In this document: piece by piece, positions 1 to 64,000 of the stretch
Position numbering within the stretch: position 1 is the first letter of the stretch
Layout: each line of letters starts with the position of its first letter
DNA from: Gaetbulibacter sp. 4G1
Lineage (GTDB): Bacteria; Bacteroidota; Bacteroidia; Flavobacteriales; Flavobacteriaceae
NCBI RefSeq assembly: GCF_002741945.1
Contig: NZ_MDVN01000020.1
Location: 372,001 to 436,000, forward strand
Reading direction: 5' to 3'
Length of the DNA stretch: 64,000 nucleotides
The notes under the pieces: generated by a model
The model's input: the letters and a program-made list of their open reading frames with translations, nothing else
The model's database searches: none
Told to the model about the DNA's origin: nothing
Made by a program: the position numbers and the translations under genes

Positions 1-560
1 GTTAAATTATAAATAGATGCGGTTTTATAGTCTTTAAGCTCTTCACTTAAATCGCCTCCTTTCAAATATAAAATACCGTTTTTTAAATCGTGATTTTGCT
101 TTTTAGCAATTTTACCTTTTACCCAATGCACAAAGGTTGGCATTGCAGCAACGGCACGACTAATAATAAAATCATAAGTATCATTAATTTCTTCAACACG
201 GCTATGCGTAGTTTTAACATTGGTTAATCCTAAACCTTCCGTAACTTCATCTACTACTTTTAATTTTTTTGCAATACTATCAACTAAATGAAATGAGCAT
301 TCTGGGAATAAAATAGCTAAAGGAATACCAGGAAATCCGCCACCTGTACCAACATCTAAAAGTTTAGTTTCATCTTTAAATTGAATTAACTTCGCTATAG
401 CTAAAGAATGTAATACATGACGTAAATAAAGTTCATCAATATCTTTACGTGATACTACATTAATCTTTAAATTCCAATCCTTATACAGGGATTCAAGTTG
501 CTCAAATTTATGTATTTGATCTTCAGTTAGATTTGGAAAGTATTTTAAAATCAGTTGCAT
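1..560 (-). CDS. rsmG: 16S rRNA (guanine-N7)-methyltransferase RsmG, 3' end cut by window edge
   Basis: RsmG (GidB) methylates N7 of G527 in 16S rRNA using S-adenosylmethionine. Reading the minus strand from the ATG at 560 gives 186 residues with no stop before the window edge; the E. coli protein has 207, so only the C-terminus is missing. The SAM-binding glycine motif DVGTGGGFPG lies at about residues 69-78, followed by the family's PLAI segment, and LRHVLHSL at about 46-53 is also typical. A minus-strand -7 box at 578-585 leaves a leader of about 10 nt. The gene is divergent from the desaturase. Confidence 0.93.
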   Translation of the reverse strand, partial: MQLILKYFPNLTEDQIHKFEQLESLYKDWNLKINVVSRKDIDELYLRHVLHSLAIAKLIQFKDETKLLDVGTGGGFPGIPLAILFPECSFHLVDSIAKKLKVVDEVTEGLGLTNVKTTHSRVEEINDTYDFIISRAVAAMPTFVHWVKGKIAKKQNHDLKNGILYLKGGDLSEELKDYKTASIYNL

Positions 561-577
561 CTATGTTAAATTTTCAA

Positions 578-585
578 CAAAAATA
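578..585 (-). promoter_or_regulatory. Promoter -7 box of rsmG
   Basis: The minus strand reads TATTTTTG, a match to the Bacteroidota -7 consensus TAnnTTTG, 18 nt before the rsmG start. No clear -33 TTG was assigned. Confidence 0.5.
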
Positions 586-642
586 TACTTTTTATATGCA
601 TATTTTTACAAAAAAACGTTATTACTTAACTTGGTTTATACC

Positions 643-650
643 TATCTTTG
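643..650 (+). promoter_or_regulatory. Promoter -7 box of the desaturase gene
   Basis: TATCTTTG matches TAnnTTTG and lies 51 nt before the desaturase ATG. The 3' side reads into a small inverted repeat, TATACCTAT with ATAGGTATA, around 637-665, which could be an operator or part of the leader. Confidence 0.5.
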
Positions 651-701
651 TCGCGTATAGGTATAAGCTAAAATAAGTGTAGCATATTTAAAATTAATAG
701 C

Positions 702-1796
702 ATGACTAAACAAACCCTTTCTTTCTCAAGAAAAGACTCTACAAAGTTTTTTAAAACGCTTAACAAACGTGTAAACGATTATTTTAAGGAAAACAACGTT
801 AAACGCACAGGGAACTGGAAATTGTACTTAAAAGCAATTGTAATGTTTTCTTTATTAATAGTACCTGTAGTTTTAATTTTAACTAATGACTTACCTGCCT
901 GGGCTCAAATTATCCTTATGATGGTTGTTGGTGTTGGTATGGCAGGCGTTGGTATGAATGTTATGCACGATGCAAATCATGGCTCATTTTCAAGTAAAAA
1001 ATGGGTTAACAAATTAATGGGAAGTAGTATTTATATCTTAGCTGGAAACGACTATAATTGGAAAGTGCAACACAATGTATTACATCATACATATACCAAT
1101 ATTCAGGGGCATGATGAAGATATTGATGCTGGTAGAATAATCCGCTTTTCTAAACATACAAAGTGGCTAAAAATTCATAAATACCAAAAGTATTATGCTT
1201 TCTTTTTATATGGTTTATTAACTGTAAATTGGGCAATAACTACCGATTTCATACAATCGTATCAATACCTAAAAAGAAAATTAGCTTACGGTAAGCTTCC
1301 AAACCCAGCAACACAATGGACAAAGTTAATTATTGGTAAAATAGTATATTATGCTATATGGATAGTTTTACCAATATCATTAGGTTTTACCTGGTGGCAA
1401 GTTCTAATTGGATTTTTAGTTATGCATTATACCGCTGGCATCATTTTAAGTGTTATTTTTCAATTAGCGCATGTAATGCCTAATACAGAAATGCCTTTAC
1501 CAGACGAAAAAGGTAATATGAAAAATACCTGGGCTATTCACCAATTATTTACAACTTCAAATTTTTCACCTAAAAGTTGGTTAGTAGAATTTTATACAGG
1601 TGGTTTAAATAGGCAAGTTGAGCATCACTTATTTGCTAACATAAGTCATATTCATTACAGAAAAATAGCAAAAATTGTTAAAGAAACTGCAAAAGAGTTT
1701 AGCTTGCCATATAATGAATACAACACCTTTTGGAAAGCAGTCTCAGAACATTACAACCAATTAAAAGTGCTAGGGCAAAAACCTGGTCTAGCCTAA
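702..1796 (+). CDS. Membrane fatty acid desaturase (acyl-CoA/acyl-lipid type)
   Basis: Membrane di-iron desaturase that puts double bonds into fatty acyl chains, which adjusts membrane fluidity. All three histidine boxes are present: HDANH at 89-93, HNVLHH at 124-129 and QVEHH at 305-309. The last one, with glutamine replacing the first histidine, is typical of the front-end (delta-5/delta-6-like) group. Hydrophobic segments at about 44-84 and 210-260 fit a four-helix membrane topology. Length 364 is normal. The aminotransferase gene follows after 31 nt on the same strand, so they may be cotranscribed, though no functional link is obvious. The regiospecificity cannot be read from the sequence. 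Confidence 0.9.
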   Translation: MTKQTLSFSRKDSTKFFKTLNKRVNDYFKENNVKRTGNWKLYLKAIVMFSLLIVPVVLILTNDLPAWAQIILMMVVGVGMAGVGMNVMHDANHGSFSSKKWVNKLMGSSIYILAGNDYNWKVQHNVLHHTYTNIQGHDEDIDAGRIIRFSKHTKWLKIHKYQKYYAFFLYGLLTVNWAITTDFIQSYQYLKRKLAYGKLPNPATQWTKLIIGKIVYYAIWIVLPISLGFTWWQVLIGFLVMHYTAGIILSVIFQLAHVMPNTEMPLPDEKGNMKNTWAIHQLFTTSNFSPKSWLVEFYTGGLNRQVEHHLFANISHIHYRKIAKIVKETAKEFSLPYNEYNTFWKAVSEHYNQLKVLGQKPGLA

Positions 1797-1827
1797 ACTT
1801 CATATATACCTATAAACAACCAAATTC

Positions 1828-3012
1828 ATGAGTTTACTTTCAGAGAGAATTTTAAACATGTCTACCTCTGCCACATTAGCTATGGCTGCCAAAGCAAGAG
1901 AATTAAGAGGAGAAGGAAAAGATATTATTGGTTTAAGCCTTGGCGAACCAGATTTTAATACCCCAGACTTTATTAAAGAAGCTGCAATTCAAGCTATTAA
2001 TGATGATTATAATTCTTATACGCCAGTTGATGGTTATGTTGAATTAAAAGAAGCTATCATCACTAAGTTCAAACGCGATAATGGCTTAACTTATGCATTA
2101 CCACAAATAGTGGTTTCTACAGGTGCAAAACAATGTTTAGCAAATATAGCAGGGGTTATGCTAAATGCTGGTGATGAAGTTATCTTACCATGTCCGTATT
2201 GGGTAAGTTACTCTGATATTGTAAAATTAAATGATGGTGTTCCAGTAGAAGTTAAGACCTCTATCGATACAGATTTTAAAATGACAGCTGCTCAACTTGA
2301 AGCTGCAATTACTCCAAAAACAAAAATGATTTGGTTTAGTTCGCCTTGTAACCCAAGTGGCTCTATTTATAGTAAAGAAGAGTTAAGAGCTTTAGCCGAT
2401 GTATTAACTAAGCATCCAAATATTTATGTCGTTTCAGATGAAATTTACGAGCACATAAACTATGTTGGTGGTCATGCAAGTATGGCACAGTTTGACGATA
2501 TGTATGATCGCACCATTACGGTAAATGGTGTTTCTAAAGCCTTTGCTATGACCGGATGGCGTGTTGGATATATTGGCGCTCCTGAAAAGATTGCTCGTGC
2601 TTGTAATAAAATGCAAGGGCAAATTACAAGCGGCACAAACTGTATTGCGCAACGTGCTGTGATTACAGCATTAAACGAGTCGCCATCTCGAGTACAGTAT
2701 ATGATTGATGAGTTTAAAGTACGCCGCGATTTAGTTTTGAATTTATTAAATGATATTGAAGGTTTTAAAACCAATACTCCAGAAGGCGCTTTTTATGTTT
2801 TCCCTGATGTATCCTATTACTTCGGAAAAACACTAAAAAGAAAAACCATAAACAACGCTACCGATTTTTCTTTGTATTTATTAGAAGAAGCCTTAGTAGC
2901 TACCGTAACCGGTGATGCTTTTGGAAACCCTAATTGTATTAGAATTTCATACGCAGCCTCACAAGAGCAAATTATTAAGGCTATAAAACGTATTAAAGAA
3001 GCTGTTAGTTAA
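1828..3012 (+). CDS. Aspartate/aromatic aminotransferase, class I, PLP-dependent
   Basis: Cytosolic fold-type I aminotransferase that moves amino groups between amino acids such as aspartate and 2-oxoacids. The PLP-binding lysine is K237 in the motif VSKAFAMTGWRVGY; N175 in NPSG and D204 in SDEIYEH are the expected cofactor contacts. Its 394 residues match the I-gamma aspartate aminotransferases (aspC/aatA-like). It ends at a strong hairpin terminator. The substrate range (aspartate, possibly prephenate or aromatic acids) is inferred from family only. Confidence 0.92.
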   Translation: MSLLSERILNMSTSATLAMAAKARELRGEGKDIIGLSLGEPDFNTPDFIKEAAIQAINDDYNSYTPVDGYVELKEAIITKFKRDNGLTYALPQIVVSTGAKQCLANIAGVMLNAGDEVILPCPYWVSYSDIVKLNDGVPVEVKTSIDTDFKMTAAQLEAAITPKTKMIWFSSPCNPSGSIYSKEELRALADVLTKHPNIYVVSDEIYEHINYVGGHASMAQFDDMYDRTITVNGVSKAFAMTGWRVGYIGAPEKIARACNKMQGQITSGTNCIAQRAVITALNESPSRVQYMIDEFKVRRDLVLNLLNDIEGFKTNTPEGAFYVFPDVSYYFGKTLKRKTINNATDFSLYLLEEALVATVTGDAFGNPNCIRISYAASQEQIIKAIKRIKEAVS

Positions 3013-3034
3013 ACGCTTATATTACGAAATATTG

Positions 3035-3065
3035 AAAAGCCACTAATAAAATTAGTGGCTTTTTT
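3035..3065. terminator. Bidirectional intrinsic terminator
   Basis: AAAAGCCACTAAT and ATTAGTGGCTTTT form a 13-bp stem around a 3-nt loop, with a T-run on the plus side and an A-run on the left. It closes the aminotransferase on the plus strand and the small membrane gene that ends at 3064 on the minus strand. Confidence 0.85.
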
Positions 3066-3330
3066 AATTTATTAAATAGACAAAAACTAAAATTATAATC
3101 AGTATTACTATACAAAAAATTGATATTTGTTTTACTCTAGTTTTGCGTTGCTCTCGTTTTAACTTTTCTCTTATTCTTTTAAGCTCTTGAGGTGTTGCTT
3201 TAGGAAAATCAAACTGTTGACTTTTTGACCAATCAAAACTACCTGAGGTTTTTCTAAATCTTCTGCTTTTATCAAGCATTATTGATTTGTTGTTCTTAAT
3301 TGTAGTTAAAAATGATTCCCCGAATGGCAT
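3064..3330 (-). CDS. Small tail-anchored membrane protein, paralogue of the next gene upstream
   Basis: Not recognised as a named family. The 88 residues have a basic, charged N-terminal two-thirds and one strongly hydrophobic helix at about 68-87 ending two residues before the stop, so it should be tail-anchored with the N-terminus in the cytoplasm. It aligns along nearly its whole length with the 86-residue protein encoded just upstream: shared features are KNN near the N-terminus, SGS, FPxATPxxLxxIREK and VK before the helix. The two genes are 12 nt apart on the same strand, so they are a tandem duplicate in one operon. The alignment supports the upstream start. Function unknown. Confidence 0.75.
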   Translation of the reverse strand: MPFGESFLTTIKNNKSIMLDKSRRFRKTSGSFDWSKSQQFDFPKATPQELKRIREKLKREQRKTRVKQISIFCIVILIIILVFVYLIN

Positions 3331-3342
3331 ATTACAGTATTA

Positions 3343-3603
3343 TTAGTTATACAAGAAGAATAAAATTAAGACAGTAATTATTACCCCAAATACAATTAAC
3401 AATTTTACTTTATGAACTCTATTCTGCTTAAGAATTTTTTCTCTTATTTCGTTTAACTGTTCAGGAGTAGCTGTAGGAAACTCAGCTAATTTAGCATTAG
3501 AATAACTTCCTGACAAACCTCCTCTTTCTTTTCTTTTTGATATAAGATCCCTATTATTCTTTAAAGAATTGTTTGCTGCCATCATTGACCCTTCTCCTCC
3601 CAT
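3343..3603 (-). CDS. Small tail-anchored membrane protein, first gene of the tandem pair
   Basis: The 86-residue protein has the same plan as its downstream paralogue: charged soluble part with an FPTATPEQLNEIREK motif at about 42-56, then a single C-terminal transmembrane helix ending in LYN. The ATG at 3603 was used; a second ATG seven codons in is possible. A 22-bp perfect palindrome lies 56 nt upstream at 3659-3680. Similar short proteins seem to be common as hypothetical genes in Flavobacteriaceae, but that is from memory. No function can be assigned. Confidence 0.75.
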   Translation of the reverse strand: MGGEGSMMAANNSLKNNRDLISKRKERGGLSGSYSNAKLAEFPTATPEQLNEIREKILKQNRVHKVKLLIVFGVIITVLILFFLYN

Positions 3604-3658
3604 GAGTTCTAAAATTTAAAATGAAACTATAATTAATATTTGATAAGTGAATTGACAC

Positions 3659-3680
3659 TCAATAAATTATAATTTATTGA
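3659..3680. repeat. 22-bp perfect palindrome, candidate operator
   Basis: The sequence is its own reverse complement across 22 bp, centred on TTATAA. It sits upstream of the tandem membrane-protein operon, where a dimeric repressor could bind. It is very AT-rich, and no second copy was noticed in the window. Confidence 0.45.
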
Positions 3681-3833
3681 TTCAACTCATTATGTCTAAA
3701 AGAATGCTTTGAGGTTAACTCAAAAGATTATCAGTTAACAATCGTAAAAAAACCTGCTTTATATATATGTAGCAAATTTTATAAAAATGTTACATTTTTA
3801 CAAGTATTGAGAAGTTTTTTGAAAGAAAATACA

Positions 3834-3866
3834 ACAAAAAACCATCAATTTTAAAATTGATGGTTT
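3834..3866 (-). terminator. Terminator-like hairpin with no assigned gene
   Basis: A 28-bp perfect palindrome (3839-3866, arms AAACCATCAATTTT and its complement) is followed on the minus strand by six Ts. No gene on the minus strand lies between it and 4072, so it may end an unannotated small RNA. Confidence 0.5.
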
Positions 3867-4018
3867 AAATCGAAATGTTTTGTTTAATGAATGGTAATTA
3901 ATTTAAGCCCTTATTGCCATCAAGAAACAATATACAAATGAATACTATTTATTGATTTCTACATTGTGGTTTTACCACATATTTTTCTTACATTAACACT
4001 ATACGAAAAAACAATCTA

Positions 4019-4026
4019 TACTTTTG
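4019..4026 (+). promoter_or_regulatory. Promoter -7 box of the response regulator
   Basis: TACTTTTG matches TAnnTTTG; transcription would begin near 4033, about 46 nt before the chosen start codon. Confidence 0.5.
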
Positions 4027-4078
4027 CACCCCCAACCTTTAAAAATAATGACCCTTGTAGCAAAAAAACTAGTTGTTC

Positions 4079-4735
4079 ATGAACAAAAATGGCATCAAAC
4101 TCTTAATTGTTGAAGATCATAATATTATAGCTCATGCATATGAAAACATTTTGAATGACATACCTAATATTAGCTTTAATATTTCATTTGCAAAAAATTG
4201 TGATGAGGCAATAGAAAAAGTACAGCGTATAAAAACTCAAATAGTCATTTTAGATCTTCAACTTCCAATATCAAAAAATGAGCGCTTTGTTTCTGGGGAA
4301 GATATTGGACTTTTAATTAGAAAAGAAAATCCTGATACTAAAATATTAGTATTAACTTCTATAACTGACCAAATTAGAATAACTAACATAATAAATGAAA
4401 TTGACCCTGAAGGCTTTATGATTAAATCGGATATCGATTCCACAGATTTAAAAATCGCAATAAATAAAGTCTTAAACGGTCAGAAATATTACAGTAAAAA
4501 AATAGAAGGCTATCTTGACAAAACCATTATTAATGGTATAACAATAGACAACTTTGATAGACAAATATTATATCATCTATCAATGGGTGAAAAAACAAAG
4601 GATTTAGCTAAATACATTCCGCTATCTACTCGTGCTATCGAAGTAAGAAAAACGAAGCTAAAAACCTTGTTAGACGATAAAAATGATGATAATTTTAATT
4701 TGGTGAAAAGTGCAAAAAAAATTGGAATTATTTAA
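4079..4735 (+). CDS. Orphan LuxR/NarL-type response regulator
   Basis: DNA-binding response regulator. The receiver domain (about 6-130) has the acidic pocket in IVEDH, the phospho-acceptor aspartate in VILDLQLP (about residue 59), the switch threonine in VLTSI and the conserved lysine in MIKSD. A C-terminal helix-turn-helix (about 157-205) reads NFDRQILYHLSMGEKTKDLA...STRAIEVRKTKLKTLL in outline, a divergent LuxR type. The ATG at 4079 is preferred over the TTG two codons upstream. No histidine kinase is nearby, so its partner is unknown. An overlapping short frame starts at an earlier ATG (4048). A perfect 15-bp terminator follows. Confidence 0.85.
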   Translation: MNKNGIKLLIVEDHNIIAHAYENILNDIPNISFNISFAKNCDEAIEKVQRIKTQIVILDLQLPISKNERFVSGEDIGLLIRKENPDTKILVLTSITDQIRITNIINEIDPEGFMIKSDIDSTDLKIAINKVLNGQKYYSKKIEGYLDKTIINGITIDNFDRQILYHLSMGEKTKDLAKYIPLSTRAIEVRKTKLKTLLDDKNDDNFNLVKSAKKIGII

Positions 4736-4836
4736 ATTAACATAAGAGGTTATATTACAAAAGTAATTCATAATCTATAAGTGTAACAATCTAGTAATTA
4801 ATTAGAAGTTTGGTGGTTATCTCAAAAAAGTTAATT

Positions 4837-4875
4837 AAGACCAGATTAGGTAAAAACCTAATCTGGTCTTTTATA
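4837..4875. terminator. Strong bidirectional terminator
   Basis: AAGACCAGATTAGGT and its exact complement form a 15-bp stem with loop AAAA, followed by TTTTAT on the plus strand. It lies between the response regulator (plus) and the small gene ending at 4887 (minus). Confidence 0.85.
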
Positions 4876-4886
4876 TTGGGTAAAAT

Positions 4887-5138
4887 TTAAGAATATATTG
4901 CTATAAAAATAACAGCAAAAGCTGATACTTTTAAAATAGTTTCTATACTTGAAGTAAATTGATATTGGCCGATTTTTAAACGCTGTCTCATGCCAAATAG
5001 AGATTGTGAAGTTGTATTGTTTAAATTCTTTTTTGCAAGATTTTTGTAATTAGAATTTAATAAGCCTTCTGGCTTGGCGAATTTTTCAATTGCCCTAGGT
5101 TCTGGTTCTAAATCTTCTACTTTTAATGTTAATTCCAT
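4887..5138 (-). CDS. Small tail-anchored membrane protein
   Basis: Unrecognised 83-residue protein. The first 60 residues are polar, beginning MELTLKVEDLEPEP, and a single hydrophobic helix occupies about 65-82, ending at the stop, so it again looks tail-anchored. It is not clearly related in sequence to the tandem pair at 3064-3603, although the architecture is the same. The start is preceded by an A-rich leader. Just upstream (5146-5223) is a long imperfect inverted repeat that would fold the 5' leader. Function unknown; moderately sure that it is a real gene. Confidence 0.6.
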   Translation of the reverse strand: MELTLKVEDLEPEPRAIEKFAKPEGLLNSNYKNLAKKNLNNTTSQSLFGMRQRLKIGQYQFTSSIETILKVSAFAVIFIAIYS

Positions 5139-5145
5139 GTTATTA

Positions 5146-5223
5146 TTTTTAATTGGTTTACATATACTAGACGCATAACTGAATAAAATGTTACATAGTC
5201 TTTTTTTTGTAAACCATTAAAAA
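5146..5223. repeat. Imperfect inverted repeat in the leader of the 83-residue gene
   Basis: Arm 5146-5162 (TTTTTAATTGGTTTACA) is the complement of arm 5208-5223 apart from one extra T, with 45 nt between them. The near arm ends 7 nt from the start codon at 5138, so an RNA fold or a paired protein-binding site is possible. Confidence 0.45.
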
Positions 5224-5306
5224 CCAAACAAAAAAAGGCTTAGCATTTATATATACTAATAAAAGCCAAGTTTAGAATATTTCAAAAAAAACAAAAAAGC
5301 CAAGCT

Positions 5307-5468
5307 TTATCTAGCCATTTTTTTTTCTCGTTTGTATTCGTAAATTGATAAAATTCCTGCTAAAACAAAAAGCATTACAGCTTTAAAATAATCATCGACC
5401 ATTACTACTAAGTCAATATTAACAATTAATATTACCATAACAATTGTTACAATTACTACTTTCTTCAA
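5307..5468 (-). CDS. Very small two-helix membrane protein (53 aa), TTG start
   Basis: A 53-residue frame not among the longer ORFs. It reads MKKVVIVTIVMVILIVNIDL, a short VDDYFK turn, a second hydrophobic stretch (about 31-43) and a basic end YEYKREKKMAR. The two hydrophobic helices with a positively charged C-terminus fit a real inner-membrane hairpin protein. The only plausible start is TTG at 5468; a stop lies in frame just upstream, so no longer version exists. It follows the reading frame at 5480-5578 by 11 nt. Not recognised; could also be a remnant of a longer gene. Confidence 0.45.
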   Translation of the reverse strand: MKKVVIVTIVMVILIVNIDLVVMVDDYFKAVMLFVLAGILSIYEYKREKKMAR

Positions 5469-5479
5469 TTTTTTAATTT

Positions 5480-5578
5480 TTATAAGTTAGGGTACTCCTT
5501 AGATGATTCAATACTCATCAATATTTGTACCAAAGCATGCCTCATTTCATAAAAACAAGCTTCAGCAATTGGATTTGG
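5480..5578 (-). pseudogene. Possible gene remnant or tiny ORF
   Basis: Between two in-frame stops the minus strand encodes 32 residues with protein-like composition, starting PNPIAEACFYEMRHALVQIL and ending KEYPNL. The only ATG gives 21 residues. It may be the 3' end of a degraded gene or a leader peptide for the 53-residue gene 11 nt downstream. No family recognised; low confidence. Confidence 0.25.
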
Positions 5579-5686
5579 TTAGATTTAGGCTGTGTAAAAA
5601 TAGTATTATAAAATTACAATACATAATACTACAATAATTAAACGAATAACTTATCGGTTAATTGTGAGAAATGATAAAATTATATT

Positions 5687-7180
5687 CTACCTATTACGCC
5701 AAAAGAAAGGAGTAAATAAAATAAGTACTGTGAAGAGTTCTAATCGGCCAATGAGCATTAAAAAGCTACACCACCATTTCCCTATACTGGGTAAACTAGC
5801 ATAGTTATTTACTGGTCCAAAATCACCTAAAGCTGGTCCTACATTTCCCAAACTAGACGCTGCTAAACCAATAGCAGATTTAAAATCTATTTCCATCATA
5901 GAAAAGCCTAATGCCCCAATAATAAAAGAGAGCATATATAAAATAAAAAATGCCAATACATTAAACACAATATCTCCAGATATAGACCTTTTATTATATC
6001 GCACAGGAACAATAGCATTAGGATGTAGTGTACGTTTAAATTCTAAAAATCCGTTTTTAATTAGTATTAAATGACGCACTACTTTTACACCGCCTGAGGT
6101 ACTGCCAGCCGATCCTCCAAGAAACATAAGCCCAAAAAATAAGACTACTAAAAATGGGGTCCACATAGTAAAATCTGCAGTAACAAAGCCAGTAGTTGTA
6201 ACTACTGATATTACTTGAAACAACCCATGTCTAAATGCACTTTCTGCTTCTCCCCAAACCATAGGATGGTTTATAGTAGAAGCTGCAATATCTGCTCTAA
6301 AATAAATAATACATGCCGCTATAACAGTAAAAACAACAATGAATTTAAAATAAAGTTTAAACTCTTCGTCGTGTATTATTTTCTGGATTTTTCCTTTGAA
6401 GGCAAAATAACTTAATACAAAGTTAGTGCCAGCTAAAAACATAAATATTATGATTATGTATTGAATAATAGGCTCATTGTTCCAATGAGCTACACTTGCA
6501 TTTTTTGTTGAAAACCCACCAGTTGATAAGGTACACAATGCATGATTAATAGCATCAAAAAAGGACATGCCAGCAACCTGTAACAATATGGTTTCTGCAG
6601 CTGTATAACCAAAATAAATTAACCATAAACGTTTTGCCGTATCGGTAATTCTTGGGTGCAGCTTATCGGCACTTGGCCCTGGAGCTTCGGCCGCAAACAA
6701 TTGCATACCTCCTATTCCTAGTAAAGGCAATATAGCAATAGCGAGAACTATAATACCCATTCCTCCAATCCAATGTGTTAAACTACGCCAAAACAAAACA
6801 CCTTTAGGGACTGCCTCAATATCGTTTAATATACTTGCTCCTGTTGTTGTAAAGCCAGACATTGTTTCAAAAAAGGCATTAGTAAAACTCGAAATACTTC
6901 CTGTAAAAACATAAGGTAAAGTACCGGCTAAAGCCATTATAATCCAACCAAAAGTTACAACTATATAACCTTCGCGCTTATTCATTTCTTTTTGATGACG
7001 TCGCGTAAATAGCATGACCAGAGCACCTATTACTAGTGTAACTATGCCAGCTAAAAATAATTGAAGTGTAACTCCATCTTTATAAATTAAACTAATAAGT
7101 GATGCGAGTAACACAAAACCACCATTAAATAATAATAGGAGCCCGAAAAAATGAAAAATGATTTTGTAGTTTAACTTCAT
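5687..7180 (-). CDS. trkH: TrkH family potassium uptake protein
   Basis: Ion-conducting membrane subunit of the Trk/Ktr K+ uptake system. The 497 residues contain the four-fold repeated membrane-pore-membrane units of the superfamily; pore glycines are visible in TTTGAS (about 111-116), STGG (about 219-222), TTTGF (about 327) and SSLGNVGP near the C-terminus. Several predicted membrane helices cover the whole protein. The gene follows trkA by 12 nt on the same strand, so pore and regulator are made together. The number of residues and the motif set are normal. Confidence 0.93.
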   Translation of the reverse strand: MKLNYKIIFHFFGLLLLFNGGFVLLASLISLIYKDGVTLQLFLAGIVTLVIGALVMLFTRRHQKEMNKREGYIVVTFGWIIMALAGTLPYVFTGSISSFTNAFFETMSGFTTTGASILNDIEAVPKGVLFWRSLTHWIGGMGIIVLAIAILPLLGIGGMQLFAAEAPGPSADKLHPRITDTAKRLWLIYFGYTAAETILLQVAGMSFFDAINHALCTLSTGGFSTKNASVAHWNNEPIIQYIIIIFMFLAGTNFVLSYFAFKGKIQKIIHDEEFKLYFKFIVVFTVIAACIIYFRADIAASTINHPMVWGEAESAFRHGLFQVISVVTTTGFVTADFTMWTPFLVVLFFGLMFLGGSAGSTSGGVKVVRHLILIKNGFLEFKRTLHPNAIVPVRYNKRSISGDIVFNVLAFFILYMLSFIIGALGFSMMEIDFKSAIGLAASSLGNVGPALGDFGPVNNYASLPSIGKWWCSFLMLIGRLELFTVLILFTPFFWRNR

Positions 7181-7192
7181 TAAAACGCAGTA

Positions 7193-8542
7193 TTAAAGAA
7201 ATATTTTTTCTACACCTTTTATAGATTTAAGCAAACTGCAAACCACAACCCTATCGCCTTCTTGAATTTTAAAATCTCCTAAAGCAATTAAACCTACTCC
7301 ATTTCTGATGACACCGCCAATAATAGCAGATCTAGGAAAATCAATCTCTTTTATAACTTTATTACAGATTACAGATGTTGCTTTGACTTCAAACTCTAAC
7401 AATTCTGCATTCATGTTATTCAATTTAGTCATAGCTACAACTTCACCTTTACGTATATACCTAAAAATATTATTTGCAGCTAGTAATTTTTTATTAATAA
7501 GTGTATCGATACCAATAGACTGAGACAATTCAAAATAATCCATATTCTCAACCAAAGCAATAGATTTTTTTACACCTTTAGATTTAGCCACTAAACAAGA
7601 CATGATATTGGTTTCAGAATTATCACCTACAGCAATAAAAGCATCCATATCGCTAATACTTTCTTCATTTAAAATGTCTACATTTCTACCGTCACTATTA
7701 ATAACTAAAACGTTTGGTAAGACATCAGCAATATCAAAAGCACGTTCTTTACTTTTTTCTAAAAGCTTTACTTTAAATCCTTTTTGACTTAACTCTCTTG
7801 CCGATTTAAAACCTATTTGAGTTCCGCCAAGAATCATAACATTTTTTATTTCTGTATTTTCTTTACCTGTAAGTTTACAAAGTTCTTCTGCGCCACCTTC
7901 AGAGGTTATAAAAACGACATTATCTCCTTCTTTAAACAAAGTATCACCTCTAGGGATGATAGTAAATTGGGTTCCTGCTCGCTGAATAGCTATGGGTACA
8001 AAATGAATTTCCGGAAAAATTTTAGCTGCTTGCTTAACCTTTTTTCCCACAAAAGAGGCTTCTTTTGACAAGGTTAAACCCGCCATGGTAAGCGCTCCTT
8101 CCTCAAACTCATAATTATCATTAAAGGAAGATGATTTAAGCGATAATTCAATCTCAGAAGCCGCTAAGGCCTCAGGAGAAATGAGCTCATCAATTCCAAA
8201 CTTGGTAAAACCAACTTCATCCTTATGGTTTATAAATTCAGTATTAGATATTCTAGCAATGGTACGCTTTGAACCTAGTTGCTTTGCTAAAACACAGATA
8301 GTAATATTAGTGGTTTCTGAAGCTGTTACACCAATTAATAAATCACTAGTATCTACACGGGCTTCTTTTAAAATAGCAATCGATGTAGCGTCACCTTTAA
8401 TAACTTTTATATCTAAATGTGTATCAGCGTGGGCAAGACTTTCTTTATTTGTGTCTATTAAAGTAATCTCTTGAGATTCGTAAGACAATAATTTCGCTAA
8501 ATGAAATCCAACTTCACCAGCTCCAGCAATAATAATTTTCAT
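7193..8542 (-). CDS. trkA: Trk system potassium transporter TrkA
   Basis: Cytoplasmic regulatory subunit that binds NAD(H) or nucleotides and gates TrkH. Two RCK units are present: the first starts with the Rossmann motif GAGEVG at the very N-terminus, the second with GGTQIG near residue 230; each is followed by an RCK-C ligand domain. The open frame extends to 8611, but the extra 23 residues are hydrophobic, unlike the family. The ATG at 8542 gives the canonical MKIIIAGAGEVGFHLAK start and lies 26 nt after a minus-strand -7 box at 8568-8575, which falls inside the extension. Length from this start is 449, as expected. Confidence 0.93.
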   Translation of the reverse strand: MKIIIAGAGEVGFHLAKLLSYESQEITLIDTNKESLAHADTHLDIKVIKGDATSIAILKEARVDTSDLLIGVTASETTNITICVLAKQLGSKRTIARISNTEFINHKDEVGFTKFGIDELISPEALAASEIELSLKSSSFNDNYEFEEGALTMAGLTLSKEASFVGKKVKQAAKIFPEIHFVPIAIQRAGTQFTIIPRGDTLFKEGDNVVFITSEGGAEELCKLTGKENTEIKNVMILGGTQIGFKSARELSQKGFKVKLLEKSKERAFDIADVLPNVLVINSDGRNVDILNEESISDMDAFIAVGDNSETNIMSCLVAKSKGVKKSIALVENMDYFELSQSIGIDTLINKKLLAANNIFRYIRKGEVVAMTKLNNMNAELLEFEVKATSVICNKVIKEIDFPRSAIIGGVIRNGVGLIALGDFKIQEGDRVVVCSLLKSIKGVEKIFL

Positions 8543-8567
8543 TATTTGTATATCATAAAAAGTATAA

Positions 8568-8575
8568 CAAATATA
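8568..8575 (-). promoter_or_regulatory. Promoter -7 box of trkA-trkH
   Basis: The minus strand reads TATATTTG, a perfect TAnnTTTG. It would start transcription close to 8560 and thereby supports the trkA start at 8542. Confidence 0.55.
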
Positions 8576-8630
8576 GTATAAAATAAATATTGCTACCTTA
8601 CTAATAGTCAATATAATATTTGTAAACCAA

Positions 8631-8662
8631 TTGCATTATGCTTTTATAAAAGTTTATATTTG
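8631..8662 (+). promoter_or_regulatory. Promoter of ubiE-porT
   Basis: TTG at 8631-8633, a 21-nt spacer, then TATATTTG at 8655-8662, close to the Bacteroidota consensus TTG-N17-23-TAnnTTTG. The TTG start codon of ubiE follows 17 nt later. Confidence 0.6.
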
Positions 8663-8679
8663 CTCAAAATTTTACAGAT

Positions 8680-9408
8680 TTGTCAAAAATAAAGCCTTAC
8701 AAGAATAGCGAATTAGGAAAAAAGGAACAGGTTACCAAAATGTTTGATACCATTTCTGGTGATTACGATGGATTAAATCGTGTGATTTCTTTTGGTATTG
8801 ATATTAAATGGCGAAAAAAAGTGGTGAAATTGGTTAAAGAAAAACAGCCAGAAACCATTTTAGATATCGCAACAGGAACTGGAGATTTAGCTATTAATCT
8901 TGCTGAAACTAATGCCACAAAAATTATTGGTTTAGATATTAGCAGTGGCATGCTGGATATTGGTAAAGAAAAAATTAAAAAGAAAGGTTTAGAACAGAAA
9001 ATTGAAATGGTTATAGGTGATTCTGAAAACATGCCTTTTGATGATAACACCTTTGATGCCATTACCGTTGCTTTTGGAGTCCGTAATTTTGAAACTTTAG
9101 AAAATGGCTTAAAAGAAATTCTTAGAGTTTTAAAGCCTAACGGTAATTTTGTGATTTTAGAAACATCAATGCCAGATAAAACTCCATACAAACAAGGTTA
9201 CAATTTTTATACAAAAAATATTTTACCAGTTATAGGCAGAGTATTTTCTAAAGATAGAAGTGCCTATAAATATTTGTGCGAATCGGCATCAACTTTTCCT
9301 TATGGAGAAGTTTTAAACAATATTTTACGTAAAATTGGGTTTATTAATGTTGAAGATTTTCCGCAAACCTTTGGAGTGGCAACAATCTATAGAGCATCAA
9401 AACAATAA
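8680..9408 (+). CDS. ubiE: Demethylmenaquinone methyltransferase UbiE/MenG
   Basis: Performs the last step of menaquinone synthesis, the SAM-dependent C-methylation of demethylmenaquinone; menaquinone is the quinone of this lineage. The UbiE/COQ5 signature appears as KEQVTKMFDTISGDYDGLNR near residues 16-36, the SAM motif as DIATGTGDLA at about 63-72, and the second signature as RVLKPNG at about 148-154. Translation must begin at the TTG codon (8680), because the first ATG falls inside the conserved signature. porT starts 2 nt after the stop. Confidence 0.95.
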   Translation: MSKIKPYKNSELGKKEQVTKMFDTISGDYDGLNRVISFGIDIKWRKKVVKLVKEKQPETILDIATGTGDLAINLAETNATKIIGLDISSGMLDIGKEKIKKKGLEQKIEMVIGDSENMPFDDNTFDAITVAFGVRNFETLENGLKEILRVLKPNGNFVILETSMPDKTPYKQGYNFYTKNILPVIGRVFSKDRSAYKYLCESASTFPYGEVLNNILRKIGFINVEDFPQTFGVATIYRASKQ

Positions 9409-9410
9409 AA

Positions 9411-10142
9411 ATGAAGCACTTTTTTCTGTTATTAGTATTTTTTTTAGTAGTTCAAACCTCTGATGCACAGTTATTCAAAAGAGAAAAGGTTACTTATGAT
9501 GCAAATCAAGGAAGAGGAACTACTGATAATAATTTGTTACGTTGGGGTTACTTTTTAGGCATCAATAATTACGATTTCAATTTTGATTACAATGAGGATT
9601 TACGTGATATTTATGTAAAAAGAAGCCCAGGTTTTAGCGTTGGGTTAATTGGTAATTTACGTATTAATAAATTTATTGATTTACGCTTAGAACCAGGTTT
9701 ACTAATTACAACCAGAGAGTTATATTATAGCCAAACATATTTTGAAGGGTTTCCAGATTTAAATAATTCAGATTTAAAAAGAGAAGTGAAATCTACTTAC
9801 ATTCATATTCCTTTATTAGTAAAACTTTCTACCAAACGAATTAATAATTTTAAGCCGTTTATTGTTGGTGGAGTTTCAACAGCCTTAAACCTTTCTAGTA
9901 ACGAAACAAACCCCAATGATAATAGCAATGGCCAATTTAGAACCAAAAAGAACATGTTGTTTTATGAACTTGGTTTTGGTGTAGATTTGTATTTATATAA
10001 TTTTAAATTCACTCCTTCTATACGGGGGCTTTTTGCTATTAATGATGAGTTGGTAAGGGATACAGACCCAAATAGTCCTTGGACAAGTAATATTGCAAGC
10101 ATGAAAACACGAGGCGTATTTATTAACTTCACGTTTCAGTAG
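9411..10142 (+). CDS. porT: PorT/SprT, type IX secretion and gliding protein
   Basis: Outer-membrane beta-barrel protein needed for the type IX secretion system (PorT in Porphyromonas gingivalis, SprT in Flavobacterium johnsoniae). The first 19 residues are a signal peptide ending SDA before Q20; the rest shows alternating beta-strand patterns, with GLIGNLRINKFIDLRLEPGL typical of the PorT family, and a C-terminal aromatic residue pair FTFQ consistent with a barrel. Placement directly after ubiE is the arrangement I know from flavobacteria. The assignment rests on this context and on family resemblance. It implies that the cell secretes through T9SS and may glide. Confidence 0.82.
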   Translation: MKHFFLLLVFFLVVQTSDAQLFKREKVTYDANQGRGTTDNNLLRWGYFLGINNYDFNFDYNEDLRDIYVKRSPGFSVGLIGNLRINKFIDLRLEPGLLITTRELYYSQTYFEGFPDLNNSDLKREVKSTYIHIPLLVKLSTKRINNFKPFIVGGVSTALNLSSNETNPNDNSNGQFRTKKNMLFYELGFGVDLYLYNFKFTPSIRGLFAINDELVRDTDPNSPWTSNIASMKTRGVFINFTFQ

Positions 10143-10174
10143 TTTAATCTGTACGACAAATAATACTCTCTCAA

Positions 10175-10894
10175 TTAACTCCTTCTAAACTCACTTAATA
10201 ATATAGCTGTTGCTGTTGCTACATTTAAACTTTCGGTAGCTTGCAAATCACCAAATCTTGGTATAGAAATTTTTTCATCTATAGTTGCTTCAACTTGTTT
10301 TGATATACCGTTGGCTTCATTCCCCATAACTAAAATTCCAGAATTAGGTAATTGCTTTTTATAAACGGTTTCTCCTTCCATAAAGGCTCCAAAAACAGGA
10401 GGTTCTGCTTTGCTTAAAAAATCAGCTAAATCTACATAACTTATATTAACTCTAGTTATAGACCCCATAGTAGCTTGAATAACTTTAGGGTTAAAACAAT
10501 CAACCGTTTCTTTGCTGCAAAGCAAATCTTTAATACCAAACCAATCGCAAAGTCGAATAATTGTGCCTAAGTTTCCAGGGTCTCTAATCGCATCAAGTGC
10601 CACAATCATTCCATTTAAATTTATTGGTTTTGGCTTTGGTATTTTAAAAACAGCCAAAGCTTTATTTGGTGTAGTTAAAAAACTTATACGCTTTAAATCG
10701 GCTTTAGAAATTAAAATTTCATCTTTGGCATCAATATTGAATGTTTCTGTCGTATATAATGCTTGAAGTGTTAATTTAGATTGTAATAGTTCTTTTATTG
10801 TTTTTGTACCCTCAACAACAAAAAAACCATGTTGCAGTCTATATTTTTTTTGCTTTAAACTCGTTATTAATTTTATCTGGCTTTTAGAGAGCAT
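10175..10894 (-). CDS. TrmH/SpoU family RNA 2'-O-methyltransferase
   Basis: SPOUT-fold enzyme that 2'-O-methylates a ribose in rRNA or tRNA. The N-terminal 90 residues form the substrate-binding domain (FVVEGTKTIKELL), and the catalytic knot domain shows the three SpoU motifs: DPGNLGTIIR at about 117-126, MGNEANGIS at about 190-198 and LNVATATAILLSEF at the C-terminus. Length 239 is normal. The exact target (for example G2251 of 23S rRNA as in RlmB, or another site) cannot be read from the sequence. Divergent from tamL. Confidence 0.9.
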   Translation of the reverse strand: MLSKSQIKLITSLKQKKYRLQHGFFVVEGTKTIKELLQSKLTLQALYTTETFNIDAKDEILISKADLKRISFLTTPNKALAVFKIPKPKPINLNGMIVALDAIRDPGNLGTIIRLCDWFGIKDLLCSKETVDCFNPKVIQATMGSITRVNISYVDLADFLSKAEPPVFGAFMEGETVYKKQLPNSGILVMGNEANGISKQVEATIDEKISIPRFGDLQATESLNVATATAILLSEFRRS

Positions 10895-11002
10895 TAAATC
10901 TTTTTTATATTATTCATTTTTTAATTTTATAAAGAAATGAAAAAATATTTATAAGGTTAAATTACGCTTAAATTATTTAGGTGTTTTTCTGAGGAAATAA
11001 TG

Positions 11003-11010
11003 TATTTTTG
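11003..11010 (+). promoter_or_regulatory. Promoter -7 box of tamL
   Basis: TATTTTTG matches TAnnTTTG, 83 nt before the TTG start of tamL. Confidence 0.45.
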
Positions 11011-11092
11011 AGTCCATAACATGTATTTATTATTATTTCTTTTAATTAAAACAAACTCTTAAACCCGTAACTTGAATTAAATATAATTTCAT

Positions 11093-13618
11093 TTGCAAAA
11101 ACGACTCTTAAAAATACTACTATTATTATGTTTTACAGGATACTTTACATCCTGTGATACTGTAAAAAGAGTTGCAGAAAACGAACACTTATTAGTAAAA
11201 AACACGGTATATGTAAACGATAAAAAGAACAATACCGAAACCATATCTAATTTATTACACCAAAAGCCAAACAGTAAATTACCATTGATTGGTAATTTAA
11301 GACTTAATATTTACAATTTGGCGCGCCCAAATAGAGATTCCATTTTTGAAGCTTGGTTAGATAAAAATCCTAAAAGACGAGAACGCCTAAAAAAAGCATA
11401 TTCTCAAAAACAAGTAGACAGGCTTAAATCATCGGCTTTAGGATTTAATAATTGGTTAAAAAAAACTGGCGAGCCTCCTGTAATTGTTGATGAGAAAAAA
11501 ACAGAAAAGACTGCAAAGCGGTTAAAGTCTTATTATAAATTTAATGGCTGGAGTAATGTTGACATAAAATATGACATCAACAAACTGGATAATAAGCGAG
11601 CAACTATTGATTATTTTGTAGAACATGGAGAGCCATATATAATAGATTCTATTACAAAAAGTATTTCGTCTCCCGTTATAGACTCTTTATATAAGACAAT
11701 TAAAAAAGAGGCCTTAATAAAGAAAAACAATCAATATGTTATTCCTATTTTAGGTTTAGAGCGTGACAGAATTTCTGCTGAAATGCGTAACTCTGGCGTG
11801 TATCATTTTAATCAAGACTATATTAGGTTTACTGTTGATACGGTTGATACTAATAAAAAAGCCAACATTGATGTTATCATTCAAGATAGAGCTATCAGAA
11901 CTCAAGATTCTACTATACGAAAACCATTTAAAATTTATAAAATAAAGGATGTAAACGTATTTACAGATCACACTTTTGAAAATAATGATAAATCACCTAA
12001 AGAATCTCTTAAATTTAATGGTTATAACTTATATGCTTACGATGAAATAAAATATAAGCCTAAAGCTATCACTGATGCTATCTTTATAAACCCAGGGAGT
12101 ATTTTCAGAGATATTGATAGAACACGTTCTTATAGACATATAAGTGAGTTGCGAACGTTTAAATATCCAGATATAAATTATTTTGAAAATGAAGATTCTA
12201 CATTAACTGCAAATATTTATTTAACACCATTAAAAAAATTCGGGCTAGGCTTTAGCGCCGAAGTATCTAAAAGCAACATACAAGATGTTGGATTTTCATT
12301 GAGTCCTTCTTTACTTATAAGAAATATTTTTAGAGGCGCAGAAACTTTTGAAATCTCTGGAATAGCATCTATTGGAGCTTCGGATGATGCTGCAAATAAT
12401 CGCGATCAATTTTTTGATATTAATGAGTTTGGAGTAGACTTAAAACTTACTTTTCCAAGATTATTCTCTCCTTTTAATACTGAAAGGTTAATCCCAAAAT
12501 ATATGTCTCCAACTACCAGAATTAGTTTATCAGCAACGAGTCAAACCAATATTGGCTTAGATAAACAAACTTTTACTGGTACATTTAACTATAAGTGGAA
12601 TCCAAATGCCATAGTTACTAACAGGCTTGATTTATTTAATGTACAATATGTTAGAAATCTAAATATTGGAAATTATTTTGATGTTTACCAAAACTCATTT
12701 ACCACATTAAATAATATTTCAAAAACTATAAATTATAATAGTGGAAATGATTTAACTTTTCCAGATCTAACTGATGCTTTTCTAAGTGATGTTCTAAACA
12801 ACAATACGTCTTTAACTCCTATTGACGACGACTATAAAACCGTATCGGCAATTAACGAACGTAAAAACAGATTGACTGAAAACAACTTAATATTCTCTTC
12901 AAGTTTTAGTTTTACTCAAGATAAGCGTCAAAATTTATTTGATGAAGATTTTTCAATATTTCGTTTTAAATTAGAAGCAGCAGGCAACTTACTAGCAAAT
13001 ACTTCAAAACTTTTAGGGTTAAATAAAAATGCCGATGACCGTTACGAGTTATTTAATGTCGCTTATTCTCAATACATCAAAACAGAGTTCGACTATGTAA
13101 AACACTGGGACTTAGGAAGAAAAAATGTTTTAGCAATGCGAGCTTTTTTTGGTATTGCAATCCCATACGGCAACTCCTCTAGTATTCCTTTTTCTAAAAG
13201 TTTCTTTGCAGGTGGTGCAAACGACAATCGTGCATGGACCGCTTATAGCTTAGGTCCTGGAAGCTCAGAAACTATTAATGAGTTTAACGAAGCTAATTTA
13301 AAACTTGCATTTAGTGTAGAGCAACGGTTTAATATATTCGAAAATTTAAATGGGGCAGTATTTGTTGATACAGGTAACATATGGAATGCTCTTGACGATG
13401 TTGAAGATGACAATGCTACTTTTACTAATTTCAACTCCTTAAAAGATATTGCTATTGGCTCTGGCTTTGGTTTACGTTACGATTTTAGTTTTTTTATTTT
13501 CCGTTTCGATATCGGCTTTAAAACTTATGATCCTTTTTATAGAGACCAAAACCGTTGGTTTAATGATTACAATTTTGGCAACGCAGTATATAATATTGGT
13601 ATAAATTATCCTTTTTAA
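11093..13618 (+). CDS. tamL: TamL, BamA/TamA-like outer-membrane assembly lipoprotein
   Basis: Omp85-superfamily barrel which, with TamB, is thought to help export or insert envelope proteins. The N-terminus is a lipoprotein signal: MQKRLLKILLLLCFTGYFTS followed by C21. Residues of about 25-380 are POTRA-like, and the C-terminal half is a long beta barrel ending in the beta-signal YNIGINYPF. Lipidation of a TamA-like barrel is the feature of the Bacteroidota TamL group. Translation starts at TTG (11093); any later ATG would remove the signal. No tamB is in this window. Length 841 fits. Confidence 0.85.
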   Translation: MQKRLLKILLLLCFTGYFTSCDTVKRVAENEHLLVKNTVYVNDKKNNTETISNLLHQKPNSKLPLIGNLRLNIYNLARPNRDSIFEAWLDKNPKRRERLKKAYSQKQVDRLKSSALGFNNWLKKTGEPPVIVDEKKTEKTAKRLKSYYKFNGWSNVDIKYDINKLDNKRATIDYFVEHGEPYIIDSITKSISSPVIDSLYKTIKKEALIKKNNQYVIPILGLERDRISAEMRNSGVYHFNQDYIRFTVDTVDTNKKANIDVIIQDRAIRTQDSTIRKPFKIYKIKDVNVFTDHTFENNDKSPKESLKFNGYNLYAYDEIKYKPKAITDAIFINPGSIFRDIDRTRSYRHISELRTFKYPDINYFENEDSTLTANIYLTPLKKFGLGFSAEVSKSNIQDVGFSLSPSLLIRNIFRGAETFEISGIASIGASDDAANNRDQFFDINEFGVDLKLTFPRLFSPFNTERLIPKYMSPTTRISLSATSQTNIGLDKQTFTGTFNYKWNPNAIVTNRLDLFNVQYVRNLNIGNYFDVYQNSFTTLNNISKTINYNSGNDLTFPDLTDAFLSDVLNNNTSLTPIDDDYKTVSAINERKNRLTENNLIFSSSFSFTQDKRQNLFDEDFSIFRFKLEAAGNLLANTSKLLGLNKNADDRYELFNVAYSQYIKTEFDYVKHWDLGRKNVLAMRAFFGIAIPYGNSSSIPFSKSFFAGGANDNRAWTAYSLGPGSSETINEFNEANLKLAFSVEQRFNIFENLNGAVFVDTGNIWNALDDVEDDNATFTNFNSLKDIAIGSGFGLRYDFSFFIFRFDIGFKTYDPFYRDQNRWFNDYNFGNAVYNIGINYPF

Positions 13619-13800
13619 TTACAAAGAATCACTCTATCTTTTATTAAAACTTCATTAAAAATTATCATTGATTTATATTGAGCTGAGCTTATCTAAACAA
13701 TTACAAAAATGATGTTTTAACACCATTCAAACTATAACGTTTTAGTTTCATTTAGATAGTTTCATCCAATAAAACCTTAACTATTTATTTAAAAATTGAT

Positions 13801-13808
13801 TACTTTTG
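13801..13808 (+). promoter_or_regulatory. Promoter -7 box of fbaA
   Basis: TACTTTTG matches TAnnTTTG, 33 nt before the fbaA ATG. The remaining 180 nt between tamL and this box hold nothing I recognise. Confidence 0.5.
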
Positions 13809-13841
13809 AAACCTACTAATTTTTAATCAATTAAATAAAAA

Positions 13842-14909
13842 ATGGGACATAATATAAAACCAGGTGTTGCAACAGGTAAAGAAGTTCAAGCTATTTTCAA
13901 CCATGCAAAAGCTAATAATTATGCACTTCCTGCTGTTAACGTTATTGGTTCAGATACTATAAATGGTGTTTTAGAAACTGCAAGAGACTTAAACGCTCCT
14001 GTAATTATTCAATTTTCAAATGGTGGCGCGCAGTTTAATGCAGGTAAAGGGTTAAGTAACGACGGGCAAAAAGCAGCTATTGCTGGTGCCGTTGCTGGTG
14101 CTAAACATGTACATACATTAGCAGAAGCTTATGGTGTTCCAGTAATTTTACATACAGACCACTGTGCTAAAAAACTTTTACCTTGGATTGATGGTTTATT
14201 AGACGCTAGTGAAGCACATTATAAAGAAACTGGTAAATCTTTATTTAGTTCTCATATGATTGATCTTTCAGAAGAGCCAATCGAAGAAAATATCGAAATC
14301 TGTAAAACCTATTTAGAAAGAATGTCTAAAATGGGTATGACTTTAGAAATTGAATTAGGTATTACTGGAGGAGAAGAAGATGGTGTTGATAATAGCGATG
14401 TTGACGACTCAAAACTATACACGCAGCCAGAAGAAGTAGCTTATGCATATGAAGAATTAAGTAAAGTGAGTTCGCAATTTACTATTGCAGCGGCATTTGG
14501 TAATGTTCATGGTGTTTACAAACCAGGAAACGTAAAATTAACTCCAAAAATTTTAAAGAATTCTCAAGAGCACATTTCTAAAAAATACAACGTTGAGCAC
14601 AACCATATTGATTTTGTATTCCACGGTGGTTCTGGTTCTACGGTAGAAGAAATTCGTGAAGGTATAAGTTATGGTGTAATTAAAATGAATATTGATACTG
14701 ATTTACAATATGCATTTATGAGCGGAATTCGCGATTACATGGGAGATAAAGCTGAATATTTAAAAGCACAAATAGGAAATCCTGATGGAGATGATGTGCC
14801 AAACAAAAAATTCTACGACCCACGAGTTTGGTTACGCGAAGGGGAAAAAACATTTGTAACTCGTTTAAAAAAGGCTTTCGAAGATTTAAATAACGTAAAT
14901 ACTTTATAA
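13842..14909 (+). CDS. fbaA: Fructose-bisphosphate aldolase, class II
   Basis: Zinc-dependent aldolase of glycolysis and gluconeogenesis: fructose 1,6-bisphosphate to glyceraldehyde 3-phosphate and dihydroxyacetone phosphate. The class II A signature HTDHCAK places catalytic D106 and zinc ligand H107; further zinc ligands are in GNVHGVY and VFHGGSGS, the latter also holding the phosphate loop. The 355 residues match the long class IIA form found in E. coli (359). Single gene with its own promoter box and a terminator downstream. Confidence 0.97.
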   Translation: MGHNIKPGVATGKEVQAIFNHAKANNYALPAVNVIGSDTINGVLETARDLNAPVIIQFSNGGAQFNAGKGLSNDGQKAAIAGAVAGAKHVHTLAEAYGVPVILHTDHCAKKLLPWIDGLLDASEAHYKETGKSLFSSHMIDLSEEPIEENIEICKTYLERMSKMGMTLEIELGITGGEEDGVDNSDVDDSKLYTQPEEVAYAYEELSKVSSQFTIAAAFGNVHGVYKPGNVKLTPKILKNSQEHISKKYNVEHNHIDFVFHGGSGSTVEEIREGISYGVIKMNIDTDLQYAFMSGIRDYMGDKAEYLKAQIGNPDGDDVPNKKFYDPRVWLREGEKTFVTRLKKAFEDLNNVNTL

Positions 14910-14935
14910 AAGGTAATTTTACTACAAATACTAAG

Positions 14936-14969
14936 AAAAAGGCTCTGTATAATTCAGAGTCTTTTTTTT
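14936..14969 (+). terminator. Intrinsic terminator of fbaA
   Basis: GGCTCTG and CAGAGTC pair (one G-T wobble) around a 7-nt loop, with five As before and seven or more Ts after. Confidence 0.8.
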
Positions 14970-15050
14970 ATATTCAACTCAAAAGCAATTAATTACACAA
15001 CTAAAATCAATAAAATCATTGTGGCATTACCCCAAAATTAAAAAAAGGTT

Positions 15051-15058
15051 TAATTTTG
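15051..15058 (+). promoter_or_regulatory. Promoter -7 box of accD
   Basis: TAATTTTG matches TAnnTTTG and is followed by a leader of about 125 nt before accD. Confidence 0.5.
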
Positions 15059-15172
15059 TCGTCGGGCTTTCCACTATATCTTTTGCAAAAAAGCAAAAGG
15101 TTAAGACTATTAACAAATAGTCGAACGGTTGCAATCCCTAATGCAATTCACGATATTAAAGATTATATAATC
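15059..15172 (+). promoter_or_regulatory. Structured leader of accD
   Basis: Two hairpins follow the promoter box: CTTTTGC/GCAAAAG with a 6-nt loop (15080-15099) and GACTATT/AATAGTC with a 4-nt loop (15105-15122). The segment begins GTCGTCGGGCTTTCC and continues with GCAATCCCTAATGC, so GGG and CCC could close an outer stem. A 12-bp palindrome GATTATATAATC ends at 15172. It could be a regulatory leader or a dispersed intergenic element. Confidence 0.4.
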
Positions 15173-15188
15173 TAAAAACATAAATCAT

Positions 15189-16046
15189 ATGTCTTGGTTT
15201 AAAAGAAAAGATAAAGGAATACAAACGAGTACTCAAGAAAAGAAGGACACCCCAAAGGGCTTATGGTATAAGTCTCCAACAGGCAAAATTGTAGATACTA
15301 AAGAATTAGAACAAAACTTTTATGTAAGTCCAGAAGATGGGTACCATGTTAGAATTGGCAGTAAAGAATACTTCGAAATTCTTTTTGATGATAATAAATT
15401 TAAAGAATTAGATGCTAATTTAGAATCTAAAGACCCATTAAAATTTGTTGACACTAAAAAATACCCAGAACGTTTAAAAGTAGCACAAGATAAAACCAAA
15501 TTAAAAGATGCAGTACGTAGCGCAGTAGGAAAATCTAAAGGAAAAGACTTAGTTATTTCTTGTATGGATTTTGCTTTTATAGGCGGCTCAATGGGTAGCG
15601 TTGTAGGTGAAAAAATTGCTCGTGCAGCTGATTATGCCCTTAAGAAAAAGCTTCCTTTTATGATTATTTCAAAATCAGGTGGAGCGCGTATGATGGAAGC
15701 AGCATTATCACTTATGCAATTAGCAAAAACATCTGTAAAATTAGCACAGTTAGCTGATGAAGGCATTCCTTATATCTCGTTATGTACAGACCCAACAACA
15801 GGAGGAACAACAGCCTCTTTTGCTATGCTTGGTGATATTAATATTGCAGAACCAGGTGCTTTAATAGGTTTTGCTGGACCTCGTATTGTTAGAGATACTA
15901 CGGGAAAAGAATTACCAGAAGGCTTCCAAACCTCTGAGTTTTTACTAGAACACGGATTTTTAGATTTTATTACACATAGGCAAGAACTAAAAAACAAAGT
16001 AAATCAATACATCGATTTAATAACAAACCAACCTTTAAGATCATAA
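15189..16046 (+). CDS. accD: Acetyl-CoA carboxylase carboxyltransferase subunit beta, zinc-ribbon cysteines missing
   Basis: Beta part of the carboxyltransferase that moves the carboxyl group from biotin to acetyl-CoA, giving malonyl-CoA for fatty acid synthesis; acts with AccA, which is not in this window. The crotonase-like core is intact ([48 protein letters not shown]). At the N-terminus, where E. coli has four zinc-binding cysteines, this protein has YKSPTGK and VSPEDGY (residues 27-33 and 46-52): all four cysteines are absent. I recall the same substitution in other flavobacterial AccD proteins. A hairpin follows the gene. Confidence 0.94.
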
Positions 16047-16049
16047 CAT

Positions 16050-16076
16050 AAAAGTGGCTGATTAGTCACTTTTTTC
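16050..16076 (+). terminator. Intrinsic terminator of accD
   Basis: AAAGTGGCT and AGTCACTTT pair (one G-T wobble) around GATT, followed by a T-rich tract. Confidence 0.75.
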
Positions 16077-16113
16077 TTTTTAAAAGATACTCTTATAAAT
16101 CATTAAAAATTAC

Positions 16114-16121
16114 TATATTTG
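16114..16121 (+). promoter_or_regulatory. Promoter -7 box of rpsO
   Basis: TATATTTG matches TAnnTTTG, 54 nt before the rpsO ATG. A TTG codon that would extend the frame overlaps this box, which argues for the ATG at 16176. Confidence 0.6.
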
Positions 16122-16175
16122 CCGCTCGAAAGAAAAACTTTCGTGTACATAAAAATCATTTACAATAATATTAGC

Positions 16176-16445
16176 ATGTATTTAGATCAAAAAGCAAAAG
16201 AAAAGCTATTTAAAAAGCACGGTAAAAATGCAAAAGATACAGGTTCTGCAGAAGGACAAATTGCATTATTTACAGAAAGAATTAATCACTTAACAGAACA
16301 CTTAAAAAATAATCGTAAAGATTATAATACTGAGCGTTCATTAGTAAAACTAGTTGGAAAGCGTCGTGCTTTACTAGACTACTTAACTAAGAAAGATATT
16401 TTAAGATATCGTGCCATAGTAAAAGAATTAGGATTAAGAAAATAA
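16176..16445 (+). CDS. rpsO: 30S ribosomal protein S15
   Basis: Small-subunit protein that binds the three-way junction of helices 20-22 of 16S rRNA and helps to form the subunit bridge. The 89 residues show the S15 signature around the middle: DTGSAEGQIALFTERINHLTEHL, then LVKLVGKRRALLDYL and the C-terminal RYRAIVKELGLRK. The frame is open to an upstream TTG at 16119, but that would add 19 non-family residues and overlap the promoter box. As in many bacteria, pnp follows, though here a terminator separates them. Confidence 0.97.
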   Translation: MYLDQKAKEKLFKKHGKNAKDTGSAEGQIALFTERINHLTEHLKNNRKDYNTERSLVKLVGKRRALLDYLTKKDILRYRAIVKELGLRK

Positions 16446-16446
16446 T

Positions 16447-16474
16447 TAAAAGAGGCTTCACAGCCTCTTTTTTG
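16447..16474 (+). terminator. Intrinsic terminator of rpsO
   Basis: AAAAGAGGCT and AGCCTCTTTT form a perfect 10-bp stem with loop TCAC and a T-tract. Confidence 0.85.
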
Positions 16475-16605
16475 TTTTAAATATAACTCTCACGAAAGAG
16501 TATAACTATCGTAAATAAGAAGCTAATTACAGTTTTTCATTGGTCATTACACAACAACTACACAACAACACAACGACCATTGTTTAATTAGAATTAAAAA
16601 AATTT

Positions 16606-18855
16606 ATGATTCCACAAGTTTTTAAAGAGGTCATAGACCTAGGTGACGGTAGAGAAATTTCTATTGAAACCGGAAAATTAGCAAAACAAGCTCATGGTAG
16701 CGTTGTTGTGCAATCTGGAAAATGTATGTTATTATGTACAGTTGTTTCCAATTACAAACAAGCAGATGTAGACTTTTTACCTTTAACGGTAGACTACAGA
16801 GAAAAATTTGCTGCAGCTGGACGTTATCCAGGAGGTTTCTTTAAAAGAGAAGCAAGACCGAGTGATGGCGAAGTTTTAACGATGCGTTTAGTAGATCGCG
16901 TTTTACGTCCATTATTCCCAAAAGATTATCATTCTGAAACTCAGGTGATGATTCAATTAATGTCTCATGATGATGAAGTTATGCCAGATGCTATGGCAGG
17001 TTTAGCAGCTTCGGCAGCTATTCAATTATCAGATTTTCCATTTGAATGTCCAATCTCTGAAGCTAGAGTTGGTCGTGTAAACGGCGAATTTGTTATCAAC
17101 CCAACTAGAGCACAATTAGAAGAGTCTGATATCGATATGATGATTGGCGCTTCTGCAGACTCAGTAATGATGGTTGAAGGTGAAATGGATGAGATTTCTG
17201 AAGAAGAAATGACTGAAGCTATAAAGTTTGCTCATGAAGCTATTAAAGTACAATGTGCAGCTCAAGTAGCTTTAGCTGAAGCTTTTGGTAAAAAAGAAAC
17301 TCGTGAGTACGAGCCAGAAAGAGAAGATGCTGATTTAGCAAAGAAAATTCATGATATGGCATATGATAAAGTATATGCTGTAGCTCAAGCAGGTTCTGCT
17401 AAACATGAACGTGGTGCTGCTTTTGGTGAAATTAAAGAAGAAATTAAAGCATCTTTTTCTGAAGAAGAGCAAGAAGACTTTGGCGGATTAATTTCTAAGT
17501 ATTATTCTAAAGCTGAAAAAGCTGCCGTTAGAGATTTAACTTTAAATGAAGGTTTGCGTTTAGATGGTAGAAAAACTGACGAAATTAGACCAATTTGGTG
17601 TGAGGTTGATTATTTACCTTCTACACATGGTTCTTCAATATTTACACGTGGGGAAACTCAAGCTTTAGCTACTGTAACATTAGGAACAAGTAGAGAAGCT
17701 AACCAAATAGATATGCCATCATACGAAGGTGAAGAGCGTTTTTATTTACACTACAACTTCCCTCCTTTTTCAACAGGTGAAGCACGACCAATTCGTGGAA
17801 CATCTCGTCGTGAGGTAGGGCATGGTAACTTAGCGCAGCGCGCTTTAAAAGGTATGGTTCCTGAGGATTGCCCATATACAGTACGTGTAGTTTCTGAGAT
17901 TTTAGAATCTAACGGTTCGTCTTCTATGGCAACGGTTTGTGCTGGTACAATGGCTATGATGGACGCTGGGGTACAATTAAAGAAACCAGTTTCTGGTATT
18001 GCTATGGGATTAATTTCTGATGCTGATTCTGGAAAATACGCTGTTTTATCGGATATTTTAGGTGATGAAGATCACTTAGGAGATATGGACTTTAAAGTAA
18101 CTGGTACTGCCGATGGTATTACCGCTTGCCAAATGGATATTAAAGTAAAAGGATTATCATACGAAATTCTTGTTAATGCTTTAAAACAAGCACGTGATGG
18201 TCGTTTACATATTTTAAGTAAAATTACTGAAACTATAGAAACACCTAATGCTGAAGTTAAAGATCATGCACCTACAATGGTGACTAGACGTATTCCTAAT
18301 GAGTTTATTGGAGCTTTAATTGGTCCTGGCGGAAAAGTTATTCAAGAACTTCAAAAAGAAACTGAGACAACTATTGTTATTAATGAAGATCCTGTTACTG
18401 AAGAAGGTATTGTTGAAGTTTTAGGTGTAGGAAGTAAAGGTATCGATGCAGTTATGGCAAAAATCGATTCTTTATTATTTAAACCTGAAGTTGGTAACGT
18501 TTATGAAGTAAAAGTGATTAAAATGCTTGATTTTGGCGCTGTTGTAGAATATACAGATGCACCAGGTAATGAAGTTTTATTGCACGTAAGTGAATTAGCT
18601 TGGGAACGTACTGAGAATGTATCAGATGTTGTAAACATGGGTGATGTTTTTGATGTGAAGTATTTTGGAATTGATTCTAGAACACGCAAAGAAAAAGTAT
18701 CTCGCAAAGCAATTTTACCAAAACCTGAAGGTTATGTAGCAAGACCACCAAGAGACAATAATCGTGGTGGGCGTGATAACAGAGGTAGAGATAATCGTGG
18801 GCGTGATAATCGTCGTGATGACAGAAGACCTAGAGAAGATAAGAAAGAGGATTAA
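16606..18855 (+). CDS. pnp: Polyribonucleotide nucleotidyltransferase
   Basis: Phosphorolytic 3'-5' exoribonuclease of RNA turnover; trimer in the cytoplasm. Two RNase PH-like halves (about 1-210 and 310-545) flank the alpha-helical linker; the second, catalytic half has [13 protein letters not shown]-like and [13 protein letters not shown] segments. A KH domain follows ([20 protein letters not shown], about 564-583) and then an S1 domain ([20 protein letters not shown], about 625-645). The last 40 residues are a disordered tail of RDN/RGR repeats rich in arginine, aspartate and glycine, probably for RNA contact. Length 749 is normal. An intrinsic terminator follows. Confidence 0.97.
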
Positions 18856-18879
18856 TTTTTAATCTTCAAAACTTTCAAA

Positions 18880-18912
18880 GCCCGTCAAGTTTAAACTTAG
18901 GCGGGTTTTTTA
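18880..18912 (+). terminator. Intrinsic terminator of pnp
   Basis: GCCCG pairs with CGGGT-side bases, with an inner AAGTTTAAACTT palindrome, followed by a T-run. The stem is interrupted but the position and T-tract fit. The rest of the 267-bp gap up to rpoD shows no gene. Confidence 0.65.
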
Positions 18913-19122
18913 TTTAATTAAAAATGGGTTAACAACAGAATATTCAACTGCTTGTATCATATAAAAAATGCAAAAAGGTAAAGTGACTTTTTTAAGACTT
19001 TTGCGTCATAATTATATAGATTACAAAAATTTATTTTATTTTTTTGTAACAAAAAGTAAAATTTGTGCGTATAACTAATGAACAACCTATTTATTCACAA
19101 TTAAATCACAAGAGAATATTAG

Positions 19123-19986
19123 ATGAGACAACTTAAAATTACAAAGCAGGTTACTAATAGAGAAACTGCTTCGTTAGATAAATATTTACAGGAAATTGGT
19201 AAGGTAGATTTAATTACAGCCGATGAAGAGGTAGAATTAGCTCAACGCATTAAAGCTGGTGATCAAATTGCTTTAGAGAAATTGACAAAAGCTAATTTGC
19301 GTTTCGTAGTATCTGTGGCTAAGCAATATCAAAACCAAGGGCTTACTTTACCAGATTTAATTAATGAAGGTAATTTAGGGTTAATTAAAGCAGCACAACG
19401 CTTTGATGAAACACGTGGTTTTAAATTTATATCTTATGCTGTGTGGTGGATTCGTCAATCGATTCTTCAAGCATTAGCTGAACAATCTCGTATTGTACGT
19501 TTACCTTTAAATAAAATTGGTTCTATTAACAAGATTAATAAAACATTTGCCTTTTTAGAGCAAAGTCATGAGCGCCCACCTAGTGCTGAAGAAATTGCTA
19601 AAGAGCTTGACATGACTATCAATGATGTTAAAGAGTCTATGAAAAACTCTGGTCGTCACGTAAGTATGGATGCGCCTTTAGTTGAAGGAGAAGATTCTAA
19701 CTTATATGATGTATTAAATAGTGGTGAATCGCCAAATCCTGATAGAGAATTATTACACGAATCGTTACGTACTGAAATTGAGCGTGCTTTAGAAACATTA
19801 ACACCGCGCGAAGCAGATGTTATTCGCTTATACTTTGGTTTAGGAAACCAGCACCCAATGACTTTAGAAGAAATTGGTGAGACTTTCGATTTAACTCGAG
19901 AGCGTGTTAGACAAATAAAAGAGAAAGCTATACGTAGATTAAAACATACGTCTAGAAGTAAAATATTAAAAACTTATTTAGGTTAG
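19123..19986 (+). CDS. rpoD: Primary sigma factor RpoD (SigA), short Bacteroidota form
   Basis: Housekeeping sigma factor that recognises the TAnnTTTG promoters in this window. The 287 residues start almost directly with region 1.2 ([15 protein letters not shown]), so region 1.1 and the long non-conserved region of E. coli RpoD are absent, as is usual in Bacteroidota. Region 2 is present as [22 protein letters not shown] with [10 protein letters not shown], region 3 in the middle, and region 4 with its helix-turn-helix as [21 protein letters not shown] clear terminator follows. Confidence 0.97.
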
Positions 19987-20056
19987 TAATTAAATTACGA
20001 CTAAATTACGACAACAAACAGTTTCACATAACTGTTCGTTTTTTGATTGATGAAAG

Positions 20057-20090
20057 AACCCTCGGCTGATTACCGAGGGTTTGTTTTTTT
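20057..20090 (+). terminator. Intrinsic terminator of rpoD
   Basis: AACCCTCGG and CCGAGGGTT form a perfect 9-bp GC-rich stem with a 7-nt loop and a T-run. Confidence 0.88.
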
Positions 20091-20094
20091 ATAC

Positions 20095-20102
20095 TATTTT
20101 TG
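20095..20102 (+). promoter_or_regulatory. Promoter -7 box of rpe
   Basis: TATTTTTG matches TAnnTTTG, 24 nt before the rpe ATG and immediately after the rpoD terminator. Confidence 0.55.
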
Positions 20103-20126
20103 CGGCAAATAAAATAACATATCAAT

Positions 20127-20789
20127 ATGAGTTCTAAATTAATTGCACCTTCAGTTTTAGCGGCAGACTTTGCCAACCTTCAACGCGATATAGAAATGGT
20201 TAATCAAAGTGAAGCTGATTGGTTTCATATTGATATTATGGACGGGGTTTTTGTTCCTAATATATCATTTGGCATGCCTGTTTTACAAGCTATTGCTAAG
20301 CATGCTAAAAAAACTATCGATGTGCATTTAATGATAGTTGACCCGGATCGATATATTAAAACATTTGCTGAATTAGGCAGCAACATACTTACTGTGCATT
20401 ATGAAGCTTGTACACATTTACACCGCACGCTTCAGGCCATTAAAGCAGAAAACATGAAAGCTGGTGTGGCACTAAACCCGCATACTAACATTAACGTTTT
20501 AGAGGATATCATTAACGACATTGATTTAGTCTGTTTAATGAGTGTAAATCCTGGGTTTGGCGGCCAAAGTTTTATAGAAAACACATATTCTAAAGTACAA
20601 CAACTTAAGGCTTTAATTACACGCAAGGGAGCTTCAACACTTATAGAAATTGATGGAGGTGTTACAAATAAGAATGCAAAAGCATTAACGCAAGCCGGAG
20701 CCGATGTTTTAGTTGCTGGTAGTTATGTCTTTAAAAGCAATAACCAACCAGAAACCATTAAAGATTTAAAGGCTATTGCTAATTCTTAA
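20127..20789 (+). CDS. rpe: Ribulose-phosphate 3-epimerase
   Basis: Interconverts ribulose 5-phosphate and xylulose 5-phosphate in the pentose phosphate pathway. The TIM-barrel signatures are intact: IAPSVLAADFANL at the N-terminus, WFHIDIMDGVFVPN with metal-binding histidine and catalytic aspartate at about 34-39, DVHLMI at about 66-71, SVNPGFGGQ at about 139-147 and the catalytic aspartate in EIDGGV at about 175. Length 220 is normal. The stop codon overlaps the stop of the convergent CBS gene by 4 nt. Confidence 0.96.
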   Translation: MSSKLIAPSVLAADFANLQRDIEMVNQSEADWFHIDIMDGVFVPNISFGMPVLQAIAKHAKKTIDVHLMIVDPDRYIKTFAELGSNILTVHYEACTHLHRTLQAIKAENMKAGVALNPHTNINVLEDIINDIDLVCLMSVNPGFGGQSFIENTYSKVQQLKALITRKGASTLIEIDGGVTNKNAKALTQAGADVLVAGSYVFKSNNQPETIKDLKAIANS

Positions 20790-21202
20790 AACTGCTTTAA
20801 CAAATATTTTATTAAATCGGTAGTTGTTACAATACCTACTAAAATAGAGTCGTCAACAACTGGAAGTGCGTGAAATTCATTTTCTGCTAAGATTTCTGCA
20901 ACTTCTTTAATGGTAGTTTCGCTTGTTACGTTTATTAAATTTTTTGTCATCACTTGCTCAATTGTAAACATATTATAAACCACTGAGTCTACATTATATT
21001 CATCATTTGTAGCATCAGCAAAACTTATCCGCAACAAATCGGAATAACTTAACATTCCTATTATTGACTCACCAGTAACTACTGGGATGTGCCTAATATT
21101 ATGTCTTTTAAAAAGCATTTCTGCTCTTTCTAAATCGTCAGCTCTACTCAAAGCTATAACTTCTTTCGACATTATTTCTGAAACTGGAGTTCTTCTTTTC
21201 AT
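20786..21202 (-). CDS. CBS-domain pair protein
   Basis: Stand-alone Bateman module of 138 residues made of two CBS domains (about 7-65 and 75-136), each with the RHIPVV- or HALPVV-type strand and the final TTDLIKYLL helix. Such modules bind adenine nucleotides and regulate partner proteins; the partner cannot be told from this context. The first residues (MKRRTPVSEIMSKEVIAL) fit the start chosen. It is convergent with rpe with a 4-nt overlap and no room for a terminator between them. Confidence 0.88.
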   Translation of the reverse strand: MKRRTPVSEIMSKEVIALSRADDLERAEMLFKRHNIRHIPVVTGESIIGMLSYSDLLRISFADATNDEYNVDSVVYNMFTIEQVMTKNLINVTSETTIKEVAEILAENEFHALPVVDDSILVGIVTTTDLIKYLLKQF

Positions 21203-21294
21203 GATATTCCATTTTAAAATTCATATACTAAAAGTATAAATGAAAAACAGAAAAAAGTATGATAAAAATCATGATTGAAGACATTTTAATTACC

Positions 21295-22155
21295 CTAAAA
21301 TCCAGCTATATTAAAATTAAGCATTTGTTTTACTTTATCGTAAACTTTAGGGAATTGTAATTTAAATTCTTGAGGTGTTTCAATAAAATTTTCAATTATA
21401 ACAGCAACAAATTCAAACTGATTCGTAAAAGCATATTTTCTAAAATAATCAGAGCCCATTAACTTACTTCTTAAGTCTTCATTTGCTGATAATAATTTTG
21501 TTAGCTCTTTAAATGAATCACTAAAAATTGTGGAGCTCACATCACGTTCTTTCATGCTATTTATATGTATGGCATGAGTAAATTCGTGAATTCCTAAATT
21601 TAAATTATCATTCTCATCATTAAAACCAGCTATAAAATCTTCCCACGATAATACTAAAGCCTTTAATTTGGGGTTAAATTCTCCTTTATGATAGGCGTTA
21701 TTAGTGTTTGAATAAAATTTGTTTGGGTAAACCACTATTTTAGAAATAACACCAATATAGAAATCTCTAAATCCAAAAGTTAACATAACGGCAGTAGCCG
21801 AAATTAAAACTTTCACCTCATCAGTAATTCTATTACCATCTCTTCCTATAAAATCTTTGTCTTTAATAAATAGTGCTACTCTGTGCTCAAAATACCTCTT
21901 TTCCTTTTCTGTTAAGTTTTTATAAAAAGAAAAATGATTTTTTAATATAGCTTTTTGTGACATACTTAATTGTCTTAAAAAAACATAAAAATGATTGTAT
22001 AATGGCTTTTTATGTTTTAAAACATATGCCATTTCTGTCATTTTAAAAGCATAATGTAGAAACAGCCAACCTAATGCCCCAAATAAAATGGTCAATATAA
22101 TCTTACTACCATAAGTATAAGATTCATTAATAAATAAAAATAGATTATATAACAT
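21295..22155 (-). CDS. M90 (MtfA-like) zinc-dependent peptidase
   Basis: Membrane-anchored zincin-like peptidase. Residues about 18-38 form one transmembrane helix; the soluble part carries the zinc motif HEFTH at 180-184 in the context LGIHEFTHAIH and a downstream conserved block (FEFVAVIIENFIETPQEF) matching family M90. In E. coli MtfA is cytosolic and is linked to regulation of glucose uptake through Mlc; that role should not be transferred here. Length 286 with the extra N-terminal helix is somewhat longer than MtfA (265). Confidence 0.85.
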   Translation of the reverse strand: MLYNLFLFINESYTYGSKIILTILFGALGWLFLHYAFKMTEMAYVLKHKKPLYNHFYVFLRQLSMSQKAILKNHFSFYKNLTEKEKRYFEHRVALFIKDKDFIGRDGNRITDEVKVLISATAVMLTFGFRDFYIGVISKIVVYPNKFYSNTNNAYHKGEFNPKLKALVLSWEDFIAGFNDENDNLNLGIHEFTHAIHINSMKERDVSSTIFSDSFKELTKLLSANEDLRSKLMGSDYFRKYAFTNQFEFVAVIIENFIETPQEFKLQFPKVYDKVKQMLNFNIAGF

Positions 22156-22232
22156 ACATGTTTTAAAAGATTAAAACTACAAGAATGTATTCATTATTAA
22201 CATAATAATAGGGTATTTATTTTTCATTTTAT

Positions 22233-22266
22233 AAAAAAAGCGAGCCATATAGCTCGCTTTTTTATA
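22233..22266. terminator. Terminator downstream of tRNA-Arg
   Basis: AAAAAAAGCGAGC and GCTCGCTTTTTT with a short CATATA-type loop. Its A/T flanks allow termination on both strands; on the minus strand it ends the tRNA transcript. Confidence 0.85.
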
Positions 22267-22270
22267 AAAG

Positions 22271-22344
22271 TGACCGCGAAGGGATTCGAACCCCCAACCC
22301 TCAGAGCCGAAATCTGATATTCTATCCAGTTGAACTACGCAGCC
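22271..22344 (-). tRNA. tRNA-Arg(TCG)
   Basis: The minus strand folds as a 74-nt cloverleaf. The acceptor stem is GGCTGCG with CGCGGTC plus discriminator A; it contains G-T pairs. The anticodon loop TTTCGGC gives anticodon TCG, which reads CGA arginine codons, between the stem strands CAGA and TCTG. The T-loop GGTTCGAATCC is canonical. CCA is not encoded. It lies 10 nt after the yqeY stop on the same strand. Confidence 0.95.
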
Positions 22345-22354
22345 GTTATTTATT

Positions 22355-22804
22355 TTATGATAATTTTTGTCTAACTATACTTGAAATCGTTTTTCCGTCT
22401 GCTTGTCCAGCCAGCTCTTTACTTACAATCCCCATAACTTTACCCATATCTTTCATGCCTTGAGCTCCTATATTATCAATAGTCATTACAACTACCTTTT
22501 CTATTTCTTCTTCACTTAAAGCCTCTGGTAAAAACTGTGCTATTACATCTGCTTCAGCAATTTCAGGAGCTGCTAAATCCTCACGATTCTGCTCTAGATA
22601 AATTGCTGCACTATCTCTACGTTGCTTTACTTGCTTCTGAAGTATTTTAAGCTCTTGCTCTTCAGTTAATTCTTCTTTTGCACCACTTTCTGTTTGAGCT
22701 AATAAAATAGCAGATTTAACTGCTCTTAAAGCTGTTAAAGCTGTTTGATCTTTAGATTTCATGGCGCTTTTTAAAGCCGACATAATATTTTGTTGTAAAC
22801 TCAT
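22355..22804 (-). CDS. GatB/YqeY domain-containing protein
   Basis: Stand-alone YqeY protein of 149 residues: the helical tail domain found at the end of the amidotransferase subunit GatB, thought to contact tRNA. It starts MSLQQNIMSALKSAMKSKD, has the helical LKILQKQVKQRRDSAAIY segment at about 69-86, and the C-terminal MGKVMGIVSKELAGQADG block typical of the family. The tRNA-Arg gene lies 10 nt downstream and could be cotranscribed. Exact role unknown. Confidence 0.9.
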   Translation of the reverse strand: MSLQQNIMSALKSAMKSKDQTALTALRAVKSAILLAQTESGAKEELTEEQELKILQKQVKQRRDSAAIYLEQNREDLAAPEIAEADVIAQFLPEALSEEEIEKVVVMTIDNIGAQGMKDMGKVMGIVSKELAGQADGKTISSIVRQKLS

Positions 22805-22844
22805 GTATTCTTTTTTTGATATGCGAAGATAAAAATAATTAAAA

Positions 22845-22880
22845 AGAAATGCCCGAAAAGCTAAGGGTACTTTTCGGGCA
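22845..22880 (-). terminator. Hairpin ending the dcw cluster after ftsZ
   Basis: GCCCGAAAAG and CTTTTCGGGC form a perfect 10-bp stem with a 9-nt loop, 28 nt downstream of the ftsZ stop; the tract after it on the minus strand is T-rich but broken by a C. It separates ftsZ from yqeY. Confidence 0.75.
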
Positions 22881-22907
22881 CATAAATAAGTAAGTTCTAG
22901 TAATATA

Positions 22908-24908
22908 TTAATCTACATTATCGTGTAAAAAAGAATTGCTGCTTCTTAATTGAATATCATCATTATCATCTAAACCTATAGTTGTTCTAGACATATCGGT
23001 TTCGGAAGAGTGCTTTGCATCTTCTAAATTCACACCTTGACGTTTGTATGCTGGTACTTTTTCAATGTCATCAATCTTAGCATTATTGAATTTATAATTA
23101 AACTCTTTCATTTTACGTCTGCGTTCTTCTGCTCTTTCTATCAACAATTCTGAAATAGGACTGTTCATAGGATCAGCTTCTTCAACTGATGATTCTTCAA
23201 CGACTTCTTCTTTTAAAACCTTCTTTTCAAAAACAACATCATTATCTATTTCTTCTACAACTTCGTTAGATTCTGGTACTCTTTTATTCATTGCAGATTC
23301 TACCTCAGCATAATCATCTAACACATAGCGTACATCTCCTTTCTCATTTGTTTCATTCACCGTGATTAGCTCTACGTAATCTTTAACTGGAATATCTTTA
23401 GTTTCTTCATCTAATTGATAAGAAATAATATCCTCTTCGTTTACATCTTCTTCAATGTCTGAAGATAAGGGCAAATCGAATGTTAATGTTATTTGTTGTT
23501 CTTCTTCAATATAATCTGAAATCACCTCAACATCTGTTATATCTTCTAGGTCATCAGACATTCTTGTTACTGGCTTGATTATAAAATCTTCTTCTTCAAC
23601 AATATCGGCTTTAACTTCATCATAAACTACATCAATGTTTTTAATAATTTCTGATGTCGGAATTAGGTTTATGTCTTTTGAAAACACATCAATGTTTTCT
23701 GCAATAGAGTCTTCTTTTACAACTGTTTTTTGAGGTTGTTTTATTGGCTCTTCTTCTGATTCTAAGTCTAAAGTATGCCTAACTACTGGTGTCTCTTTCT
23801 TCTCTTCTAATTCAACTATAGGTTCAATAATAACAGGTTCAGCAGCTTTTACATTAGCATCTTCATCTTCACTTAATGAATGTACTACTTTTTTGGTTTC
23901 TGTATTAGAAATTTCATCTTGTTGCTCCACATTAAATCCAGTAGCTATAATGGTAACTGCGATAGATTCTTCTAATGCTTCATCTTCACCAACACCCATA
24001 ATAATATTTGCACCATGACCAGCTTCGGTTTGAATATGATCATTTATTTCTCCAATTTCATCAATAGTTATTTCATGCGATCCTGAAACAATTAGTAGCA
24101 ATACATTTTTAGCACCAGTAATTTTATTATCATTTAATAACGGCGAATCTAAAGCTTTGCGAATAGCATCTTGCGCACGATTTTGACCAGATGCTAATGC
24201 AGATCCCATAATAGCTGTTCCGCTGTTACTTAATACCGTTTTTGCGTCTCGTAAATCAATATTTTGTGTATAGTGATGTGTAATAACTTCGGCTATACCA
24301 CGAGCAGCAGTTGATAGCACTTCATCAGCTTTAGAAAAACCAGCTTTAAAACCAAGGTTTCCATAAACTTCGCGAAGTTTATTATTATTTATTACAATTA
24401 AAGAATCTACAACATCTCTTAATTTTTCAATTCCTTTTTGGGATTGTTCAATACGCATTTTACCTTCAAAAGCAAAAGGCATCGTTACAATACCAACTGT
24501 TAGAATATCTAAATCTTTAGCCATTTTGGCAATTATTGGAGCTGCACCTGTTCCTGTACCACCTCCCATTCCAGCTGTTATAAAAACCATTTTTGTATTA
24601 GTATCTAGCATTGTTGAAATGTCATCGAAACTTTCAACAGCAGACTGCTCTCCTATATCTGGGTTAGCACCGGCTCCTAGCCCTTCGGTTAAATTAACAC
24701 CTAATTGGATTTTGTTTGGAACACCACTATTTTGAAGCGCTTGTGCATCTGTATTACAGATGTAAAAATCGACTCCTTTAATACCTTGTTGGAACATATG
24801 GTTAATGGCATTACTACCACCGCCTCCAACACCAATAACTTTAATAACATTTGATTGATTTTTTGGTAAATCAAATGCGATGCTTTCGAATTCTTTTTTG
24901 CTGCTCAT
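22908..24908 (-). CDS. ftsZ: Cell division GTPase FtsZ with long acidic linker
   Basis: Tubulin-like GTPase that forms the Z-ring. The GTPase core (about 15-325) has GVGGGGSNA near the start, the tubulin signature GGGTGTG at 115-121 and the T7 segment QNIDLRDAK. After it comes a linker of nearly 300 residues dominated by glutamate and aspartate, making the protein 666 residues against the usual 380-450. The peptide that binds FtsA, normally at the very C-terminus, is recognisable as KVPAYKRQGV (about 617-626) but is followed by 40 more residues ending SNSFLHDNVD. Last gene of the dcw cluster. Confidence 0.97.
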   Translation of the reverse strand: MSSKKEFESIAFDLPKNQSNVIKVIGVGGGGSNAINHMFQQGIKGVDFYICNTDAQALQNSGVPNKIQLGVNLTEGLGAGANPDIGEQSAVESFDDISTMLDTNTKMVFITAGMGGGTGTGAAPIIAKMAKDLDILTVGIVTMPFAFEGKMRIEQSQKGIEKLRDVVDSLIVINNNKLREVYGNLGFKAGFSKADEVLSTAARGIAEVITHHYTQNIDLRDAKTVLSNSGTAIMGSALASGQNRAQDAIRKALDSPLLNDNKITGAKNVLLLIVSGSHEITIDEIGEINDHIQTEAGHGANIIMGVGEDEALEESIAVTIIATGFNVEQQDEISNTETKKVVHSLSEDEDANVKAAEPVIIEPIVELEEKKETPVVRHTLDLESEEEPIKQPQKTVVKEDSIAENIDVFSKDINLIPTSEIIKNIDVVYDEVKADIVEEEDFIIKPVTRMSDDLEDITDVEVISDYIEEEQQITLTFDLPLSSDIEEDVNEEDIISYQLDEETKDIPVKDYVELITVNETNEKGDVRYVLDDYAEVESAMNKRVPESNEVVEEIDNDVVFEKKVLKEEVVEESSVEEADPMNSPISELLIERAEERRRKMKEFNYKFNNAKIDDIEKVPAYKRQGVNLEDAKHSSETDMSRTTIGLDDNDDIQLRSSNSFLHDNVD

Positions 24909-24964
24909 AAATTCTGTTTTACTGGGGTTTTATACTTTTATATTTTTAATTCAATGGTTTATAA

Positions 24965-26272
24965 TTACTCAGCGTTATCTAAAAAATCTTTAACGCGTTC
25001 TGTTAGCTTATCGAGAAACGACCGTCGTTCTTTAACTGGTTTCTCTTTAATTTCTTCTTCATGATTTTCTTCTTCTTCAATTTCTTTTTGCTGCTGCTCT
25101 ACTTTTTTTCTCTCTTGACGTTTTAAACCATCCAAAACCAATCCTACTGCTGTTGCATACAAAGGGCTAGTAATGTCATCATCACTATCACCTGCTAAAT
25201 GCTCGTTAGGATAGCCTATTCTGGTATCCATTCCCGTAATATATTCTACTAATTGTTTTAAGTGCTTTAACTGGCTCCCTCCTCCAGTTAAAACAATACC
25301 AGCTATTAGTTTCTTCTTTTGTTCTTCGTGTCCGTAATTTTTAATCTCAACATAAACTTGCTCTACAATTTCTACAACACGAGCATGAATAATTTTTGAT
25401 AAATTCTTTAATGTTATTTCTTTTGGTTCTCTACCACGTAATCCTGGAATAGAAACAATCTCATTGTCTTTATTCTCACCTGGCCATGCTGAACCAAATT
25501 TTATTTTTAAAAGCTCTGCTTGCTTTTCTATAATTGAGCAGCCTTCTTTTATATCTTCAGTAATCACATTTCCTCCAAACGGGATAACAGCAGTATGACG
25601 AATTATACCATCTCTAAAAATAGCTAAATCGGTAGTTCCTCCTCCTATATCAATTAATGCTACACCAGCCTCTTTCTCTTCTTGACTTAATACTGCATTT
25701 GCTGATGCTAACGGCTCCAATGTAATGCCTTCTAAATTTAAACCTGCGCTTTGTACACAACGACCTATGTTTCGAATTGAAGACACTTGCCCAACCACTA
25801 CATGGAAGTTTGCTTCTAGCCTACCTCCATACATACCTATAGGTTCTTTTATTTCGGCTTGTCCATCAACTTTATATTCTTGCGGCAATACGTGAATTAT
25901 TTCTTCACCCGGAAGCATTACCAATTTATGAACTTGATTGATGAGTCTATCTATATCTTCTTCATCTATAACATGTTCCGAATTTGGTCTGGTAATATAA
26001 TCGCTATGCTGAAGACTACGAATATGTTGCCCTGCTATACCAACGGTTACACCCATAATTTTCATATCAGCAGCAACTTCAGCCTCTTGAACTGCCTGCT
26101 GAATTGATTGAATAGTTTGCGTAATATTGTTTACAACACCACGATGTACACCTAAGCTTTTAGATTTACCAATACCTAAAATTTCAACTTTGCCGTATTC
26201 GTTTTTACGACCAATCATAGCCACAATTTTTGTGGTTCCTATGTCTAATCCTACTGCTAAATTATGCTCCAT
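24965..26272 (-). CDS. ftsA: Cell division protein FtsA
   Basis: Actin-like ATPase that tethers FtsZ to the membrane and recruits later division proteins. The N-terminal VGLDIGTTKIVAMIG is the phosphate-1 motif, VALIDIGGGTTDLAIF (about 200-215) is phosphate-2 and GIVLTGGGSQL (about 324-334) is the adenosine motif. A charged, glutamate-rich stretch from about 393 leads to a C-terminal amphipathic helix (FLDKLTERVKDFLDNAE) that fits the membrane-targeting sequence. Starts 3 nt after ftsQ and precedes ftsZ by 56 nt. Confidence 0.97.
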   Translation of the reverse strand: MEHNLAVGLDIGTTKIVAMIGRKNEYGKVEILGIGKSKSLGVHRGVVNNITQTIQSIQQAVQEAEVAADMKIMGVTVGIAGQHIRSLQHSDYITRPNSEHVIDEEDIDRLINQVHKLVMLPGEEIIHVLPQEYKVDGQAEIKEPIGMYGGRLEANFHVVVGQVSSIRNIGRCVQSAGLNLEGITLEPLASANAVLSQEEKEAGVALIDIGGGTTDLAIFRDGIIRHTAVIPFGGNVITEDIKEGCSIIEKQAELLKIKFGSAWPGENKDNEIVSIPGLRGREPKEITLKNLSKIIHARVVEIVEQVYVEIKNYGHEEQKKKLIAGIVLTGGGSQLKHLKQLVEYITGMDTRIGYPNEHLAGDSDDDITSPLYATAVGLVLDGLKRQERKKVEQQQKEIEEEENHEEEIKEKPVKERRSFLDKLTERVKDFLDNAE

Positions 26273-26275
26273 GGT

Positions 26276-26998
26276 TTACGTTTTGGTACACACTACTTGG
26301 TTTTCAAATTGCAAATTAACTTTGCTATAATTATTAAGCGTTTTTTCTTTTTGATTTTTTTGATAAAACGCTTTTAGGTTATTAATTTTTTTGTCTAAAA
26401 AACTAACATCACCTAATTGAACTAAAAATTTGCATTGCCTAAGTTTCAAGTATATTTTTTTATTAACACTTTGATGAATTTCAATAACATTCTTTTTTAA
26501 GAAATCATCCGTATTAATTTTACTTGCTACTTTATAGACATTTTTTAAATTATTTTTTTCAATATAACCAGTAACTAAGGGTACTCTAGCTGAATAATTA
26601 TCAGATAACGGCATGTATAAACCTTCATCATCAATATAATAAGACGCATTTGTACTTACTCGTGCAATAGGTGTTTTTTGTTCAATTTCTGCATTAAGTG
26701 TACCATTTACAGCAACATACACTTCTGCAGTTTTTATCATTGGATTAGATTTTAGGGCATTTTCTAATTCATTCAAAACTAAAGTTTCTTTGGGTACATT
26801 TTTAACCCCTCTATAATTTTGTATTAACAATTTACTAACAGTCTCATTTGTAATAAAAAGGTTGTCGTCGCCAATAAACTCAACATTGGGCTTAGTTATT
26901 ACTCTTTGCCCATTTCTATTTGAAGAAAAGGCAAACAAGAAGACCACTAAACTTAGCAGAACAATCATTTTTATGTAACTCCAATTAACTCGCAACAC
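26276..26998 (-). CDS. ftsQ: Cell division protein FtsQ
   Basis: Bitopic membrane protein of the FtsQLB divisome subcomplex. It has a short cytoplasmic end, one transmembrane helix at about 7-24 and a periplasmic part with the POTRA-like region (FIGDDNLFITNETVSKLL) and the ALKSNPMIKTAEVYVAVNGTL strand pattern typical of FtsQ. At 240 residues it is short, as usual in Bacteroidota. Sequence conservation is low, so the assignment leans on position between murC and ftsA. The start overlaps the murC stop by 14 nt. Confidence 0.9.
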   Translation of the reverse strand: MLRVNWSYIKMIVLLSLVVFLFAFSSNRNGQRVITKPNVEFIGDDNLFITNETVSKLLIQNYRGVKNVPKETLVLNELENALKSNPMIKTAEVYVAVNGTLNAEIEQKTPIARVSTNASYYIDDEGLYMPLSDNYSARVPLVTGYIEKNNLKNVYKVASKINTDDFLKKNVIEIHQSVNKKIYLKLRQCKFLVQLGDVSFLDKKINNLKAFYQKNQKEKTLNNYSKVNLQFENQVVCTKT

Positions 26999-28337
26999 TT
27001 AAGGCCTTTTTTATATGTTTTACTTCCTCTCCTATATCACCGGCTCCTATTGTCAATACAATTTGAGCATTACTTTTTTCTATTTTTGAAAGTAATTCTG
27101 CTTTGCTTACTAGCAGCTTATTTTCATTATTCACTTTTCCTAATAACCAATAAGATGTTACACCCTCAATAGGTAGTTCTCTAGCAGGGTAAATATCTAA
27201 CAGTATTACCTCATCAAATTGCGATAAGCTTTTAGCAAATTCGTCAACAAAATCACGTGTTCTTGAATACAAATGAGGTTGAAAAATTGCCAATACTTTT
27301 TTACTAGGATACATTTCTCTAACCGCCTGATATACAGCATTAATTTCTTCTGGATGATGCGCATAATCATCAATAAAAACTAAATCATCAGTTTTTATAT
27401 GATATGTAAATCTTCTTTTCACACCTTTATAAGATGCTAAAGCATTGGCGAGCTGCTGGTTAGGGCAACCATATTCTACAGCCATCGCCAAGGCTATTAA
27501 TGCATTCGACAAATTATGTCTCCCAGGCAGGTTAAATTGTAAATTTTCCAGCACTGTTTTTGGCGTTTTCAAATCAAAAACATATGTGCCGTTTTTTATT
27601 TTTATATTTTGAATGGTATAATCTGAATTATCTTCAATTCCATAAGTAATTCCATGTAAAGGCAATCCGCTTTTAACGAATAGCTTCCCATTAGGTTTGA
27701 TTCGTTTCGAAAATGCTTTAAATGATTCGTGCAAAGCATCAGCCTCTCCATAAATATCCAAATGATCAGCGTCCATTGATGTTATGCATGCAAAGTTTGG
27801 TGATAGCGCTAAAAAGGATCTATCAAACTCATCAGCTTCAACAACCGAAACCTCATTACCTTTAAGTATTAAGTTAGAATTATAATTTTCACTAATACCT
27901 CCTAAAAAAGCTGTTAACTCCACACCACATTCATACATTAAATGCCCAAGAATGCTCGTAGTTGTGGTTTTTCCATGCGTACCAGCAATAGCTAAACAAA
28001 AAGTGTTTTCTGTTATTAATCCTAATACTTTAGATCGTTTTAAAACTTGAAAACCATTAGTTTTAAAATAATTATATTCTGCATGACTCTTAGGGATAGC
28101 TGGAGTATAAACTACCAGTGTATTTTCAGGATTTAAAAATTTATTATCTATATTTTCTATTGAATCTTCAAAATGTATATCTATACCTAAAACGATTAAC
28201 TCGTCAATAATAGTTGTTTTAGTTTTATCATAGCCAGATACATTCTTATTATTAGCATTAAAATATCGCGCTAAAGCACTCATACCAATACCTCCAATAC
28301 CAATAAAATAGATGTTATGTATCTTGTTTAAATTCAT
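26985..28337 (-). CDS. murC: UDP-N-acetylmuramate--L-alanine ligase
   Basis: Adds L-alanine to UDP-MurNAc, the first amino acid of the peptidoglycan stem peptide. N-terminal Rossmann motif IGIGGIGMSALA at about 12-23, ATP loop GTHGKTTTT at about 120-128, the ADEFDRSF segment at about 167-174 and the C-terminal FQPHLYSRTRDF block at about 353-364 all match MurC. 450 residues, normal. Begins one nucleotide after the murG stop on the minus strand and overlaps ftsQ by 14 nt, so translation is probably coupled. Confidence 0.97.
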   Translation of the reverse strand: MNLNKIHNIYFIGIGGIGMSALARYFNANNKNVSGYDKTKTTIIDELIVLGIDIHFEDSIENIDNKFLNPENTLVVYTPAIPKSHAEYNYFKTNGFQVLKRSKVLGLITENTFCLAIAGTHGKTTTTSILGHLMYECGVELTAFLGGISENYNSNLILKGNEVSVVEADEFDRSFLALSPNFACITSMDADHLDIYGEADALHESFKAFSKRIKPNGKLFVKSGLPLHGITYGIEDNSDYTIQNIKIKNGTYVFDLKTPKTVLENLQFNLPGRHNLSNALIALAMAVEYGCPNQQLANALASYKGVKRRFTYHIKTDDLVFIDDYAHHPEEINAVYQAVREMYPSKKVLAIFQPHLYSRTRDFVDEFAKSLSQFDEVILLDIYPARELPIEGVTSYWLLGKVNNENKLLVSKAELLSKIEKSNAQIVLTIGAGDIGEEVKHIKKALSVAS

Positions 28338-29432
28338 TTATTTTTTAAGTAGCTTATCTATTTCGTCTACTATTTCTTTTGTAGCATTAATTAATGCCAG
28401 TTTTTTTATGTTTTCTCCTAATTCCTTTTGTTTATCTGGAGATGCTATGAGTTGTGAAAACTTATTCTCAAAATCGACATCTAAATCTTCTTCTTTAATT
28501 AGTAATGCTGCATCATTATTTACTACCGCCATAGCATTTTTTGTTTGATGATCTTCGGCTACATTTGGCGACGGAATAAAAACTACAGGCTTACCTACAA
28601 TACAAAGTTCTGAAACCGAAATTGCTCCTGCTCTGGAAATCACTACATCTGCAGCTGCATAGGCATAGTCCATATTATTTAAAAACTCATAAACTTGGAT
28701 TCCTTCGGTATTGTTATAAATTTTATACTGCTGATAATACAGCTTACCACATTGCCAAATTATTTGCACATTTTGAGTATCAAAAAAATCTAACTCCTTT
28801 TCAATTAGTTCATTTATTCGTCTAGAGCCTAAACTACCTCCAATAACTAACAGTGTATATTTACCATGTTTTAAATTAAAATGGTTTTTGGCATCAACTG
28901 TTTTTGTATCAATATCCAACAAATCTTGTCGCACTGGATTTCCGGTTTTAATCATTTTCTCATTAGGAAAAAAACGCTCTAGTCCATCATATGCAACACA
29001 TATTTTATTAGCCTTTTTAGCCAATAACTTGTTCGTTATTCCTGGAAAAGAATTTTGCTCTTGTATTACACTTGGTATTTTATTTGAAGCTGCTACATAT
29101 AACAATGGGCCGCTTGCAAAACCACCTGTGCCAATAGCAACATCTGGCTTAAAGGATTTAATAATTTTGCGAGCTTTCCATAAACTACTAATCAATTTAA
29201 AAGGAAACATTAAATTTTTTAATGTAAGCTTTCGCTGAATTCCAGAAATCCACAAACCCTCTATATCATACCCAGCTTGTGGTACTTTTTCCATTTCCAT
29301 TCTATCCTTAGCTCCAACAAATAAAAATTCAGCATCTGGATAACGAAACTTTATTTCGTTAGCAATGGCAATAGCAGGGTAAATATGACCTCCCGTTCCG
29401 CCTCCAGATAATATGATTTTATAACTACTCAT
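28338..29432 (-). CDS. murG: MurG, undecaprenyl-PP-MurNAc-pentapeptide GlcNAc transferase
   Basis: Peripheral membrane GT28 enzyme that adds GlcNAc to lipid I, giving lipid II. Glycine loops [15 protein letters not shown] at about 10-24 and [10 protein letters not shown] near residue 195, IQEQNSFPG at about 128-136, and the donor-binding [12 protein letters not shown] near 270 are all canonical. Length 364 normal. Sits between ftsW and murC with no spacer nucleotides on either side. Confidence 0.97.
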
Positions 29433-30626
29433 TTAAATTGTTTCCGATAGAATTTCTAAGGGATTATCCTCATTACTTTCTTTTTCCTTTATTTCTTCTC
29501 GTTTAGCACTTACACTAAGTATAATTCCTATAGCCAAGCATGTCATCCAAATAGATGTTCCTCCGCTACTAATTAATGGCAATGTTTGTCCTGTTACTGG
29601 AAATAATTCTACTGCAACTGCCATATTAATTAAAGCCTGAAACACAATAGGTAAACCAACGCCAAGAACTAAAAGTTTTCCAAAAATAGTATCAGACTTT
29701 TGTGCTGCAATAACTATTCTAAACAACAACCACATATATAAAATCATGATTGTAAAGCCACCTAACAATCCATACTCTTCAATAATTATGGCGAATATAA
29801 AATCGGATGACGATTGTGGTAAAAAATTCTTTTGTATACTTTTTCCTGGACCTACTCCTTGAATACCGCCAGAGGCTATAGCAATTTTAGCTTTCTCTAT
29901 TTGATAATCGGCTTGAGTGTCTTCTCCATTTGAATAATTTTTAATTCTATTTTCCCAAGTAGTCACCTTAACATTTAATGGCCCTGAAGTTAATTTTGCA
30001 GCCATCACAAAAAGCACTAAAGCTAATAATCCAGAGCCTAAAATCACTCCTATATAGCGCATAGGATACCCTCCTAAAAAAACCAATACTAAAACCATTA
30101 AAAACATTATGGCAGCTGTTGAAAAATTTGAAGGAAGAATTAATGCTAAAATTAAAAATACTGGCACCCAAAGTGGCAATATAGATTCTTTAAAAGTTAT
30201 TACTCTATCCTTTACTTTAGACATATACCTCGCTACATAAACCATAAGTACTACTAATGCCAATGTTGATGTTTGAAATGACATCCCCACAATTGGTATC
30301 TGAATCCACCTACTTGCACTTGCTCCTTCAACAACCGTTCCTTGTAACATTGTAATGCCCAACAACACTAAAACAATAGGAATCATTACTAATGATAATC
30401 CTCGAAAATATCGGTATGGTATTTTATGCACGCCATACATTATTGCAAACCCTAAAAACAAATGCATAAAGTGTTTAACAAAAAACGCAAAAGTATTTCC
30501 GTTTCCGCCTCTATATGCCAAATTACTAGCAGCACTATAAACAGGCAAAAACGATAGTATAGCCAACAACGCAACTATTGCCCAAATTAAACGATCTCCC
30601 TTTATGTTTTTAAATAATGTTTGCAC
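29433..30626 (-). CDS. ftsW: FtsW, SEDS-family septal peptidoglycan polymerase
   Basis: Polytopic SEDS glycosyltransferase that polymerises lipid II at the septum with the class B PBP FtsI. About ten hydrophobic segments; recognisable family motifs are ASNLAYRGGN near the N-terminus, GGIQGVGPGKSIQKNFLPQSSSDFIFAII in outline around 253-281, and the C-terminal GQTLPLISSGGTS (about 347-359). The short C-terminal tail is glutamate-rich. Encoded between murD and murG. Confidence 0.95.
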   Translation of the reverse strand: MQTLFKNIKGDRLIWAIVALLAILSFLPVYSAASNLAYRGGNGNTFAFFVKHFMHLFLGFAIMYGVHKIPYRYFRGLSLVMIPIVLVLLGITMLQGTVVEGASASRWIQIPIVGMSFQTSTLALVVLMVYVARYMSKVKDRVITFKESILPLWVPVFLILALILPSNFSTAAIMFLMVLVLVFLGGYPMRYIGVILGSGLLALVLFVMAAKLTSGPLNVKVTTWENRIKNYSNGEDTQADYQIEKAKIAIASGGIQGVGPGKSIQKNFLPQSSSDFIFAIIIEEYGLLGGFTIMILYMWLLFRIVIAAQKSDTIFGKLLVLGVGLPIVFQALINMAVAVELFPVTGQTLPLISSGGTSIWMTCLAIGIILSVSAKREEIKEKESNEDNPLEILSETI

Positions 30627-30633
30627 TTATTTT

Positions 30634-31971
30634 TTATAAATTTCTTACTGCATTTTTAAATTGACGTCCTCTGTCTTCATAGTTTTCAAACAAATCGAAA
30701 CTAGCACACGCAGGCGACAACAATACATTATCTCCAGCTTCGGCTATTTTATAGGCTATTTTTACAGCTTCGCTCATAAATTGTGTTTCAATTATAATGT
30801 CAACCATATTACCAAACGTATTCATCAGTTTTTCGTTGTCAACACCTAAGCAAATAATTGCTTTTACTTTTTCGTTTACAAATTGAAACAATTCTTCATA
30901 ATCATTTCCTTTATCTGTTCCACCAACAATCCAAACCGTTGGCGTATCCATACTTTCCAAAGCGTAATATGTTGCGTTTACATTGGTGGCTTTTGAGTCG
31001 TTTATGTATTGAACTTTATTAATTTTTAACACTTGCTCTAAACGATGTTCGACTCCTTGAAAATTTTCTAAGCTCTCACGAATGGTTTGCTTTCTAATTT
31101 TTAATAAATGTGCAACAGTTGAGGCTGCCATTGCATTTTTAATGTTATGTTTTCCCTCTAATGCTAGATTTGTTGTTGGCATAATTATTTGGTTGTTATC
31201 TATTGTTATTATAATTTTTTCTTTGTCTAAATACGCGCCATTTTTAATAGTTTTTTTTAATGAAAATGGCAATAATGTTGATTGAACTGGGTGTTTTTTT
31301 AAATGATTAGTGACTACTTCATCATCTGCATCATAAATCAAATAATCATGTTTTGTTTGATTTATGGCTATTCTAAATTTAGAAGCGATATAGTTTTCAA
31401 ATTGATAATCATATCTATCCAAATGATCAGGAGTTATATTAGTAATTACTGCTATATGCGGTTTAAAATCAATAATATCATCTAATTGAAAACTACTGAT
31501 TTCAAGTACATAATTTTTAAAATCATGTTCCAAAACCTGTTTAGCAAAACTGTCGCCAATATTTCCCCCTAACCCAACATTTAGCTCTTGCTTTATAATA
31601 TGATGCGTTAACGATGCTGTGGTTGTTTTACCATTACTTCCAGTAATTCCAACAATTATAGCATCAGTATATTTTGATGCAAATTCAATTTCTGAAACCA
31701 CCTTAATTCCTTTAGTTCGAATTTGTTTTATCAAATCAACCTTATCTGGAATTCCTGGGCTTTTCATGACAGTCTTCGCATTTAGAATTTTTTCTTCAGA
31801 ATGCTTTTCATCTTCCCATTCAATCTCATTATGTATAAGAACTTGTTTATATTTTTCTTTTATTTTTCCTTTATCCGAAACAAAAACCTCGTATCCTTTT
31901 TTCTTTCCTAAAAGCGCTGTTCCCACACCACTTTCTCCTGCTCCTAATATGACTAATCTTTGTTTTGTCAT
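30634..31971 (-). CDS. murD: UDP-N-acetylmuramoylalanine--D-glutamate ligase
   Basis: Adds D-glutamate to UDP-MurNAc-L-Ala. The N-terminal domain begins LVILGAGESGVGTA (UMP-binding); the ATP loop is GITGSNGKTTTASL at about 108-121, the central domain has NITPDHLDRYD at about 178-188 and YINDSKATNVNAT (about 315-327), and the C-terminus has LSPACASFDLFENYEDRG. Length 445 normal. A 24-nt hairpin repeat occupies the spacer upstream of it. Confidence 0.97.
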   Translation of the reverse strand: MTKQRLVILGAGESGVGTALLGKKKGYEVFVSDKGKIKEKYKQVLIHNEIEWEDEKHSEEKILNAKTVMKSPGIPDKVDLIKQIRTKGIKVVSEIEFASKYTDAIIVGITGSNGKTTTASLTHHIIKQELNVGLGGNIGDSFAKQVLEHDFKNYVLEISSFQLDDIIDFKPHIAVITNITPDHLDRYDYQFENYIASKFRIAINQTKHDYLIYDADDEVVTNHLKKHPVQSTLLPFSLKKTIKNGAYLDKEKIIITIDNNQIIMPTTNLALEGKHNIKNAMAASTVAHLLKIRKQTIRESLENFQGVEHRLEQVLKINKVQYINDSKATNVNATYYALESMDTPTVWIVGGTDKGNDYEELFQFVNEKVKAIICLGVDNEKLMNTFGNMVDIIIETQFMSEAVKIAYKIAEAGDNVLLSPACASFDLFENYEDRGRQFKNAVRNL

Positions 31972-31989
31972 TTCGTTTTCATTTCATAT

Positions 31990-32013
31990 GATTCTCGCCT
32001 TCGCGAAAATGAC
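31990..32013. repeat. 24-nt hairpin repeat, copy A (murD-mraY spacer)
   Basis: GATTC at one end, ATGAC at the other, and a 7-bp stem (one mismatch) closing a CTTC loop in the middle. It shares length, ends and loop with the copy at 39507-39530. Confidence 0.55.
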
Positions 32014-32020
32014 GAATTTA

Positions 32021-33262
32021 CTATCGTATTTTCAAGGTCACTATTGACAGTATCGCTAACAAAATGCCAATAATCCAAAAGCGTGTTACTATTTTACTTT
32101 CGTGATATCCCGATTTTTGATAGTGATGATGTAATGGTGACATTTTAAAAATGCGACGTCCTTCCCCGTATTTTTTCTTGGTGTACTTAAACCAACTCAC
32201 TTGCATAATTACAGACATATTTTCTGCTAAAAATATACCGCACAACACTGGAATTAACCACTCTTTACGAACTGCAATCGCTATAACTGCTATAACACCC
32301 CCTATAGTTAAACTTCCTGTATCACCCATAAAAACCTGTGCAGGAAAAGTGTTATACCATAAAAAGCCAATAAGTGCTCCTACGAAAGCCGCGATATAAA
32401 TAGTAATTTCTTCAACCCTTGGGATATACATAATATTGAGGTACTCTGAGAAAATAATATTACCAGAAACCCATGCAAAAATTCCCAAAGTGAGCACTAT
32501 TATTGCTGAAGTACCAGCTGCTAATCCATCAATTCCGTCTGTAAGATTTGCGCCATTTGAAACCGCAGTTATTATTAAAATTGATATTAGAATAAATATA
32601 ATCCACGCATACTTTTCCAAGTCTGGACTAATCCATGTAATTAAATCTGAATAATCAAACTCGTTTCCTTTTACAAAGGGAATGGTTGTTTTTGTTGATT
32701 TTACTTCCTCCTTAAATAGTTTTGAAGCTTCTATTTTTGGGTTTTCGGCTAAAAGTTCCTGCTGTACTTCTAACGGAAGTTTTTCTTTCATCGTTACATC
32801 ATCATGAAAAAACAAGGTAGTACCTATAATAATTCCAAGCCCAACTTGTCCTAAGATTTTGAAACGCCCTTTTAATCCTTCTTTATCATTTTTAAACTTC
32901 TTTAAATAATCATCAATAAATCCAATAACTCCCATCCAAAGCGTAGTTACAATCAATAAAATGATGTAAATATTTTCCAATTTAGCGAGTAATAATACTG
33001 GTATTAAAGTGGCAAGAATAATAATGATTCCGCCCATAGTTGGCGTTCCTGCTTTTTGCGCTTGTCCATCTAAACCCAAATCCCTAATAGTCTCTCCCAT
33101 TTGTTTTTTCTGAAGAAAACGAATTATTCTTTTTCCATATATAGTAGATATAAGCAACGATAAAATCATAGCCAAAGCTGCACGAAACGTTAAGAATCCG
33201 AAAAGTGTAGCTCCTGGAAATTGGAATTGTTTTTCTAAATATTCAAATAGGTAATACAACAT
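32021..33262 (-). CDS. mraY: Phospho-N-acetylmuramoyl-pentapeptide transferase
   Basis: Integral membrane enzyme that loads phospho-MurNAc-pentapeptide onto undecaprenyl phosphate to make lipid I. The sequence has the family's catalytic aspartates in [12 protein letters not shown] (about 113-124), [12 protein letters not shown] (about 240-251) and the histidine motif [13 protein letters not shown] near the C-terminus. Compared with E. coli (360 residues) there is an extra hydrophilic segment of about 50 residues (about 157-210, around [15 protein letters not shown]), which I know as a Bacteroidota feature. Confidence 0.97.
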
Positions 33263-33280
33263 TTATATATTGATTATTTT

Positions 33281-34744
33281 TTATTTCTGTAATTGCTTTA
33301 AAAACTCTTGTACTATTTTATAATCATCAAAATCAAATCTTTGGCCTTTAATTTCTTGATAGGTTTCGTGCCCTTTGCCCGCTATTAAAATGATATCGTT
33401 AGGTTGCGCTAACTGACAAGCTGTTTTAATAGCTTGTTTTCTATCGGATATGGTTACAATTTTTTTAAAATTTTGAGGCTCAACACCTTTTTCTATGTCT
33501 TCAAGAATAACCTCAGGAGCTTCACTTCGCGGATTATCACTTGTAAAAATCACTTTAGTACTTAATGCTGATGCAATGTGTCCCATTTTTGGGCGCTTAG
33601 TTTTATCTCTATCTCCACCGCAACCAACGACGGTTATTAATTCTTCATTTTTAGTACGAATACTATTGATGGTTTCCAGCACATTTTTTAAAGCATCTGG
33701 CGTATGCGCATAATCTACAATTGCAGTGATTTTTTCATCTGAAATGATATATTGAAATCGTCCGCTTACACTTTCTAGCTCGCTTATCAATCTTAGAATT
33801 TCAACTTTTTCTAAACCTAACAATTCTGCAGTAGCATAAATTGCCAATACATTGTAGGCATTAAAATTTCCGATAAGACGTGTCCAAACTTCGCTATCAT
33901 TAACCTTAAGCAACAAGCCTCCAAACTGATTTTCTAGAATTTGTGCTTTATAGTCAGCATATCCTTTTAAAGCATAAGTGTATTTTTTTGCTTGTGTGTT
34001 TTGCAGCATTACCAATCCGTTTTTATCATCTGTATTCACAAGGGCAAATGCTTTTGATGAGAGCGTATCAAAAAACGTTTTTTTCACATCTCGGTATTCC
34101 GAAAATGTATTGTGATAATCTAAATGATCGTGAGACAGATTGGTAAAAATGCCACCTTCAAAACATAATCCCTCAATTCGGTTTTGATGAATTCCGTGAG
34201 AACTAACTTCCATAAAGCAAAACTCGACTCCAGCATCATTCATTTCCTTTAAATACTTATTTATAGTTAAAGAATCTGGAGTTGTATGTGTTGCTTTATA
34301 TACCTTATTATCTACTAATATCTTTACTGTTGAAAGCAAACCTACTTTGTACCCTGCCTTTTTAAACAATTGACTTAACAAACTTGCAACAGTGGTTTTA
34401 CCATTTGTTCCTGTAACCCCAACAAGCTTTAAGTTTTCTGAAGGCGCATCATAAAAATTAGACGCCATAATAGCTAAAGCACTATTAGAATTATCAACCT
34501 CGACATAAGTAATACCATCTATCAAATTATCTGGTAAAGTTTCACAAATAATTGCTATTGCTCCGTTTTTTATAGCAACATCAATGAATTTATGCCCATC
34601 AACCACATTACCTTTAATAGCAACAAATAAATCGGTCTTTTTAATGTTTCTAGAATCAAAATGAATATTATTAATAGACACACCAGTACTTCCAACAACA
34701 GCGTTGAGAGTTACTTTATATAATATGTCTTTTAATATCATCAT
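33281..34744 (-). CDS. murE: UDP-MurNAc-tripeptide synthetase MurE
   Basis: Adds the third residue of the stem peptide. ATP loop GVTGTNGKTTVASLL at about 108-122, MEVSSHG at about 152-158 and the substrate-specificity motif DNPRSEAP near residue 404: the DNPR form is the one that selects meso-diaminopimelate rather than lysine. 487 residues. The start codon overlaps the ftsI stop (ATGA), so the two are translationally coupled. A second ATG directly follows the first. Confidence 0.97.
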   Translation of the reverse strand: MMILKDILYKVTLNAVVGSTGVSINNIHFDSRNIKKTDLFVAIKGNVVDGHKFIDVAIKNGAIAIICETLPDNLIDGITYVEVDNSNSALAIMASNFYDAPSENLKLVGVTGTNGKTTVASLLSQLFKKAGYKVGLLSTVKILVDNKVYKATHTTPDSLTINKYLKEMNDAGVEFCFMEVSSHGIHQNRIEGLCFEGGIFTNLSHDHLDYHNTFSEYRDVKKTFFDTLSSKAFALVNTDDKNGLVMLQNTQAKKYTYALKGYADYKAQILENQFGGLLLKVNDSEVWTRLIGNFNAYNVLAIYATAELLGLEKVEILRLISELESVSGRFQYIISDEKITAIVDYAHTPDALKNVLETINSIRTKNEELITVVGCGGDRDKTKRPKMGHIASALSTKVIFTSDNPRSEAPEVILEDIEKGVEPQNFKKIVTISDRKQAIKTACQLAQPNDIILIAGKGHETYQEIKGQRFDFDDYKIVQEFLKQLQK

Positions 34745-36756
34745 GATGCTTTTAAAACAATGGTTTGATTATCTTTTAGCTTTACATTTTTATTGATTGA
34801 TTGTTGTTTTACAATACCACTACCACTAAGTTTTACTTTTACATTTACATCCATATTTTCCAATAATGCCAAAGCATCCATAGCAGGTAAGCCCACCACA
34901 TTAGGCATTATGGTTTTATAGGTTTGAGCTGTTTTGTAAAAATTTTCGTATTCTTTTTCAGTTGATGCGGTTTTAACTTCCAAGGACTCTACCTCATCAA
35001 TAATAGGTGTATCTGTAAATATTTTTTGAGCCACTTTTTTGAACACAGGCCCAGACACATCTGCTCCATAATACCCAATACCTTTTTCTGGCTCATGTAT
35101 AACTACTATGCATGAGTATTTGGGGTTATCTGCTGGAAAATACCCAGCAAAAGATGAGATATAATTTAATTTTGATTTGTCTCTATAATCCTTTTGACAA
35201 GTCCCAGTTTTTCCTGCCATTGAGAAGTTTTTAGAATACAATCTATTACCAGTTCCGTGTTTTTTCTCAACAACATTTTTTAACAATTGCTGAACTTTTG
35301 CAACAGTTTCTTTTGAGCATACTCGTTTGTTGATTACTTCTTTTTCAAAAGGCACAATGGTTTTATCAAATTCTTTAACTTCTTTTAAAAACTGTGGTTT
35401 CACCATCACGCCATCATTAGCAATAGCATTATAAAAGGTTAATGTTTGTAATGGCGTGAATGACACACCGTAACCAAACGCCATCCATTGCAATGCGATA
35501 CCACTCCAACGTTTATTTTTTATTCTTGGGTCTGGAATAATTGGACTTGATTCTCCAATAATTGGTAATCCCAACTTTTCATTCAAACTCATATCATAAA
35601 GCCTATCAACAAACTTGCTAGGCTTTTCTTTATAAGCATGATCTATAGCCGTTACTATACCAGTATTAGAAGATAACTCAAAAGCTTTAGACACGGTTAT
35701 TTTCCCGTAACCTTTATGATTCGAATCGTCTACATGTTTACCGTAAAAAGTTAATCTTCCTTTTTTTGTATCTACTACATCACTTGTATCTATAACTTTA
35801 TCTTCAAGAGCTGCTGTAATAGCCATTAATTTAAACGTAGACCCTGGCTCGTGAGATTCCCATACAGCATAATTTCTCCTTTCATAATAATTACCAAGCG
35901 AATTTCTACCTAGGTTTGCTATAGCTTTTACTTCTCCTGTTTTGGTTTCCATAACCACCACACAGCCATGATCTGCTTTATATTTCTCTAATTGTTCCAA
36001 AAGTGCATGATGCGCTATATCTTGAATGTTTACATCAATGGTAGTATAGACATCATAACCGTCTTTAGGTTCAATTTCGTTAGCATCACTTAATGGCTTC
36101 CATTGCCCTTTTCCTATTTGTTGCTTTTTTCTTTTCCCATCGGTGCCTCTCAAATATTGAATTCCGTAGGCGCCATCAATTCCAGGACGTGTTACATTTC
36201 CCTTTTCATCAAAACGTTCGTAACCAATAGTACGCTGTGCAATACCACCCATTGGATGTTCTCGTTTTGTTGTTTGCTCTACTATCAATCCACCTTTAAA
36301 AGCACCAAGATTTAGCATTGGAAAATTTCGAATTCTTATATAATCTGAATACCCAATATTTCTAGCCAACAAATAATATCTATTTTTATTAGCTCTAGCT
36401 TTTCTAATTTCTTTTTGATAATAGCTTGAAGGTTTTCCTGAGTATTTTGAAAGAGAATCGCTTAAAGGCTTCAAATGCTTTTCGAACGTTTTTGAAGAAG
36501 GTGTAATAGCATCTATTCTAATATCATATTTTGGAACCGATGTTGCTAGCAAATTACCGTTTACAGAATATACATTTCCTCTATTTGCAGGAATAATTAC
36601 ATCTTTTACTATGCGCTCACTTGCCATAGCTTTATACTTATCACCTTGCAAAAATTGAATACTCAGCAATTTAAACACCACAGCAACGCCGAAGATGAAC
36701 ATACATCCTGCTATAAAATACAATCGGTTTAATATGCCTTTCTCGTTTACTGCCAA
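34741..36756 (-). CDS. ftsI: FtsI/PBP3-type transpeptidase with PASTA domain
   Basis: Class B penicillin-binding protein that cross-links septal peptidoglycan with FtsW. One N-terminal transmembrane helix (about 11-35), a PBP dimerisation domain, then the transpeptidase with the three active-site motifs: STFK with nucleophile S306, SSN (in FELSSNTGI) and KTGT (in MAGKTGTCQ). The last 60 residues (PNVVGLPAMDALALLENM onward) form a single PASTA domain, which E. coli FtsI lacks. 671 residues. Follows ftsL after 9 nt. Confidence 0.95.
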   Translation of the reverse strand: MAVNEKGILNRLYFIAGCMFIFGVAVVFKLLSIQFLQGDKYKAMASERIVKDVIIPANRGNVYSVNGNLLATSVPKYDIRIDAITPSSKTFEKHLKPLSDSLSKYSGKPSSYYQKEIRKARANKNRYYLLARNIGYSDYIRIRNFPMLNLGAFKGGLIVEQTTKREHPMGGIAQRTIGYERFDEKGNVTRPGIDGAYGIQYLRGTDGKRKKQQIGKGQWKPLSDANEIEPKDGYDVYTTIDVNIQDIAHHALLEQLEKYKADHGCVVVMETKTGEVKAIANLGRNSLGNYYERRNYAVWESHEPGSTFKLMAITAALEDKVIDTSDVVDTKKGRLTFYGKHVDDSNHKGYGKITVSKAFELSSNTGIVTAIDHAYKEKPSKFVDRLYDMSLNEKLGLPIIGESSPIIPDPRIKNKRWSGIALQWMAFGYGVSFTPLQTLTFYNAIANDGVMVKPQFLKEVKEFDKTIVPFEKEVINKRVCSKETVAKVQQLLKNVVEKKHGTGNRLYSKNFSMAGKTGTCQKDYRDKSKLNYISSFAGYFPADNPKYSCIVVIHEPEKGIGYYGADVSGPVFKKVAQKIFTDTPIIDEVESLEVKTASTEKEYENFYKTAQTYKTIMPNVVGLPAMDALALLENMDVNVKVKLSGSGIVKQQSINKNVKLKDNQTIVLKAS

Positions 36757-36765
36757 GATTCGCTT

Positions 36766-37083
36766 TTAATTTTGGGATTTTACTTTTATTTTTTTTGGCG
36801 GAATCACCGAAGGCGACAACCCTTTTTCTTTCATTTTACTTACTACAGCTGATTCCATTTTTAGCCGCATCAGTTTTGATCTACCATCAATAAATGCCGA
36901 ACGCATTTCATTAACTTCATTTTTTAATCGTGCAATCTCATATACTTTTTTATCAGCACTATGCGAACTCGCAATCATAACTATAGCTAATCCAGATATA
37001 AAAAGAATCATGCGCCAATTCTTAAACGAATCGTCGCTCACTAAAAATGTTCCTTTTAATATGCTATAAATACTTTTCTTCAT
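36766..37083 (-). CDS. ftsL: FtsL-like cell division protein
   Basis: Small bitopic protein of 105 residues: cytoplasmic N-terminus of about 24 residues, one transmembrane helix (about 25-42), then a periplasmic helix with coiled-coil character (EIARLKNEVNEMRSAFIDG). Conservation is weak; the assignment comes from size, topology and position between rsmH and ftsI. It overlaps the rsmH stop by one nucleotide (TAATG arrangement). Confidence 0.88.
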   Translation of the reverse strand: MKKSIYSILKGTFLVSDDSFKNWRMILFISGLAIVMIASSHSADKKVYEIARLKNEVNEMRSAFIDGRSKLMRLKMESAVVSKMKEKGLSPSVIPPKKIKVKSQN

Positions 37084-37991
37084 TAAATTTTTTCAGCAAT
37101 TCTAAGTTTTGCACTTCTTGCCCTACTGTTTATACTTATCTCTTCTTTAGTTGGAACAATTAATCCATTTACTTTTTTTAATGGTACTTCAAAATTCCCA
37201 AACATGTCTCGCTCTGGCTCTCCTTCAAACAATCCATTTCTTATAAAACGCTTTACCAATCTATCTTCTAAAGAATGATAGGATATAAAACTTAAACGGC
37301 CTCCAACTTTTAATATTTCTGGCGTTTGCAACAAAAACTCTTTTAAAACCTCTATTTCTTGATTTACTTCAATTCTAATAGCTTGGTAAATTTGAGCTAA
37401 CACCTTGTTTTCATGTCGTGGCGGCAAAAACTTTCTCAATACTTTTTTTAATTGTTCACTCGTTTTAATTTCTTCCGTTTTTCTATATTCAACAATAAGC
37501 CTCGCCATTGCCGGTGCAGCCCTTAATTCCCCATACTGCAAAAACACTTGTTTCAACTGCTCTTCTTCATATTCATTAACCACATGAAATGCCGACATAT
37601 CATTTTGTTGATTCATTCGCATATCTAAATCAGCTTCAAATCTTGTAGAAAAACCTCGTTCAGCTACATCAAACTGATGTGAAGACACTCCAAAATCTGC
37701 CAAAACACCATCTATCTGCTTTACACCATGAAACCTTAAAAAGCGTTTTACATATCTAAAATTTTCATGTATCAACGTAAATCGTTCATCATCAATTGTA
37801 TTTTCAAGAGCATCTAAATCTTGATCAAAAGCAAACAACCTACCCTCTTCACCAAGATGTTTTAGTATTTCTTTACTGTGTCCACCTCCTCCAAAGGTTA
37901 CATCTACATATACACCATCTTCTTTAATATTTAAACCATCAACGGTTTCTTTTAACAAAACTGGATTATGATATTCCATGGTCGTCATCAT
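37083..37991 (-). CDS. rsmH: 16S rRNA (cytosine-N4)-methyltransferase RsmH
   Basis: Methylates N4 of C1402 in 16S rRNA. The start region YHNPVLLKETVDGL and the SAM motif VDVTFGGGGHS at about 28-38 are characteristic; ISYHSLEDRLVK (about 245-256) is the second conserved block and the C-terminus has the family's SRARSAKLR. 302 residues. The start at 37991 overlaps mraZ by 26 nt; the internal ATG at 37979 (MEYHNPVLL) is an equally good start and still overlaps. Confidence 0.96.
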   Translation of the reverse strand: MMTTMEYHNPVLLKETVDGLNIKEDGVYVDVTFGGGGHSKEILKHLGEEGRLFAFDQDLDALENTIDDERFTLIHENFRYVKRFLRFHGVKQIDGVLADFGVSSHQFDVAERGFSTRFEADLDMRMNQQNDMSAFHVVNEYEEEQLKQVFLQYGELRAAPAMARLIVEYRKTEEIKTSEQLKKVLRKFLPPRHENKVLAQIYQAIRIEVNQEIEVLKEFLLQTPEILKVGGRLSFISYHSLEDRLVKRFIRNGLFEGEPERDMFGNFEVPLKKVNGLIVPTKEEISINSRARSAKLRIAEKI

Positions 37992-38436
37992 CTTGTCCCA
38001 TTACCTCTTCAGCTAAATCAGCAAAGTCTATTGCAGCATCATCAATAGCCTGTTCATACCTATCTTTATCCCAGATTTCAATAATATTTACCGCTGGAGA
38101 AATCACTATGTTTTTTGAAATACCTGCAAAACCAATAAGATCTTTCGGAATTAGCAAGCGTCCACTACCATCAATATCTACCATTCTTGCCCCTGCATTA
38201 AAACGGCGAATAAAATCATTGTTCTTTTTCTTAAACCTATTAAGCTTATTTACTTTTTGCATCACTGTTTGCCACTCGCTCATAGGATACAATTCTAAAC
38301 ACGGTTGAAAAACAGAACGCCTTAACACGAACCCATCTTCTATAATAGACACCAACTGCTTTTTCATGCCAGAAGGCATCATAAGCCTGCCTTTCGCATC
38401 TACTTTACAATCGTATGTCCCTATTAATGAGTTCAA
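37966..38436 (-). CDS. mraZ: Division/cell wall cluster regulator MraZ, TTG start
   Basis: AbrB-like DNA-binding protein that represses the dcw operon from repeats in its promoter. It has two copies of the SpoVT/AbrB fold; the signature DxKGR is in CKVDAKGRLMMP (about 10-21) and a second, divergent copy in VDIDGSGRLLIPKDL (about 86-100). The only start that keeps the conserved N-terminus (MNSLIGTYDCKVDAKGR) is TTG at 38436. 156 residues, normal. Direct repeats fitting an MraZ box lie 50-79 nt upstream. First gene of the cluster. Confidence 0.95.
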   Translation of the reverse strand: MNSLIGTYDCKVDAKGRLMMPSGMKKQLVSIIEDGFVLRRSVFQPCLELYPMSEWQTVMQKVNKLNRFKKKNNDFIRRFNAGARMVDIDGSGRLLIPKDLIGFAGISKNIVISPAVNIIEIWDKDRYEQAIDDAAIDFADLAEEVMGQDDDDHGIS

Positions 38437-38468
38437 AGCGGTTAGTATTCGTTTTTAGGTTTAAGTTT

Positions 38469-38476
38469 CAAATATA
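38469..38476 (-). promoter_or_regulatory. Promoter -7 box of the dcw cluster
   Basis: The minus strand reads TATATTTG, a perfect TAnnTTTG, 33 nt before the mraZ start. No TTG -33 element is visible: the MraZ-type repeats occupy that position. Confidence 0.6.
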
Positions 38477-38485
38477 TTGAAAAAT

Positions 38486-38515
38486 ATCCCACATTTTACC
38501 ACTTTACTGCACTTT
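38486..38515 (-). promoter_or_regulatory. Probable MraZ operator: three 10-bp direct repeats
   Basis: On the minus strand three consecutive 10-mers read AAAGTGCAGT, AAAGTGGTAA and AATGTGGGAT. Each starts with AA(A/T)GTG, in exact 10-bp register. Known MraZ boxes are AAAGTG(T/G)-N3 repeats in Mollicutes and TGGG repeats with 10-bp period in E. coli. The array overlaps the expected -33 region of the promoter, so bound MraZ would block RNA polymerase. Confidence 0.78.
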
Positions 38516-38673
38516 GTTAATAATTTTTCGATGAAGTACCATTTTAAATAGATAATAAAAAGCAAAAAATATTTTAGTTGCTCACTGTCAACCTGTTACA
38601 TAAAAGAGTTTTATTTAAACACTTTGTTAACATCTTAATTCAAAACAATTATGCCAGAGCTTAAATTAAAATG
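38516..38673. other. Rest of the divergent gap between mraZ and the hydrolase gene
   Basis: After the MraZ-type repeats and before the plus-strand promoter this AT-rich stretch contains no reading frame, hairpin or repeat that I can support. Confidence 0.5.
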
Positions 38674-38674
38674 A

Positions 38675-38703
38675 TTGAAATATGAATGAAATAACTATAT
38701 TTG
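38675..38703 (+). promoter_or_regulatory. Promoter of the hydrolase-engB pair
   Basis: TTG at 38675-38677, an 18-nt spacer and TATATTTG at 38696-38703; the ATG follows 27 nt later. One of the best matches to TTG-N17-23-TAnnTTTG in the window. Confidence 0.65.
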
Positions 38704-38730
38704 TTTTTAACGAAATAGACTAACCAGTTA

Positions 38731-39495
38731 ATGACGCATCGTTTAAAAAAAGAAAAGAATTATAGCTATATTGAAGTTGGAGAAGGCAAACCTGTTATTG
38801 TTTTGCACGGTTTAATGGGTGGGTTAAGTAATTTTGATTCGGTTACTAAGTTTTTTAGCAAAAAGGGATATAAAATTATTATACCAGAATTACCAATTTA
38901 CACGATGTCTTTACTAAAAACCAATGTAAAAAGTTTTGCAAAATATTTACATGATTTTATTGAATTTAAAGGTTTTGATGAAGTGATTTTACTGGGAAAT
39001 TCGCTAGGTGGCCATATTGGTTTGTATCACACAAAATTATTTCCAGAAAAAGTTAAAGCTCTTGTGATAACAGGAAGCTCTGGGCTTTATGAAAGCGCTA
39101 TGGGAGGAGGATACACAAAGCGTAGTGATTATGAGGTTATAAAAAAGAAGGCTCAAGACGTGTTTTATGACCCTGCCGTTGCAACAAAAGAAATAGTTGA
39201 CGAAGTTTACGAAACAGTTAACGACCGTAATAAACTTATAAAAACGTTAGCTATTGCAAAAAGTGCAATTAGACATAATATGGCTAAAGATTTACCAAAA
39301 ATGCAAACCCCCACATGCATTATTTGGGGAAAGAATGACAACGTAACTCCGCCAGAAGTTGCCGAGGAATTTAATGAGCTTTTACCTGATTCTGATTTAT
39401 TCTGGGTTGACAAATGCGGACACGCTGCTATGATGGAACACCCTGAGGAATTTAATCAAATTCTTGATACTTGGTTAACTAAAAGAAAATTTTAA
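38731..39495 (+). CDS. Alpha/beta hydrolase
   Basis: Cytosolic alpha/beta-hydrolase-fold enzyme of 254 residues; substrate unknown. The oxyanion HGLMGG motif is at about 26-31, the nucleophile elbow GNSLGG (S at about 91) at about 89-94, the acid in WGKNDNVTPPEVA near 200 and the catalytic histidine in KCGHAAMMEHP near 230. No signal peptide. Most similar in plan to meta-cleavage-product hydrolase or BioH-like proteins. engB starts 47 nt after its stop, with a hairpin repeat in the spacer. Confidence 0.88.
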   Translation: MTHRLKKEKNYSYIEVGEGKPVIVLHGLMGGLSNFDSVTKFFSKKGYKIIIPELPIYTMSLLKTNVKSFAKYLHDFIEFKGFDEVILLGNSLGGHIGLYHTKLFPEKVKALVITGSSGLYESAMGGGYTKRSDYEVIKKKAQDVFYDPAVATKEIVDEVYETVNDRNKLIKTLAIAKSAIRHNMAKDLPKMQTPTCIIWGKNDNVTPPEVAEEFNELLPDSDLFWVDKCGHAAMMEHPEEFNQILDTWLTKRKF

Positions 39496-39506
39496 AACAA
39501 AACTAA

Positions 39507-39530
39507 GATTCCCTTCTTCAAGGGAATGAC
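39507..39530. repeat. 24-nt hairpin repeat, copy B (hydrolase-engB spacer)
   Basis: GATTCCCTT-CTTC-AAGGGAATGAC in outline: a perfect 7-bp stem TTCCCTT/AAGGGAA with loop CTTC and flanks GA and TGAC. The core is ATTCCC-N8-GGGAAT, the same architecture as the dRS3 repeats of Neisseria. Companion of the copy at 31990-32013. Confidence 0.6.
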
Positions 39531-39542
39531 AAAAACACTATT

Positions 39543-40148
39543 TTGAAAATTAAATCTGCTGAATTTGTAATGAGTAATTCTGATGTGGCTAAATGCCCTA
39601 AAAGCAGATTACCTGAATATGCTTTTATTGGCAGAAGTAACGTTGGAAAATCTTCTTTAATAAACATGCTAACTAGCCGGAAAAGTTTAGCAAAAACGTC
39701 TGGAAGACCTGGAAAAACCCAACTTATTAATCATTTTTTAATAAATAAAAATTGGCATTTAGTAGATTTGCCTGGTTACGGTTATGCGCGAGTTTCTAAA
39801 AGCGCAAAAAAGGTTTTTCAAAAATTTATAACACAATATTTTGCTTTACGGGAGCAGTTGGTTACCGCCTTTGTTTTAGTTGACATTAGGCACAAACCTC
39901 AACCTGTCGATTTAGAATTCATGCAATGGCTAGGTGAAAATGGCATACCTTTTTCAATCATTTTTACCAAAGCAGATAAACTAAAACCTAAAGCTATTGA
40001 AAATTATGTTGAAGACTATAAAAATGTACTTTTAGAAACATGGGAAGATATGCCTAATTATTTTATAACTTCATCATCAAAAGATATAGGCAAAGATGAC
40101 GTTTTGAATTACATTGAGAGTTTAAATGAAAATATGCTACCTGAATAA
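39543..40148 (+). CDS. engB: Ribosome biogenesis GTPase EngB (YsxC/YihA)
   Basis: GTPase needed for late assembly of the 50S subunit. All G motifs are present: G1 GRSNVGKSSLIN at about 30-41, G2 threonine in GRPGKTQ, G3 DLPGYG at about 76-81, G4 TKAD at about 142-145 and G5 SSS near 180. 201 residues, normal. The start is the TTG at 39543: it gives the family N-terminus MKIKSAEFVMSN, whereas the first ATG lies nine codons inside it. Confidence 0.95.
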   Translation: MKIKSAEFVMSNSDVAKCPKSRLPEYAFIGRSNVGKSSLINMLTSRKSLAKTSGRPGKTQLINHFLINKNWHLVDLPGYGYARVSKSAKKVFQKFITQYFALREQLVTAFVLVDIRHKPQPVDLEFMQWLGENGIPFSIIFTKADKLKPKAIENYVEDYKNVLLETWEDMPNYFITSSSKDIGKDDVLNYIESLNENMLPE

Positions 40149-40274
40149 CCTCTATACTACATGTTCAAATAACATAAAGCTACAAGCCATACTTTGACTT
40201 TACCACAAATAATTATAACTTAGCTGAATACTCTATTAATAGAACACAAAACACATTAAATATATATAGTAATT

Positions 40275-40871
40275 ATGAAAAACTTTTTAGTTGCAGCAGT
40301 AGTAAGTATCTTAACATTTGGAAACATTTATGCACAAAACACAGATTTGTTTAACGGTAAAGACCTAGATGGATGGGAAATTTATGGTACAGAAAAATGG
40401 TATGTAGAAGATGGCTATTTAATATGTGAAAGTGGAGAAGATAAAGAATATGGTTACTTAGGCACTAAAAAATACTATAAAGATTTTATTTTAACCTTAG
40501 AGTTTAAACAATGGAGCAATGGCAATAGTGGTGTTTTCATTAGATCGACTGTTGATGGCACTAAAGTTAAAGGCTGGCAAGTAGAAGTAGCTCCAAAAGG
40601 AAAGCATACTGGCGGTGTATACGAATCTTATGGGCGTGGGTGGTTAATAAAACCTGAAGCAGATAAGGAAAATATCCTTAAAGAAGGGGAATGGAATACC
40701 ATGAAAATTAAGGTTAAAGGATCTAAACTAACCTCGTGGTTAAATGGAACAAAAATGACTCATATAGATGATGAAAAAATAGGTGAAGGTGAAGGTGGAA
40801 TAGCTTTACAAATTCATAGCGGTGGAGGCGTGAAAATAAGCTGGAAAAATATTAAAATTAAGGAACTTTAA
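40275..40871 (+). CDS. DUF1080 (3-keto-disaccharide hydrolase-like) secreted protein
   Basis: Secreted protein with a concanavalin-like jelly-roll fold. A signal peptide spans residues 1-20 (cleavage after NIYA, before Q). The body carries the DUF1080 hallmarks: LFNGKDLDGWEIYG at about 25-38, SGVFIRST, and GGIALQIHSGGGVKISWKNIKIKEL at the end in outline. Members are annotated as 3-keto-glycoside hydrolases; the specific sugar is unknown. 198 residues. The stop is only 8 nt from the convergent permease stop. Confidence 0.85.
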   Translation: MKNFLVAAVVSILTFGNIYAQNTDLFNGKDLDGWEIYGTEKWYVEDGYLICESGEDKEYGYLGTKKYYKDFILTLEFKQWSNGNSGVFIRSTVDGTKVKGWQVEVAPKGKHTGGVYESYGRGWLIKPEADKENILKEGEWNTMKIKVKGSKLTSWLNGTKMTHIDDEKIGEGEGGIALQIHSGGGVKISWKNIKIKEL

Positions 40872-40879
40872 TACAAACA

Positions 40880-41980
40880 TTAACTCTTTACATCTAAAGC
40901 ATCACGAAGCGCATTACCAATAAGCATAAATGCCATAACCAGACTCATAATACAAAGCCCAGGTATAATGGCTAGATAAGGTTTTCCTAATATTATATAA
41001 TTATAGTGATCTTTAATCATAGCTCCCCAACTTGCCATAGGAGGTTGGGCTCCAATACCTAAAAAACTAAGTCCGCTTTCTATTAAAATAGCTGCAGCAA
41101 AATTAGCTGCAGATATTACAATAACTGGCGCCATAATGTTGGGTAAAATATGTTTAGTTATAATTCTAAAATCATCAAAACCTAAAGCTCTAGCAGCCGT
41201 AACATATTGCATTTCTTTAGCACTAATTATTTGTCCACGCACCACTCTAGCAACCTCAACCCACATGGTTAAACCTACAGCAATAAATACTTGCCAGAAG
41301 CCTTTACCTAAAGCTAAAGTAATAGCAATTACTAATAACAGCGTAGGTATAGACCATGTAACATTAATAATCCACATAATAAAGGCATCTACTTTTCCTC
41401 CAAAATACCCAGCCACACTTCCCATAAAAACACCGATAATCAATGAAATAAAAACAGCAACAAAACCAATGAAAAACGAAATTCTAGCCCCAACTAAAAC
41501 GCGACTTAGCAAATCTCTTCCGTATTTATCAGTTCCAAAAACAAAAGTTTTTTCTTCAATAAAATCTTTAGCAGACTGATTTGGGAAAGCATTAAGATCG
41601 ATTATTTTTTCAACACCTTTTAAGCCATCAGAGGCATATTCGGTATAATTTAACAAATGGTCTTCTATATTATAGCTTGAAATTGGTATCTCGGTATCTG
41701 TATTTATTTTTCCAAAAAAAACTTTATTAAAACCATTTTGGTTATTCTTTACTTGTGATGGAATAGTTAGCATTTGGACTTTAAAACCTGGTTGTTTCGA
41801 ATGAATAGATAAGTGCATTTGGTTTGCTGCTTGCGAATTATCTGGAGCAAACGCATAAGCAAAGACTGATACTAAACCAACAAATACAATAAAACACAAA
41901 CTGAAAACGCCCCAAAAGTTCTTTTTAAACTTTTGGAGCGCTAATTGTTTTAATGAGTTAGTATTTGAATTATTACTCAT
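40880..41980 (-). CDS. OppC/DppC-type ABC transporter permease
   Basis: Inner-membrane permease of the peptide/nickel (BPD) ABC family. It has an N-terminal helix (about 22-44), a long periplasmic insertion (about 50-165) and five core helices; the EAA loop that contacts the ATPase is recognisable as ARALGFDDFRIITKHILPN near residue 265. The sequence FGTDKYGRDLLSRVLVGAR is typical of OppC. The partner OppB-type permease, ATPases and binding protein are not in this window. It starts 8 nt after prc on the same strand. An imperfect hairpin lies in its first codons (41908-41940). Confidence 0.9.
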   Translation of the reverse strand: MSNNSNTNSLKQLALQKFKKNFWGVFSLCFIVFVGLVSVFAYAFAPDNSQAANQMHLSIHSKQPGFKVQMLTIPSQVKNNQNGFNKVFFGKINTDTEIPISSYNIEDHLLNYTEYASDGLKGVEKIIDLNAFPNQSAKDFIEEKTFVFGTDKYGRDLLSRVLVGARISFFIGFVAVFISLIIGVFMGSVAGYFGGKVDAFIMWIINVTWSIPTLLLVIAITLALGKGFWQVFIAVGLTMWVEVARVVRGQIISAKEMQYVTAARALGFDDFRIITKHILPNIMAPVIVISAANFAAAILIESGLSFLGIGAQPPMASWGAMIKDHYNYIILGKPYLAIIPGLCIMSLVMAFMLIGNALRDALDVKS

Positions 41981-41988
41981 ATAATAAC

Positions 41989-44136
41989 TTAATCCTTTAC
42001 AGTCGCTACCTTTTTTATAGCATAAGACATTTTTAAATCTTCAAGCACATTTAACGCTTCTTCAATATAAACATCTTTACTTAAGCTTTGATGCCATCGT
42101 TGACGTTTTTCTTTTAAATCTGTTGTGTCACTTTCAAAAAGGCTTTTTTCATAAGCATGAGACTCAAAAGTTAAGTTAGTTTTATATTTAGAAATAGCAT
42201 CAAAACGTTTAGATTCTAATTCATTTAAATCATTCGTTGCCTTATATTTTTCATAATTTAACGAAACTACAGTTTCATCAATTTTACTTTTTACCCATTT
42301 AGCGTTTTCCTCAATAAGTTTTAACTGCTCGTTGTTACTCATTCTTTGCTTGCTCTTTTCAATGGTTTCATCATAATCAAAATAATTATCCCAAACTGCA
42401 TAATCGGCAGCATCAATTTCATCCCATGGTAATGGGTTTTCTTTATCTTTTTCGCCTACATCAATAAAGCTAAATCTGCCAGGGACTTTAACATCACTTT
42501 TAACCCCCTCTAATTGTACTGAACCGCCATTGATTCTATAATACTTTTGAGTAGTTAATGCCAATGATCCTAAATCACCGCCAGAACTGTTTCTAACCAA
42601 ATTGTTCAAGTTTAAAACATTTTGAACTGTTCCTTTTCCATAAGTTTGTTTGCTCCCAATTATAATGGCGCGTTTGTAATCTTGCATTGCTGCTGCCATA
42701 ATTTCTGAGGCTGAAGCTGATATTTCGTTAACCAAAATAACTAGGGGTCCATCCCAAACAATAGATTTGTCTTTATCTTTTAAAACCTCTTTTGGCTTAC
42801 CTGTTGATCGTACTTGTACTATAGGCCCATCCTTTATAAATAAGCCTGCCATATCTACAACTGCAGGTAATGAGCCACCACCATTATTGCGCAAATCTAA
42901 CACCAACCCTTCCATTCCTTCAGCTTTTAAACGCTCAATTTCTTTCTTAACATCCGCTGCAGCGTTTAACTTTTTATAATCATTAAAATCTAAATAAAAC
43001 GAAGGCAAATTAATAACTCCAAATTTCTTATTGTTTTTTTCTACTAAGGATGATTTAGCATAGGTTGCTCCTAATTCTACAATATCTCTTGTTATGGTAA
43101 TATCTTTAATTGTTCCATCTATCTTTTTTATAGTTAAAGTTACTTTAGTTCCTTTCGGCCCCTTAATTAACTTTATAGCATCATCAATTCGCATACCAAC
43201 AATATTAACTGGCATCTCTTCATCTTCTTGTTTTACTTTTAAAATAACATCATCGATATCTAATTCTTTTCCTCTCCATGCTGGTCCACCAGATACCAGA
43301 TAAGTAACTTTTATATAATCCATACGCTTTTGAAGCCCAGCACCAATTCCTTCTAATTTCCCAGACATTCGCTGATCAAAAACTTCTTTATTACGAGGTG
43401 CTAAATAGTATGTATGCGGATCGAATTCTCCAACAATTACTCCTACATAATCAGCAAAATAATCTTCACGTTTTTTGTCATCAATATTGTCGTTAAAATA
43501 TATATCCAGCGATTTCAAAGTAGCTTCGCGAGCTTCTTTTTCAATCTCCTCCTCTGTTTTCATTACATAAGAAGCATCATTTTCTTTTGCTTGTTCTTCT
43601 TCACTATAAATATCCTCATAATTAGAAAGTGTTGAAAACTTAAGTTGCTTTCTCCAACGCTCTTTTAGTTGCTTTCTATTTTTAACATATGAGGTTTTTT
43701 CAGAATCAGTATCAAAAATCTCATCTTTAGTATAATCAAATGGTTCAGATAATATTTCTTTATATAAAGATTTGGCTTCTTGGATACGCTTTATCATTCG
43801 CTCGTGAGTTACATTGAAAAACGTAATGTCTGATATTTTTAATTGATCATCAATAGTCAATTTATATTTTTCAAAATCTTTATAATCCGATTCATAGAAA
43901 TATCGCTTTAAAGGATCCATAGCCTCAACATAATCTGAAAACAATTCAGCTGAAAAAGCATCATCCATTGCAATAGGATCAAAATGAAGTTGTTCTAAAA
44001 CACTTTTAATGATATGAATTAGCATTTTGTCTTTATCTGAATCGTCAAATGTTTTAGATGTAAAACTACACGATGCAAAGGCAAGCAAAACCATTAATAA
44101 CAAAACTTTATAATTCCTCTTCATAATATTTTTCAT
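41989..44136 (-). CDS. Carboxy-terminal (tail-specific) protease Prc
   Basis: Periplasmic serine protease of family S41 that removes proteins with particular C-termini and processes envelope lipoproteins. A probable lipoprotein signal ends ASC23. An N-terminal helical domain (about 30-240) is followed by a PDZ domain (about 245-345, with GIGAGL) and the S41 core, with nucleophile in NEISASASEI and general-base lysine in QTYGKGTVQ near residue 485, then a helical C-terminal domain. 715 residues, close to E. coli Prc (682). Same strand as and just ahead of the lone permease. Confidence 0.93.
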   Translation of the reverse strand: MKNIMKRNYKVLLLMVLLAFASCSFTSKTFDDSDKDKMLIHIIKSVLEQLHFDPIAMDDAFSAELFSDYVEAMDPLKRYFYESDYKDFEKYKLTIDDQLKISDITFFNVTHERMIKRIQEAKSLYKEILSEPFDYTKDEIFDTDSEKTSYVKNRKQLKERWRKQLKFSTLSNYEDIYSEEEQAKENDASYVMKTEEEIEKEAREATLKSLDIYFNDNIDDKKREDYFADYVGVIVGEFDPHTYYLAPRNKEVFDQRMSGKLEGIGAGLQKRMDYIKVTYLVSGGPAWRGKELDIDDVILKVKQEDEEMPVNIVGMRIDDAIKLIKGPKGTKVTLTIKKIDGTIKDITITRDIVELGATYAKSSLVEKNNKKFGVINLPSFYLDFNDYKKLNAAADVKKEIERLKAEGMEGLVLDLRNNGGGSLPAVVDMAGLFIKDGPIVQVRSTGKPKEVLKDKDKSIVWDGPLVILVNEISASASEIMAAAMQDYKRAIIIGSKQTYGKGTVQNVLNLNNLVRNSSGGDLGSLALTTQKYYRINGGSVQLEGVKSDVKVPGRFSFIDVGEKDKENPLPWDEIDAADYAVWDNYFDYDETIEKSKQRMSNNEQLKLIEENAKWVKSKIDETVVSLNYEKYKATNDLNELESKRFDAISKYKTNLTFESHAYEKSLFESDTTDLKEKRQRWHQSLSKDVYIEEALNVLEDLKMSYAIKKVATVKD

Positions 44137-44322
44137 CTTTTAATCTTTTCTGTTTAGATACTAATATATCTATCTTCAAATAAAAATAATAATTTATTTT
44201 CTACTAAAATAAAGAAAAAACCATGCCAATAAAGGCAATTGCTACTAATTTTTTGTTAAAGCAAAGAAATTAAGTGTTTACTGGCTAAATTATGTATTTT
44301 AGCGGTGTTTTATAATCCCAAT

Positions 44323-45099
44323 ATGTCAAAAAAACCTCTTATTCTAGTAACTAACGATGATGGTATTAATGCGCCAGGAATTAGAACACTGATTAGTGTT
44401 ATGAATACCATTGGAGATGTAGTAGTGGTAGCACCTGACAGTCCACAGAGCGGTATGGGGCATGCCATTACAATAAACTCAACATTATATGTTTGGCAAA
44501 TTAATAGCGACAATGAACCTCAAATAGAGTATTGTTGCTCTGGAACACCTGCTGATTGTGTAAAATTAGGTGTTAGAGAAATATTGGATAGAAAACCCGA
44601 TTTATGTGTATCGGGAATCAATCATGGCTCAAACTCCTCTATTAATGTTATTTATTCAGGCACTATGAGTGCAGCTATTGAAGCTGGCATTGAAGGTATT
44701 CCTGCAATTGGTTTTTCGTTATTAGACTACAATTGGAAAGCTAATTTTGAAGCCTGTAAACCTTTTGTAAAAACAATTACCGAAAATGCTTTAAAACATG
44801 GCATTCCTAATGATGTTGTTTTAAATGTTAATATCCCAAATGTTTCTGAGGAAAATATAAAAGGCATAAAAGTTTGCAGGCAAGCTAAAGGGAATTGGGT
44901 TGAAGCTTTTGACAAGCGTCAAAACCCTCAGGGAAAAGATTATTACTGGCTTTCTGGAGAATTTGTTAATTTAGATGGCGGAGAAGACACTGATGAATGG
45001 GCCTTAGAAAACAATTACATTTCTGTAGTTCCAGCTCAATTTGATTTAACTGCACACAAACATATAAGTACATTAAAAAAATGGAATTTAAATGATTAA
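44323..45099 (+). CDS. surE: 5'/3'-nucleotidase SurE
   Basis: Metal-dependent nucleotidase/exopolyphosphatase that dephosphorylates nucleoside monophosphates. The signature LVTNDDGINAPG (acidic metal ligands D12 and D13) is at the N-terminus, followed by APDSPQSGMGHAIT and SGINHGSNSSINVIYSGTMSAA in outline. The ATG at 44323 gives the standard start MSKKPLILVTNDDG; the frame could be extended six codons to a GTG. 258 residues. The next gene overlaps the stop by 8 nt. Confidence 0.95.
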   Translation: MSKKPLILVTNDDGINAPGIRTLISVMNTIGDVVVVAPDSPQSGMGHAITINSTLYVWQINSDNEPQIEYCCSGTPADCVKLGVREILDRKPDLCVSGINHGSNSSINVIYSGTMSAAIEAGIEGIPAIGFSLLDYNWKANFEACKPFVKTITENALKHGIPNDVVLNVNIPNVSEENIKGIKVCRQAKGNWVEAFDKRQNPQGKDYYWLSGEFVNLDGGEDTDEWALENNYISVVPAQFDLTAHKHISTLKKWNLND

Positions 45100-45382
45100 A
45101 AAAGATATTTTTATAGGTTTTTTTGTTGGTCTAGTAGCCAATTGCATTGGGCTAATTACTGCAATATTTATAATATCAAAAAAAAACAACAGTGATTTCA
45201 CTAGCGTAATGAATGCTGCAGTATCTGAAGGTTATTTAGGTAAACTAATAAGTTTAGGAGCTATTTTAAATCTTGTTGCTTTTTTTATCTTTATAAAAAA
45301 GAAACAGGATTATCGAGCAAGAGGTGTTTTATTAATTACTGTTTTCATTGCTATTTTTACCTTTGTTTTTAAACTCTTCTAA
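45092..45382 (+). CDS. Small three-helix membrane protein
   Basis: Unnamed 96-residue protein with three hydrophobic helices (about 5-28, 50-69 and 76-95) and a basic loop KKKQDYRARG before the last. It overlaps surE by 8 nt and ends directly before lpxB with no spacer, so it is translated within this operon. I believe that similar genes sit between surE and lpxB in other flavobacteria, but this is from memory. Function unknown. Confidence 0.8.
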   Translation: MIKKDIFIGFFVGLVANCIGLITAIFIISKKNNSDFTSVMNAAVSEGYLGKLISLGAILNLVAFFIFIKKKQDYRARGVLLITVFIAIFTFVFKLF

Positions 45383-46498
45383 ATGAAGTACTATATTATT
45401 GCTGGCGAAGCATCAGGTGATTTACATGCCTCTAACTTAATGAAAGCATTGCAAAAAGAAGATAGCAATGCTAACTTTAGGTTTTGGGGAGGTGATCTTA
45501 TGCAAAATGTTGGCGGTACTTTAGTAAAACATTATAAAGAACGGGCTTTTATGGGTTTTGTTGAAGTCATTATGAATCTCAGCAAAATTTTTAAGGATAT
45601 CTCTTTTTGCAAAAATGATATTGAAACCTTTAATCCAGACGTCATTATTTTTATAGATAATTCCGGATTTAATTTACGTATTGCAAAATGGGCAAAGCAA
45701 AAAGGTTTCAGAACCAATTACTACGTTTCCCCACAAGTTTGGGCATCAAGAGCAAGTAGGGTTCATGCTATTAAAAGAGATGTTGACGCGATGTATGTTA
45801 TTCTTCCTTTTGAAAAGGTTTTTTACAAAGACAAATTTAATTACGATGTTACATTTGTTGGTCATCCGTTAATTGACGCTATTGCAGACAGAACTCAAGT
45901 TGATGAATTTAAATTTAGAACAACTCACAAGTTAAACGATAAACCTATTATTGCACTTTTACCAGGTAGCAGAAAACAAGAAATTACTAAAATGCTTTCT
46001 GTTATGTTGAGTTTGGTTGACGATTTCCAAGACTATCAATTTGTTATTGCAGGAGCGCCAAGTCAAGATTTTAGTTTTTATAAAACCTTTATTAAAAATT
46101 CAAATATTAGCTTTGTTAGTAATAAAACATACGATTTATTAAGTGTTTCAACCGCTGCTTTAGTTACTTCTGGTACAGCTACACTTGAAACAGCATTATT
46201 TAAAGTTCCTCAGGTAGTTTGTTATAAAGGCAGCAACATATCTTACCAAATTGCTAAACGTATTATTACTTTAAAATACATTTCGTTAGTTAATTTAATA
46301 ATGGATAAAGAAGTTGTTACAGAACTTATCCAAAATGATTTCAACAAAAAAAGATTGAAGCAAGAGTTAGAATTTATTCTCGACCCATATAATCGTGCAA
46401 AATTATTTTTAGATTATTATGATTTGGAGAAAAAACTTGGTGGTAAAGGTGCAAGCGAAAAGACCGCTAAAGAAATTTTTAAATCTATTAAAACCTAA
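45383..46498 (+). CDS. lpxB: Lipid-A-disaccharide synthase
   Basis: GT19 enzyme that condenses UDP-2,3-diacylglucosamine with lipid X to form the lipid A disaccharide; peripheral on the inner membrane. Signatures: N-terminal IIAGEASGDLHASNLM, FIDNSGFNLRIAKWAK near 93, YVSPQVWASR near 114, ALLPGSRKQEI near 192 and SGTATLETALF near 258. 371 residues, normal. It shows that the cell makes lipopolysaccharide, in agreement with lptC further along. Confidence 0.96.
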   Translation: MKYYIIAGEASGDLHASNLMKALQKEDSNANFRFWGGDLMQNVGGTLVKHYKERAFMGFVEVIMNLSKIFKDISFCKNDIETFNPDVIIFIDNSGFNLRIAKWAKQKGFRTNYYVSPQVWASRASRVHAIKRDVDAMYVILPFEKVFYKDKFNYDVTFVGHPLIDAIADRTQVDEFKFRTTHKLNDKPIIALLPGSRKQEITKMLSVMLSLVDDFQDYQFVIAGAPSQDFSFYKTFIKNSNISFVSNKTYDLLSVSTAALVTSGTATLETALFKVPQVVCYKGSNISYQIAKRIITLKYISLVNLIMDKEVVTELIQNDFNKKRLKQELEFILDPYNRAKLFLDYYDLEKKLGGKGASEKTAKEIFKSIKT

Positions 46499-46505
46499 TT
46501 TATTT

Positions 46506-47006
46506 ATGAAAAAACTTCTTTTCATAATGCTCTTAATTGCTAGTTTTAGTAGCTGTAAATCTTCAAAATCAAAAACTAAAAAGAAAAATGAAACTGTTGT
46601 AAAAGGAGAAACTATACCACTTTTAAAAGCTGATGACATTACCAACTATGCTAAGCAGTATGAAGGTACACGTTATAAATATGGTGGTACTACAAAAAAA
46701 GGAATGGATTGCTCGGGCTTAATTTACACTTCGTTTAAAAGTGAAGCTATTATACTTCCTAGAACCACAAAAGATTTAGCAATCACAGGAGATTGGATAG
46801 ATCTAAAAGAAGTTAAAAAAGGTGATTTATTGTTTTTTGCTACCAAAAAAAACAGTCGTAAAGTAAACCATGTAGGTATTGTAACGTCTGCACAAATTGG
46901 TCGTATAGAGTTTATACATTCAACCTCAAGCAGAGGTGTTATAACATCTGAGCTGTCCGAACGCTATTGGTATTTTGCTTTTGTACAAGCGAGGCGTGTT
47001 TTGTAA
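46506..47006 (+). CDS. C40 (NlpC/P60) family peptidoglycan peptidase, lipoprotein
   Basis: Envelope cysteine peptidase that cuts stem peptides of peptidoglycan. From ATG 46506 the protein has 166 residues with a lipoprotein signal (MLLIASFSSC, C17). The catalytic cysteine is C69 in GMDCSGL, the histidine H122 in VNHVGIV, the third polar residue H138 in EFIHS. The frame is open upstream into lpxB to 46419, but that extension lacks a signal sequence and would overlap lpxB. It lies 7 nt after lpxB. Confidence 0.92.
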   Translation: MKKLLFIMLLIASFSSCKSSKSKTKKKNETVVKGETIPLLKADDITNYAKQYEGTRYKYGGTTKKGMDCSGLIYTSFKSEAIILPRTTKDLAITGDWIDLKEVKKGDLLFFATKKNSRKVNHVGIVTSAQIGRIEFIHSTSSRGVITSELSERYWYFAFVQARRVL

Positions 47007-47029
47007 ATCCTTTTTAGTAACTTTCACTA

Positions 47030-49069
47030 ATGAAGTTACTTAATTTCACAATCATTAAATTAACGTGTTTCTTAATTATAGGAATTATAATTTCATATTT
47101 ATACCCTATATCTATTCATTCAAGTTTATACCTAACTACTGCTCTTTTAATCTTATTATTTATATGCTTTTTAATAGCCAGAAAGCAATTTATTAAAACC
47201 ATTTGGTTTGGAGTTTTTGCTTATATTTTAATGATTTCTGTTGGGGTATTAACCACTTCTTTTCATAATCAAAAAAACTTTTCGAATCATTATTCTAAAC
47301 TTGTTTCGCTAGAAAAGGATACAGCGAAAACCGTAACATTTAGAATTAGAGAAGTTTTAAAACCAGGAAATTACTATGACAAATATGTTATTGATATTTT
47401 AAATATTAATAACGTAACTGTCTCAGGAAAATCTCTATTAAACATTCAAAAAGACTCTACTCAATCTGTTTTAAAAGTAGATGACATTATTGTTAGTAAT
47501 ACGGCTTTTCAAAACCTTATTCATCCGCTAAATCCTTATCAATTTGATTATAAAAAATATCTTGAAAAGAAATATATCTATCATCAAATATTTGCTAAAA
47601 ATAACTCGCTTTTAAAAGTAAGTACAGATACACATACTCTTTTTGGTATTGCAGATGATATTAGAGAATACATCAATCTAAAATTAAAGCCTTATCATTT
47701 CAAACCAGATGAGCTTGCCATAATTAATGCTTTATTACTTGGGCAGCGGCAAGATATTAGTGAAGAAGTTTACACCAGTTACACAAATGCTGGTGCTATA
47801 CATATTTTAGCTGTGTCGGGGCTACATGTTGGTATTATTTTAATCATTTTAAGCCTTGTTTTTAAACCTATTGAACGCTTAAAACATGGTAGACTAATAA
47901 AAACCATTTTATTAGTTTTCTGCTTATGGTGCTTTGCTTTAATTGCTGGATTATCGGCATCGGTAACCAGAGCAGTAACTATGTTTAGTATTGTTGCCAT
48001 TGCTATAAATTTAAAAAGACCAACAAATATTTATAACACCTTAGCAATTTCTATGTTTGTTATATTACTTTTTAAACCCATGTTTTTGTTTGACGTTGGT
48101 TTTCAGTTAAGTTACTTAGCTGTTTTTGCTATTGTAGCCATAGACCCTATACTCTATAATTTATGGAAACCAAAAAACTGGTTAATAGACAAATATTGGC
48201 ACACTTTAACGGTAACAGTTTCTGCTCAGTTTGGAATTATACCAATTAGCTTATTTTATTTTCATCAGTTTCCTAGCCTATTTTTTATATCAAATTTGGT
48301 TATTATTCCATTATTAGGAATCATTTTAGGATTGGGAATTCTTGTAATTCTACTTGCAGTAACAAACTTGCTCCCCAATTTCATAGCAGATGTTTATGGA
48401 TACATTATTAGTGGTATGAATAATTTTGTTGGCTGGGTATCTAAACAGGAATCGTTTCTTTTAAAAGATATTGCTTTTAGCTTATTATATGTTTTAGTTT
48501 CTTATTTAGCTATTATAACACTTATAAAGTTTTTGAAGAAAAGAAATGTTTTCAATTTAAAGCTATTATTAATTTCGGTGTTAATTATTCAATGTGCGTT
48601 TATTTATTCAATATATAAAAAGTCTTCAAATCAGTTTATTGTATTTCATAAAAGCAGATATACCTTATTGGGGAACAATAGTAATAATAGCCTATTAGTA
48701 GCTCATGATTTTGATAGTTTAACACAATTAAAAAACAAAATAATTAAAGATTTCACCATTGGAAATCAGATAAAAAGTATAGAGAAAGACACTCTGAAAT
48801 CTGTCTATATTTTAAATAACAAGAAACTTTTAGTTATAGATAGTTTGGGTGTTTATAATATAAAATTGTTTAAACCAGATTATGTATTGCTGAGACAATC
48901 TCCCAAAATAAATTTGAATCGATTAATAGACTCTATAAAACCAAAACATGTAATTGCTGATGGTAGTAACTACAAATCTTATATTGAAAGATGGGAGGCT
49001 ATTTGTAAAAAAAGAAAACTCCCTTTTCACCAAACTAGTAAAAAGGGAGCATATATTATTAATTACTAA
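47030..49069 (+). CDS. ComEC/Rec2 family DNA-uptake channel, without the beta-lactamase-like domain
   Basis: Inner-membrane protein of natural transformation that passes single-stranded DNA into the cytoplasm. N-terminal helices and the DUF4131-like periplasmic segment (about 60-200) are followed by the ComEC core; the key motif HILAVSGLHVGIIL is at about 258-271 and further motifs are FQLSYLAVFAI and AQFGIIPISLFYFHQFP. The last 170 residues lack the HxHxDH metal motif of ComEC proteins with a C-terminal metallo-hydrolase domain. 679 residues. Last gene of the surE operon. Competence itself is unproven. Confidence 0.9.
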   Translation: MKLLNFTIIKLTCFLIIGIIISYLYPISIHSSLYLTTALLILLFICFLIARKQFIKTIWFGVFAYILMISVGVLTTSFHNQKNFSNHYSKLVSLEKDTAKTVTFRIREVLKPGNYYDKYVIDILNINNVTVSGKSLLNIQKDSTQSVLKVDDIIVSNTAFQNLIHPLNPYQFDYKKYLEKKYIYHQIFAKNNSLLKVSTDTHTLFGIADDIREYINLKLKPYHFKPDELAIINALLLGQRQDISEEVYTSYTNAGAIHILAVSGLHVGIILIILSLVFKPIERLKHGRLIKTILLVFCLWCFALIAGLSASVTRAVTMFSIVAIAINLKRPTNIYNTLAISMFVILLFKPMFLFDVGFQLSYLAVFAIVAIDPILYNLWKPKNWLIDKYWHTLTVTVSAQFGIIPISLFYFHQFPSLFFISNLVIIPLLGIILGLGILVILLAVTNLLPNFIADVYGYIISGMNNFVGWVSKQESFLLKDIAFSLLYVLVSYLAIITLIKFLKKRNVFNLKLLLISVLIIQCAFIYSIYKKSSNQFIVFHKSRYTLLGNNSNNSLLVAHDFDSLTQLKNKIIKDFTIGNQIKSIEKDTLKSVYILNNKKLLVIDSLGVYNIKLFKPDYVLLRQSPKINLNRLIDSIKPKHVIADGSNYKSYIERWEAICKKRKLPFHQTSKKGAYIINY

Positions 49070-49075
49070 GTTTTA

Positions 49076-49624
49076 TTAATCTTTAAAATTAGACACAAAA
49101 GCTTTATAATAGGCATTAAACTCTTCTTGAGTCTTAATGTTTTTATGGTCATCTTTTTTAAACATCTTTAAATACAGTTCCAATTGGGATGGCTTCTGAT
49201 ATCCTCTAATAGGAGCAATAACTTCTCCTTTATCATCAAAAAACACAATAGTAGGATAAGCACTAATTTGTAAATATCTTGCTAAATCATGAGCCGAATT
49301 ACGTCTGTTAGCATTTGCAGGGTTGTAGTTAGGATTTGTAAATGACTTCTCTTTATAGTTTACTACATCATTTCCTTCTCCGTTAAACTTAACGGCGTAA
49401 TAATGTTCATTTACATAATCAGCTACTTCTTTCTTTTGAAAAGTGTTTCTGTCTAGCATTTTACATGGTCCACACCAATTGGTATAAACGTCCATCATAA
49501 TTTTTTTAGGGGTTTTCTTTTGAAGCTCTAGAGCTTCTTGAAAAGTCACCCAATTTATCTCTTGAGCAAAGGCATATAAATTTAAAAAGCCTAAAGCTAA
49601 CATTAAGTATATTGTCTTTTTCAT
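49076..49624 (-). CDS. Secreted thioredoxin-family protein
   Basis: Periplasmic thiol-disulfide protein. Signal peptide 1-20 (cut after AFA). The thioredoxin fold follows with the active site WCGPC (C51, C54) and the cis-proline in ISAYPTIVFFD near residue 116. 182 residues, with an extra charged C-terminal helix. CGPC rather than the CPHC of DsbA suggests a reductase or general oxidoreductase of the DUF255/thioredoxin_7 type. Convergent with comEC (6 nt between stops). Confidence 0.88.
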   Translation of the reverse strand: MKKTIYLMLALGFLNLYAFAQEINWVTFQEALELQKKTPKKIMMDVYTNWCGPCKMLDRNTFQKKEVADYVNEHYYAVKFNGEGNDVVNYKEKSFTNPNYNPANANRRNSAHDLARYLQISAYPTIVFFDDKGEVIAPIRGYQKPSQLELYLKMFKKDDHKNIKTQEEFNAYYKAFVSNFKD

Positions 49625-49661
49625 AATCTTATGGGTTGCAAAAGTTGTTCCGAACTTACAA

Positions 49662-49687
49662 AAAAAGCTCCTAATTAGGAGCTTTTT
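49662..49687 (-). terminator. Terminator of the first POT transporter
   Basis: A perfect 26-bp palindrome, AAAAAGCTCCTAA and its complement. It lies 25 nt after the transporter stop on the minus strand. Confidence 0.8.
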
Positions 49688-49712
49688 GAATGTTTTTTAA
49701 CAATTTTTTCGA

Positions 49713-51461
49713 TTAACGAACACCATGCATTAGTTTTTTAACCATAGGATACATTATTACAGATAAAACTGCTAATCCTAAAGACAAGCCTGTTAGTATC
49801 CAAAAGAAATAACTTATACCATGTTCCTTAGCAATTCCTGTAGATGCCTCTCCAAACATTCCTGCTAACTTCATTCCAATAGCGATAGCTAAATAGTAAA
49901 TTCCAAACATCATTGCTATCATTCTACCTGGAACAAGTTTACTTACATAAGATAGAGAAACTGGCGATATACATAACTCTCCCATAGTATGAAAGAAATA
50001 AACCAAAACAAGCCATATCATACTCACAGATGCCGTTTTAGCGCCAGGCTCTATAGATGAAGAACCAATAGCAACACATGCCATACCTAACCCTAATAAA
50101 ACCATGCCTATTGCATACTTCATATTTGCATTTGGGTTATACTTACCTTCCCACCATTTTGAAAATAATGGTGCTAGAGTTATTATAAATAAAGAATTTA
50201 GAGTTCCAAACCAACTGGCATCTATTTCTGCAACATCACCACTTAATTTATCATTTAATCTAAATATTGCAATTGCCCAAATAACTAAAAAACTAAACGC
50301 CAATACTATATTAGACCATGAATATTTAGCAAAAGTTTTTTTAAATAATTTAAATAACACCCATGTAATTACGCCTAATGGAACAACTGTAAGTAAAACA
50401 TCGACTATTTTAAAAATTATTGCAGAATTGCCTTCTAAAATTCTATCCGTGTAATCTCTTGCAAAAATAGTTAATGACCCTGGAGATTGTTCGAATATTG
50501 CCCAAAAGAAAATAGTTACAAAACAGAAAAACACAACTGCCAACATTCTATCTCTTGTTGTTTTTGCATATTTTGGGATTCTTATAATTAGTAAAACAAC
50601 AAAAATTAATAGCGCCGTTAAAATAGCTACATTCTGTCCATCAAATCCAAAAATTTTAAATCCAAATAAATTATACGCTCCTTCTGAAATTTTAGATATT
50701 GGATCATTTAATATCCAACTTAACCCTAAAGTTGATGAAATAATTATCAAAGCCATTTCAAAACGCGTGAAAGGGTTTAATTTTTCACCTTCTTTTAAAA
50801 CAACCTTTTCTTCATTTCCTTTTTCAGGTTTTAAACCAATATTGCCAAAAATATTTTGTGCCAACCAAAACTGAATTAATCCAAACAACATAAAAATACC
50901 AGCAACACCAAAACCCCAAGACCAACCTATCTGTTCTCCTAAATAGCCACATAATAGAATTCCAACGAAAGCTCCAGAGTTTACACCCATGTAAAATATT
51001 GTATAGGCGCCGTCTTTCTTCTCAGGCCTATCTTTATACATTTCAGATATAATTGAGGTCATATTGGGCTTAAAAAAACCACTACCAAAAACCAATAATG
51101 TAAGTCCTGTATAAATAAAGAAAGGTGTTTCTATCGCCATACAGCCATGACCTAATGTCATCAACAAAGCTCCTACTAGAACTGCATACCTGAAACCAAT
51201 AATCTTATCAGCAAAGTACCCACCCAATAATGTTGATAAATACACAAGGGAAACATATGTTCCGAAAATGGCATAAGCCCAACTTTCTGGCCATTCCCAA
51301 CCTCCGTTAAAAACTTTGGCTGTAAAAAACATTATAAGTAATGCTCGCATGCCATAATATGAAAAGCGTTCCCACATTTCTGTGAAAAATAATACAAACA
51401 ACCCCGAAGGATGCCCTAATACATTCGATTTAAAAAACTGATCGGTAGAATTTTCTGCCAT
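49713..51461 (-). CDS. POT-family proton-dependent peptide transporter (long form)
   Basis: Inner-membrane di/tripeptide:proton symporter of the POT/PTR2 family. The N-terminal FFTEMWERFSYYGMRALL (about 26-43) contains the ExxER motif that couples proton and substrate; FYMGVNSGAFVG (about 155-166) and the C-terminal GELCISPVSLSYVSKLVP (about 492-509) are PTR2 signatures. About 14 hydrophobic segments. 582 residues, longer than its 468-residue neighbour by extra helices in the middle. The two POT genes are adjacent and have separate terminators. Confidence 0.93.
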   Translation of the reverse strand: MAENSTDQFFKSNVLGHPSGLFVLFFTEMWERFSYYGMRALLIMFFTAKVFNGGWEWPESWAYAIFGTYVSLVYLSTLLGGYFADKIIGFRYAVLVGALLMTLGHGCMAIETPFFIYTGLTLLVFGSGFFKPNMTSIISEMYKDRPEKKDGAYTIFYMGVNSGAFVGILLCGYLGEQIGWSWGFGVAGIFMLFGLIQFWLAQNIFGNIGLKPEKGNEEKVVLKEGEKLNPFTRFEMALIIISSTLGLSWILNDPISKISEGAYNLFGFKIFGFDGQNVAILTALLIFVVLLIIRIPKYAKTTRDRMLAVVFFCFVTIFFWAIFEQSPGSLTIFARDYTDRILEGNSAIIFKIVDVLLTVVPLGVITWVLFKLFKKTFAKYSWSNIVLAFSFLVIWAIAIFRLNDKLSGDVAEIDASWFGTLNSLFIITLAPLFSKWWEGKYNPNANMKYAIGMVLLGLGMACVAIGSSSIEPGAKTASVSMIWLVLVYFFHTMGELCISPVSLSYVSKLVPGRMIAMMFGIYYLAIAIGMKLAGMFGEASTGIAKEHGISYFFWILTGLSLGLAVLSVIMYPMVKKLMHGVR

Positions 51462-51482
51462 ACTAAGAATATTAAAAAGTTT

Positions 51483-51517
51483 AAAAGAAAAACCTCATAA
51501 AGAAGTTTATGAGGTTT
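51483..51517 (-). terminator. Terminator of the second POT transporter
   Basis: AAACCTCATAAA and its exact complement form a 12-bp stem with a 4-nt loop, followed on the minus strand by a T-rich tract. It separates the two POT genes. Confidence 0.82.
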
Positions 51518-51536
51518 ATTATTTTTAGTCTATTAG

Positions 51537-52943
51537 TTAGTTATCTGCTAATTCGAAGCCTTCAGCTTCTTCGTTCATCGTACGTTCATTATCCTCAGCG
51601 CCATGAGTAAGTGTTTCTAGTTTCTTTCTAAAAGCCATTACCAACAACCCAAAAGCAACACAAAATACTGCTATTCCCGTAAAAATTGTAAACTCGCCTA
51701 AACTTTCAGAAGCTTCACCTAACAAACCTGCTAGTTTATTTCCAAAACCCGTCATAGCAAAATAAATTCCCATCATCAATGAAGCATATTTTAATGGTGC
51801 TAATTTTGTAATATACGATAGCGCTACAGGAGAAATACATAATTCCCCTATAGTATGAAATAAATAAGCTAGAACCAACCAATACATTGCAGAACCACCC
51901 ACTCCATCTACAAATGGTCCATTAGTTTCAAATTGAGCAGCAGCAGCTGTCATAAAAAAGAAACCTGTCCCCATAATAATAAGCCCAACTATCATTTTAA
52001 ATAGAGAGGTAGAAACCTTTCCCTTTAATTTTCTATTAGCCCAAAATAAAGCAACAGAAGTTCCTAAAAAGATAATAAACATTGCATTCAATGATTGAAA
52101 CCACGATGCTGGTACTTCCCAGCCCATCAACATTCTATTCGTATTATCTGAAGCATAGATATTCATCAGACCTCCAGCTTGCTCAAAAGCTCCCCAAAAG
52201 ACTATTACTAATAAAAATGATATAAATAAAACAACTACTCTGTCCTTTTCTATTTTAGTAAGCGGTTTTTTCATAGCCTCTTTATCAGATTCATTTTTTG
52301 AAGTCCCTAAAAAGTTACCTACATGCTTTAAATGCTTTTGACCTAAAACATATTGCAATAATCCTAAAGCCATTCCAATTCCAGCAAGCCCAAAACCATA
52401 ATGCCAGCCATGAACTTCCCCTACATAGCCCACTATTAAACTTGATAAAAATGCTCCAACATTTATACCAATATAAAATATTGTAAACCCTTTATCTCTT
52501 CTTATATCTCCTTGCTTATATAAACCTCCAACCATTGTAGAGATATTTGGTTTTAACATTCCTACACCAGCAATAATTAAACCCAAGCCTGTGTAAAAAG
52601 CCCACATTTCCTCAACAGCAAGAATGCTATGACCAGCAACAAGGAGCAATCCACCATATAAAACAGATTTTTTCTGTCCTAAAAACTTATCAGCTATCCA
52701 ACCTCCTGGAATAGACATAACGTAAACTAACATAGTATAAGTTCCGTAAAGAGATAATGCTTCTCCATTAGTCCAACCTAGCCCAGCGTTTTCAGCTTGA
52801 GTTTGAGCGACTAGATATAATACTAATATTGCACGCATTCCATAATAAGAAAAACGTTCCCACATTTCTGTGAAAAAGAGAACATATAATCCTACTGGGT
52901 GTCCAAATAATTCCTTTTGTTTAATTGCAGCTGAATTTGCCAT
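51537..52943 (-). CDS. POT-family proton-dependent peptide transporter (short form)
   Basis: Paralogue of the adjacent transporter, with the same opening (GHPVGLYVLFFTEMWERFSYYGMRA in outline; ExxER motif) and the same C-terminal GELCISPVALSYITKLAP. FYIGINVGAFLSSL is the second PTR2 signature. 468 residues and about 12 helices. Begins 30 nt after the dipeptidyl peptidase stop on the same strand, so peptidase and transporter are likely cotranscribed: the enzyme releases dipeptides in the periplasm and the carrier takes them in (inference). Confidence 0.93.
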   Translation of the reverse strand: MANSAAIKQKELFGHPVGLYVLFFTEMWERFSYYGMRAILVLYLVAQTQAENAGLGWTNGEALSLYGTYTMLVYVMSIPGGWIADKFLGQKKSVLYGGLLLVAGHSILAVEEMWAFYTGLGLIIAGVGMLKPNISTMVGGLYKQGDIRRDKGFTIFYIGINVGAFLSSLIVGYVGEVHGWHYGFGLAGIGMALGLLQYVLGQKHLKHVGNFLGTSKNESDKEAMKKPLTKIEKDRVVVLFISFLLVIVFWGAFEQAGGLMNIYASDNTNRMLMGWEVPASWFQSLNAMFIIFLGTSVALFWANRKLKGKVSTSLFKMIVGLIIMGTGFFFMTAAAAQFETNGPFVDGVGGSAMYWLVLAYLFHTIGELCISPVALSYITKLAPLKYASLMMGIYFAMTGFGNKLAGLLGEASESLGEFTIFTGIAVFCVAFGLLVMAFRKKLETLTHGAEDNERTMNEEAEGFELADN

Positions 52944-52972
52944 AAATTTATTATTAGTTAGTAATTAGTTTA

Positions 52973-55204
52973 TTATCCTTTAATTTCTACTTTCTTTGCT
53001 TCACTTTCTTTTGCTTTTTCTCGCTTATCTCCAAGTTTCTCATTTATAAAAGTAGTCATTTTTTTATAGAGGTGTAATCTTGTATTTCCACCGTAAATAC
53101 CATGGTTATCATCTGGATAGACACCCCAATCAAATTGCTTATCTGCTTGAATTAAAGCCTCTACCAATCGCATAGTGTTCTGCAAATGTACATTGTCATC
53201 TGCAGACCCATGAATTAATAAATAATCGCCCTTAAGTTTATTGACATGATTTATTGGCGAATTATCATCATAACCACTCGCGTTTTCTTGCGGTGTAGTC
53301 ATGTATCTTTCTGTATAAATAGTATCATAAAAACGCCAGCTACTAACGGGTGCTACAGCAATTGCCATTTTAAACACATCATTCCCTTTAAACAAAGCAT
53401 TACTACTCATAAATCCACCATAACTCCAACCCCAAATACCTATTCTGCTAGCATCAATATATGGTAATTCTCCTAATTGTTTTGCTGCTTGAATTTGGTC
53501 TTCAACTTCGTATTTCCCTAATTGGTTTTGTGTTACTTTTTTAAATGCTGCTCCTTTAAAACCTGTACCACGACCGTCTATACAAACAATAATATACCCT
53601 TGTTGAGCTAAATGTTGATACCAATAATCGTTTGCACTATTCCAACGGTTAGCAACTTGTTGAGATCCTGGTCCAGAATACTGATACATTAACAAAGGGT
53701 ATTGTTTTGAAGCATCAAAATTTGCGGGTTTAATCATCCACATATTTAAATCGTTTCCATTTACATGAATGGATGTAAACTCCTTTTTAGAGGTTTTATA
53801 GTCAGAAAGGTTTTTTGATAACACATCGTTATCTTTAATACTTTTAATTAGATTCCCAGAAGCCGCACTATTTAAAGTATACTCTGGCGGTGTTGTTGCG
53901 CTAGAAAATGTATTTATAAAATATGAAAAATCTGCACTAAATGAAGCTCCGTTAGTGCCTTCGCTTTTTGTAAGTCGTTTTTTGTCACGACCATTAAGCT
54001 TTATAGAATATACATCACGATTTATTGAACCATTTTCTACAGATTGGTAAAAAATTCTATTTGTGTTTTCATCATAACCATAATAGTTAGTAACTTCCCA
54101 ATTGCCTTTTGTAATTTGGTTTTTTAACTTCCCATCATTTGAATAATGATAGATGTGGTTGTAGCCATCCTTTTCGCTTGTCCAAATAAAGCTGTTGTCC
54201 TTTAAAAACGTTAAGTTATCCGTTACATCAATGTAAGCATCATCTTTTTCAGCAAGAGCTAAAGTTGATGTATTTGTTTTGGCATTTATCATCCATAAAT
54301 CCAATTCGTTTTGATGCCTATTCATATATTGAGCACTTAATATATCAGGGTTTTTAGACCATTCAATTCTTGGGATATAAAAATCTCTATATGTTTTATC
54401 TACCTTTACTTGATTAGTTTTTTTAGTATCTAAATCATAAATATGAAGTGAAACCAAAGAATTCTTCTCACCAGCTTTTGGGTACTTAAACACTTGTTGA
54501 GTTTGATATAACCCGGTTCCATAAACATCCATAGAAAACTCTGGCACATTAGTTTCATCAAATCTTATAAATGCAATTTTGTTACTATCTGTATTCCACT
54601 CAAAAGCACGAACAAAAGCAAACTCTTCTTCGTAAACCCAATCCGTTATACCATTAATAACTTTATTTTTTTCGCCATCAAAAGTAATTTGATTTACAGT
54701 TTTTGTATTTAAATTTTTAATGTATAAATTGTTTTCAGATCCGTATGCAACCTTATTTCCATCAGGAGAAAATGTAGGTTCTTGAATTTTATTTTCAGAA
54801 ATTAAGGTTATCGACTTATCTGTTGTATCATAAACATAATAGTTCCCTAAAGTTGATCTTCTGTATATAGATTCTTCATTTGTTGCTAAAATAATTTTGC
54901 TTTCATCATTGCTAAAAGAATAATCAGTAAAATAATTTAACTCTTCTATATCAGAAGAGCTTACCAATGTTTTTATCTTTTTTAAAGTCTTATAATCATA
55001 AATGTCTACTGAAGTAGATCTAGTCTTCCTATCAAAATTCAGTACTGAATATTGTTGTCCATTTTTCATGGAGTGCAAAACATCCATTCCTTCCGTTCTA
55101 AAGGTACCATTCCAAATTTCTTCGAGGGTAATTTGCTTATTTTGAGCCGATAAAGTTATAGTTAAGAAAAGACAAATAAATAAAGGTAATCGTAGAATTC
55201 TCAT
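52973..55204 (-). CDS. Dipeptidyl peptidase IV-type S9B peptidase
   Basis: Exported serine peptidase that cleaves dipeptides, usually X-Pro, from N-termini. Signal peptide about 1-20 (ends LSAQ). An eight-bladed propeller (about 60-470) carries the substrate glutamates in WVYEEEFAFVRAF near 195; the catalytic domain has the nucleophile in IWGWSYGGFMSS (serine near residue 606), the aspartate in GSADDNVH and the histidine in PDDNHGIYGG. 743 residues, typical. First of the peptide-utilisation genes on this strand. Confidence 0.93.
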   Translation of the reverse strand: MRILRLPLFICLFLTITLSAQNKQITLEEIWNGTFRTEGMDVLHSMKNGQQYSVLNFDRKTRSTSVDIYDYKTLKKIKTLVSSSDIEELNYFTDYSFSNDESKIILATNEESIYRRSTLGNYYVYDTTDKSITLISENKIQEPTFSPDGNKVAYGSENNLYIKNLNTKTVNQITFDGEKNKVINGITDWVYEEEFAFVRAFEWNTDSNKIAFIRFDETNVPEFSMDVYGTGLYQTQQVFKYPKAGEKNSLVSLHIYDLDTKKTNQVKVDKTYRDFYIPRIEWSKNPDILSAQYMNRHQNELDLWMINAKTNTSTLALAEKDDAYIDVTDNLTFLKDNSFIWTSEKDGYNHIYHYSNDGKLKNQITKGNWEVTNYYGYDENTNRIFYQSVENGSINRDVYSIKLNGRDKKRLTKSEGTNGASFSADFSYFINTFSSATTPPEYTLNSAASGNLIKSIKDNDVLSKNLSDYKTSKKEFTSIHVNGNDLNMWMIKPANFDASKQYPLLMYQYSGPGSQQVANRWNSANDYWYQHLAQQGYIIVCIDGRGTGFKGAAFKKVTQNQLGKYEVEDQIQAAKQLGELPYIDASRIGIWGWSYGGFMSSNALFKGNDVFKMAIAVAPVSSWRFYDTIYTERYMTTPQENASGYDDNSPINHVNKLKGDYLLIHGSADDNVHLQNTMRLVEALIQADKQFDWGVYPDDNHGIYGGNTRLHLYKKMTTFINEKLGDKREKAKESEAKKVEIKG

Positions 55205-55327
55205 TAAAAATTATTTTTTTGACAAAATGATGTCAAGTTTACTAAAAATTATGCAAAAAACCGTAACTATTAACAGTTAAATAAGCGAATGTAATAACTA
55301 TGCCTTCAATTTTCATACCAAGAATAG

Positions 55328-55335
55328 TATATTTG
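55328..55335 (+). promoter_or_regulatory. Promoter -7 box of the HMG-CoA reductase gene
   Basis: TATATTTG matches TAnnTTTG, 19 nt before the ATG at 55355; the upstream TTG at 55349 would leave only 13 nt. Confidence 0.55.
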
Positions 55336-55354
55336 CTCCGTAAAACAGTTGATA

Positions 55355-56677
55355 ATGAGCAAAACGATTTCTGGGTTTTCTAAGCTTTCCAAGTCTAACA
55401 AAATTGATTGGATTGTAAATACATATTTTTCGAATACTGAAGAAGCAAAGCGCATTTTGAAACAGTATTGGAATAATAATGAAAAATTACAACAGTTACA
55501 TGATGAGTTTATTGAAAACACAGTAACCAACTATTATTTACCCCTTGGTGTTGCTCCAAATTTTTTAATTAATGATACACTTTACACCATCCCGATGGCT
55601 ATTGAGGAAAGCTCGGTTGTTGCAGCAGCAAGTAAAGCTGCTAAATTTTGGTTAGATAGAGGAGGGTTTAAAACTAAGGTGATTTCAACTACTAAAATTG
55701 GTCAGGTACACTTTATGTATCATGGTGATTTTAAAAAGTTACAAAGCTTTTTTAACTATGTAAAACCTATCTTAATCAAAGATGCTAAACCTATTACCAA
55801 GAACATGGAAGCTCGTGGTGGAGGCATTATTGATATAGAGTTACGTGACAAAACAGAAGATATAAACGGGTATTATCAATTACATGCCTCTTTTGAAACT
55901 TTAGATGCTATGGGTGCGAATTTTATAAATTCGTGTTTAGAGCAATTTGCAAAAACATTTAAAAACAAAGCTTCATTATTTGAAGGCTTTTCAGAAAAAG
56001 AAAAGCAAATTCAAATAGTAATGAGCATTTTATCAAACTACGTTCCTGATTGCTTAGTAAGAGCCGAAGTAAGTTGTAAGATTGAAGATTTAAGCGACAA
56101 TGATTTGATTTCGGGTGAAGATTTTGCTACAAAATTTATACAAGCAGTTAATATTGCTGAAATAGAACCATATCGTGCTGTAACCCATAATAAAGGCATT
56201 ATGAATGGTATAGACGCTGTAATTTTGGCAACAGGAAATGATTTTAGAGCTGTTGAAGCTGGAGTACATGCTTATGCTTCTAGACATGGAAAATATAGTA
56301 GTTTAACACATGCCAAAATTGTAGATGGTATTTTTACCTTTTGGACAGAAATCCCCTTAGCATTAGGTACTGTTGGCGGGCTTACTAATTTGCACCCGTT
56401 AGTAAAATTAGCCTTAGAATTATTACACAAACCATCAGCCAAAGAACTTATGCAAATTGTTGCTGTTGCTGGTTTAGCACAAAACTTTGCTGCTTTACGT
56501 TCATTAACCACAACAGGAATTCAACAAGGACATATGAAAATGCACTTAATGAATATTCTAAACCAGTTTGAAGCTAACGAAAAAGAAAAAGAAATCTTAA
56601 CTGAGCATTTTAAAACCAATACAGTAACCCACAGCGCTGTTGTTGAGGCGATAAAAGAGTTAAGAGTTAAAAATTAG
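55355..56677 (+). CDS. Hydroxymethylglutaryl-CoA reductase, class II (degradative type)
   Basis: NAD(P)H-dependent interconversion of HMG-CoA and mevalonate. Motifs: MEARGGGIIDIELRD near 150, DAMGANFINSC (about 186-196), the catalytic lysine in THNKGIMNGIDAV, the catalytic aspartate in ATGNDFRAVEAG and the C-terminal catalytic histidine in HMKMHLMN. 440 residues from ATG 55355. Although class II enzymes are called degradative after Pseudomonas mevalonii, in Bacteroidota with the mevalonate route they act in isoprenoid synthesis. The GHMP kinase gene follows after one base. Confidence 0.92.
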   Translation: MSKTISGFSKLSKSNKIDWIVNTYFSNTEEAKRILKQYWNNNEKLQQLHDEFIENTVTNYYLPLGVAPNFLINDTLYTIPMAIEESSVVAAASKAAKFWLDRGGFKTKVISTTKIGQVHFMYHGDFKKLQSFFNYVKPILIKDAKPITKNMEARGGGIIDIELRDKTEDINGYYQLHASFETLDAMGANFINSCLEQFAKTFKNKASLFEGFSEKEKQIQIVMSILSNYVPDCLVRAEVSCKIEDLSDNDLISGEDFATKFIQAVNIAEIEPYRAVTHNKGIMNGIDAVILATGNDFRAVEAGVHAYASRHGKYSSLTHAKIVDGIFTFWTEIPLALGTVGGLTNLHPLVKLALELLHKPSAKELMQIVAVAGLAQNFAALRSLTTTGIQQGHMKMHLMNILNQFEANEKEKEILTEHFKTNTVTHSAVVEAIKELRVKN

Positions 56678-56678
56678 A

Positions 56679-57623
56679 ATGGAACGTTTTTATAGCAACG
56701 GAAAATTATTGTTAATTGGAGAGTATTTAGTGCTTGATGGTGCCTTATCATTAGCTATTCCAACAAAATATGGGCAATCCTTAAATATTGAAGCTATTGA
56801 AGCATCCAAACTCGTTTGGAAAAGCTTAGATGAAAAAGAAAATATTTGGTTTAAAGATGAATTTTTAATTGGTGAAACTATCAAGTCCAGGTCGGTCGAT
56901 TCTAGTAATGACATTAGTGAGAGATTGATTCAAATATTAAACATTGCTAAAAAACTTAATCCCAATTTTTTAAATACAGAAAATGGCTTCAAAGTAACAA
57001 CAAGATTAGACTTTCCTAGACAATGGGGCTTAGGTACATCATCAACATTAATAAATAATATAGCACAATGGGCAAATGTTGATCCTTATCAACTTTTGAA
57101 ACAATCTTTCGATGGTAGTGGTTACGATATTGCTTGTGCAAAACATAGCCTACCAATAACCTATCAATTATTTGTAAAAACTAATGAAGTTTCTTGTGAT
57201 ACTCAAAATAATACAAGAGCCATTAAAGAAATAGCTTTTAATCCTTCATTCAAAGACCATTTATACTTTGTTTATTTAAACCAAAAACAAAATAGTCGTG
57301 ATGGTATTGCGCGGTATAAAAACAATATTTCAGATTTATCAGAATCTATTTCAACAATAAGCACTATAACTCAAAATATAATTTTGTGTAAAACGCTTGA
57401 TGAATTTATTTTACTAATTGAAAAACATGAATACATCATTTCAAAAATCATACATCAAGATCCAATTAAGAAGCGTTTATTTAGCGATTTTAATGGCGGA
57501 ATAAAAAGCCTTGGTGCGTGGGGTGGCGATTTTGTTTTAGCTGCTTCAAAAAACAACCCTACAGGTTATTTTAAAAAGAAAGGATACCAAACGGTTATCT
57601 CATTTGAAAACATGATACTTTAA
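56679..57623 (+). CDS. GYDIA-family GHMP kinase, probable mevalonate-pathway kinase
   Basis: GHMP-superfamily small-molecule kinase of 314 residues. The N-terminal GEYLVLDGALSLAIPTKYGQ is the substrate-side motif, RQWGLGTSSTL (about 111-121) is the ATP-binding P-loop, with a threonine where most members have serine, and GSGYDIACA (about 147-155) is the motif that names the GYDIA family. The C-terminal SLGAWGGDFVLAAS is motif 3. Contact with HMG-CoA reductase (one base apart) suggests mevalonate or phosphomevalonate as substrate; this is inference, since members are not well characterised. Confidence 0.85.
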   Translation: MERFYSNGKLLLIGEYLVLDGALSLAIPTKYGQSLNIEAIEASKLVWKSLDEKENIWFKDEFLIGETIKSRSVDSSNDISERLIQILNIAKKLNPNFLNTENGFKVTTRLDFPRQWGLGTSSTLINNIAQWANVDPYQLLKQSFDGSGYDIACAKHSLPITYQLFVKTNEVSCDTQNNTRAIKEIAFNPSFKDHLYFVYLNQKQNSRDGIARYKNNISDLSESISTISTITQNIILCKTLDEFILLIEKHEYIISKIIHQDPIKKRLFSDFNGGIKSLGAWGGDFVLAASKNNPTGYFKKKGYQTVISFENMIL

Positions 57624-57628
57624 AGCAT

Positions 57629-57655
57629 AAAAAACCTCGATAAACGAGGTTTTTT
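57629..57655. terminator. Bidirectional terminator
   Basis: AAAAACCTCG and CGAGGTTTTT form a perfect 10-bp stem with loop ATAAA between two convergent genes (GHMP kinase and the peptidylprolyl isomerase). Confidence 0.87.
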
Positions 57656-57681
57656 TTATATAATCTTTATTAGATTAGTCT

Positions 57682-59850
57682 TTATTGAACTTGAGTTTTA
57701 GCTCTGTTATCTTCTATATCAGCAGCTTCTTTTAAAGCATTGTATAACTTTGCAGTTACCACATTTGTTTTTAAAGTTTCTACTTGATTGGCAAAAGATT
57801 GGTAATTATCTAACTCTACAGCTGGAGTTACTTTAGTTACCTGAATCATATAAACTCCATTAGCACCATCAATTAACTTAGATGTTTCGTTTTCATTTAA
57901 ACCAAAAGCAGAGCCAACAATAATTGGTTCTCTTCCAGCCCCAGAAAGCGTTGGTGTTTTCATTGTAATAGCCGAAGCTGTTCTTACTGTCGTATTTTCA
58001 GCTGCTGCTAAATCTTCTAAAGTAGTAGCCGTTGTTCTATCTCTAATAATTTTAGCTTTTTTCTCTTTACGTATAGCAGGTATTGCTGTAGCTGATGCAT
58101 CTTCTACACTTTTCAATCCTTCTTTATGTTTTGCTACTAACTGTGCAATAACATAGCCATTTGGTATGTTAAAACGCTTAATATCACCTACTTTAGCATC
58201 TTCTTCAAAAGCCCAGCGCACTATTGGTCTTTGATTACCAACACCTGGAATATTTTCGTCTAACGCTTTAATACCATTCACTGGTCTTACAGTAAATTTA
58301 TTTTCGGTTGCTGTCTCTTGAAAATCTTTATCAACAACTGTTATTTCGAAGTTTGAAGCATCTCTAAATACTTTAGAAATTGTAGCTTCAGATGGTTCAA
58401 TTTCGCGAGCAATAGTTCCTATTTTAAGGGCATTTTCAAAACTCTCTTTATCATCTACTCTTATAATATGATAACCAAATTGTGTTAAAACTATATCTAC
58501 ACTACCTTTTTCGTTTGTAAATAAAAAGTCTGCGAAATCAGGATCAAAACTTCTTGGGTTAAAAGTTGAGTATCTTATCCAACCTATACTACCATCTTTT
58601 CCTTTTGTCCCATCAACATTTATTTCATTTGCGACTTCGTTAAATTTACTTTTACTGTTCTTAACTAAAGGCAATAAACTATCAACTAGCTTTTTTGCGT
58701 CTTCTTTTGTTGTTGTTGTTTCGGCAGTAGCTGCTAATGAGCCTACAAAAGGAACAATAATATGGCTAGATTGAACTGAATCTGCTATTTTTTCATAACT
58801 AATTGCTTTAGTCACTTTAAAATATCCGTTGTCTTTATATGGTCCATAAATTTCACCTTCATTAAGATTAAAAATACTATCGGCCACAACAGTAGGTAAT
58901 GATGATTTGAAAACAAAACGATCATTAAACTTTATATCAGAATTAGAATTAACAAAATCTTCGTTATCAGTAGTTTTAGAAAAACCAGTAATGGTTTCGT
59001 TAGCTTTTAATGCTTCACTATATTCTTCTCTATCATTTAATAGCTTTACCAAATCTGCTTTTATAGCGTTTTCGTCTTCAACTGTAGCGATTTCTTTAAA
59101 CTCTACATATCTAATATCTCTTGAAGCTTCAACTTCAAACTGTTTTTTGTTTTTATTTATATAATCTGAAATATCTGATTTTGAAACAGCAATTGTACTA
59201 TCTGCAACTGAAGTGTAAGGTACTTGCACGTACTTAATATCTACTTTATTTCCTTGCAATTTATGTTCTAATTCGCCTTCAGCAAGAGTTCCTGTTAAAC
59301 CAGCTTTTACTAAATTAAAATAGTTTTGATTTAAAGCATTATTAGCTAATTGCTTTTCGTAGTTTACCCAATCAGCAAAAGTTAATGGTTGTCCTGCTAT
59401 AAAACCTGGTTGTGGCGATAATTCTTTAAGATTAGCAATAAACTCATTTAACTTATTTTCATCAAACAACCCTGCTTCATTTAAAAACTCTGGATTGGTA
59501 GCCATTGCTGTTTTAAGCAAATCTCTCATTTGGTCCTTTTCAATAGAAATACCTAGAGTTTCGTATTGTGTTTCCATAACAGCTTGCCTTACTTCTTGCT
59601 CCCAAACACTGTTCATTACTTGAGTATTAGTAGCTGTTGCTCCAGCACGTTTTTGTGCTACTTCTACTTTTTGTAAAAAATCTTCACGAGTAATATCTTT
59701 ACCATTAATTGTAGCAACAATATTTTGCGATTTTGCTGTAAGTGCATCACCATTTTTAAATAAATCTGCTAAAACGAAAGAGAATAACGCCAATGCTATA
59801 ATTAGTATTAAAAATAGTGAACGTTGTCTAATCTTATTTAAAACTGCCAT
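57682..59850 (-). CDS. PpiD/SurA-type periplasmic peptidylprolyl isomerase
   Basis: Membrane-anchored folding factor for outer-membrane and periplasmic proteins. One N-terminal helix (about 12-30, SLFLILIIALALFSFVLA) and then a SurA_N-like chaperone domain with ATINGKDITREDFLQKV near 45-61. Parvulin (rotamase) regions are visible at about 365-475, with SQSSHIIVPF and GSIGWIRYSTF as strand motifs and the end QFGYHIIRVDD; a second less clear unit precedes the C-terminus. 722 residues, near the 623 of E. coli PpiD plus extensions. It heads no obvious operon; the CNNM gene ends 159 nt upstream. Confidence 0.88.
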   Translation of the reverse strand: MAVLNKIRQRSLFLILIIALALFSFVLADLFKNGDALTAKSQNIVATINGKDITREDFLQKVEVAQKRAGATATNTQVMNSVWEQEVRQAVMETQYETLGISIEKDQMRDLLKTAMATNPEFLNEAGLFDENKLNEFIANLKELSPQPGFIAGQPLTFADWVNYEKQLANNALNQNYFNLVKAGLTGTLAEGELEHKLQGNKVDIKYVQVPYTSVADSTIAVSKSDISDYINKNKKQFEVEASRDIRYVEFKEIATVEDENAIKADLVKLLNDREEYSEALKANETITGFSKTTDNEDFVNSNSDIKFNDRFVFKSSLPTVVADSIFNLNEGEIYGPYKDNGYFKVTKAISYEKIADSVQSSHIIVPFVGSLAATAETTTTKEDAKKLVDSLLPLVKNSKSKFNEVANEINVDGTKGKDGSIGWIRYSTFNPRSFDPDFADFLFTNEKGSVDIVLTQFGYHIIRVDDKESFENALKIGTIAREIEPSEATISKVFRDASNFEITVVDKDFQETATENKFTVRPVNGIKALDENIPGVGNQRPIVRWAFEEDAKVGDIKRFNIPNGYVIAQLVAKHKEGLKSVEDASATAIPAIRKEKKAKIIRDRTTATTLEDLAAAENTTVRTASAITMKTPTLSGAGREPIIVGSAFGLNENETSKLIDGANGVYMIQVTKVTPAVELDNYQSFANQVETLKTNVVTAKLYNALKEAADIEDNRAKTQVQ

Positions 59851-60008
59851 TTGTAATTTAAATTTAAAAAATCCTTAGTACGGGATTTAGCTTATTAAGT
59901 TGTTTATGTAATAATCAAATTTTGATTAAATACAGTGCGCGAAAATACCATTTTCTATTTAATAATAAAAGTGTAAAGAGGCTTTAATTGTATTAAAATA
60001 TTCCAATT

Positions 60009-61298
60009 TTAATCTTCTTCTAAAAGTTTAAGTTCTACCAAATCAATTTTAGTGTTTGATACCTCTAAAATAGTAAACTGAAATCCATCAATAATAACAA
60101 TTTCATCTTTTGCTGGAATCTCTTCAGTGTGATTAACAATTAATCCGCCTAAAGTTTCATAATTTTCACTATCTGGTAGGTTCAATTTATAAGTTTCGTT
60201 TAAATGATCCACTTCTAAACGTGCCGAAAATGTGAACGTTTCTTTATCAATTTTTTCTTCAATTAAATCTACTGAGTCATGTTCGTCCTCAATTTCACCA
60301 AATAGCTCTTCAACAATGTCTTCAACAGTCATAATACCAGATGTACCTCCATACTCATCTAAAACAACCGCAATACTCTTTCGCTTTTTAGTGAGCACAT
60401 TTAACACATCTTTAATTAGTACGGTTTCTGGAATAAACTCAACAGGTAGCATTGCCGATTTTATAGTTTTTGGTTTTTTAAATAGTTCAAAAGAATGCAC
60501 ATAACCCAAAATATCATCAACCGTTTCTTTATATACTATAATTTTAGTACAACCTGTTTCTGTAAAAAGAGCGTTTAGTGTTTTTATTGACTCGTTAATT
60601 TCTACTGCAATAATTTCGGTTCTGGGCACCATAACTTCTCGTGCTTTAACTTCAGAGAATTCTAATGCATTTTGAAATATTTGAATTTCAGAATCTACCT
60701 CATCATGAGCTTCAACCGATTCCATCTGTTCACTTATATAATTACCTAATTCTACTTTTGTGAAAGCTAGTTGAATTTGGTCTCCATCGGTTTTAAAAAA
60801 ATATTTAAGAATAAAATCAGATATCCAAATAACAAAATCTGAAATAAAAGTAAATAATACATAAAAAATATAAGCTGGTAATGCTAAAACTTTTATAAGT
60901 GTATTTGAATAAATTTGAAAAAACACCTTTGGCAAAAATTCTGCTGTAATTAAAATAACAAAAGTTGAAATAACGGTTTGCGACAATAAACTGAAGTCTG
61001 TTAGCATGTAGTTAACAAAAACTGATGTTGTTGGTAACATGGATTGAAACCAATTGACCAGTAAATCGCCCATAAAAAATCCATAAATAACCAATGCTAT
61101 ATTGTTGCCAATTAACATAGTTGTAATAAACTTTGATGGTTTTGCAGTAAGCTTACTTAATATTTTTGCAAGAATGCCGTCTTGTTTTTTCTCAATCTCG
61201 ATATGGATTTTATTTGAAGAAACATAAGCAATCTCCATACCTGAAAAAAAGGCCGATAATATTAATGATACAATTATGATAATAACATAAATGCTCAT
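60009..61298 (-). CDS. CNNM/CorC family (hemolysin-like) membrane protein
   Basis: DUF21-CBS-CorC protein, 429 residues. The N-terminal DUF21 part (about 1-175) has membrane helices with ILSAFFSGMEIAYVSSNKI; the cytosolic half has two CBS domains (about 205-325, with EVMVPRTEIIAVE and RKSIAVVLDEYGGTSGIMTVED) and the CorC_HlyC transporter-associated domain at the end (SENYETLGGLI). The family is linked to magnesium and cobalt efflux; the flavobacterial gliding protein GldE belongs to the same family, so that name is possible but unproven. A 64-residue gene lies directly upstream. Confidence 0.9.
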   Translation of the reverse strand: MSIYVIIIIVSLILSAFFSGMEIAYVSSNKIHIEIEKKQDGILAKILSKLTAKPSKFITTMLIGNNIALVIYGFFMGDLLVNWFQSMLPTTSVFVNYMLTDFSLLSQTVISTFVILITAEFLPKVFFQIYSNTLIKVLALPAYIFYVLFTFISDFVIWISDFILKYFFKTDGDQIQLAFTKVELGNYISEQMESVEAHDEVDSEIQIFQNALEFSEVKAREVMVPRTEIIAVEINESIKTLNALFTETGCTKIIVYKETVDDILGYVHSFELFKKPKTIKSAMLPVEFIPETVLIKDVLNVLTKKRKSIAVVLDEYGGTSGIMTVEDIVEELFGEIEDEHDSVDLIEEKIDKETFTFSARLEVDHLNETYKLNLPDSENYETLGGLIVNHTEEIPAKDEIVIIDGFQFTILEVSNTKIDLVELKLLEED

Positions 61299-61493
61299 TT
61301 ATTTTGAATTGTTTCTGTTTTCAAATTTTTTACTAAACTTTTTTCTAAAGAAAAACATGAAAATAGCTAGTGCTCCTAATAATATTGAAGGGTAATAAAT
61401 TTCGCCATTATCCATATATCTTGAAATGGCGTCATATATAAATAATATAGCAAATACGATATAAGCATATTGAAAAATCTTTGAATATTTCAT
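61299..61493 (-). CDS. Small two-helix membrane protein
   Basis: 64 residues with two hydrophobic segments (about 8-25 and 35-50) separated by DAISRYMDNGEIYYPS and ending in a very basic tail FRKKFSKKFENRNNSK. Its stop codon touches the start of the CNNM gene, so the two are translated together. Not recognised beyond a small hypothetical membrane protein. Confidence 0.75.
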   Translation of the reverse strand: MKYSKIFQYAYIVFAILFIYDAISRYMDNGEIYYPSILLGALAIFMFFFRKKFSKKFENRNNSK

Positions 61494-61563
61494 TTTTTGA
61501 GTTGTAATTTAAATTGCCACAAAGATAATTAAAATAGAGAAGCTGGGTTTGAAGAATTTTGAG

Positions 61564-62121
61564 TTATTCATCAAGTGTAATTATACCTGTTACTTCAAGC
61601 ACTTCAGCATTAGTAAATTTTGAATCTGAATCAAAACCATTGCCATTAATCAAATCCTGGCCTTGTCTAAATTTAACAGGCTTATTAGTAAATATCCACT
61701 CTTTTTTCTTATCATAAAACAATTGTTCAGCATACAATGTATCGTTTGTACTTGTTGTTATTTTTACATTGCCTTGTAAATCTATAAGATTAGTATTAAT
61801 GTAATTAATAGCATAATCAGCAATAACTACATTTTTTTTATTATCCTCATCTAATAAGTCTAATACAATACCGTTAGGAAACTCAAAAAAAGGAAAAGCT
61901 CTATTTTGATAATCTAACATTTTTGGGCTTAAAAGGATAGCTTTAATCTTACCTGAATCTGTATATTTCAAATTAATATTTTCAGCAACTCCAATAGGTT
62001 CATTTTCAGAAACACCAATTTTCTGGATCTCTTTAAAGTTGTCTTTACATGAAAAAAACATAGTCACAGCAATCGCTGTGACTATGTTTAGTATATAGTA
62101 TTTATATGTTCTAGTTTTCAT
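61564..62121 (-). CDS. lptC: LPS export protein LptC
   Basis: Periplasmic bridge component of the lipopolysaccharide transport machine (LptBFGC-A-DE). N-terminal membrane/lipoprotein signal with MFFSC (C25); the beta-jellyroll pattern of LptC follows, with EPIGVAENINLKYTDSGKIKAILLS in outline, LLDEDNKKNVVIADYAINY and LQGNVKITTSTNDTLYAEQLFYD. 185 residues, normal. Codons 11-22 carry a perfect 15-bp inverted repeat with a downstream T-tract (see separate entry). It starts one base after the stop of the TPR gene. Confidence 0.9.
   Translation of the reverse strand: MKTRTYKYYILNIVTAIAVTMFFSCKDNFKEIQKIGVSENEPIGVAENINLKYTDSGKIKAILLSPKMLDYQNRAFPFFEFPNGIVLDLLDEDNKKNVVIADYAINYINTNLIDLQGNVKITTSTNDTLYAEQLFYDKKKEWIFTNKPVKFRQGQDLINGNGFDSDSKFTNAEVLEVTGIITLDE
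62052..62089 (-). terminator. Terminator-like hairpin inside the 5' end of lptC
   Basis: AAACATAGTCACAGC and its exact complement form a 15-bp stem with a 4-nt loop, 33-66 nt into the lptC coding sequence, followed on the minus strand by seven Ts that overlap the stem end. The same bases encode the signal peptide. Confidence 0.6.
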
Positions 62122-63504
62122 TTAAACTTTAGGCACTGTAACTGAAGCTCCAATCCAACAACCAATTCTTATAGTTTGTCCTGAATTCGCAGCGCTAAAT
62201 ATATCTGACTTAGATGGTGCTTTAGCCGAATAACTTTTAGCTGATTGCGCAGAAGCCTTCTTTAATGTTGGATCTACTCGTCCTGCTTTTCTAGCTTCAT
62301 CTGCAGCTAACCAATATACTGCTCTTTTATTAAAAGTTGTATCTCCACATCGGTTTGCACTAGCAGCATACATGGTTGCTATAGCTAAATGTGGGCGACC
62401 GTTTGAAGGGTTAAGTTTTAATGCATTTCTAAAATACCCTCTTGCTTTGCCATATTTACCTTTCTTTTTAAGAATTGTACCTATTCTGTATGCTAACTTT
62501 GATTTTTTGAAAGTATCTTCTTCTAAATCATAAGCTTCATTAAAGTAACCTTCTGCTTCTGATGTTTTTCCTTTTTTCATTAAAATACCAGCAACAAAAA
62601 CTTTAGTATCTGCAGATGGAGATAATTCATCATAAGCCTTTACTAATCTCTCATATAAAGGATCATCAGTACATTCTTTGTAAAACATTCTACTTACTGC
62701 ACGCTTTAACCAAACTGCATCATTTTGATATTCCTCAAAATCTTTAGTGTAAAGCGGTATTAAGTTTTCACAATTTGCTCTTTCTCCTAATTCAGAATCA
62801 ATACTTCCTGATACTTTATCATAAGCTGTTAGTACTTGAGAATAGTATTTCTTATACTTTTTTTCTTTAGACGCTAACGCCGTACCTGCATCTTCTTTTT
62901 CAATCAATTTATTAAGTTTTCCTGAAGCTAATTTTACTTCATCTTCAATCTTTTCAGCAACATCATCATATTTATTAAATAAATCTTTAGCTGGTTTTTT
63001 ACCTCCGTCGTATAATGCTACCATTAATTTAAAATAAATATATAAGCTTTTAGGGTTTTTAAACGTTGCTTTATCTAAGTTATAAGCTGCATCAAAACAT
63101 TCATAAAGTTCTTGATCTGTCTTATTTAATATGCTTTTATGGTCATACATTAATTGACACCCTTTGGCAGCATATTCTCCTTTAGGAGTTTTGCTCGCAA
63201 AATGAGTTCCTCTTTCATCCCATAATTTTAAAAGATCATTTACAAAAGCAACTTTTTCGGTTCCTGTAGATTTTTTAATTTTATCTCCTAAAATTTTCTC
63301 GCCATATACGTATATAGCTCTATTAAATTTTGGGTTTCTTTGTCTTAGCTCCATAAACGGTTTATAAGCCGCTTCGTAATTTTTTGCTTTAGCATACTCT
63401 GTCATAATTGATAAAGTTGCCATATCTTCTTCATTACTTTGAGAGTTTACCAAATTTAATCCAATGAATAAAAATGTAAATAATAATGTAATTTTCGCCT
63501 TCAT
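62122..63504 (-). CDS. Secreted tetratricopeptide-repeat protein
   Basis: 460 residues with a signal peptide (1-21, ends VNSQ). TPR motifs are visible at about 290-380: DTKVFVAGILMKKGKTSEAEGYFNEAY in outline, then KSKLAYRIGTILKKKGKYGKARGYFRNALKLNPSNG. The C-terminus (residues 380-460) has a conserved cysteine in NRCGDTTF and a tail rich in Ser/Lys. It would act in the periplasm, probably as a scaffold for an envelope complex; its position between an outer-membrane barrel and lptC suggests envelope assembly, but no function is established here. Confidence 0.82.
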   Translation of the reverse strand: MKAKITLLFTFLFIGLNLVNSQSNEEDMATLSIMTEYAKAKNYEAAYKPFMELRQRNPKFNRAIYVYGEKILGDKIKKSTGTEKVAFVNDLLKLWDERGTHFASKTPKGEYAAKGCQLMYDHKSILNKTDQELYECFDAAYNLDKATFKNPKSLYIYFKLMVALYDGGKKPAKDLFNKYDDVAEKIEDEVKLASGKLNKLIEKEDAGTALASKEKKYKKYYSQVLTAYDKVSGSIDSELGERANCENLIPLYTKDFEEYQNDAVWLKRAVSRMFYKECTDDPLYERLVKAYDELSPSADTKVFVAGILMKKGKTSEAEGYFNEAYDLEEDTFKKSKLAYRIGTILKKKGKYGKARGYFRNALKLNPSNGRPHLAIATMYAASANRCGDTTFNKRAVYWLAADEARKAGRVDPTLKKASAQSAKSYSAKAPSKSDIFSAANSGQTIRIGCWIGASVTVPKV

Positions 63505-63522
63505 GATAATAATTTTATGTTG

Positions 63523-64000
63523 TTAGTCGTACTTCCTTTTATTGAACCATCTGTCGTTCAAAGATAAGCTTAATTGGAAATTAACAAAATTCTCTTGAAT
63601 TAAGTTGCTATTTTTAGTTCCGCGCTTACCTATTTCGAAACCTAAATTGGCATTAGAAAACATTCTAACGTCTCCAACTGGTAATCCTACTCCAAAAGAT
63701 ATGCCAAACTCTTTTATTGATTCGTTATTTATATTTAACCCTGTTTTTTCTGAGCGAATACCAGCTCTATATACAACACGTTTAAAATACCCATTAAGCG
63801 TATTATAGTTAGGAATAAAAAAACCTCCAAAAGAGATGGTTGATGCATCTTCAAACTTTGTTGCACTACTACTATATAAAGCATTAGAAAAATTGCTTGT
63901 TTTTTGCGATGTATATTCTGCGCCAACAAACCATTTTCTCGGCTCCCCTATACCAGCTCCAAATGAGAATTTAGATGGTAAAATTAAATCTGTTTCTTTT
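63523..64000 (-). CDS. Outer-membrane beta-barrel protein, 5' end beyond the window
   Basis: The minus strand is open from the right edge to a TAA at 63523, giving the last 158 residues of a larger protein. The fragment alternates beta strands and loops (FSFGAGIGEPRKWFVGAEY, ISFGGFFIP, FKRVVYRAGIR, EFGISFGVGLPVGDVR, NANLGFEIGKRG) and ends LSLSLNDRWFNKRKYD, like barrel proteins of the OMPP1/FadL-like group found beside this TPR gene in other flavobacteria. The stop is 18 nt before the TPR start, so they are cotranscribed. Substrate unknown. Confidence 0.75.
   Translation of the reverse strand, partial: KETDLILPSKFSFGAGIGEPRKWFVGAEYTSQKTSNFSNALYSSSATKFEDASTISFGGFFIPNYNTLNGYFKRVVYRAGIRSEKTGLNINNESIKEFGISFGVGLPVGDVRMFSNANLGFEIGKRGTKNSNLIQENFVNFQLSLSLNDRWFNKRKYD

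Follow-up and report, generated by a model that had tools for sequence, protein, structure and literature searches.

A DnaA-type box adjoins the predicted MraZ operator at the dcw promoter of Gaetbulibacter and of other Bacteroidia

The closest described counterpart of the site analysed here is the MraZ box of E. coli, which Eraso et al. reportedly located at the promoter Pmra in 2014 and which is said to serve autorepression. In Bacteroidota, promoters read by sigma-A combine a TTG at -33 with a -7 box that follows it by 17-23 nt. The -7 element has the consensus TAnnTTTG (excerpt of PMC9723704). MraZ represses in both E. coli and M. genitalium (excerpt of PMC8475190), and the MraZ box of Mollicutes reads AAAGTG[T/G] (same excerpt, citing Fisunov et al. 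2016). The replication initiator DnaA recognizes the consensus TTWTNCACA, and the base-specific residues of the E. coli protein are R399, P423, D433, H434, T435 and H439 (excerpt of PMC7561715). DnaA also acts as a transcription factor at ftsZ and dnaB of Caulobacter and at ftsL of B. subtilis (excerpt of PMC8203912), so that DnaA control of division genes has precedent.

The window, i.e. the whole stretch of 64,000 nucleotides that was analysed, carries a dcw cluster on its minus strand. The cluster opens with mraZ (37966-38436, minus strand; 156 aa, with a TTG start at 38436), a call backed by TIGR00242 (106.9 bits against a cut-off of 98.35) and by Pfam MraZ. This is the single mraZ place in the genome, where the two domain matches both fall within one gene. 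From here a same-strand run of division and wall genes spanning about 15.5 kb extends to ftsZ. The run comprises rsmH (mraW; 37083-37991), which overlaps mraZ, an ftsL-like gene (36766-37083; Pfam FtsL_2), a penicillin-binding protein gene in the place of ftsI (34741-36756), for which the listed models all score below their own cut-offs, murE (33281-34744), mraY (32021-33262), murD (30634-31971), an ftsW-like gene (29433-30626) with ftsW as best match, below its cut-off, murG (28338-29432), murC (26985-28337), a 240-aa open reading frame in the place of ftsQ, between murC and ftsA (26276-26998), ftsA (24965-26272) and, as the final dcw gene, ftsZ (22908-24908), after which a YqeY-like gene comes next. 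The reading frame in the ftsQ place has no Pfam match at 0.001 and no NCBIfam match at 1e-30.

Upstream of mraZ the minus strand holds three adjacent 10-mers, as a sequence-only reading of this DNA had described: AAAGTGCAGT (repeat 1, 38506-38515), AAAGTGGTAA (repeat 2, 38496-38505) and AATGTGGGAT (repeat 3, 38486-38495), the last being followed by nine bases and then by the -7 promoter element TATATTTG (38469-38476, minus strand), which has the form TAnnTTTG. Repeat 1 is degenerate, with GTGC in place of the GTGG of the family, and it is so throughout the genus (GTGC or GTGT in 4/4 genomes, the window's own included). A spaced pattern built from the repeats has one match in the window, with 0 mismatches; if as many as 3 mismatches are tolerated, the expectation is 0.58 matches, and 45/100 shuffles contain at least one. 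Across the whole genome, GTGG-N6-GTGG-N6-GTG with one mismatch gives 4 matches against 4 in the reversed control, and the three further one-mismatch matches, sought as other MraZ targets, are thus no more than the control level. Because this short core occurs at control level genome-wide, the repeats are unremarkable by themselves and conservation must carry the case for an operator. A second TTAACAAAGTGTTT is located 110 bp upstream of repeat 1 (38617-38630, minus strand) and keeps its form (GATGTTAACAAWGYGTTT) across the genus, judged from 4 genomes; it is perhaps a decayed second operator.

The gene itself is nearly universal in the window's family, with mraZ found in 144 of 149 genomes. 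For its upstream region 102 family rows were compared, i.e. the window's own genome, 30 loci and 71 further loci or stretches, mostly but not strictly one per genus; the congeners L003, L004 and L006 were excluded and the own genus counted once, and counts out of 101 also exclude L011, which lies at a contig start. Three GTGG units with a 10-bp period are kept across these 102 genomes at 94-100% per base, figures that arise partly by construction because the register of each row was set by its best triple-GTGG score. Two features treated below are free of this effect: how far the repeats stand from the -7 box, and a conserved block upstream of them. Furthermore, when named genomes were scanned for the family pattern, which included this upstream block, at least 118 matches emerged; among the 118 listed, 117 precede mraZ (114 by script and 3 by reading translations) and one lies at a contig end, and they are mostly from Flavobacteriaceae (judged among 80 of the matches listed). 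A comparison of mraZ upstream regions from the family, which the sequence-only reading had proposed as a check, finds the repeats kept in 102 genomes, and the scan finds them at mraZ. This upholds its claim that the three 10-bp repeats constitute the predicted MraZ operator of the dcw cluster.

The position of this operator relative to the promoter is likewise fixed. TAnnTTT(G) is present in 98/101 family rows, in 97 of these 98 it stands 10-12 nt after the third GTGG, and a TTG placed 17-23 nt before it was found in 0/98. Other TAnnTTTG sites, taken as a control for the absent -33 element, also had 0 with TTG, but they number just 6 and are too few to inform. Two earlier suggestions are borne out in this way: that the repeats cover the -33 region of the dcw promoter, and that no TTG is seen there. 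A sigma-70 promoter at the repeats had also been considered (5 matches against 2.2 in shuffles) and was rejected as the wrong promoter type for this group.

A different arrangement is seen in E. coli, where TTGACA-N17-GTAAAC is followed by AGTGGGAAAT TGTGGGGCAA AGTGGGAATA, so that the repeats begin 37 bp downstream of the first base of the -35 hexamer, i.e. at about +1 (manual count). Of 22 loci (L037-L066) from the phylum's other classes, 19 have period-10 GTG repeats at a distance of 36-40 bp from a preceding -35-like word (TTGAC, CTTGC or TTGCT, sought 30-60 bp upstream), which places the operator at about +1 outside the class as well; no such pair of GTG repeats was found in 3/22. Among 81 Bacteroidia loci beyond the window's family, TAnnTTY follows the third unit by 10-12 nt in 56 and more closely in 9, and was not found after it in 16. 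In Bacteroidia the operator thus precedes the -7 box, over -33, whereas E. coli and the loci outside the class have it at about +1. This runs against the earlier suggestion that the repeat form is closer to that of Mollicutes than to that of E. coli, since E. coli, like most loci from the phylum's other classes, shares the GTGG core and the 10-bp period. With core and period shared and the position shifted, it is the place of the operator that differs, not the form of the repeat. MraZ structures are available as 1n0e, 9qlg, 9sx6 and 9qlr.

A second conserved block, TTATNAACA, emerged from the family comparison; it occupies -11 to -3 relative to the first GTG and had been missed by the sequence-only reading. 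In the window this block is the DnaA-type box TTATTAACA (38515-38523, minus strand), which abuts repeat 1. TTATNAACA stands at -11 or -12 in 91/101 family rows, where 0.04 are expected from the local background rate. The word TTATNMACA is not itself rare, with 9 occurrences in the window against 14.8 expected, and a search with TTATNCACA alone stayed below the control in each of 4 genomes (strands combined, among the matches listed). The box of the window differs from TTWTNCACA, the E. coli consensus, by one mismatch at base 6, and A occupies base 6 in 93/95 boxes of the family. One family member (L139, G201) has TTATCCACA, a canonical DnaA box, and in two others (L025, L081) the box is inverted. 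Given the base-6 mismatch in the window and the mostly inverted consensus matches elsewhere, the site is named DnaA-type rather than a proven DnaA box. In 25/102 family rows the box is flanked on its other side by a fourth GTGG, at -21; at the other offsets from -40 to -5 the count is 0-2.

The box is not confined to the family. In a survey of the class, mraZ was present in 122/129 genomes, and the comparison drew on 81 loci that represent 52 Bacteroidia families other than the window's (24 new loci, 40 picked stretches at 1-3 per family, and 17 from another list). Of these loci 60/81, in 42/52 families, have TTWTNMACA no more than 30 bp from the first repeat, against a background of 23/883 windows of 28 bp; no box was found at this distance in 21/81, for example in the families coded f5, f8 and f9. 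Box forms were counted in a search window two bases shorter, which yields 57/81, and among these 57 the forms are TTTTCAACA (19), TTATTAACA (11), TTTTCCACA (10), TTATCAACA (7), TTATCCACA (6) and others (4). Base 3 is W and base 5 is variable, in line with the DnaA consensus, and 18/57 match TTWTNCACA, 5 of them forward and 13 inverted. Among these 13 inverted boxes with C at base 6 (C6), 11 read TGTGGAWAA and so contain GTGG, and such boxes could be MraZ sites. Outside the class, 0/22 loci have a box within 30 bp; within 200 bp a box occurs in 4/22 loci, against 1/22 background windows.

The same box recurs in pairs at other replication genes. A search of 12 genomes for two TTATNMACA within 30 bp gave 58 matches against 43 in the reversed control (summed rows), and the recurring places were upstream of the HU gene and upstream of dnaB, both named from protein sequence and dnaB also by family. 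Paired boxes precede the HU gene in 12/12 genomes, with a spacing of 20 bp in 11 and 21 bp in one; in the window's genome they are 20 bp apart (G000:C17:99378-99406, L203). Pairs with 20-bp spacing and at most one mismatch precede dnaB in 10/17 family genomes compared with 0/270 background windows, and the window's genome has a one-mismatch pair of this spacing there (G000:C6, L333). At least one box is found within 420 bp of dnaB in 16/17 family genomes, a figure that is weak alone given a chance rate of 0.43 per window. In the dnaB pair, A and C interchange at base 6 (TTATCCACA, TTATTCACA, TTATYAACA), and an f5 genome (G212) has TTATGCACA-N11-TTTTCCACA at this gene. Before dnaA, mixed clusters with A and C at base 6 occur in two f3 genomes (G152, G228), and among 13 family rows there is no box in 8 and one in 3, the upstream DNA being lacking in 2. 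The origin oriC was not found through box pairs within 30 bp in the 12 genomes, a search that retrieved 11-12 bp tandems in unrelated places. At one further locus (L372, G145), four DnaA-type boxes are packed within 110 bp (about 466-575) at the start of an open reading frame that resembles purM.

If DnaA reads these boxes, its base-contacting residues might be expected to vary with base 6. By motif reading, most DnaA proteins of the window's family, and those of many other families, carry Ala at both positions equivalent to E. coli 423 and 435 (SLAxIG...DHAT), and a second group of DnaA proteins has mostly Lys at 423 and Ser or Thr at 435 (SLKxIG...DH[ST]T). DHAT goes with A6 in 23/25 and DH[S/T]T with C6 in 14/16, an agreement in 37/41 genomes with a Fisher p of 3.5e-7 before descent is counted. 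For forward boxes alone the figures are 21/23 and 4/6, in total 25/29 with p 0.008, again before descent is counted; much of the agreement is thus carried by inverted boxes. A DnaA tree computed without domain IV shows 3 residue changes and 4 box changes, giving at most 2 concordant and 0 opposed independent pairs, so that the association is not significant once descent is counted. The exceptions are G193 and G353 (DHAT with C6) and both f2 genomes (DHST with A6). G201, which falls within the family on the tree (fork 98/99), is an instructive case in that it combines Ser with TTATCCACA. Box labels were assigned by hand; 17/58 DnaA rows carry none, and G066 received no label because its C6 match is an MraZ repeat; 30 DnaA genomes had been picked for their known mraZ upstream DNA, and 2 gave no DnaA match.

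These observations suggest a site for two proteins, in which MraZ probably represses from the -33 position and DnaA would bind beside it, tying dcw transcription to replication. MraZ bound to the three GTGG repeats, at about -50 to -24 from a predicted start point, would bar the sigma factor from the -33 region and so repress its own operon, and such autorepression is plausible by analogy with the work on E. coli and M. genitalium (excerpt of PMC8475190). The DnaA-type box TTATTAACA, at about -60 to -52 and directly abutting repeat 1, would have DnaA as its likeliest ligand. DnaA would then probably compete or cooperate with MraZ, and dcw transcription would follow the state of DnaA or of replication, as would transcription from the HU and dnaB promoters, where the boxes are paired. 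DnaA might act by activation, de-repression or co-repression; de-repression through displacement of MraZ would be a first guess, on account of the fourth GTGG beyond the box in a quarter-sized subset of the family (25/102).

Among the alternatives, the one that survives best is plain autorepression by MraZ without DnaA, with TTATNAACA as a fourth, inverted or specialised MraZ contact, and we consider it unlikely. It draws on the fixed register of the block with the repeats and on its location, in the same 25/102 rows, between a GTGG at -21 and the GTGG at 0. The reverse complement of TGTGGTAAAA is moreover TTTTACCACA, which is near TTTTCCACA, and the C6 forms TTWTCCACA contain CCAC or, inverted, GTGG; among the C6 boxes of other Bacteroidia 13/18 are inverted. 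Yet the repeats keep GTGG at 94-100% per base, whereas the box read backwards has GTT in 93/101 family rows. The pairs at HU and dnaB, moreover, appear by eye without a tandem GTGG array, and base 6 tracks the DnaA residues, albeit with few independent changes; all of this argues against a further MraZ contact. Slightly less probable again is that the box is bound by another replication-linked regulator with a DnaA-like site: base 6 is usually A in the window's family and 8/13 family rows have no box before dnaA, as such a regulator would allow. Against it stand the canonical DnaA boxes that several families have at this place, and the agreement between residues and base 6. An activating MraZ that substitutes for the missing -33 element by keeping RNA polymerase in place at the -7 box is improbable to the same degree, for although the absence of TTG (0/98) and the constant spacing of the repeats from the -7 box (97/98) would suit it, an operator over -33 fits steric repression as well, and in both E. 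coli and M. genitalium MraZ is a repressor (excerpt of PMC8475190).

Joint control of the dcw promoter by MraZ and DnaA, as preferred here, may extend well beyond the window. Our confidence is little better than even that much of Bacteroidia shares one composite operator under such joint control, in which the ancestral MraZ site would have moved from +1 to -33 and the box would have been gained, with DnaA and the box having changed together in Flavobacteriaceae and many other families (A6, with Ala at the position of E. coli 435). If this is true, the level or nucleotide state of DnaA would set the transcription of dcw, dnaB and HU together. The DnaA-type box that many families retain in fixed place at the operator of the whole dcw cluster, along with the pairs at dnaB and HU, offers a concrete and testable case for transcriptional coupling of division to replication, and does so in a large, little-studied class.

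Taken alone, an MraZ operator is ordinary; what is new is the composite of this operator with a DnaA-type box. Among the papers listed in a survey of the literature on MraZ, DnaA and dcw, no title or abstract opening described a DnaA box in an MraZ operator. The MraZ box of E. coli resembles the site in its three GTGG repeats with a 10-bp period before mraZ, but it is located at about +1, whereas the repeats of the window cover -33 and have a DnaA-type box adjoining. The Mollicutes box is alike in its AAAGTG repeats before mraZ and differs in that a DnaA box goes unmentioned in the excerpt of PMC8475190. The DnaA-regulated ftsZ and dnaB of Caulobacter and ftsL of B. subtilis share with the present case DnaA boxes or binding at division and helicase genes. 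In contrast to those systems, for which the review PMC8203912 does not name mraZ (0 occurrences), the box of the window abuts an MraZ operator, and a box in this place recurs in 42/52 other families of Bacteroidia.
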